This document shows positions 1 to 64,000 of a stretch of DNA of 64,000 bases, in pieces (the first letter of the stretch is position 1; each line of letters opens with the position of its first letter). Position numbers and translations under genes: made by a program. Under the pieces are notes generated by a model that was given only the letters and a program-made list of their open reading frames with translations, was not told where the DNA came from and made no database searches. Source of the DNA: Cliona cf. orientalis (taxonomy: Eukaryota > Porifera > Demospongiae > Clionaida > Clionaidae); NCBI GenBank assembly GCA_963930775.1, contig OZ005689.1, positions 5,754,945-5,818,944 of the forward strand. The letters are read 5' to 3'.

Positions 1-320
1 CATACCCTCCCATTACTGGATATGTTCCACATGCTTAGCCTATATTATAGTGATGCATTACATTGATCCAGCACTGCAGAAATGAGGGGGGGGGGGGTCC
101 TGGGTATGAGACTATTAATATATTATTAATGCATCTAGTCATACCAAGTACACACGTTAATTTCTTATTACACCAGAATAAGAGCGATAAATCTTACTCT
201 GCTAGCAAGAATGAGCATACTTGCTACTACGTACATGTATGACGAGATTTCCTGACCAAGAACCTATACTAAACTAATGCATAATAAATGTACCTATTAT
301 CTGATTCGTGCATCATCCAG
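1..320 (+). other. Collagen intron, 3' part
   Basis: AT-rich sequence with a G run near 87-97 and the acceptor CAG at 318-320. No coding signal was seen before the first recognisable Gly-X-Y exon. Confidence 0.6.
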
Positions 321-9212
<8,892 letters not shown>

Positions 9213-9492
9213 TGTTCAATTTTGGACAAAGATTTAAACAGCTAGCTGTCACGGTTGCCTGTAATATATAGTAACAGTTATTAAGATAATAATATTATTA
9301 CAAACCAAAATACAGGACTTGGGGTATGGTATGGTGTGGGGTTTATATAGCATTAATTTTTCCTCTATTTTTTCCACTTTCACACAATTTTATAAGAAAA
9401 TGTTTGTAGCTTTATAGTGTGTAGACTGCTCAATTTCTTTGTATTTTTGTGCATACATGTGTCATTCTTTCTAAAGTTACATTTTAGATCAT

Positions 9493-9498
9493 AATAAA
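9493..9498 (+). terminator. Poly(A) signal of the collagen gene
   Basis: AATAAA about 280 bp downstream of the TGA stop in a T-rich 3' region. It is the best-placed hexamer on this strand; it was not tested against transcripts. Confidence 0.5.
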
Positions 9499-11109
9499 AG
9501 ATTTAACCACGAGAAAGTCAGCTCTTTTGAATAATAATAATAATTATACCATAGTATTTGGAGCACTAGTACTTGAATACCGTATAATAGTATTATAATT
9601 GCAGTTTGCAGTTGCTTCAAATTTTTGTGCCCATCCATAAGCCCCGTTTACACTATGCCTTAAATCCAGTTTCCGTGTAAACACCTTAATCCACTTTTGA
9701 TCATGTTCCAGATTAGAATCCACATCCTGATAAAGTAATGAGCCATGAAATTATTGTTAATCCAGATTAAGCACTATATATTATAATTGATGAGCAATAA
9801 TTATTGGTTTTGCAAGGGTATTATATAATAATAATATACCTCCTGGTAATATCCTGTATCAAGAGATTTATTGTACTGCATGTCCGCATTTCGAAGATTT
9901 CACTGCAAAATTCTTGAGAAGCTGATTTCAGATTCCTGATTCCCAGAAAAATTATATCTATGTATAGCTGTTACATAGCGCGATTGATCAATGTAGCTTA
10001 AATTGAGTTTATTAAGCAGTTCATTACTAAAATTTCAAGCACTTCATGAGCCAAATTTTCTCCACACGTACACACACACACACGTATCAATTGCACTTCA
10101 ATTATCTGAGGTCAATGTAAGGTCATTGCGTTATTGCATTATAGTACCCCCTGAGTGTCTAGTGTTTCAACAACAGAGATGGATAATTGTTACACTCACG
10201 TACACACACACACACACACACACATACACATAACATCATCAGATTCTGGCTAGTACCATCGCAGATACGTACAACTATTGTGTAATGTTTGTGATAATTT
10301 TATTATAATGTCATATAATATAATATTATGTGTGTATACCTACTTGTGAGCGTGTATATACGTAACTATGACATTTCCAATGCACCCATGGTCACATCAC
10401 AAAAGTGTGTGTGTTCACAATGAGCATAATGAGATTACTACGCAGCATGCAGCTGAGATGGAGGTGGCTTCAATCTATTCCCTATGTACATGTGTACATT
10501 ATATCTGCTGGGCAGATGGTTGTCAGTAGATCATAGCTGATGCTAGCTTAGTAACGCATCTCTTCAGTATCCTTTGTGTCAGTGATGTTGGCCCACTAAT
10601 TAGTGAATTAGGATCATTATGTATCCAATTAGGCTGGCTGGAATGCATGACGACAGCATGGATGATGAATTCCACAATGGCATAACATCACATCATGGAA
10701 TCCAGGTAGCATGCATGCTCTTTGGCTGGACTGAAGGATGTGGTCACCAAGGGTATTGAATATATGACATTGTCATGCAACTCCAATGTAATTATAATTA
10801 TTAGTTCACTGTTTTACAAAAGCAGTGGCCATACACAGCACACATAACTTGCATCATCCAAATGTCTCACTGAGGAAGTCCCAGATTGTCAATCCCTTTT
10901 GTATGCATTGTGCACTTAGTAGTTATTTTTGCATCATGCATAATAATAATAATACTCCCCTCTCTCCAACCACCACTGATATGCAGTGTATATATCCCTG
11001 TATGTAGTCTAGTGCCCTTACTAGTTATTTTGCATCATGCATAATATTATCTCTCCAATCTCCCTTGTGCTCTCCAACCACTACTGATATTCAGTGTATC
11101 CCTGCTTAT

Positions 11110-11290
11110 TGGCCATCACCTAGCAACCAAAGTTTTTATAGGCAAATTGCCGGCCACCACAGGGGTGTGGGTGATCATAGGGTAGGCCAATTATGAGAGG
11201 GGGTCATGGGCCAATAAGACAGTTACAAGACCTTAATTGGGGTGCATTTGACCATGCATCTCATGCACCCCAATTAAGGTCTTGTAACTA
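11110..11290. mobile_element. MITE-like repeat, family A copy 1
   Basis: The right part is a hairpin of two perfect 27-bp arms, 11221-11247 and 11263-11289 (core ACCTTAATTGGGGTGCAT), with a 15-bp loop. The left part carries CCTAGCAACC, a GGCAAATTGCCGG block and GATCATAGGGTAGGCC. Related copies lie at about 19065-19245, 21838-22010 and 44218-44420. No ORF. Confidence 0.7.
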
Positions 11291-11692
11291 TAACATGTAG
11301 TCTAGTGCCCTTACTAGTTATTTTGCATCATGCATAATATTATTATCTCTCCAATCTCCCTTGTGCTCTCCAACCACTACTGATATTCAGTGTATCCCTG
11401 CATGTAGTCTAGTGCCCAGCCTCCCTGATCCTTTTCAATGCACAGAGCCAAGGCTGGGTATGAGGTTACCCTGCATGAGCTACCTTGACAATGTTTAAAG
11501 TTTAATATTGTTGAAATAATTGCTATAAGGTAAAAATTCTAGTCAAGACAGAAACAAAAAAAAGAATCACAGAAATCATGAAATAAATGATATCGATGAT
11601 CAACAATATAACCGCCGTGATAAGTGATCGATATGCAGTTTAGATTGGAACATGTGGATAGTGGGTTCAAGCTCAGTCAAGAGGTCAAGAGG

Positions 11693-12009
11693 TCAGGAGG
11701 TCAGAGTGAACAGGCTGGTCCTTTTGTTTTCGATGATGTACTTCTGAATATCGAAAGCGAACTTGAATGTGTAGCGTTTTCCGGGCACCTTGTCCATGAT
11801 GCCCTGGCTGTAGTAGTATCGTAGTGAGCGACTCATCTTGTCGTACGTCATCTGCGGCTTGTTCTTGTGTGCGCCCCAAAGTCCAACAACCGCTTCGGGA
11901 TTGACGATGTTGAACTCGTACTCGTTGCCTGTCCATTGGATGATGCTGCCGTGGTTTGGGGTGAGCAGGAGGTCCAGAAGAAACTCCCACAGCTGAAGGT
12001 GACCTTTAT
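11693..12009 (-). other. Exon encoding the ETS DNA-binding domain
   Basis: Acceptor CACAG at 12010-12014 on the minus strand. The junction gives a Tyr codon and then KGHLQLWEFLL, matching the usual ETS entry. Reading is open to TGA at 11693-11695. An alternative acceptor 17 bp inside would break the phase. Confidence 0.9.
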
Positions 12010-15000
12010 CTGTGAGTGCGTGTGCATGTGGTGGTGGGATGAGTTTATAAAATTGGGCATTTGTGTGTGCGTGCGTGGTGTGTGTGTGGTTTATATTGTG
12101 TGATGATTAGACAAAGGTGGGGAGAATAGAGAGGGAGAGAGAGAGAAAGAGAGAGAGCTGTGCTGTACACTACAGAAATGCAGTGCCATTATAATATAAT
12201 TATTATATAGACAATACTTACATCCAGAAGTCTTGCAGTTTTCTCCACCATGCACCGACACCTTGTCTATCCCTTCATCATCACTTTCTGAAGCTGTTGC
12301 ACATTCTATTGCTCCTCCTTCATCCTCACTGTCCACCTGCGTCCCCTCAGTATCAACTCTGATCCGCTTAGCTTCATTTAGGCCTGTGGAATCGTTTCTT
12401 AGTCGTTTTTTAGCTTTTGCAATCTGCAGTGAAGTAGAGTGTATACCATGGTTTCTCTCTAGCTCCTTGTCCTTTTCAGCCTCCACTACACCACCGATGG
12501 GTACTGCCAAAGGAGCAGCTGCTTGTGCTGTCAGAGCTGAATTTACAGCTGCAGCTTGCACTGCTGTGAGGTGGTGGGAGGAGCCATCCGTGGCAGCTGC
12601 TGCCGGTAAATAGCAGTACATTGGTGAAGGGATAGCAGGGCTGGTCAGTGAAGTAGCAAGCGAAGGAAGATTAAGGCTTGCTGCCGCAGTTAGAGCTGGC
12701 ACCTGAATGGCCGTGGTACCTCCGCAAACTGTCGGACTTGCAGCAGCTGTTCCACCGGCAGCAGCTGCAATCATGATGGGTTGGACTGCAGTGGCACCTC
12801 CGGCAGCCGCAGCACCTGCAGCGGCAGTAGCGAGAGGATTGAGCATGATGTAGTAGCCTTTCAGGGGCGAGGGGAGTGTGGGCGTGAGAGTAGCTGCAGT
12901 GGTCGGCGGAACAGCTGCAGCATAGCTAAGGAGAGGCAAACTAGTTTGTTGTATCTGGGCGGTAGTGGGCAGTGAAAAAGGTGAAGGAGTTGCATTGAGG
13001 GACAGTCTACTTAATACTTGAGAAGTTCCTCCGGCAGCTGTAGGCGCCTGTAATGATGATGTTTGGGTAGTTTTTGGAAGCAATGAGTGAGAGACCGTAA
13101 GTGAAGGAGAAGCTAGTAAGTGAGTGTTATTGGAAACACCGCCAGCAGGGTCCTTGATAAGTGAAGTAATCACCTTGCCTTCTGTCGTGTTTGATGATAT
13201 CAGATTTTGACTAGACACAGCTCTAGAAGATTGACCACCTCTACTTCCCGTTGCCACCTCCTTTCGATCTAAATTTCCACCGTCACTAGCTGCGACCGGC
13301 TCTCTTTCTGAACACCTGCTCTCGTTTCCACTTGAACGTCGTGAATTTGATGTTATTCTTTGAGTATCGATGTACTCAATTGTGTGCTCACTCGGAAGAG
13401 CATCAGAAGCTAACATCTCAGGAGGGGAGGCTATGCAATAGACGGGAGTCTTAGATAATAGCAATGACTCCAACATCCTCTCTCTCTTGCTCAGTCTGTG
13501 GTCGAGCCCTGATGCCAATAGGGCCTGCTGTAATGGTGTCCTTCCAAAGCCACCAGTAGCCGTGGCCAAAACACTAGCACTCGCACCACTGCTATTTCCC
13601 CTCTGATTGGATGGTGATGCTTGCAAGTGTGCATTAATTTGCTCTTGCAGTCGCTTAATCAACTGCAAATTAATTCCGCCTACGTTCATCCCAGCTTGAG
13701 CAGCAGGTTGATTCAGAGTGGCAGCTGTAGCCTGTAGGATACTAGCAGCTGCAGGCTGAGAAGCAGCTGCAGCAGTAGAGAGACTTGGGGAAGAACCAAG
13801 AACAGTCAGAAAGGGATTATTACCAAATAGAATCGGAGATAGGAGACCACCTGTGGGTGTGCTGATTCCCGTAGCTGTAATGGCAGCACCTGGTAGGCCA
13901 GCTAGCACCTGATTGGATAAGGCACCGATAGTCAGCGGAGCGGTGGGAAGAGCAGATAGATTCAGTCCTCCGAGGGGCAGTGCTGGAGACGACATTGGAG
14001 GGGAGATCAAAGCCGGAGTTGTACCAGGTAGTAGGAAGTTGGGAGGATTTGATGCCGCAACGGTTGTAAGGGGAGACGCAGTTGCAATCACACGCTGCTC
14101 ATTTGATGAAGTGGCTGTCTGGTGCTTGACAGCTGGACTTGAGTCTGAATTAGAGCTGGTAACCATCGCTACTGTGCTAGCAATGCTTACGTTTGTTCTC
14201 CTTTCTTTCCCTTTTCTTGGTCTCCCTTCTCCTCTCTGCTCTCTTTCTCTGCTATGATCCCTTTCTCCTCTCCCTTCATTACCACTTTCACTATCCTTGC
14301 TTGGAGACGCCGCCGGCTGCCCCGAGGCTACTTGTTGTAGCAAGGGACTACTGGTCTGTGGTGACAGTTTCTGTGAGGTTGGCGTAACAGCTGTTCTATG
14401 TGGTGTCACAGTGTTGTTCTCCATGACGACCACAGAAGATGGGGCTGCTGATTGGATGATAGAGTTGGAGGATGAATACTGCTGTTGTGCTAATGCCATT
14501 GTATGGACAGCCTTGTGGGCAGCATAGGTGTGAACGGAATTAATACCTGCAATTGTGTTGTGTGTGGTTCATGTGTGTGTGTGTGTGAGTGTGTGTGTGT
14601 GTGTGTGAGAGTGTGCATGTGTATGAGGTAAACTACATAATAGTGTGGTTCAAAACCAAGGTCTCAGGCATGCTGAGTAATTACTGTACCAATCTATATG
14701 CTGTATATATCCCAATGCATGAGGTTCTGTCTGTCATTTTGGCATACTTGTGTGTGAATTAGAGCATACCTAGCTGTACCTCTCTGCATTTTTAGTGTCC
14801 TCAGACTAAGTTGGGGTATACAAGTTGTTTGTCTTGGATATGAAATGAAATACCATTATAATAATACCACTAATACTATTTCCCAGCATGCATATGGGCC
14901 AATAATTACTATAGCACAATCACACACTGTCACGCACACAGCCTGGACCTGACTGAGTATCCAGCACAACAAGGCATGACATAATCACGTGGATTGAGTT

Positions 15001-18000
15001 AGAGCCCACAAACACTGCCCTGCTATTTTCTGCACACATTCACGATTAGGCCACCACCACCCTGGTCTCATCACTCACCTCTATGGTCAACCAGTGTGTG
15101 TGTATGCACAAATGAAGTGCCGCAATATTAAGTTATACCTAGGTGCAGTGTTTCAGGCTGGTTGATGTGATTTAATTTAGCCTTGGCCATGATTTGTCTG
15201 ATAATTGCTAGTGGTCAGGCAGACAGCAGTTGCATGGTACTATGGCTTGTCTTGGGTGCTACATGTGCAGTGGGGTGACCAGCCTAGGGTGTACCAAAGC
15301 TCTAAAAGCGCAAAAGCGCAATGGGTGGGTATATGAAGCGATCAAGGCTAAGACTGGAGCTGGGGCTGGGGCTGGGGCGGGCGCATGCAGACAATACTTG
15401 TTGGGTTGCTAATTACTAGGTAACCTATACTATGCCAAGTTATTTGTGCACTAGCTAGCTAGCTGTCTCAATGTAGCCCCTATATACATTCACCAAACAC
15501 ACACACACTGACCACATCTTAACAATTTGGGCGTCTTTTTATCGTAGTCAGTAGACAGGCGTTGCCAAGACGCTTCAATTATGGGATGCCATGGCTGGCC
15601 TTTGTACATATTGTGTGTATTGGTGAGGGTACTCATACATCTGAGGTAATTGTTCTAATTGGCTTGATTAAATTTCAGAGCAGCAGCCCTCCTTTCCACA
15701 TACATGGTTCACTTAGTAACCAACTATAATAACAGTATACAGTAGTATAATAATACAGCCTGCCACATGCTTAGCTTAGCTTAGAAGCCATTGTAATGTG
15801 CAGCTGCATCTGTTTCATTCCAGACTGGACAATGGCCCACAGATATATAACCTCATTAGCAAAAGGAAGTACGCAAATGCAATGCAAACAGCAGTGGCCT
15901 CCCACACTGGCATAGCAGCACCAGCAGCAGCAGCAGGAGTCCATTCTAGAAGGTCAAAACATGTGTTCATGGGTGTGTAGCATAGGTTGGCCATAGTTGT
16001 GGCCTACTTAGGCCTAGGTGGCTGGCATGATCATGACTACTGCTGGGTAAATAAGGTGATTGAGTGACGTCACAAACTGACCTTTTAGTCAAAACTGAAT
16101 CCCTCCTAGATCACAAGAGTGAAACATGATTAATATGACTTCTGTAGCATCACTTGGCCTGCATTATATAGCTACTTACTTTCATTGCACGGTCTTAATT
16201 GACTTATGATGCGCTTAGGTTGATCAATTGGATGACATCACTGTGTGACCTCTTAGTCAAAACTGAATCTCCTGGAGAGATTGGCGAGTGATTGTGTCTT
16301 TGTGGCTGTCTGTTTCCAAGGAAAGGCTACCTCGGATCGATCGCTTTTGTGACTTCCCGCCCGAATTAAGTTACTACTACACACTGTACATAACTGTGGC
16401 TACACAACTGGACTATCTCAGACTCTGGATGGCTATCAGGAAACAGTTACAGTGGAAGCCCACCTTGCCTTGTGGACACCCCTGAAATTATTACTAGATA
16501 CTACATACATGTATATACCCACTCAGGGGTTCCCTACACACTAGGCCGAATTAGCCATTAATTTTGATATTGTAGCCTTCACTTTGGCTATAACTAGTTC
16601 CTTGACAGGGTAGCCATCCCCCACCCCACCCCCTCCCCATTGTTTCCTTTACAATCAGCTTTTAAGATCAGCACCATGCAGTCAGTAATAATATTATTAT
16701 AGATCTATGAGAAGTGGCTAGCTATATGGCAAGATTTTGTAAGCTTCGGGGAACCCCAGCTACTGAGGCTACACCTGGGCTAGACACTGGATGGATTACC
16801 ATAATACACTTTAAACACAGGTTTCAAAGCCAAATTGATAGCCCTTATAGTAAACTCAAAGTGGTCATCAAAACACCCATGAAATTTGAAACAAGCTAGT
16901 TCAAGAGCAGGGGGAACTGTACAGAACAATTGTTGTCTTCCTGTCTTAGGTTAGTTGTGTTATCGAGTATAATCATCAGTGTGCACTGCTGGTTTACTCA
17001 ACAGAATCTCATAGTATAAGCCATAAAGAGCTACACATAGTCTTGCAGGCTGGCAATCAGGGAGGGTTCCTCTTCTGAGTCATTTTGCTAGAAATTTTAT
17101 AAGCCTAGGGTGGCTGCTACCTAGCAATGGTATACCATCTCCTATATATTATAGTAGCTAGCTATATAATGTTATAGTAACAGGATGATTCAGAAATGGA
17201 GATAAAGGGTGCATAGCTACACATGGACCCATTTATATCCCCTCCGAAACACGAGACTATATACCTGTAAGCAGGATAGACTGATCCATGTATAACCCCC
17301 CCCCCCCCCCCCCCCCCCTGCATGGAACAGGATATTACAGGCTAGACTGATCCAATGTGGGGGAGGAGTATTATAACATCGATCACTCGGTATGCAGCTG
17401 ACAGCTGCTGTTCAGACCATAGAAGATGGTTCAGTTTAAAGTCACCATATTTAGTCATTTTGGTGGTTTTTCAATATCCTAATTGAGCGTACCCAAGGGG
17501 ATTACTAGGGATAGTGACTTCGTCTCAACTATTCAATCCACATAAATCTAAATTTCTTAGAATTATTATACCAGGGCGTATGTATTGAGTATTAAAATAG
17601 TCATAGGGTATATAGATTCATGCACATCTTAGCCTTTTCTATAAGGACCAGGAAGCTGGGATGAGGGAATCTGAGACTCCCCCCTTCCAAAACTTTGTAT
17701 GCTGCACATACACGTACATACATATTAGTGTATATGAAAGATACATAGCAGTCCACATCCGTATCACATGGTGGAAACATAGTGTACGTATTAATGACCT
17801 ATCTTCCACAGTAAGCCCAGCAACATTGAAGAGCATGCTCAAAGACCTCATTACATCAATTTTGTGAAACCAGTGCTTTTTTCAATCAATCCCCCTACTT
17901 CAAATAATTCCTTAAAAAAATCCCTGCATTAATTACCTGTGACATTTCCTAGTTCGGCTGGTTTCCTATTGGTCCAAATAATAGCAGCATTCTGCAGCCC

Positions 18001-21000
18001 AAGCGCCATGAGTCCTTTACCCAGCAGCGTCGATCCCTTGCTAAACACCAGCTTCCACAGCTGCCTCAGGCCGTTGCCCCCGTACGTTACAAGGTTGCCG
18101 TAGAGAATCTTGTTGTCGTCAAAGATGACCGTCAGGGCGTCTCGTCTGACGTAGATCTCTCCCGATTTGCTCTGCTGGTAGATGATGTCGCCGAGTTTTC
18201 GGAAGCTCTGTTTTTCGTTGAAGAGGAGAAAGGCTTGCACCTTAAGACCGTCCGAGGCCTGCTTGTCTGTAAGTCCTTTGCCTAAGATGGTGAGAAGATA
18301 CGGTACAAGTATGTGTATTAGTATAGTAGTTTGATGTTCAAGATTACAACACACATTTAAAGAGGGGCCCGGGCATTCAAATGCCTGTAGTGCCAAAATT
18401 CTAGGAGGAAAGGGGAAGGGAGGGGGGACGCTAAATGGACCTATATTATTCTCATATTGTTTTATGGGATTCCACCCTCTACTTCTCAAGGCTAGGCATC
18501 CAAGTGGCTCTATGTTGCTGTCTTTCACATTATTTCAACGTAGCAATCTTTTTGTGCCCTGCATTATTACATTATCACAAACTAGAAAACTTCACCTCCA
18601 AAACATACGCACATACACACATGTATACATTAGAACAGCTGGTCAAAAATTCACCGACTGAATATACTATGTGCAATATAGACTACCCCATTGTAAGGCG
18701 GTACTGACATGTTTGAAACATACTCATATGCTCGTGTACATACATAATATTACAATACACAGTGCGTGCCTCCAAGAGCTTAATTGTAGACCCTGGGATC
18801 TACAAACCCTTTGGTGGCACCAGTCTATAATACTTGACATTGTTGAGTATATTGTACGCACGCATAGTACAAACATGCACTTATCTATTGCCAAAAATAT
18901 TTAATCCCACGGTGGTATGCTGATTATGCATAATAATGATAATATTATTATTATTATTATTATTATGCCATAAACTTATGTAATTGCGGGTACATACATG
19001 TAATAGATTATGTCATAAACCAATGCATGTACGTAACTATGTAGCACGTAGCTTCATGACCTTTACTGTGGTGCATGAGATAAGCACGGGTCGAATGCAG
19101 CCCAATTAAGCAATTGTGACTAGTTTGTCAGCTAATATGCACGTCCCCTCACATCATTGGCCTTATACCCTGTGATCATCAATGCCCCTCCGATAGCCGG
19201 CAATTTGCATCCAAAAACTTTGGTTGCTAAGCAATAGACAATAATGATTACTGTGTACAATATAACTATGTGTAACACACTGACTGCATGTGCATACACA
19301 CATGTACGCAGTAGTGGCACTCACACGCACACAAATTTTGAGTACACACATATTACCATAATTACGACTGTATAATAGGTGCAGTACTCTACAACATGCA
19401 GACAGAGTGTGGCACTCCACAATGGTTACATGGCGCGAGTGTGTGTGAGTATGTTCTGAGCATGCAAATACCGCCTTAAAACAGGGTAGCATACTAGTAG
19501 TATGCATGTGTATATAGTGCAGTCTGTATGCAGTTGACCATACTAGTACTAGTACGCATGTGTACGCACTGCACTGCAGTCAATCAATCCGTATACAATT
19601 GACCATCTGTGTTAATATATGTTTGTGTATGTGTGTGTGTGTGAGTAAGTTTAGAGCATGCAGATACCGCCTTAAAACAGGGTAGCATACTAGTAGTATG
19701 CATGTGTATATAGTGCAGTCTGTATGCAGTTGACCATACTAGTACTAGTACACATGTGTACGCACTGCACTGCAGTCAATCAATCCGTATGCAATTGATC
19801 ATCTGTGTTAATATATGTTTGTGTATGTGTGTGTGTGTGAGTAAGTTTAGAGCATGCAGATACCGCCTTAAAACAGGGTAGCATACTAGTAGTATGCATG
19901 TGTACATGCAGCCAGTCTGTCTGTATGCAGTTGACCATACTAGACTAGTATATATGCATGCATGTTATAGTGTAGATAGGTAGTCAATCAGTCAGTGGTA
20001 TGCAATTGACCATCTGTGTTAATATGTGTGTTTGTGTGTAGGTGGTGAAGTTTTCTAGTTCACATTGTATACTAATGAGTAGCTACTTACCACACAAGAT
20101 CCCTAATTCGATAAAGGCACTGCTGAATGATAATTATTGTCAGCATGTAGTGGATAGATATGCTACTGTAGCAGTGCTCCTCACCCCCTATATAGGCAGA
20201 ACATATAAGCCCCTCCCCACCAAAAAATTAAATAATAAGTGGGCTCCATAAGTTACATGTACATATATCTCATTGATAACTGATCACATCACACCCTCAA
20301 ACTAAATATCCTTCTTCCTTTATCCATGCAGCAATCTTAATTAGTTATAGAGAAAAAGTAGCCTCAGTGGAGGTGAAGTGACATCGCTTGCAGTTGCTAT
20401 CTGTATAGAAATTTGCCAATGCTTCGACTACAGACGCTCCGGATCCAGTCATCTTCAGGGCAAAAGTGTTGTTTTGAAGGAAATTTTGCATTTGCTGATA
20501 TAATTGGTTTGGGCCACTACGATCGTTTAATCTCTTGCCATGTTCTAGGACTTATTGGGTACTAGGAAATCAGCTGAACTTCATGAATATGCACCATAAA
20601 AGTCTTAAAAGTTACAGGGTCCTATTGTAATAATTACGGGAGTGTCCAGACCATCGCTCTTTATAGAGTCTACCATGCATGCCATGCATTCTATCACAGG
20701 TATGCTATTTCTATCACTTTTACTACATTTTTTGATATTAAGATGTTATAGCTCCATCAGTTATTGCCCTAGAAAGGTCAAAATTGGTTTCCAGTACCTC
20801 TTATCTATGTGCTAAGTGTATACCAAGTTTGGGCTTAAAAAACATCAAGGCATACTAACAGGAATCTAATTAAATTAAGCCTATTAAACAGAATAAGTAC
20901 ACTTTCTATCTCTACGTGACTGCTGCATAATATTACGAAATCTGTGGTGCTCATGTGATAGTCTGGTACTATGGAAACTAGACCACATAAGTCTCATGCA

Positions 21001-21115
21001 GAGAGTGAGTGTGGTTAAGCAATTTGTTTGCGTGATATTACAAGTACTCACCAGCAGTTTCAGCGGCTAACTCAGGGGAAGTACATATTGAGGGCACATT
21101 ATATAACGGGAAGAT
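11693..21115 (-). CDS. ETS-domain transcription factor with long low-complexity region (5' end uncertain)
   Basis: Nuclear DNA-binding protein. Exons read on the minus strand: 21115-21052 (tentative), 18281-17937, 14546-12222 and 12009-11693 (stop at 11693-11695). Phases agree at every junction (phase 1). The last exon encodes a complete ETS winged helix: the three conserved Trp (LWEFLL, QWTG, LWG), then KNKPQMTYDKMSRSLRYYY with the two Arg that contact GGAA, then GKRYTFKF. It ends about 17 residues after the fold, so the ETS domain is C-terminal. The helix-3 region looks most like PEA3/ETV and ELK types, but subfamily was not resolved. The 774-codon exon is rich in Ala, Ser, Thr, Gln and Pro, with a basic stretch (KAKKRLRND) and an acidic stretch before the ETS domain. 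No PNT domain was seen. The start codon was not found. Confidence 0.82.
14547..17936. other. Intron of the ETS gene with simple repeats
   Basis: A GT microsatellite lies at about 14566-14620. A short duplicated block (about 16060-16115 and 16225-16275, sharing TTAGTCAAAACTGAATC) lies in the middle. About 16451-16490 resembles the CAGTGGAACC repeat family. A C run of about 23 bases lies near 17296-17318. No exon was recognised. Confidence 0.5.
17937..18281 (-). other. Unrecognised 114-residue N-terminal exon of the ETS gene
   Basis: Open across 345 nt with acceptor TTAG before 18281 and donor GTAATT at 17936-17931. Its base use is more GC-rich than its flanks, as in the ETS exon. It starts GKGLTDKQASDGLKVQ, contains EIYVRRDALTVIFDDNK and ends near RKPAELGNVT. 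I do not recognise the fold. It is mixed alpha/beta in character with no membrane segment or zinc motif. The link to the ETS gene rests on matching phase 1 at both ends; it could instead be a separate gene. Confidence 0.6.
18282..21051. other. Intron of the ETS gene with tandem array
   Basis: Contains a weak family-A repeat at about 19065-19245 and a three-copy tandem array at 19461-20040, listed separately. A TTA microsatellite lies near 18932-18965. About 20400-20460 shares a short block (CAATGCTTCGACTACAG, ending in GTCATCTTCAGG) with the 4933-5062 element type. No exon was recognised. Confidence 0.5.
19461..20040. repeat. Tandem repeat, three units of ~196 bp
   Basis: Units start at 19461, 19657 and 19853 (CATGCAGATACCGCCTTAAA). 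The first two are nearly identical, including an internal GTGTGTGT run and palindromic ACTAGTACTAGTA; the third is more diverged. Confidence 0.85.
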
Positions 21116-21837
21116 CTAGAGGGAGAGGGAGAGTCTGAGGAGTGGAGGGGGGAGAAATACATGCAGGCTGTAGATGTTATTTTTTTACTGCACGAAAAAA
21201 GGTCAGGAATAGTTTTGCTGCACGAAAAAAGGTCAGTAAATATACATAATCATGCACGTACCTTGCACACGCTCCTTATACAACATCACTAATCGACACA
21301 TGCATGTACATGTGCCTCTGTCATGTTCGAGGCAAGCCTGAGAAAGGATAGGGGGAGAGAGAGAGACCTATGTATTGTAGAGTGTCTATAATATTATTGC
21401 TCATACGCCTATCTGATCAAAGCTGTGGGAACCCATTCAATCATGAATATCTCATTGTCCCTCAAATAGGGAACAATAAGAGAGGAAAAATTAACGATAT
21501 TCATAGCCATAATATGCAGAATCAGCTGATTGAGGAGCCATGGTGTGACCTTTTTTTCAAGTCCAACACTGTGGGGTTGGAATCAGCAGTTACATAAGAA
21601 ACCCCATAAGGTGACTCCAATGAATATCATTAAGCTAACAAGTAAACAAGATAATTAGAGATTATGAATATTCCACTATTAAATATCAGAGACAGAAGAA
21701 TAGGTACACATGCAATGCTATAGTAAATGGCATGCCACTCACATTTCTGACATGTGCGCAAAAACAAACTTGCGCTCTGTTATGTCCACAAAAAAGTGGG
21801 CGGAATGGTTACTCTACTCTCTCTAGCTCTGCATGTT

Positions 21838-22010
21838 ATAGTTGCAAGACCTTAATTGGGGTGCATGAGATGCACGGTCAACTGCACCCCAATTAATACA
21901 AGGTCCTTCTTGTTGGCCCATGACCCCCTCTCATCATTGGCCTACCCTATGATCGCCCATACCTCTCTCAGTAGCGGGTAATTTGCCTATAAAAGCATCC
22001 GCTATGAGGC
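21838..22010. mobile_element. MITE-like repeat, family A copy
   Basis: Shares with 11110-11290 the AAGACCTTAATTGGGGTGCA hairpin (here imperfect), then GGCCCATGACCCCCTCTCAT and the GCGGGTAATTTGCC block in inverted order. Diverged and probably old. Confidence 0.6.
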
Positions 22011-23156
22011 GATCCATGGTCAAGAAAACAACCATAGTATCATGCATTTGCAATGAGTGTTGTTAATTATGAAATCAGCATGTATTCTTATCCAGAAAAC
22101 TATGTCATGGAGAGCTAATTATGGTCACTATAGGATAGCACATACTACAAGTACTATAATTAATTATACACTACACCATGCTGCAATGTTATCTACAGAC
22201 AGGCAACACTGCCTCTGTGTCATTTTAATTGGCTTAATTAGACTAATTGGACTAATTGGAATGTGTCGCCCCACTGGCTCATGGTTGGTGCATTTCTGGT
22301 AAATTGGTAAATCTGATGGTCAATTCTTATGAAACTGCTTCTCCTCACTCAGCCATTGGACATGCATACTGGGTACAACCAACTTTAATTAGATTAGCAT
22401 AATCTAATTACCTCCAGCCTGTGTCATGATTGGGCAGATTTTCATAGAAGAATTGGTAAACCACTGGTAAGTTTAGATAAGAGACAAAGAGAGACAGCTG
22501 CACACCAATTCGCCAGCTAAAATTAAAACAATTAAGGTCTTCCTTTTGCTGCCGCAAAGCCAGTCAGAAAAAGGAGATATCGACAGGCTTGCGCCTCAAG
22601 CTATCAGACAACAGATGCGCTTTTACTATAAATTTCGCTGGTACATCCTCTAAAATTATATTATATTACGGAGGTGTACGCTAACTGTGACTTTGATTTA
22701 CCGTAAAAATGCTGCACATCTGCCATTGATGTTCGGAAGCCAAGGCACTATGACAATCATGTACCATGACAGGCTTACCATGGCATAGAAAATTATCAAA
22801 TTAAAATACATCAAGTAAGCACACCCCATAAAAATTTAGATACCTCCTTTAGTCAAAGACACTAGAAGATATCTTTACATGTAACTGTCTCTAACCGTTA
22901 TCTCTAGGACATTTTATACACAATGTAGGTTTCAGGTAATTCAGTCAGTATTTTCACTAAAATCTGCGCACACAATATTTCCGTAGATAATAATATACCG
23001 ATTGTGATAAAATTGTGTGAAGACTCACTGTATAGTGATGATGTCTTATTGCAGCAGAAATTTGAGTGAGCTGCTTAAATTGCAGGCTGTTGCTATCTGG
23101 AATAAGAATCCACTGTAGGGCATGTGTGCTAACATGGCTCAGAGCATGCAGCTATA

Positions 23157-23339
23157 CAGCAGAATCCCTCTATAAGGACACCCCTGAAACAAGGACATCT
23201 CCCTTAATTAAGCGGACACCATGCATGGTCCCAGCTGCATAGATCAGTGTACAGAACTACCCCTGAAATGAGGACACCTCCTTTAATCAGGACACTTAAA
23301 ACTTGTGCCAAGAATGTCCAGAGTAGAGGGGTTCCACTG
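23157..23339. mobile_element. MITE-like repeat of the CAGTGGAACC family, copy 1
   Basis: Ends are inverted: CAGCAGAATCCCTCTATAAG on the left and the complement of CAGTGGAACCCCTCTACTC on the right. Inside are two ACCCCTGAAA..GGACA..TCC modules. The related copy at 26829-27005 shares both modules and GGTCCCAGCT. The terminal sequence resembles pogo-type repeats, but no transposase is present. Confidence 0.65.
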
Positions 23340-24903
23340 TTACAGTAGTTTAAATTCATAAAGTATAGGCCATGCTAGTAAGTAAGGCTTGCTACATCCC
23401 ATAGTTGCAGTGGGGCAGGCTGTGGCTTAGTCACTTAGTAGTATAGTCTAACTGTAGAGTGTCATAAGGAACATTCCAGAGGTCAGCCCATTAGCAAAAA
23501 TTGCATGCTCAGATTGCCCAGTGGTTACATAAGTATACTACTGTCACAATGGAACCTGTCTATATAATAACTGTTACCTATGCATGGACCAGAAAGTAAG
23601 TGCATGGCTGTAATAGAGAGGCCATGGCTGCTTTAAAACAGGTGGGCATGGTGATGCATGGAGCTTTGCCACTTTGCCTTACACAGTGACCACTATACAT
23701 ATAACATAGGTCAACAGTACATGGAAGTGAAACATCTTGCACCCATGTATCCATCCATACCAATGCAACGACTTATTTCAGACTGTTACAGTAGTGAATG
23801 GGCAAAACGTGCAGGTTGCAGCAAGGTGGAAAAACTCCATGGATATAAGCAGCTACATAGCTCTTGAGTACAGTTACTAAATTTGGCCCATGAATATATT
23901 ATAGAAAGGCTCCACCACTTTAGCGCTATACATACTATGCAGTGTCTTTCAACAGCTAGATAAAAGTATGGTCATGCTATCACTACTGCTTGCGTAATAT
24001 AATTGAACAGCAATCAGCATAATTATAGTACGATAATAATAATAATTGTCCCAGACCAATTATCCATAACTAGACAGAATCATCAGTAGCAGACATAGGT
24101 CTCGAAAGCACTTAAAGTTTCAAATTTTACAACTTACCATGTATGGAAATGCGCAAAAGGGCCAGTGAGCCTCCAACTGAAGCTTATGTAACTTTTTATG
24201 ATATTAACTAACCAAGACATTTGCAACTCTCATGAAAATACAAATTAGTTCGGTAGCTGTCTGCATGGAACAGCAGCTTGAGCAATGAATAGGCGATTAC
24301 TATTATATAACTAAGATATTTTAAGCGTGATAGGTTCCCCCTGCACATGGAACAGCAGCTTGAGCAATGAATGGGTGGTTATGAACTTAGACATTCTAAA
24401 CGTGGACTATTATGATAGGTTCTCCCCCCCCCCCCCCCCCCACAGTTTCAAAAGATGAGGTTTTGCTACATTGCCTGGCAAACGGAATTACAAACCTATC
24501 CATCACTAGCACCTTTAGCAAAGCATCCAGGATTTGTTGCACGATAAGATAACTTGCATATTATATGTATGCAGATGCAGTAATAGCGGAATAATAATTC
24601 TCCAGAAATCACTATTATTATTAAATTTTGTCTAGCCAGCCGGTGTTGACTGATTGACGTTTGTGCACGTTCTACATATGTATGACTTAATTGATGCTAC
24701 TTAGATTTCTCAAGGCTTTCTTTTACTTTAAATATTCCAAACATATACGTACATCATCGATAATGTCATGTAGTACATTTTAAAAAGTTACTATTGGTTA
24801 AAAATACCGGGTAATGCTTGCTAGTTATAATATAATATTGGTAAATCTGAGTATCGGTAAAAAATGTATTTATTGCTAAGTTTATGTAATCCTTCAAAAA
24901 TAG

Positions 24904-25130
24904 TACCGTATCCGATCTAATTAACGCGCCATGAAAAAATAATTACGAGTGCTGGGTGGCGCGCCATTAGAGCGTGAAAATTATCCTTCGCGACCAGGTG
25001 GCGCGCAAAATTTGTACACAAAAATATAGGGACGCGTGGGTGGGCGCATTTAAATAGAGCGTGAAAATTGCACTTCAGGCCGAGGTGGCGCATCTATTAG
25101 AGAGGCGCGTTAATTAGATCGGATACGGTA
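24904..25130. mobile_element. MITE with perfect 27-bp terminal inverted repeats
   Basis: The ends at 24904-24930 and 25104-25130 are exact inverted copies (TACCGTATCCGATCTAATTA and 7 more bases). A TA may be the duplicated target. The 173-bp interior has repeated GCGTGAAAATT and GGTGGCGC words and no ORF. Perfect ends suggest recent movement or conversion. Confidence 0.85.
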
Positions 25131-26828
25131 GTCATACGCTATCAGATGGTCTGGCCTAATAATTAAATATACTCAGGTTGGATAATCGTATCAGAGAAGT
25201 ACAACCTCAAAGCAAAGTTCACCAGCATGGGCGATAATCATAATTGCATTTTGTCGCCTCTTTAATTCCTTGGACAAGTATGACTATGAGTCTGTCACAT
25301 ATTATTATACTATTGTGGATGGACTGACTGTCTGGTCTGCATAATATAATCTAGTTGGTTAATCACATCAGAATCATAATAATATTCACTATCATTATTG
25401 CATTACTGTCCTCTAAATGCACCCACAAATGTGCCCATACGAGTGCAAGCGTCAAAAGAAAACTCAATCAAACTGCTGGATGATGTTAAACCTAGTGCCT
25501 GTGACAGTGGTACACTGGTATTGCAAAGTTCTGTGGGAACGTCTAAAATTAACACTCAGTCAGTACTGAGGGGGGCACAAAATCAGGTAATGTGGGCACA
25601 TGCAGCAATATATTATTAATTTTGCAAGAGAAACACGAGGAGGAGAAAAAGAGAGTATCTAACCACAGTTTAATATGTATAAAGCTAAAGGCCATCAGAC
25701 ATCCTTTATTCGTATAGCAATTAATATCACATTAATAATTGTCAAGTTGTGGCATTATGCAGGCGTACATACTTCGTATTATACAGGCAGATTAAATACT
25801 TAGTTTTCTTCTGGCTAACATTATTACAGTGGAACCTAGCTGCCACTCATAGGCCGAAAATCAGTGGCTATACGCAATAGAGAGGTGGCTGCTTTAAAGT
25901 GGTATGTGATGCATGGAGTTTAATTCGCCACTTGGAGCTTGAACTAACGTGGCCGCCTTACACAATGACCACTACTGTGCGTTTTCAGCTCATTAGGAAC
26001 ATTCAGCTTTGCAAAAAGTCTCAAATTGTACTTATAGGTAAACTCTACAACAAACCACACCAAGGCTAATAGGTGTAGTGGTCAGCTCTTTTTCTTCTTT
26101 GTATATTACCAAATGTTCCAAGCTAGTGAGCACAGTATACACAGTTTCAATCGACTACGTGAGACAGAGCTGGGGAGGGGAGGGGAGAGGGGTGAACTAT
26201 AATAATAACAACAATACCGAGTTAGTCGTGCACACTGGCTCCACATTAGCGGAGGCCTGTGGTTCATCTGACCTATGTAATTAATTTTGTCGCAGCTAAT
26301 GATTTTATCTGTTGAGGTGAGAAAGCGATCCAGTACGTGGCCGCACTAATTGCTACGGAATGCAATGAGTGAGTGCGATTCTCAAGTGAAAACTTGTTGA
26401 CATCGCTCGCCAAGGTGTCACACATCTTCATAGCTAATTACTATCAGTTGATGCATGTACCGTACATAGTGCATCAGATAGTGGATATCGCATATGCTGA
26501 AGCCCATCCAAAGGGAAATACCCCTGTACCCTATATACATAGTCGGGTTTCATTGACACAGTTTAACATGACATTGTCAGATTCACAAAAACACACCTAA
26601 TGTCCAGGTTAAGTGCTCATGGGTGCATATTATTACACAACATATGCACTGGCTGGAATTCTAGCTATAGGCTGTCATGGAATCAAAGTCAATATCTAAT
26701 TTACATGGCATTAATTTACTCTATAATATATTAAATATCATGTCACAAAAAGATACAGAAATTTGAATACAAACAGAATGGCACGATATCCAGATACTAC
26801 AATAAGGAAGGAATACTAGGTAATAATA

Positions 26829-27005
26829 CAGTGGAACCCTCTATGAGGACACCCCTGAAACGAGGACGTCTCCTTTAATCAGGACACCATGCACGGTCCC
26901 AGCTACGTATACACATAGAGAAGTGTACAAAACATACCCCTGAAATGAGGGCACCTCCTTTAATCATCACACTTACAAACTGTCCCAAGGGTGTCCGGAA
27001 TTAGA
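26829..27005. mobile_element. MITE-like repeat of the CAGTGGAACC family, copy 2
   Basis: Starts CAGTGGAACCCTCTATGAGG. It carries the same two ACCCCTGAAA modules and GGTCCCAGCT segment as 23157-23339. The right terminus is eroded. Confidence 0.6.
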
Positions 27006-28601
27006 TATTGGTATAGCTAAACCTGCTCTGTGAAGACTTGGCTACAGCTAAAAGAACCCTGAGCTAGCTACCACCATTGAGTGCAAAGTTTTGCAACAAG
27101 TTATGATCATTAATTTTCTGTGGTTTTTCAAATCTTAGGTTTAACATGAAAATTAAGAAGATAGGGGATACATTACAGGCATGCACTTTTGCTGTTGCTT
27201 ATTTTTAATGGTTCGAGTCTGCATAATTGACATAATATCACTAGCTAATAATCAGTGTTTCGTACAGAATCGCAGATTTCCTAATATGTAGATGGAGAAG
27301 CTGATGCCATTGGGGTGGGAAACTAATACAAACTGTACGGTAGAGTCAGAAACTTTGAGTGGGGGGAAATCTGGGTTAGGGATGGAAAATCCCAGGGCAC
27401 CCCACCCCCTGTATGAAACACTGATAATCCTGCACAGTAGCTAGGGTTAATGCAATAATGGTTAACATTGTATAAGAAGGATCGAACTCTCGCTGCAAAC
27501 CTGACACTGTGCTCCCCACCACCCTTGTTGGCAAGCCTCAAACTGAAAAGACTTGTACCTGATGAACTGGTCAGCTAGGCCAAACTCATGGACTCAACCA
27601 ACCCAGTGAGTGACCTTTGTAATTGATTAGAATCAGTGGTTTTAATCATGCAAGAGCGGCCCCATGCAATAATAAACAACCTGTTTGTGTGAGGCGGACT
27701 CTCCCTAACTAATTAGTATGGCTGCCATGCACTTTTGGTATGATCACATACGCAAAGTATCCAAGCTGTTTATTATTTAATCCATCCACTCCTGAGCTTA
27801 ATCTGTGCATCAGTTGGGGCTCATGCGCCCGAAATAATTCCATGATTAGAAGGATGTCCTTATTCCAGAGTTCAAGACTAGTATATACTATAGATAGATT
27901 CCACTGTATATTGCTTAAGATAGTGTCATATTCACATGCATTCATATATGGACTTACGGATAATAATATATCATAACACATAGCTAGCTATGCGATAATC
28001 ATACAGCAGCAATGGGAGCTGGCTATGGTACATGAATCGAATAGTCTAAAAAAGATGGGCAAGCTAAATATCCAGGAACACTTACTAGGCATGCTCTCAG
28101 GGCTTGGTTGGATAAACCCTTTGCTATTCATGGAAGTTATCAGTCAAAGTGTTTCTCGGAAAAGCTTATACAATCGTTAGTCACTACGTAAACACTCCAG
28201 TCCATCTATTATTACCTAACCATCTTATATCCACTGTTGCAACAGAAGCATGATAACTTAAATACCTGAAAAACGTGTGGCTATCTATAATATCATAATG
28301 CATAGCTGAAAATTTTTGCAGGATAAAAATTCATCAAGACCAGTTATATAATATCTTCCGTATTATGGTGTGAAATAATTTTTGCCAATGCTATAAAGAT
28401 CTCCACACCTTCTATGTTAGTAATCATTAACATGGGACAAAAAAAATTTTGTGGATTATAAAAATTTCACTGACGAGAGCAGGTGGCGAAATTGGCAAAA
28501 ATTTTCTCCTGGCAAACATTCTTGGCTAAGCCTGAACTAGCTGTAATGCATGTTAGTGCATTAAGTTAAAGATATAATTGCTTAATCATGCAGTCCTAAA
28601 T

Positions 28602-29906
28602 CTATATTATCAGTGAATTGAGGCTAAAATCCCCAGCCAATATTGCAGTTTCCACATATACATCCTGATGTTTATTCATAACAATAGCATTATCACACTC
28701 ACCAACAGTGAAGTTCTTTGGAGATCCCGATGAGATAACTGTTGACAGGTTGTGTATTTCTTCCTCGGTGACCATCAACGTCAGGAATGTGGAAGGAAGT
28801 TGTTTACCGACAGACAGCTGTCTTGTTAGCGGCATGCTAGTTAAAAGAATCGGGGGATTCTTCAGTGACCCCGGCTCGTTATCCGGGTAGAGCATTTGCA
28901 AGAGTCCAGGAAGAAGAGGGTCAAAGTAGTCCCTGTCGTAGCCCACGAAGATTACCAACCGCTTACGAAAGATCTCTCTGAGGATCTCCATTCCTGGCGC
29001 AATGGATCCAAGATCTTCACTTGACACTGGAATGGGATTTCTTCCTCCGAGCCGGGTAGTTGTGTCTGGTGATACCGACGCTTCAAGCTCTCCTCCTCCT
29101 TCTTCTTTGCTAAACTTCCGATAGTCGGTCAGTCGAATGCTGCCTGGATTGATACACACTCCGTGAAGATGAAGGATACCAACAGGATGCTGACGTTGCT
29201 GCTTTCGCTGCATGTCGTGGCCCGGATCTTGATGAGGAACAGCTTCTGGTAAGGTAGAGAGTTTGCTCCATTGCTTGAGTGTCTCTGTGTCGTGTAGTGT
29301 TAGTGGTCTCACTCCAGCAATGGAATCCAGGGTAGTGTCGTACTGTGTGCAAGCTAGAAGTGCACCCTGCTTCTGCAAGCTGAGAAGATGCTGAAAGGAA
29401 CCAATCTCCAGATCTGTCATTGTCAGATCAGCAGCTGCTACTTTTGTTTGACTGTTTGCATTTACCCTGGTTGCAGTTGGCTGCTCTTCTGTAGAATTCT
29501 CATCCACTCTGCTGCTATTTAGGAACAATTGATTCCCGGTCACTGCTTCACCAAAAGTATCCCTTAACCATTCACTGTAGTAGTTCTTTCTCTTCATTAA
29601 CCCCACTAGTCTCTCCATAGCGTTTGTTGGCCCTTCATCAGCTGCAATTTCCTTTATTTGAGCCAAATCATCAACATTATCACTTTCTTTTTCTTCAGAC
29701 AGCTTACTGCTCAAAAAACTAAGTCCAGCATCAAGTATCGAGCTATAAGTTGCTGGAGGCCGCTGAGAGGTGAAGTTCCAGGGAGCAGCTGCCATCGGTG
29801 AGTTGGCCTCTGATTTAGCGCCAGAATTGCGGGCACTCTTGTGACTTAGTTGTGGGCCTATCACAAAGAGACAGGCAGCTGGGTTGACCTCCAACAGTGG
29901 ATTCAT
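28602..29906 (-). CDS. FAM118-type SIR2-like domain protein
   Basis: A Rossmann-type SIR2-like protein similar to animal FAM118A/B. It matches that family in order: LFVIG near the N terminus; TYSSILDAGLSFL; GALLACTQYDTTLD (human-type motif TTNFDNLLE); RPLTLHDTETLKQW; ILHLHGVCINPGSIRL (family HIHG block); EILREIFRKRLVIFVGYD. The HLHG His is kept, but the Asn of the TTN-D motif is Gln here, the first Gly-x-Gly loop reads GPQ, and the later GCG motif reads GYD, so the catalytic site looks altered. A 150-residue insert-like Ser/Glu-rich part separates the first two motifs. ATG at 29906 has a favourable context; the frame is open upstream to an acceptor-like CTTCAG before 29986. A donor (GTGAGT) at 28702 may end the real exon there, with a last exon not found. 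Confidence 0.75.
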   Translation of the reverse strand: MNPLLEVNPAACLFVIGPQLSHKSARNSGAKSEANSPMAAAPWNFTSQRPPATYSSILDAGLSFLSSKLSEEKESDNVDDLAQIKEIAADEGPTNAMERLVGLMKRKNYYSEWLRDTFGEAVTGNQLFLNSSRVDENSTEEQPTATRVNANSQTKVAAADLTMTDLEIGSFQHLLSLQKQGALLACTQYDTTLDSIAGVRPLTLHDTETLKQWSKLSTLPEAVPHQDPGHDMQRKQQRQHPVGILHLHGVCINPGSIRLTDYRKFSKEEGGGELEASVSPDTTTRLGGRNPIPVSSEDLGSIAPGMEILREIFRKRLVIFVGYDRDYFDPLLPGLLQMLYPDNEPGSLKNPPILLTSMPLTRQLSVGKQLPSTFLTLMVTEEEIHNLSTVISSGSPKNFTVGECDNAIVMNKHQDVYVETAILAGDFSLNSLII

Positions 29907-30340
29907 GGTGAACGTCCTCTTCTCTCTCGACTTGAAGCGGGCCAAATGTCGAACTTGCGCTGGCACCGTACAGCTTGTTCCCTGGTCTGAAGACAGTGAT
30001 GACAATCATTCATCCACTTCGTTGGTAAAGATTTACCGCGTACCGGTCGTACCTCTTTTATGTGATTGTGTCACCCAGTGTTTGTAAGCTCTAGAAAAAC
30101 GTAGCTACGCGGCGGAAGTATCGACGATTGGATGCGCTTATGCCGGACTGCACTGTTGACTGATGGCGTTTGCTACGTATTACGTAGTTAATTAGTCGTC
30201 TGCTTGTTTGCGAGCGAAACTGATACGTACACAAAGCGACTGTGGGGCTTAAAACTCTTAGCGAGTGCTTCGATCCGTCTTCCAGAAGGTCTTCTTAGGC
30301 TTGGTTCATAGAAGCTGCTATCTCGGCCTGCACATTATTA
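29907..30340. promoter_or_regulatory. 5' flank of the FAM118-like gene
   Basis: About 30010-30340 is richer in CpG and CGTA words than its surroundings (for example ACGTAGCTACGCGGCGG near 30100), as expected for a promoter or first-exon zone. No TATA box is convincing. A non-coding or short first exon may lie here. Confidence 0.35.
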
Positions 30341-31904
30341 TTATGCGGTTAGGGACAAAACCATGCATGCAAACCAGTGCATGGACCTAGTACCTAGACG
30401 CGACGTGAAATGGCCGCGCGCTTATTGTGCATGTGACGCATATGCATGAGGGCGCAAAGCGGGCGCCATGCATGCGATATGCACGCATGGCGCATTCCAG
30501 ATACGTAAATTCCAGAATAATAATTATGTGCATTCTTGGCATCCCAGAGGTTATTGTGGCTTCTATTCTAGTCTATGCTGCACGTACTGCAATAATATTA
30601 TTATTACATGCGAAGACATTAATACGAATTTTGCACTAGTTTACTCTCAGTGTAGCAACTGTTGTGTCACTGATTTGAAGCACTGACGTAATCATGTCTC
30701 GTTGAAACGCAATATGTTTATCCAATTAAAGATACAAGGAAGTTAATTAGCAGCATTCTTGTAGGGCAACCATGGACATAACACTTAAGTACTGAGAAAC
30801 AGAATTACAACATCAATAACAACAATAATTAAGCGCTAGCTGAGGTGAGTACTATTATTGGTTAGCTAATTACTAGCAATAATATTATAATAATATTATA
30901 ATAATAATTATTATTCATGATCGTCCTTAGTAACGGTTGCTAGGTGCAGCACCAAAACATGCTAGATGACCTTTCCAAGAACACTGGTATGTAGACTATG
31001 CAAATGTGATGTCCACTTATCCAGTGCAGCATACCTGCAGGTGGAGGGAAAGAGGAGGGGAAATGGGTGTGGTCAGTAAGGTCACATGACTATAAGCCTG
31101 TGGTCACATGACCAATAATGTGAGCGTCCCAGTATAAACTATTTACCATTGATACACCTTCTGGAGTATCAGATTTTCCAATCACAGGAGTATAACATAC
31201 GCACAAGTCTACTGGGGAGTATAATTTATTATTATAGGAGCCTATAATAATTATTGTATTACATCTATACCAGAATGCATAATATTATAGCAAACTAACC
31301 CTGGTGCCGATTGCTAAGTAGATAGCTATGCATGCATTATTGTAGCTGCCGTAAAGTACGATTTTTCCTAACATGTTACAACTGTATTATTAGAGAATTA
31401 CCACACATATATAGCTACCATTTTTTCATCCTAAATTTAACAAGGAAAATATCATAATAATTTACACAACATTGTATGTTGCGCAAGAGTATTATTGTCA
31501 CTAGTGTAAAAGCCTGCATCATGACATCAGCCTAAGGGCGACATGATTTATACTCATCAGTATCACCCATGCATGGATATACCCGGTACTATCTGATGTA
31601 ACAATAGTTTTGTTACTATAATTATCAGCATAATCACGTCCATAAGGTTAGGCAAACTATGCCTGCACTTTGCAACACTACTTCCCTTCCTATGCAACAA
31701 GATACTATAATTGCTGCTATGTGTATGAGGAAGGATATACATGTATGTGATCTTATAAGTATAATATACAACAAGTAAAAAATTTAATGAACTAAACTTG
31801 AACTGCAAAACTTGATTATAGTGGATGCATGCATGATGAAATGCAAACAAAAATTAATGTGCAAGGGATAGGCTATATAGGGTGCATAATGCCATGCATT
31901 TTTG
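30341..31904. other. Intergenic region, AT-rich
   Basis: A short GC-rich patch lies at about 30400-30490. The rest is AT-rich with TTATTATAATAA-type runs near 30880-30915. No coding region or clear repeat unit was seen. Confidence 0.45.
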
Positions 31905-33240
31905 TGTGCAGGAACGGGGAACATGTACCTGCAGAAAATTAGGTTCATTGTGCCCACGACCTAGGAAGTCACATCAACAATAAAAATTTAGTGCATTAAA
32001 TAATAGAATTGGACACTGTTTAGGAGGTTTCCACGTGATTTAGAAAACTGAAGGGCTGTATATAGAATTACGAGCGAAGCTAGGGTTCTACTGAGCCCTG
32101 AGGTCTTCTAAATCACGTAGTAACTGTCTAAACCATGTCCAACAACCTAGCAACAAGGCCCGTAAGCTTGACATATAATATTATACAGCTGCCTAGCAAC
32201 AATCCTAACCATAATATTATAGGCAACAATTTTTACGAGTTTATATGGAAATTTTATAGGTTAATATGACCTTTTTACAAGTTTTTATGGGAAATAGATG
32301 CCTATTCTTGACCAATCAGTTCACAGTATTTGTTACAAATAGGATCTAAAGCATACTATACATATCTATAGCAATTTCAAATTTCTCTCAATTTATTATA
32401 CTGAGGTACAGAGCAGAGGGGATGGGAATCTTATTATGATAATTATACTATGTAAACTTGGGTCGTATTTTCACACACAGATTCCTAATTAATTAGAAGG
32501 AACGGGGAACATGCACCCACAGTAGATTAGGCCCGTTGTGCCCACAACCTAGGAAGTCACATCAACAGCAAATAAACACGTAATAATAATAATTATGCAG
32601 CACACTATACGTGTAGCAATTTCAAACTTCTCTCAATCTATCATTGAGCCTGTAGAGGAGATGGGATGGGAATGATATGCATAGACTTGCGACATATTCT
32701 CACGATGTCATGTGGATTTCTAATTAACTAGAAGGAACGCGGAACACACACCCACAGTAGATTAGGTCCATAATTGTGCCCACGACCTGGGAAGGTCCAT
32801 TTTGCCCATGACGTATATAATATAGGAAGTCACATCAACATGCGGTAAATAGCTCCATACAATGTTTTCGCATAACTTTTCTTAATATTCCATTAATACA
32901 TTATTACTGAGATAGAGGAGATGGGATGGAAATGGTATGTACACATGTATGAGTTGTATTCCGAGTCACACATGGATTCCCAATTACTAACTACATATAG
33001 AAGGAACGGGGAACATGCACTCATGAAATGTTTAGATCCATTGTGCCCACGACTTAGGAAGTCACATCAACAATAAATAAAATTAATGCATATAATAATT
33101 ATATATACTACATGCAGTAATTTCATAACTTCCTTCAATCAATTAAGGTATAAGTAGGATGCATATGGGAACAATAATATTATGTAGACATGGATCGTAT
33201 TCCCATGTGTCACGTGGATTCTAACGAGCTTTCCAGGCAG
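31905..33240. repeat. Diverged tandem array, four units
   Basis: A module with GAACGGGGAACATG, TTGTGCCCACGACCTAGGAA and GTCACATCAACA recurs at about 31911, 32498, 32731 and 33001. A shared linker (GATGGGAATG ... GTCACGTGGATTCTAA) lies between units. The first interval is longer because it carries the inverted-repeat element at 32011-32140 and other sequence. Confidence 0.8.
32011..32140. mobile_element. Palindromic MITE, family B copy 1
   Basis: The ~130-bp element is nearly a full palindrome: GGACACTGTTTAGGAGGTTT at one end and its complement at the other, with GTGATTTAGAA..GGGCT inside. It matches 48650-48783. It sits inside the tandem array of 31905-33240, so it inserted after the array formed. 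Confidence 0.8.
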
Positions 33241-34123
33241 GTATCGGGACGGATGTGATGACTTCGTGATAATATTGACTAATTTCAAGTGGGTTAGCAG
33301 TCATGATCCAGGATCTAAACACGCCACGTCGGCTCAGAGGGTGTTTCCTCCAGCTCTTAAGCTGCATGGTTGAGTTTCCCATGCATGGATGCATATCCTA
33401 TACGCATATCAACCTCATATAATGCAAAATGTGTGACAATTGTGGTAGTTGCTATTATAATAATACTATGATTATATACCGTGTACGTAAAAAAATTCAC
33501 TGGATAAAAATTTTACCAAGCTCATGATCAGCTACCATTGTATTGCAGAAAACGTTTCGCCAATGCAGTAAAGGTCGCCATGTCCTCCATGCAATTTTTA
33601 ATACTGTAAAAAATTTAGCATGATAAAATGTTCGCCAATGAGGTGGCAAAATTGGCAAAATTGGCAAAAATTTCAACGTGTACGGGTATCCACAATAATC
33701 GTACATTTTGCATGTGAGATTGATCACACAATACTTTAAATTTATAGTCACGGATCGATCGACTGTTTAAACTTATTTAAAATTCTAATTTTGTAACTTA
33801 TAAAGGGGAAATTTGATAAAAGTGTAAGTGCACGTATGGGGGTAGACCGTTTTTGTTTGTATAATTCCAGTTCTGGAAGGGGAACTTCAGTATAAGCTTT
33901 TAAAAGTTATTGTTACTATTCTAACAATACCAACTAAAGCAGGGGGGCTCATTTTGCTCTCCCCCTACTGCACCCGATTCATTCATCCATGTAGCTTTCA
34001 TAGCTGCCACAAGATTCACTGGTTCCCTGGCATCTCTCTTGGAAGGCAAGAAGCCAATAATAGCTATTACCTCGCAGTGATAATTAATTTTGGCCAATAT
34101 TATAATTGTGATCGTGAATCTTA

Positions 34124-34315
34124 AGCCCCGTTTACACTAGCTAGGTCCTTAATCCAGATTAAAATCTGGATTAAAAGTAATCCAGTTTCTGTGCAAATAC
34201 CTAAATCAATCCACTTTTAATCTGGATTAGTTAAATTAATCCGGATTAGAATCCACATACTGATGTTACATGTGAAGTAATGGGCCATGAAAATGTTAAT
34301 AGCACTAGTGTGTAA
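34124..34315. mobile_element. MITE-like repeat with GTTTACAC ends
   Basis: Left end GCCCCGTTTACACTAG, right end ACTAGTGTGTAAACG. The interior is full of AATCCAGATTAA and its complement. A shorter relative lies at about 9641-9775 with the same ATTAGAATCCACAT block. Confidence 0.65.
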
Positions 34316-35949
34316 ACGCAGTTCAAACTGGTTCAGTTTAATCTGGATCAGTGTGTGTTTAGACTGGCAGCTGTTGATTTCTCCTACTTCTTGCAATGGT
34401 AATAGCGAAGTGTTACAGGATCAGAATTATATCACTGCAGCCGTAGCCTTATTTTTTTGCAAATAATATTCATTATTATTGCTGAAATAAAATCAATCTA
34501 CCCATGGCATGCAGGGCTTCCGATCTAGATTTCCTTAATGCCTTGTCAGTGATTGTGATTACTTGCTGGATATGATTTGATTTCCTATGCCTGTATACAT
34601 GTGGTCAGCAAAATAAATAATATAGAGATGTGTGTGCCTGCAATGCTGTCTGAGTACCATATAATCAAGAGGATATATCTTCTTGATTACCATATATAGC
34701 GCATCTACCGAGCCAAAACGATTATATTATTATACCAAAAAAAGAATGAGACAATCTACCAGGGGTTTGTCCATGGATCGACCAATCAAAGAGGAAGTCA
34801 TTTGCTATTAATATACGTAGTGTAGCTCCCCAACCAATTCTAAAATTAGCCAGTTGTACCAAAACAAGAACGAGATAATCTACCAGGGAATTGTCCACAG
34901 ACCAACTTATAGGCACAAATCATTCGTTATAATTATACATACTGTAGCTCCCCAACCAGTTCTAAAATTAGCCTATTGAAGCCACCAGAAGCATGTATCT
35001 GGTACTAGTTAAGTGCGGGAATGTTGTGATCATTGATCGTAGATCATTCTCTCTTCCTTGTTTCTTGGTTATGAAATCATTGTGGTCATGCAATTAGTAC
35101 TTAATTATTTGATTATTCATATTATTCAAGACATGCTGGCCGGGATCCATGGCATACCACTTTTTTGTGAGGGAAATTTTTTTTACAAATTTTTAATCTC
35201 TGTATAGATGGACAGATTTTGGTATTCGATCATCCCTAAAGTTTAACGTACACCGTAGTATCCCGGGGAAGTGCCCACTCCCGTGTAAGCACCTGCCCAT
35301 GCCCATGCCCATGCACCGCATTTGAAGTGATCAATGTAGCACCTTTTGTACAAACGTATGCAACTTACATCCCGGGTAAGCACCCATGCAGGCCAACACT
35401 GTGCAGGTTTAAGTGTCCGTGGGTGCTTACTCAGATGGTCTAACAAGTCATGATAGTATATAACTTTCAGATTGTTCACAGCTCAGTTGTGGGTTTAATT
35501 GCAATTATGCGTACAAACTATACAATGTGTCTGGTCTAGGTGGATCGCAGAAGCCATATATGTTACCTAGCAACCACAGCCAGCTAGATGTGACCAATAT
35601 TAATTATGACTTCGACTAAAGAGAATTCAATTATGGACTATTTAAGGTATAATTAAAGTTACAACACACAATAGTTTAACAATACAAGCCTACATGTACA
35701 AGTAGCTACGTAGGTCTAAAATTCAATTAAGGACCAGGAAAGGAGAAGCAACTCGAGGGTGGGCGGACGCTGTGGATGACGCACTTACACAAATGAATAC
35801 AACACGTCATGGCCATGACATGTGCAGCTAATTACGTAATTTACCTGGTGCGTGATTAGTTGCTCCTTTGGATTTATCACCATTACGAATAGAGGTTGCT
35901 TGGGACCTCGGGCTTAATATTCCCTCAGGCTGAGGGATCTAGAATGCAG

Positions 35950-36090
35950 TGAAAGCATCCATCGTTTCTGGAGTAGAGCTGAGTAGACTTGAGGGAAAGG
36001 AATGAAAAGTGCCCTGCCTCTAGTTGGACTCGAACTCATGACTTCTGATCACGAGTCCAGGTCCTTAACCACTCTGCCACAAGTGACCCC
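35950..36090 (-). mobile_element. tRNA-derived SINE, copy 2
   Basis: On the minus strand from 36090: GTCACTTGTGGCAGAGTGGT, TTAAGGACCTGGACTCGTGA and box B AGTTCGAGTCC, then the tail AGGGCACTTTTC..TTCCTTTCCCT and AGTCTACTCAG shared with 7443-7610. The tRNA-like head is closest in style to tRNA-Ser. The 3' acceptor arm is mutated. Confidence 0.75.
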
Positions 36091-37903
36091 CACACATGCA
36101 GCTACTATATATGCTCCTATTGACTCCAACTGTTTGACCAGACTGCTTTTGTTACAAATCTGTAATAATGTATAAGGGGTGCGATAGATAATCTAAATGT
36201 TCAGAGCCAAATGCCACCCTGTCCAGATGGTTCTAGGATGTCATAGAAATTTTGACCAAAACGAGAGATGACTGTTATTGGTGGCTTCATCGCCATATTG
36301 GTGCATCATGATCAGCTGCCAACTATCTTCATAAATTGGTATTTTACCGGACTGCTTTTGGCGACTGCAACTGGTCTACTAGACTAGTGAGACTACTACT
36401 TTGGTGGCTTTACTGTATCATGATCAGCTGCCAACTATTTTCATTAGTGGCTTCATAATCACGTTGATCCTTCAATTAGTGCAGACTAATTAAAAACAAG
36501 CATTTTCATCTGGAGAGTTCCAGAGCATACCTTAATTCCTTCGTCTTCAGGATGGTACTATTACATCAACAAAATTCAATGAAAACAAAAAAAGATCACA
36601 CCAAAAAGCTTAGTCTCATTCCCCATCCCTGTTCCCATGGCCAGTGCATTAATAATAATAATCCGGAGGGTTCCATGGAGAGCATGTCCTGGTTTGTCTT
36701 TGGAATGACACTGTTGTACCAACAAATTTAACTTAAGCAATAATTAATATTACCATAATATTGTCCAGGCAAACGCCCACTCCCTCACGTACCTCATTTC
36801 AAGGGGTCAATGATTAACGCAGGGCAAAAAAATAAATAAATAAATTTCAATTCATGAAGTAGGAAAATTTTCCTGATAGGGGTCATGCAGCTAGAACATC
36901 AATTTTGAACCACTATAATCACATCCTAATGTGGGAATCTGCACATATGAAACACGTGTTGCTTGGTCCTTGTGAATACAATGCACAGCCTAAAATTACC
37001 AAGGTTGAAAATTTTCGCTGATTTAACAGGTCAGAAGAGTATAAGGCCGTGAAATTTTCTCCCATAAAATTTCAAGTTCACCACAAATACTCATTATTTG
37101 TAAACATTAAAGAAATATTTACTTTCAGACTAGCTGCACCATACCCAACGTCAAAGATTCATTTCAAATAATCCAAGGTACCAAATTTCTAGAACTACGC
37201 TAACTGCTACCATAGGAGTTGTTAATAGAATACAACAAGACGGTATGGGCTTGTCCTTCGTAATTATAGGATTTGTATTAAAATACTGCTCTCGTTTGAC
37301 TAAACTAAACAATTTGATTAACCTATGACACTATGACGGTATGATGTCATGTATAACTGGCCACATTGGCTAGCTCGACTTCCACAATTAAATTAGAGGA
37401 GCTTAATTGCAATTAAGGATCACACATGTATACATACATGTGCCGGGGTACGTGGATCACAGAAGCCATATGTGTTACCTAGCAATCGCAGCTAGCGACA
37501 TGTGCGCAGCTAGCGACATACATGTACACGTACATGCACATGCATCACGCAACTATTTCTTTACAACTACATGCACATGTACATGCATGTATATTAAGTA
37601 TAATGACTTTTAAAATTTCATTACTGACTAATTAAGGATGGATTTAATTGCAATTAATAATGATGTGACGTGAAAGGTTATGGATGCTTCGCGCACATGT
37701 ATACACACACACATTCTTTACCAGTCTCGTTCACAGACCGCACCCCAGCTCAAGAAGTAGAGAAAGGGTTTGATACACACATACGTATGTATGCTGAGGA
37801 ATGTTCGGGACCTACACGCACATGTACGTACATGTATTTTTTGAATTCCATTACACCAATCAATTTAATTTCCCGCCATTATATGGATTATGTACGATTA
37901 TCC

Positions 37904-37968
37904 ATAACCTAGTCCCCAAGCCTTCTGAGGGGGGTGGGGGGAAGGTCTGGGGACGAGGCTAGGTTATC
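37904..37968. mobile_element. Short palindromic element, family C copy 1
   Basis: AACCTAGTCCCCAAGCCTTC on the left and its near complement (GGTCTGGGGACGAGGCTAGG) on the right. TTATCCA flanks both sides as a possible target duplication. It is the same family as the longer palindrome at 57313-57411. Confidence 0.65.
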
Positions 37969-38258
37969 CAGTGACAGAGCACTATACTATAGTGATGTAC
38001 GCATACTGCATGTGTGTGTGGGAGCAATTGATGCATTACCATGCCAAAATGATGCAATAATATTATGTCAATCATATGATATTCTATGTGCTCCAGAAAT
38101 CGCTCGATACACATAATAATATTATACATGTATATCAGGTATTTTCCCTCCTTGATGTTGGAATGAGACAAGTAATTCTTAACCAACAATCTTGACTAAT
38201 ATTTTCCATATGCACATGTAAACTTTAGAAAGAAGTGTTGGGATTTGTGGGCATACAG

Positions 38259-38586
38259 CAGGGGCGGATCCAGGACATCAAGTTGGGGGGGTCATAAAGT
38301 AAATGATTGCGCGCGAAGCGCGCGCGAATTTTTTTGGCCACGCCCACATTGTTGCCGCGAACGAGACAAACAGCCCGAGATGTCAATGGAACCCGACTTT
38401 TTCATCGTACAAACAGGTTTTTTAATTTTTTTAGCTATATTTTGTGTCAGATCAAGGTTCATTGGTTGAAGGGAGGGTGGCAAAGCTGGCTATTGAGCCA
38501 AGCACAGCAAGCTGGTACAAGATATTCAGGCCTGGAAGGGGGGTCATCTGCCCCCCATGACCCCCCCCCCCCTGGATCCGCCCCTG
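38259..38586. mobile_element. MITE with 16-bp TIRs and 5-bp target duplication
   Basis: CAGGGGCGGATCCAGG at 38259-38274 and its exact complement at 38571-38586. TACAG flanks both sides (38254-38258 and 38587-38591). The interior has a GCGCGCGAAGCGCGCGCG palindrome and C/G runs near both ends. No transposase. Confidence 0.88.
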
Positions 38587-38787
38587 TACAGTGACACTCA
38601 GCTCACAGCCTCACATGCACAAACAGCTACAACTACCAGTACTGGTATTTTAATTAAGGCCTAATGAAAGGGTTTGTGGTCGTAATCAAGGAAGTGGCAG
38701 GTGGAGTACCAGAAAATTGCTCGATGCACATGTACATCAGCTAGATCTTTCCCTCCTTGACGTTGGAACGAGACAAGTAATTCCTAA

Positions 38788-39129
38788 TGCACCTGTCAAC
38801 GGTATGCCCCACTATCCCCCTCCCGCGCAAAACCAAGGGGTACCAAGGGGATTTTACAGGAGAAGCTGGACATAGGGTGGGGCATTTGATTTTATTCGTA
38901 AATTAGAGGGTGTGGCTCACGAGACTATGATTGCCACGTCATAACAGAAGGAGCACAAATGCAATCAAATCCCCTATGTTCCCCTAGGATACACTAGGTA
39001 CTGAATAGGGGATTTGACTTCAAATATTGCTCCGACCCTGGGGCAATTGAAACGATCAATGTCAAATCCCCTAGTATGCCCCTACTTGGAGCGGGAGGGG
39101 GATACTGGGGCATACCATTGACAGGTGCA
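38788..39129. mobile_element. MITE with ~39-bp TIRs and TAA target duplication
   Basis: The left end 38788-38826 and right end 39091-39129 are inverted copies with two mismatches (TGCACCTGTCAA then GGTATGCCCCA). The flanks are TAA on each side, the 3-bp pattern of PIF/Harbinger elements. The interior has repeated CAAATCCCCTA words and no ORF. It interrupts a unit of the 38100-40020 array. Confidence 0.85.
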
Positions 39130-40020
39130 TAACAAGATAAGCAATTTTAACCAATACAATGATTCGAAACAGTCAACAATCTTGACTAATATATATCTAT
39201 ACATACATGTACTTTCCATATGCACATGTAAATATACATATTATTAGGAAGAAATGTTTGGAATTTGTGGTTATACACTCAGCTCACAGCCTCACATGCA
39301 CAAACAGCTACAACTGGCAGTACCGGTATTTTACTACGGACAGACCAATTAAGGCCTAATGAAAGGGTTTGTGGTCGTAATTAAGGAAGTGGCAGGTGGA
39401 GTACCAAAAAATTGCTTGATGCACATGTACATTTGATCTTTTCCCTCCTTAATGTTGGAACAAGACAAGTAATTTTTAACCAACACTATGATTCTAACTA
39501 GTCAATAATCTTGACTAATGTATCTATACATACTTTCCGTATGCACGTGTAAATACATATAATATTAGGAATTTAGGCATTTGTGGGCCTCACATGCACA
39601 AACAGCTACAACTGGCAGTACCAGTATTTTACTACAGACCAATTAAGGCCTAATGAAAGGGTTTGTGGTCGTAATCAAGGAAGCGGCAGGTGGAGTACCA
39701 GAAAATTGCTCGATGCAAACGTACATGTACATCAGATCTTTCCCTCCTTGATAATGGAACAAGACAACTATAATTCTTAATAAGTATATTTTAACCAACA
39801 CTATGAGTCAACAATCTTGACTAATATCTATACATACTTCACATGAAAATACATATTATATTAGGAAAAAGTGTTTGAGATTTGTGGTTATACACTCAGC
39901 TCACAGCCTCACATGCACTAACAGCTACATGTACAACTGGCAGTATCGGTATTTTACTACAGACCAATTAAGGCCTAATGAAAGGGTTTGTGGTCGTAAT
40001 CAAGGAAGCGGCAGGTGGAG

Positions 40021-42355
40021 TAGACATGATTCTAATCAGTCAACTGTATGTCTAGACTAGCTGCTCGAGGTGGCTTCGACAACATGTTGATCCATCAATT
40101 AGGGCGGACTGACAACCTTCCTTCTTCTGGTGGGTTCTGGAGCAAGCATGTCCTGCTTTGCAGCATCAACAAATGGCTACCGGTCAATTCATCAATCCCA
40201 CTCTCCAGTTTTCGTAATCCCCCCCCCCCCGGCCCCCCACTTAAAGTTTATAACTATAGACGGATCCTAGTTCCTCGTGAGTGAAATTACGAAATAGACA
40301 CGTAACAAATTATTACGATTAACTCATCACCTCCGATTTGATCAACACAACTAATTGTCCACAAAGTGTTGTAGATTAGATGATTCAATTAGGAATTAGG
40401 CCGGGGAGACTAACTGACAAGCATTTTTTTCCCGGTGGGTTCCAGAACATGTCCTGCTTCGTCTTTTTGCACCATCAATAAATGACTGCCAGTCGATTCC
40501 TCAATCCCACCCATTCTCTAATTTCGTAATTTCTCTCACTTGAGCTTGAAGTCTTCAGCTACCGTACACAGTGTCCCATGCAGGTAAGTGCCCATGGGCG
40601 CTAATCTAATTAAAACATAATTCGCCCATGGACAGTTATACAATGTTGGCCAGCATGCATGTGTTAATCAGTTCTCAGTTCTGGAATATGTATTATTATA
40701 TACATTAACAGGAGCTGCTACAGTACATTGACCCCAAGAAATACTTGTTAATGGCAGTGGGTGCTTGCCTGGGACACTACGGTCCGTATTTCCTCCTGTT
40801 GAGTGAGATCATGATATAAACACCATGCACAAGCATCCACCTCTACCTAGCAAATTATTTAGGCTAACACTAGGATAATACTTGATAATACTCTCCAATC
40901 AGCGAGTTGATCACCCACAGGCCACCTACATGTGTACCTAACTGATATAACTTCCTTGTGACCACAGCTAGTGCTATAGATTAATAGATGCTTAAATTCG
41001 CTGAACAATACAGTTCCCAGAATTTGGAAAGCTCAATGGCAGTTCATAGGTCAAATGATCATAAATTAGGTGATAGAGTTGGCGTGCCAAGCTTCCCTAC
41101 AGGAAGTGAAAAGAACCTGCCTACATATACATCCTATTTCATTGTGGAAGTTAGCATAGCAACCAGCTAGTGTTCTCAATAAAGGCCAAAAAAGTCTTCA
41201 ATACACTTTCCTTTGATGCTGATGTGGTCATAGGCCCCACCCAAACCACGCCCTCTCATCAGGTTTTGCATCATGCTTGTGGAGATCGAACACTGGGAAC
41301 AAATTTAAATTTATGAAACACCACGAGTGATTAATTTTAGGACTCGAAGCTGATAAGCCCCTTGCAATTGGTACCTTAAATGGAGGTCTTTAGCTGGGGT
41401 GGATGACGTCCCACCTACATGTATAATACTATAGTGCTGCATTGCATTGACAAGGCCTAACTACGTAGGCTGAAACAGCTGTCTGCTGTTACACATTTAT
41501 CACCTAGCTACGTACTTATTGAAATTTCAAACCTTAAAAGCACAAGAATTACATTGCACAACGCATGCAATCGTAATCGTATTGCATGATACACATACGG
41601 CTTACGATTACATCAGATTATAAATTTCACAGATTCTTGGCTCACATTTGACCATATATGGAAATAGTCGCTCACTTTGTCCACAAATAGACCTCCACTG
41701 GAGTTTATGCTTAATCCTTATAATATCCTCGTTCGTTTCCTTTATGCATGTAAATAATTTCAGGAGTATGTACGATATATCATATTCATGTACAGCAAAT
41801 GATGGGAATTTTTTTAATGTCTCCTATAGCTACCATACTCTTCCTTATATGTATAATGTCATGTACATGTATAATATTAATTTTGGGAGCATGGGAATCA
41901 AGAGTTCAAGAGTTCGAAAGTGAATTCGTACAACTCTAAACCAGCAAATGGTGGGAATATCCATTACTCTTCCTTTTCGCATAGTAATAATTATTATTCA
42001 TGCTCTGTAATAATAACATATATTTGCAATGAGATCACCGGAATTATACTGGTCAGTGTTCTCCCTAGTACACATGTACCTAGGGTACATGAGCTCAACA
42101 AGTCTTCAATATAGATTTTCCTTTGATGTGGTGAATGGGCTGGGGGTGACCCACAAGCTTTGAAGCGTCTATAGGCTCCACCCACACCATGTCCTGAATT
42201 TGGCTATGGGGGGTGCATGGAAAGAGAGAACACTAGCTGCTGGTATTGACAAAAGGAAGGGAATTTTTTTCTAATTTTCCTTTGAGCTTGTAGTGGGGCA
42301 TTTGGTGAATTGACCGGACATAATAGGAAATAGCAAATGGAGGGTTTCTCAAGAA
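40021..42355. other. Intergenic region
   Basis: About 40090-40200 and 40390-40510 are diverged copies of one segment (GGTGGGTTC..GAACATGTCCTGCTT; CAATCCCAC), with a third partial copy near 36470-36530. A C run lies near 40220-40230. Otherwise AT-rich with no gene seen. Confidence 0.5.
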
Positions 42356-42615
42356 CTGAAAATTACTCGCCCCTGTAATCATGCACGTTTCTACCGATTG
42401 ACTGAGATCATATTATTGATATTGAATTACTCCCACATTGAGTGCAAATATTGTGGTTGTGTTTCTGGTTCTTCAGTGCTGACCTGCTGAAAATTACTCG
42501 CCCCTGTAATCATGCACGTTTCTACCGATTGACTGAGATCATATTATTGATATTGAATTACTCCCACATTGAGTGCAAATATTGTGGTCGTGTTTCTGGT
42601 TCTTTGGTGCTGTCC
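42356..42615. repeat. Two-copy tandem duplication, period 130 bp
   Basis: CTGAAAATTACTCGCCCCTG begins at 42356 and again at 42486. The copies differ at only a few bases over about 125 bp, so the duplication is recent. Confidence 0.9.
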
Positions 42616-43227
42616 TGCTGGGCCAACTGTGATTAGCCAAACAAGGGCTGTTTTGGTAAAGAAGGAAGTTTTGGGAGAAAGAAGAAAAGAAATTTTTGCA
42701 CCCACTAAGATGTTTTTGCAACGGTTTCCCTGAGAAAAATTATTAGTCAGAAATTAATTATATGATTGATTCCGAAGGTTTGTTGGGCCGACATGTCTTA
42801 TTCATGCATTAGTGAGGGAGAATACCGTAGCTGTCGTTAAATCAAAAGTAAGGTACACAGACAGTGATGATTAGTTCCTCAAAGGTTCCATTAACAGAGT
42901 GGAAAAATCAGCAAAACAATAGTTACGTCCTGTCATGCACTCATTATGATACAATAATTATTAATGATCGATGCAACCATGTAAATGTGACCTGCTCTGA
43001 GAAAAGGGACCACTTGGGATATTTCATAAAAAATGAGTTTTTAGCATGGATTGATGGTTCTGTGTGTGCTTAAATCCAAATGTGCATGTTGCATGAAAAA
43101 TATTGATCACAAGTGGAGTAATGACCATTTTTATGCATTTGGGTAGATACACTTGTTTTTCAATTAAATTTAATTTTGTCAAATTGTACATGTACATGTC
43201 CGAGCAATTGCTATTGCCCACTGCTGG

Positions 43228-43438
43228 TACCATAGGTCGGGTTTTAATTGCGAGTATCTATTAATTGCGAATTGCGAGTTTTTCTACGTTTTGCAATTAA
43301 TAGATTCGCAAACATAAACGTGCATGTATACTACAGTACGGTACGGGGTCGTCCATCGCAATTATTGGATTCGCAATTTGGCCTGACTTGACTAGAACGC
43401 AATTATCAAACTACGTAATTAAAACCCGTCCTACGGTA
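43228..43438. mobile_element. MITE-like repeat, family D copy 1
   Basis: Left TACCATAGGTCGGGTTTTAA and right complement TACCGTAGGACGGGTTTTAA, flanked by TA. The interior repeats AATTGCGA words. A related copy lies at 55206-55404. Confidence 0.7.
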
Positions 43439-43459
43439 GTTGATTCTAAACCAAAAGAG

Positions 43460-44100
43460 AAAGAATTTCAAGCATGCATAGAATCCAATTTCTAAGTAGT
43501 TAGCTCATAGGTAATAAATAATATTTTTGCCGGATATTATGACAAACTACTATCCATTAATTATGTAGAAAAATAGTCGAGTAGTTAACTAAGATAGGAA
43601 AAATTTCGAGTATGCATGGAATCCAATTTCTAAGTAGTTAGCTCATAGGTAATAAATAATATTTTTGCCGGATATTATGACAAACTACTATCCATTAATT
43701 ATGTAGAAAAATAGTCGAGCAGTTAACTAAGACAGGAAAAATTTCGAGTATGCATGGAATCCAAGATGCAGAAGTAACAAAGTACTAACTGTTTACCTAA
43801 TAATAATAATAATAATATCATAATGGCATATACATGCATAATTGCAGTATTTTATTATGATATATGGCCCTAATATTAATTTGGTGTAAAAAAATAATTA
43901 TGTAGTTAAGTAAGACGGAAAGAATTTTGAGTATGCACGGAATCTTAGCTACAGTAGCAATTACATGCAAGTACTAATTGTTCACCCAATACTAGTAACT
44001 TATTACATGTACCACTCATTAATTTTTGTGCAAAAAAATAGTTGTACAGTTATTAATAAGTAAGCCTGGAAAAATTTCAAGTATGCAGAAGATAGAATAT
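43460..44100. repeat. Tandem array, unit ~139 bp
   Basis: The two first units (from 43464 and 43603) are nearly identical (GTAATAAATAATATTTTTGC, AATAGTCGAGTAGTTAACTA). Later units near 43741, 43920 and 44070 are diverged. Each starts with an AATTTCGAGTATGCATGGAA-like block. Confidence 0.85.
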
Positions 44101-44835
44101 AATACACTAGGGAGGAATTTATGGACACAATTTCCCAGTATTTGGTTATCTAACACCCCACGAAGAGGATGCTGGTAATTGTACTGGCTACCGCCATACA
44201 ATGTGCAGCTGTCAACACAATAATTGTTGGCCATATCGCCTAGCAACCGAAGGTTGTATCTATGTGGATACCGGATAGTGGAGGGGTGTGGATGATCACA
44301 GGATAGCTAAACCAACGATAAGATCGAGAGGGAGTGGGAGATGGGCCAACAAAAATATAGTTGTATGACCTTATAATAACTGGGATGCATCCGACCACGT
44401 TGTGTGACTTAATTAAATTAGGAAGGTACGTGTATCCCTATTTCAGGGATGTTATGAATAACATTATCTAACGCCTAGCCACCACTCATTATATGATTCA
44501 TCCATGGCGGAACCATACATGCTGTGCGGAGTTTTGTTTACATGTAGCGGGCAAAAGTTTATTAAGCAACCACTGATTTTAAGCCATGGTGATGTACTAC
44601 TATACTGTACTGTTTTCCATGCACTGCCATGGTGTTCTTCTCTCTCTCTCCCTCTCCTGTCTCTCATACTCTGCTTCCCCCTCTTACCCCCTCTCACTAA
44701 AAATATCCAGCTATACATGTACTTGTTCCCTCTCTCTCCCTCTCTCTTCCTCTCTCTCTCCCCCTCCCTCCCTCCCCCTCTCACCAATACTGGCAAAATT
44801 TTCTGGCTATATGGCTGGCAGTTATGTAAGTGTAC
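44101..44835. other. Flank downstream of recognisable CSN2 exons
   Basis: Contains a family-A repeat copy (about 44218-44420) and a CT-rich microsatellite (about 44636-44785; GA-rich on the CSN2 strand). The last short CSN2 exon should lie in this area or further left, but no sequence like YTALDKW was found on the minus strand. Confidence 0.45.
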
Positions 44836-56537
<11,702 letters not shown>

Positions 56538-57553
56538 CTTGAACAAACTTCGAGCATTGGCCACGCCCACCAAGCATGTGCAAGGGTGCGACGACCCCGT
56601 ACCAATTATTCCGAGCGAAGCGAGGTCTCTACTCGGGCTCGAGAGTTGTTTCGTATGGCTTCTGGGCGTATCTTTCGCGTGCGTCTAAATTTTATTTCTT
56701 ACTCTCTTCGGCGACTCAGGCCACGTCGCCATGTGTTGCTGAGTCAAAAGCTGTGGCCTCCCTCAAGATGGTCATGCAAGGCCTACAAACTCTACTGTTC
56801 GGCTGGACTGTGCTTACCGGGTAAATCAATTTTCGCGCGGCCAAAAACGATCGCACCTTCTTGGCCCGAAGTTGTTCGTCCTGTCGCTGATGGTAAAGAT
56901 GTTGCTAGCTGTGGCCTGTCAATTGGTCTACTCTTGGCTTCATTCTTCCAAGACTGACGACATAATGGAGCTCCTTTTGTTGCTAATACTTCAGCATAGA
57001 CAAAAGAAACCACTCCCTTGTCACATGATCTACACGTATAACACAAATTTAATTTACAGGGAAGGCGGGGGAATCCTAAAAATTTAATAATCATCATGCA
57101 TAAACCGGAAGTTTAATACAGGATATTGGTTGGCATGGTGGCTCGCTGAGCGAGGACTGCTACACAAAGTGTAACTCTAGTTATATTATGCCAGTGCAGT
57201 TATAACATCCTGCACGTTTGTTCCGCAGTGAGCAGCGAAGGTCCGGTACGTAAATAAAAAAAAACTCCTTGCATCCCTCTCGTTCAAAATCAGCTCCTTG
57301 ATAGGGACATTGCTAGCCTCGTCCCCAGGCCCTTTGAGGGGAGGAGGAGAAAGGGCCTCGTCCCCAGGCCCTTTCTCCTCCTCCCCTCAAAGGGCCTGGG
57401 GACGAGGCTAGGACATTGCATGATGGACTCAGCTTCAATCCACTTTGAAAGCATACTTGAATTAGGAACCGAAGGTGTTTATTAGCTTCATACCCGGGTT
57501 TTTCTATTTTGTAGCATAGTATACCTGCTGCTACATACATGTAGTCTTGCAAG
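56538..57553. promoter_or_regulatory. Head-to-head intergenic region between CSN2 and XRCC1
   Basis: About 1 kb between the CSN2 start (minus) and the XRCC1 start (plus), so it probably carries both promoters. 56590-56960 is CpG-richer than the rest and holds short open frames on both strands with no family resemblance. No TATA box stands out. 57313-57411 is a long palindrome. Confidence 0.5.
57313..57411. mobile_element. Perfect 43-bp-arm palindrome, family C MITE
   Basis: Arms 57313-57355 and 57369-57411 are exact inverted copies (start CTAGCCTCGTCCCCAGGCCC). The 13-bp spacer CCTCGTCCCCAGG repeats part of the arm. GGACATTG precedes the left arm and GACATTG follows the right, giving a 7- or 8-bp target duplication as in hAT elements. 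It is related to 37904-37968. Confidence 0.88.
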
Positions 57554-58059
57554 ATGATGAAGCTAAGGGTGTGGGTTGTGAGACTAGTTTTGTTGTACAT
57601 GTAGAGCCATCATGATCAAGCTGACAATCTTGCAAGTGGAACGAAGTGTGCTTCAGCCGATGAAAAGAAAGCAGTTATCGTCTTACAAGTTACAGGTAGA
57701 TAGGGAAAACAAAAACTCTTGCATGGACCTTTGACGACCACTTACCTTATATGGCAATAGATATTAGGCGAAGGCTGATTTCATATTCGTATCCGTGTTG
57801 ATAGCAACCAAACTGTACTGGCAGACTCTTCATCTCATCTACATTACATACATGTATAATATAGCTACAATGTAGTTGGAGAAGTCCACCCAGGTTCAAT
57901 CCCGGATTGACATTGGCAACGATGGCAGTGCGTTCGTCGAGGTTCTGGTTGGTCGATCCACTGCTCCCGACAGCTATGAGATCCTCATTGGGATGTCGAC
58001 CTTTATGACCCCTCAGGAGAGCAAGCAGTGGAGCAATGCCAACAGAGTCAGGATATTTG
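57554..58059 (+). CDS. XRCC1: XRCC1 N-terminal exons (gene incomplete in window)
   Basis: XRCC1 is the scaffold of single-strand break and base excision repair; its N-terminal domain binds DNA polymerase beta and nicked DNA. Exon 57605-57688 reads SHHDQADNLASG ... DEKKAVIVLQ and exon 57876-58059 reads LEKSTQVQSRIDIGNDGSAF, VEVLVG, YEILI, STFMTP and NRVRIFG, matching human XRCC1 residues up to about 80 (VVLQLEK, DIGNDGSAFVEVLVG, SSFMSPSES, NRVRMFG). The join needs donor GTTACA at 57689, weak but the only one keeping the frame. A first exon at 57554-57577 (MMKLRVWV) would need a 27-bp intron and is tentative. Donor GTGAGC at 58060 is good, yet no following XRCC1 exon is seen up to 64000. The rest may lie beyond the window with the 58986-63905 gene inside an intron, or may be lost. 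Confidence 0.85.
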
Positions 58060-58985
58060 GTGAGCATTAAGGATGGTTGCATTAAGCCGGTGAGGGAATC
58101 CGGGCTCACTCTGTCCTTTTTCCTATCTCTCCCTCTCTCTCTCTCTGTCTCCATTCTCTACATGCATACCTTCTCCCTGTCATTCTTCCACATGGCTGTC
58201 TGGTTACCCCCTTCCCCTTCGTAGCATTTCCCGGGCCACACTTAGCTCAGCTTGCTCTAGCTTAGCTAATCTACATGCATGTACATATACACATAATTAT
58301 TCCCCCACCTACCCATGGCATAATCTATTAATTTTGTCTAACTAGAGCTCTATAGAGATACATGTAATAATTCTGGAAACATTTGTTACACTCTATATTT
58401 AATATGAAAAATATTCTCAGAGTGATTGTTTACTTACATGTATATACACTGTAGTCCATGTCATTACAGAGGGTACAAAAGCGGATGCACTTTGCCACAT
58501 GTTCAGAAGGCTCATGATTGGTCAGAATTATAGTGCCATGTGCACAAACAATGGTGCCATAGAGATGCATGCGCACGGGGTAAAAATCAATGAACACCGG
58601 ACAACACAACTGCTTACTTTACCCTTTGTGCAAGTGCGGCGATAAAATTAATGAAACAAAAACTTAGTGAGTAACAGTGTTAAGAACTGGTATTGAATAT
58701 CCGCCTCTAGAGACCCTACTCCTACCTGACACAAAGTATTCAAATAAAATATTTAAACAAGGTCTCTTAAGTTATATGAAACACTACTACATGATTTTCT
58801 GTTGCTTATACATAATTCAATAAGGCCTATTACACAAATTAATTCCTTATACTGAACTATATCATGAGAAATTAGCACACTGCTACTTTAATGTAGCATA
58901 AGTTTCTAATAAACAATTTAGTTAATAACATCTATTCAGTTTATATTAATTTTTAGAGTTTCTATGATTGTACTCAAAGTTTACA
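58060..58985. other. Region between the XRCC1 exons and the beta-helix gene
   Basis: CT-rich run at about 58106-58160. 58470-58644 is an open frame after an acceptor-like TTACAG, in phase with the XRCC1 donor, but its sequence (GTKADALCHMFRRLMIGQNY) does not resemble XRCC1. AT-rich 3' flank of the minus-strand gene from about 58640. Confidence 0.5.
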
Positions 58986-61900
58986 TTAGACTCGGCTAAC
59001 TGCTTCCTTCTCTTTGACTTGGGCTGCCTCTGCAGCACCAGGTGAGTTGGCCACTTCTTCAGGATCTGGTGCTGCAAGATCACGGGGTTGGTGCACCTCC
59101 ACCACAGACTGGGTGGGCTTTACTGGCTCTTGCTGTTTGACTAGCGCTTTATAGTCATAAGTGTTAACAGGGCGGTCAATCACGTCCAAGAGTTCATTGA
59201 ATCGATGAATATCATCATCAGGTGGTAGGCTCCAGTGACGTTCAGGTTTTGGTTTTGGATCACCATCAGTGAACAGTCTGTCAATAATTCTACCGAGCTT
59301 TGTGTTATAAATCTTTGAGAAGACTGAGGTGTATGTGTAGACATGGTAGAGGATGATAAGCAGCAGCACAATGAGTGTGATGATGACTGAAGTGGCAGCT
59401 GCTTTACGGGTGCTAGCCGGGCTATCAAGAGAATACCAGGTGAAAGTCATGAACGATAGGATATTCAAGTAGAAAAATGTCTCAAGTACATCCACTGGCC
59501 ATTTCCTGTACAGTCTGCTGCCAAAGAACTGCTTCAAAGCAAAAATGCAACACACTGTAAAATTGATAGCTGTAAGAGCAATAGTGGGGTCATTGGAAAC
59601 ATTTGTGGCACCTACAAGGTACAAGACGACACGAATTATCAGCAGCAGTCCAGTCCAGTAGCGGTACTTGGGAGTGTAAGGCTTGTGGTAGGTTTCAATG
59701 AATGTTTGTATCTTTGGATTCCTTGACCACCTGAAAATTCTCCATCTCGGAAGGTAGAGGAGCCACTGCCAGGAGAAGAGAAGAACAGCGTAGACCAGAC
59801 CAACCAGTAAAAGGAGAACAGCTACAATGAATAGAGGAATGTGATTTCCGGAGAGATATTTGACAGTTGCATCAGGGAGCCACAGCTTTTCACTAGAGCC
59901 ATCAGGATACTCCAGAATCCCAACTGATAGAGATTTAAAGCAGATTTGAAGAAGCTTAGCATAGGAAAGCTGAATAAGTATAGCCAGAGTTGCCACTGGA
60001 TCCTTCTTTCCAATGAGGGTAGAAAATTTAGTAGAGTAGGAGCTGATGATGATAACTAAAACCACAAGAAGAATGACATAGGCAGGAAAAGCTAACTGTA
60101 GCCATGTTTTAATGTAAGCATCCATTTCTGGAAAGTAGCAGGTGTCAATTCCTATTTCTAAGTTTAACCATGATATGAACATAGTAATGAAGTTTCTTGT
60201 TCGAAATGGAAGTAGAATATTTTCGTTTGCATATACAATATTGGCATAAAAGATCAGCCCATTTAGAGTTCCAACTGCAACAGTTACGTTGAGTAGTAAC
60301 AATAAAGCCACCAGTGCTATACCAGCTAGAATTGCAGTTATGGTGATTGCTATGAGTAGTGCAGGCCAGTAGCTAGGACATGGAAGGCAGTGTGAACTAC
60401 CAAGAGAGAGGCTGAAACCAGGTTGGCAAGATCCACACAACAGAGATGCCCGGTCGAAAGCACACTGAGCATCAGCTCCATTTGGCTGGTTGAGGTCAAC
60501 TGGTGGACTGTTTGATAAGCAGTAATCAGAAGGACAGTTGGGGTAGACTAGATAACCAGTTTGGTCTGTGTCATTGATGTAGGAAATCCAGGCTCTGGAC
60601 TGAGGCTTTTTGAATAATAATCCACTCTGGCTATCACAGTGATCAACATATTGACTGATATTGCTATGGCAGTCACATGTACAATTTGTGCTGTTCATTC
60701 CTGATTCTTGTAGCCCAATTGGACAGCTGCAAGGGAGAAAGTGAATTTGTACTGTTGCCCTAGAGAGTTCAGCATCCTTGCACGGACCATCTGAGGCATA
60801 GAGGGACAGATGTTCAGAGATATGGGGTGAAACAATGTTAAATGTCAAATTAGTACACTCAGCAGGTATATTCCTAGCCAGCTGACCTTCAGCTAGACCA
60901 CTCTCAGTGAATTGAAGGGAGGTTTGGATGGTTGCACTAACTGGTTGGCCATTCTGGTCAACAGCAACAACTGAGAGTTTTAATGTTTGTCCCTTTTTAA
61001 CCTCAGTGTAATGTTGGTGGGTGCAGTCATTGGTATTGTTTTGATCAGCATTGAAGCAAAGGCACACTCTAACTGGATTAGAGGATACTGAGAGGTTTGT
61101 GTCAATCTGCACAGTTTCCATATACATGAATATAGGATCATACCCTAAGCTGTAGTTGTATGTATAATATGTATTCGTAGGAGTGGACACATTCTTGAAG
61201 TAAGCAACCCCATCACCTCTGTCTTTAAAGTCACGTGGGTACTTATTGTGAACTTCAGCAAATGGACTCACTGCACATCTGTCTAGTAGTCCTCCATAGA
61301 GAGTGGAGCCAGAAACAATGGCATGATTTTGTGAAAAGTACATACTCTGTGTACTGAGACTCTGTATGACCATTAAATATGGACTTTCATCACTATTGTG
61401 GAGATCAAGTACTTGAAAGAAGCATTCTGTCTCTGTGTTGCTAGTACATGTACCAGAGTTGGTATCATCATCCACATATATTGCTCCACCGTAGTCTGCA
61501 CTGTTGGCTGTGAATGTTGTTGTATTGAAGTCCTCATAATTAGCATAATAATACAATAACATGTAGTCATATTTCAGGATATAAAATTTTGCATTGGCTT
61601 CCAGTGATATTCCGCCTCCCCTCTCCGCCACATTTCTACTTATGTCTATTATTGCACCAGTGTAATTGTACATGTTTTGGGACAATCCAACAAAGGATGA
61701 AGCTGCCTTGATAGATGAGCCAATGGCGTGGAGTCCTCCCCCTTTACTCACTGCTATATTACCATAAAGTTCAAAATAGCTTTCTCGTTGGCAGTTTAGT
61801 TCGCTAGTTGAGAGGTAGACACCTCCTCCATTTCCAGTGGCAGTGTTATGTGCTATAGTTACATCACCATTCACATAGAGTCTGCTCTCAGTGGAATGTA

Positions 61901-63905
61901 TTGCTCCGCCATTTTCAGCATGGTTGTGTTCAAGATTGCATTCTCCATCAAAAAATACATTGCTCTGAAATAAAGTTATTGCACCTCCTTCTTGGAAGTC
62001 ACCTGAGACAGTTTGTGATGGTTGGTTATTCACAAATGTAGCATAACCATTGAAAGTGATATTGCTGTTAAATGCAACTAATGATCCTAAATTGTTTGAG
62101 AATGTTACAGTCGCATTTCCTGAATCATCTCCAATGAATTCTGAGTTAGATAAGTATATCACAGCATACCTATCAGCTATGTTGTTATTGATCAGGAAAT
62201 AGCCATATGTATGCTGAATCACAGATCTGGATACTGTATGAATAATTGCTCCAATTGGTGAAACGTTACTAGTGAAGCTACTACTAGCTATTGTGATGAT
62301 AGTGGATCGAGAGTACAGTACTCCACCACTATTGCTGGCGTTGTTATTATGAAATTCACTTGCTTCTATTGTGATAGTACTGCTGTAGGAATCCAGTACT
62401 CCTCCACTTCTGGCTCTGTTGTCATGAAATTCACTTGCTTCTATTGTGAAAGTACTGCTGCTGGAGTACAGTACTCCTCCACTTCCGGCTCTGTTGTCAT
62501 GAAATTCACTTGCTTCTTTTATTGTGATATTACTGCTGTAGGAATACAGCACTCCTCCACTGCTGGCATCGTTATTATGAAATTCACTTGCTTCTATTGT
62601 GATAGTACTGCTCCTGGAATACAGTACTCCTCCATCGTACGTGGCACTATTATTATGGAATCCACTTGCTTCTATTGTGATAGTACTGCTGCTGAAATAC
62701 AGTAATCCTCCATAGTACCTGGCACTATTATTATGAAATCCACTTGCTTCTATTGTGATAGTACTGCTGTAGATGGAATACAGTACTCCTCCACTTCCGG
62801 CTCTGTTGTCATGAAATTCACTTGCTTCTTTTATTGTGATATTACTGCTGTAGGAATACAGCACTCCTCCACTGCTGGCATCGTTATTATGAAATTCACT
62901 TGCTTCTATTGTGATAGTACTGCTGCTGGAATACAGTACTCCTCCGTAGTACCTGGCACTGTTATTATGGAATCCACTTGCTTCTATTGTGATAGTACTG
63001 CTGCTGAAATACAGTACTCCTCCATAGGACCTGGCACTGTTATTATGGAATCCACTTGCTTCTATTGTGATAGTACTGCTGCTGAAATACAGTACTCCTC
63101 CATAGGACCTGGCACTGTTATTATGAAATCCACTTGCTTCTATTGTGATAGTACTGCTGCTGGAATACAGTACTCCTCCATACCTGCTAGCACTGTTACT
63201 AACAAACATGTTACTGCTCATGCTAATAATGCTATCCTGTTCTGCAAATATAGCTCCGCCAAAGTCTGCTTCGTTGTCTTTAAATCTGCTTTGGCTGATG
63301 TCAACTGTACTGTTGGTAGCAATAATTGCACCGCCAATGAATCTATCATACCGGTAATAATAATAATTATATATACAACCATATTGGTTAAATGTAACAC
63401 ATTTTCTGTACAATCCTTTTCTATTGGATAGAAAAGTGCTGTTGACAATCTGTGCTGTTGTTTCAATTAGCTCTAGTGCAGTTGAACTGTTCTCTTGACC
63501 TTCAAACTTTGTGTCTTCAACCACAAATTCTTCAACATGTCTCACTTTATTTCCTCCACATCCAATAAACTCCAGGTTAGCAATATGAATGCACTGTGAT
63601 TGGTAGAATTGCATAGCTGATTCAATCGTACATTTGATTTGTGCTGTTGAGTTCTCAGACTTCATTAGAAAGTTGTCCACATTTGACAATGTCAGGTTGA
63701 CATTGCTGAGGTTGTGTATTCCAGGGAGGAAGACCAGTGTGGTGTTGGAATGGAGGGAATGGCTTGAGTTAGCAGCAAACTGAGAGAGGGTTAAACATGG
63801 CTGTACAGTGCAAAGGTCAGATGAGTTTGTTGTGATGTAATAGACCTCACTGGATGCTTGGTTTAGAGAGCAGAGGATAACAAGTGATAGAGTCAAGAGA
63901 CTCAT
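58986..63905 (-). CDS. Single-exon beta-helix (Pmp-type repeat) multipass membrane protein, 1639 aa
   Basis: ATG at 63905, stop at 58986. Residues 1-19 form a signal peptide (MSLLTLSLVILCSLNQASS). About 30-1000 is a right-handed parallel beta-helix type region: repeats of the form F..N.A...GGA(I/V)......(I/V)....S, like chlamydial Pmp repeats and sponge proteins. Residues about 238-541 are a tandem array of 24-26-residue units. A Cys-rich stalk follows (about 1056-1172; CSCPIGLQ, NCTCDCH, CGSCQPGFSL, CLPCPSYWP). About 1177-1535 has eight or nine hydrophobic segments, and the tail of about 100 residues is charged and cytosolic by inference. Many N-x-S/T sites fit an extracellular N-terminal half. 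The function is unknown; a cell-surface recognition or adhesion role is only inference. The uninterrupted 4.9-kb frame contrasts with its many-exon neighbours. Confidence 0.85.
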   Translation of the reverse strand: MSLLTLSLVILCSLNQASSEVYYITTNSSDLCTVQPCLTLSQFAANSSHSLHSNTTLVFLPGIHNLSNVNLTLSNVDNFLMKSENSTAQIKCTIESAMQFYQSQCIHIANLEFIGCGGNKVRHVEEFVVEDTKFEGQENSSTALELIETTAQIVNSTFLSNRKGLYRKCVTFNQYGCIYNYYYYRYDRFIGGAIIATNSTVDISQSRFKDNEADFGGAIFAEQDSIISMSSNMFVSNSASRYGGVLYSSSSTITIEASGFHNNSARSYGGVLYFSSSTITIEASGFHNNSARSYGGVLYFSSSTITIEASGFHNNSARYYGGVLYSSSSTITIEASEFHNNDASSGGVLYSYSSNITIKEASEFHDNRAGSGGVLYSIYSSTITIEASGFHNNSARYYGGLLYFSSSTITIEASGFHNNSATYDGGVLYSRSSTITIEASEFHNNDASSGGVLYSYSSNITIKEASEFHDNRAGSGGVLYSSSSTFTIEASEFHDNRARSGGVLDSYSSTITIEASEFHNNNASNSGGVLYSRSTIITIASSSFTSNVSPIGAIIHTVSRSVIQHTYGYFLINNNIADRYAVIYLSNSEFIGDDSGNATVTFSNNLGSLVAFNSNITFNGYATFVNNQPSQTVSGDFQEGGAITLFQSNVFFDGECNLEHNHAENGGAIHSTESRLYVNGDVTIAHNTATGNGGGVYLSTSELNCQRESYFELYGNIAVSKGGGLHAIGSSIKAASSFVGLSQNMYNYTGAIIDISRNVAERGGGISLEANAKFYILKYDYMLLYYYANYEDFNTTTFTANSADYGGAIYVDDDTNSGTCTSNTETECFFQVLDLHNSDESPYLMVIQSLSTQSMYFSQNHAIVSGSTLYGGLLDRCAVSPFAEVHNKYPRDFKDRGDGVAYFKNVSTPTNTYYTYNYSLGYDPIFMYMETVQIDTNLSVSSNPVRVCLCFNADQNNTNDCTHQHYTEVKKGQTLKLSVVAVDQNGQPVSATIQTSLQFTESGLAEGQLARNIPAECTNLTFNIVSPHISEHLSLYASDGPCKDAELSRATVQIHFLPCSCPIGLQESGMNSTNCTCDCHSNISQYVDHCDSQSGLLFKKPQSRAWISYINDTDQTGYLVYPNCPSDYCLSNSPPVDLNQPNGADAQCAFDRASLLCGSCQPGFSLSLGSSHCLPCPSYWPALLIAITITAILAGIALVALLLLLNVTVAVGTLNGLIFYANIVYANENILLPFRTRNFITMFISWLNLEIGIDTCYFPEMDAYIKTWLQLAFPAYVILLVVLVIIISSYSTKFSTLIGKKDPVATLAILIQLSYAKLLQICFKSLSVGILEYPDGSSEKLWLPDATVKYLSGNHIPLFIVAVLLLLVGLVYAVLLFSWQWLLYLPRWRIFRWSRNPKIQTFIETYHKPYTPKYRYWTGLLLIIRVVLYLVGATNVSNDPTIALTAINFTVCCIFALKQFFGSRLYRKWPVDVLETFFYLNILSFMTFTWYSLDSPASTRKAAATSVIITLIVLLLIILYHVYTYTSVFSKIYNTKLGRIIDRLFTDGDPKPKPERHWSLPPDDDIHRFNELLDVIDRPVNTYDYKALVKQQEPVKPTQSVVEVHQPRDLAAPDPEEVANSPGAAEAAQVKEKEAVSRV
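62280..63190 (-). repeat. Coding tandem array of ~72-78-bp units in the beta-helix gene
   Basis: About twelve units of type FHNNSARSYGGVLYFSSSTI then TIEASG/E. Several units are identical or nearly so at the DNA level, for example around 62985-63140. Two blocks of three units (around 62505-62590 and 62805-62890; FHNNDASSGGVLYSYSSNIT followed by FHDNRAGSGG) are near copies of each other, showing a higher-order duplication. All indels keep the frame. Confidence 0.92.
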
Positions 63906-64000
63906 GCTGTCTTGCTTGAGGCAGGTTCTGGTTGCTTGTTATTCTGCTCGAATTCTGTATAATTTAGACGTATTAGGAAAAAATTAGTGTAATGATTGAC
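63906..64000 (-). promoter_or_regulatory. 5' flank of the beta-helix gene
   Basis: Only 95 bp are visible. AT-rich on the far side; no clear TATA box or initiator could be assigned. Confidence 0.25.

Follow-up and report, generated by a model that had tools for sequence, protein, structure and literature searches.

A sponge gene probably encoding a giant multi-pass surface protein with a Pmp-type beta-helix ectodomain

Our analysis of a 64-kb stretch of DNA (hereafter the window) from the sponge Cliona cf. orientalis identified an open reading frame on the minus strand (58986-63905) which starts with ATG and encodes a 1639 amino acid protein. The protein is probably located at the cell surface; its ectodomain is of the Pmp-type beta-helix kind, and a multi-pass membrane part comes after it. 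Motif, profile and hydropathy analyses support the multi-pass protein with a beta-helix ectodomain proposed in an earlier note on this DNA, with a location at the cell surface graded as probable. We give an about even chance to the reading that this is an intact animal gene whose product, with its large N-terminal ectodomain, serves as an adhesin or receptor at the cell surface.

The frame, taken from the ORF analysis, runs for 4917 bases without a stop. In 100 first-order Markov windows used as a chance control, no stop-free run exceeded 279 codons (mean 158), which excludes a frame of 1639 amino acids arising by chance. The coordinates given in the earlier note proved exact, and the strand, absent from that note, is minus. 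An in-frame stop is located 12 codons 5' of the ATG, and only 95 bases separate the ATG from the window edge. The frame is apparently without introns, so that the single exon proposed earlier holds for the open frame itself, although the gene may have a non-coding 5' exon outside the window. Two plus-strand frames (62349-62705 and 62733-63431) are largely the repeats read in reverse, and no second copy of the gene was found within the 64-kb window.

The N-terminus is hydrophobic (residues 1-21), and residues 1-20 (63846-63905; minus strand, as for all parts of the protein) correspond by hydropathy to a probable signal peptide, as had been noted before. The following portion (residues 21-190; 63336-63845) contains strands in the structural model, with pLDDT below 50. 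Next are two older Pmp-type coils (residues 191-242; 63180-63335), recognized through coil alignments and motif analysis, and an array of 11 recent tandem coils of 25-27 residues each (residues 243-526; 62328-63179), delimited by Tandem Repeats Finder, alignments, the model and VIA. A stretch of diverged GG and F..N motifs (residues 527-900; 61206-62327) was assigned on the basis of the Pfam Chlam_PMP profile and motif counts. Pmp motifs are present as claimed earlier, over ~690 residues (about 191-880) and not the ~1000 residues then estimated.

The HMM comparison suggested in the earlier note gave a clear answer: Chlam_PMP (PF02415) matches the whole protein with 62.6 bits (E = 1.1e-17), above the curated cut-off of 20.6 bits, and residues 1-1045 alone with 67.7 bits (E = 2.4e-19), the best stretch being residues 796-811. 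Within residues 20-900, F..N followed by GG[AVIL] within 3-12 residues occurs 16 times (shuffle mean 0.08, maximum 3), and four times with the tandem array removed (shuffle mean 0.05, maximum 2); both counts exceed all of 5000 shuffles. The coil pattern GGA[ILV]-x(14,18)-FxxN, taken from PMC11166332, is found once over the same residues in its strict form, four times in the GG[AV][ILVF] form and 21 times in a relaxed form (overlapping starts counted; shuffle mean 0.18). A profile derived from the array and its neighbors finds no coils in the C-terminal flank, where 141 of 200 shuffles score at least as high as the real sequence; the coils in this flank therefore rest on Chlam_PMP and the GG/F..N pattern. 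Structure prediction bears out the earlier proposal in part, since a beta-helix appears in the partial model of the ectodomain, but at low confidence (mean pLDDT 40.1; 894 of 1180 residues below 50) and with no Foldseek match in the PDB at E <= 0.001. The right-handed beta-helix passenger, a feature of the chlamydial Pmp family, is thus found in part, and motif, profile and partial model support the prediction that Pmp-type coils build a stiff, right-handed beta-helix over a long stretch of the ectodomain.

Between ectodomain and membrane, the beta-rich juxtamembrane region defined by the model and the Cys count (residues 940-1178; 60372-61088) contains 18 Cys, in agreement with the Cys-rich stalk described earlier, and has a DUF7630 match at residues 1145-1176 that is below threshold. 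It is followed by the multi-pass membrane part (residues 1187-1520; 59346-60347), delimited by hydropathy, the GES scale, the model and topology, for which no family was found. The Kyte-Doolittle scale detects eight hydrophobic peaks in this part, and the GES scale with a stricter cut nine segments plus an optional one, after a tenth located in the Cys stalk was discarded; the 8-9 segments counted in the earlier note are thus recovered. With nine helices and the N-terminus outside, 18 Lys and Arg residues are located inside versus 8 outside, and 20 versus 6 with an alternative second helix. By the positive-inside rule and these simple scales, a topology of about nine helices with the tail inside would fit best. 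The C-terminal part is hydrophobic, and the membrane helices expected from the earlier note are modeled as helices, at low confidence. The polar tail (119 residues; 58989-59345), already described as cytosolic, is likewise predicted inside by the positive-inside rule, and ends in SRV, which resembles a class I PDZ ligand.

For the tandem array, Tandem Repeats Finder reports 11.2 copies of 78 bp or, alternatively, 2.8 copies of 312 bp, and base identity among the 11 coils ranges from 76 to 100%. Identity is 100% between the coils at residues 346 and 450 and 99% between those at 321 and 425, indicating that a two-coil block was copied recently. Differences in coil length are whole codons in the alignment. 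Over 26 codons, the coil tree implies 29 nonsynonymous and 10 synonymous changes, and dN/dS among the eleven coils, gapped, is 0.72; a pN/pS of 1.17 among seven ungapped coils was rejected because insertions of single codons had produced it. At column 8, AGC changed to TAC three times in parallel, which suggests that coils have exchanged sequence and that the tree-based counts are approximate. Along the coils (62314-63182), third positions are near-invariant in codons 1-19 (mean diversity 0.038) and variable in codons 20-28 (0.372), a contrast that may stem from coils exchanging sequence unevenly.

In PMC11166332, turn T1 follows the GGA strand, T2 occupies positions 16-17 and T3 follows FxxN. 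Columns 7-9 (T1) and 24-28 (T3) were classed accordingly after the variable columns had been seen, with indel columns 6 and 15 left out and the unchanging T2 columns 16-17 first counted as strand. Under this classification, 23 of the 29 nonsynonymous changes fall in the eight T1 and T3 codons (column permutation p = 0.0003-0.0004), versus 4 of the 10 synonymous changes (p = 0.51; Fisher p = 0.043 for the two ratios). With T2 also classed as turn, the permutation p for the nonsynonymous concentration is 0.004. When each changed column is counted once and T1, T2 and T3 are all taken as turns, 6 of the 12 changed columns are turns, versus 10 of all 26 columns (p = 0.23), and the contrast with synonymous changes is gone (Fisher 1.0), so the turn concentration rests on repeated change at few turn positions. 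Relative to neutral expectation, the turns have no excess of amino acid change (p = 0.20-0.26), and the strands give a hint of purifying selection (p ~0.06); replacing the neutral fractions set by hand (0.78 and 0.74) with computed ones (0.77 and 0.75) alters little (turns p = 0.225; strands p = 0.059). A core of nine codons defined a priori carries 2 nonsynonymous changes alongside 4 synonymous ones (p = 0.065); for the 17 codons outside it the counts are 27 and 6 (p = 0.38). The turn-weighted pattern argues for a translated array with kept strands and does not prove it, being statistically fragile.

These numbers bear on a minor but real possibility, namely that the protein is a structural adhesin only, with the arm as a long spacer or matrix contact, turns that vary because they are unconstrained and a membrane part that is a mere anchor. 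The compatibility of the turn changes with neutrality (p 0.20-0.26) and the hint of purifying selection in the strands (p 0.06) would both fit it, as would the structural role given to the motifs in PMC11166332. There, the conserved Pmp residues sit inside the helix, probably with a structural role, so that adhesion does not follow from the presence of a Pmp repeat alone. By an argument from economy, however, about nine helices and a 119-residue tail exceed what an anchor needs.

The protein shares with the chlamydial Pmp proteins the GG[A/V] and FxxN motifs in coils of ~25 residues of a beta-helix ectodomain, and its length is close to that given for PmpD (1530 aa) in PMC11166332. Chlamydial Pmp proteins are anchored by an autotransporter beta-barrel, whereas the membrane part here consists of 8-9 hydrophobic segments; neither the Pmp middle domain nor the barrel gave a Pfam match up to E = 10. 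Moreover, the GGxx-to-FxxN gap is 13 residues in 8 of the 11 array coils and 14 in the other 3, compared with 14-18 for most chlamydial pairs in PMC11166332, and the sponge protein, unlike chlamydial Pmp, has many N-glycosylation sequons. Fragments of chlamydial Pmp mediate adhesion, according to PMC2997323.

Trichomonad Pmp-like proteins, as described in PMC6701047, are likewise eukaryotic and have N-terminal Pmp motifs, a C-terminal membrane part and a cytosolic tail. However, they often have a single membrane helix and an ATPITK motif, compared with 8-9 segments here and no ATPITK in the 1639 amino acids, and the T. vaginalis tails carry NPx[YWF] motifs, with no NPx[YF] in the sponge tail. 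The same paper reports that tagged trichomonad Pmp proteins were located in inner compartments and not at the plasma membrane, and that expression of a Trichomonas Pmp increased the adherence of another trichomonad. The two-partner-secretion adhesins HMW1, EtpA and HxuA, and Rhombotarget A, are bacterial and resemble the ectodomain in fold only (8-12% identity in superposition). The protein has the Pmp repeat and, in part, the fold, but it lacks both the barrel of the chlamydial proteins and the single helix with ATPITK of the trichomonad ones. We therefore regard it as a variant architecture using Pmp-type coils and not as a member of the Pmp family; its combination of a Pmp-type beta-helix with a multi-pass part differs from the two anchors described in these papers, a barrel and, mostly, a single helix.

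Adhesion GPCRs also combine a large ectodomain with a multi-pass membrane part, but they have seven helices, and here nine fit the positive-inside rule better, by simple scales only. No Pfam-A match to GPS, GAIN or a seven-helix domain was found in searches up to E = 1 and up to E = 10, and an HLS is located at residue 1032, 155 residues ahead of the first helix. With its Cys-rich stalk leading into about nine helices, the protein resembles multi-pass sensor proteins of protists and fungi. This general likeness is what speaks for a force- or ligand-gated channel or sensor, in which a pore, TRP-like or other, would be built by the helices, with the beta-helix as an extracellular lever, a reading we hold to be very unlikely.

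Sponge databases contain uncharacterized Pmp-repeat proteins with a similar membrane part and the same architecture. No description of sponge Pmp proteins was found among the titles listed in searches of openly licensed PubMed Central, and a term look-up in PMC4784904, PMC4302439 and PMC12716839 gave nothing on Pmp or beta-helix proteins. Pattern scans, whose reach is close relatives, gave three stretches in viral contigs for residues 1036-1639, and 8 in viral and 59 in genome contigs for residues 1200-1330, none of them confirmed. A degenerate DNA pattern for the GT-NG-IFY-N motif occurred 0 times in viral and once in genome contigs; this single occurrence, in Aureibaculum L001, was put down to chance, its best match covering 14 residues with E = 0.15. 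With tblastn, neither phages (residues 1200-1330) nor plasmids (residues 1046-1639) gave a match.

The lack of introns had led the earlier note to consider retrotransposition or ancient transfer. In the neighborhood, two exons of COP9 signalosome subunit 2 (CSN2; 53582-56367, minus strand; E = 1.2e-21 and 2.5e-25 to solved CSN2) are located 3' of the surface-protein gene on the same strand; they are ~2 kb apart with ~100 residues intervening, so this neighboring gene has introns. Toward the opposite end of the window are collagen-like frames (4078-8248, plus strand), the last of which contains a type IV collagen C4 domain (E = 1.8e-18). The C4 domain and the CSN2 exons show an animal-like, intron-bearing neighborhood. 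A 135-residue frame just downstream of the surface-protein gene (57747-58154, minus strand) has no Pfam match and contains one of the 12-base copies described below. Elsewhere in the window, a 467-residue frame (28602-30005, minus strand) has a weak SIR2-like match (PF13289; E = 0.02, below the cut-off) and matches no sequence in the PDB up to E = 1; we presume that it resembles the FAM118 group of SIR2-like proteins. An 802-residue frame rich in Ala, Ser and Pro (12091-14499, minus strand) has no Pfam match.

A retrocopy, or a gene gained by transfer, would account for the lack of introns beside the intron-bearing CSN2, and is very unlikely. In its favor, the flanks share a direct match of 12 bases at 57940 and 63923, a candidate target-site duplication; shuffling gave such a match in 2 of 200 cases, with a 5' flank of only 95 bases. 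GC at third codon positions (0.378) also ranks low among the five coding stretches compared (the others 0.380, 0.448, 0.556 and 0.662). Against retrotransposition, the 1500 bases downstream have no A run of 6 or more, and the downstream copy of the 12-base match is ~1 kb past the stop and has no poly(A) tract. Against transfer from bacteria, the prokaryote, viral, phage and plasmid scans, which in the case of pattern scans reach close relatives only, found no relative of the membrane part, and the GC of the gene (0.414) equals that of the rest of the window (0.416). Apart from the 12-base match, nothing points positively to a recent retrocopy or transfer; the repeat part alone may have been transferred in ancient times. 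A decaying copy, its frame open through youth and its array a neutral minisatellite, is equally unlikely, for although the 78-bp duplications are recent, with one coil pair identical, and the once-per-column control lacks a turn excess (p = 0.23), 4917 bases are open, coil lengths differ by whole codons and, weighted by number of changes, amino acid and not synonymous changes cluster at the turns.

For the adhesin or receptor that we favor, a stiff beta-helix arm of Pmp-type coils would extend from the cell, kept away from the membrane by the Cys-rich stalk, with about nine helices anchoring the protein and the tail predicted inside. Because most changes in the recent coils are at the T1 and T3 turns, the arm may be a fixed scaffold displaying patches of side chains that recur along it and can change, and these might bind a ligand. 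Arm and anchor are predicted, whereas ligand, signal and role are inferred: the turn residues lined up in rows along a beta-helix would lend themselves to multivalent contact with surface polymers, and the arm may bind sugars or proteins on microbial or neighboring-cell surfaces, and the multi-pass part and tail may transmit binding or tension, or couple to scaffold proteins via SRV. A role in microbe binding or self/non-self recognition is plausible.

To our knowledge, how sponges distinguish symbionts, food bacteria and other sponges is largely open. It is conceivable, although unlikely, that the gene encodes a fast-evolving recognition receptor of an early animal, with a nine-helix signaling module of an undescribed family, in which coil number and turn residues vary between individuals by unequal exchange of 78-bp units. 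If so, array variation would supply the diversity needed to discriminate self from non-self or to recognize symbionts, and the nine-helix module would read it out. A surface protein with such a recently expanded array and turn-weighted changes is a testable candidate, as wild individuals can be typed for the length of the array and for its turn residues.
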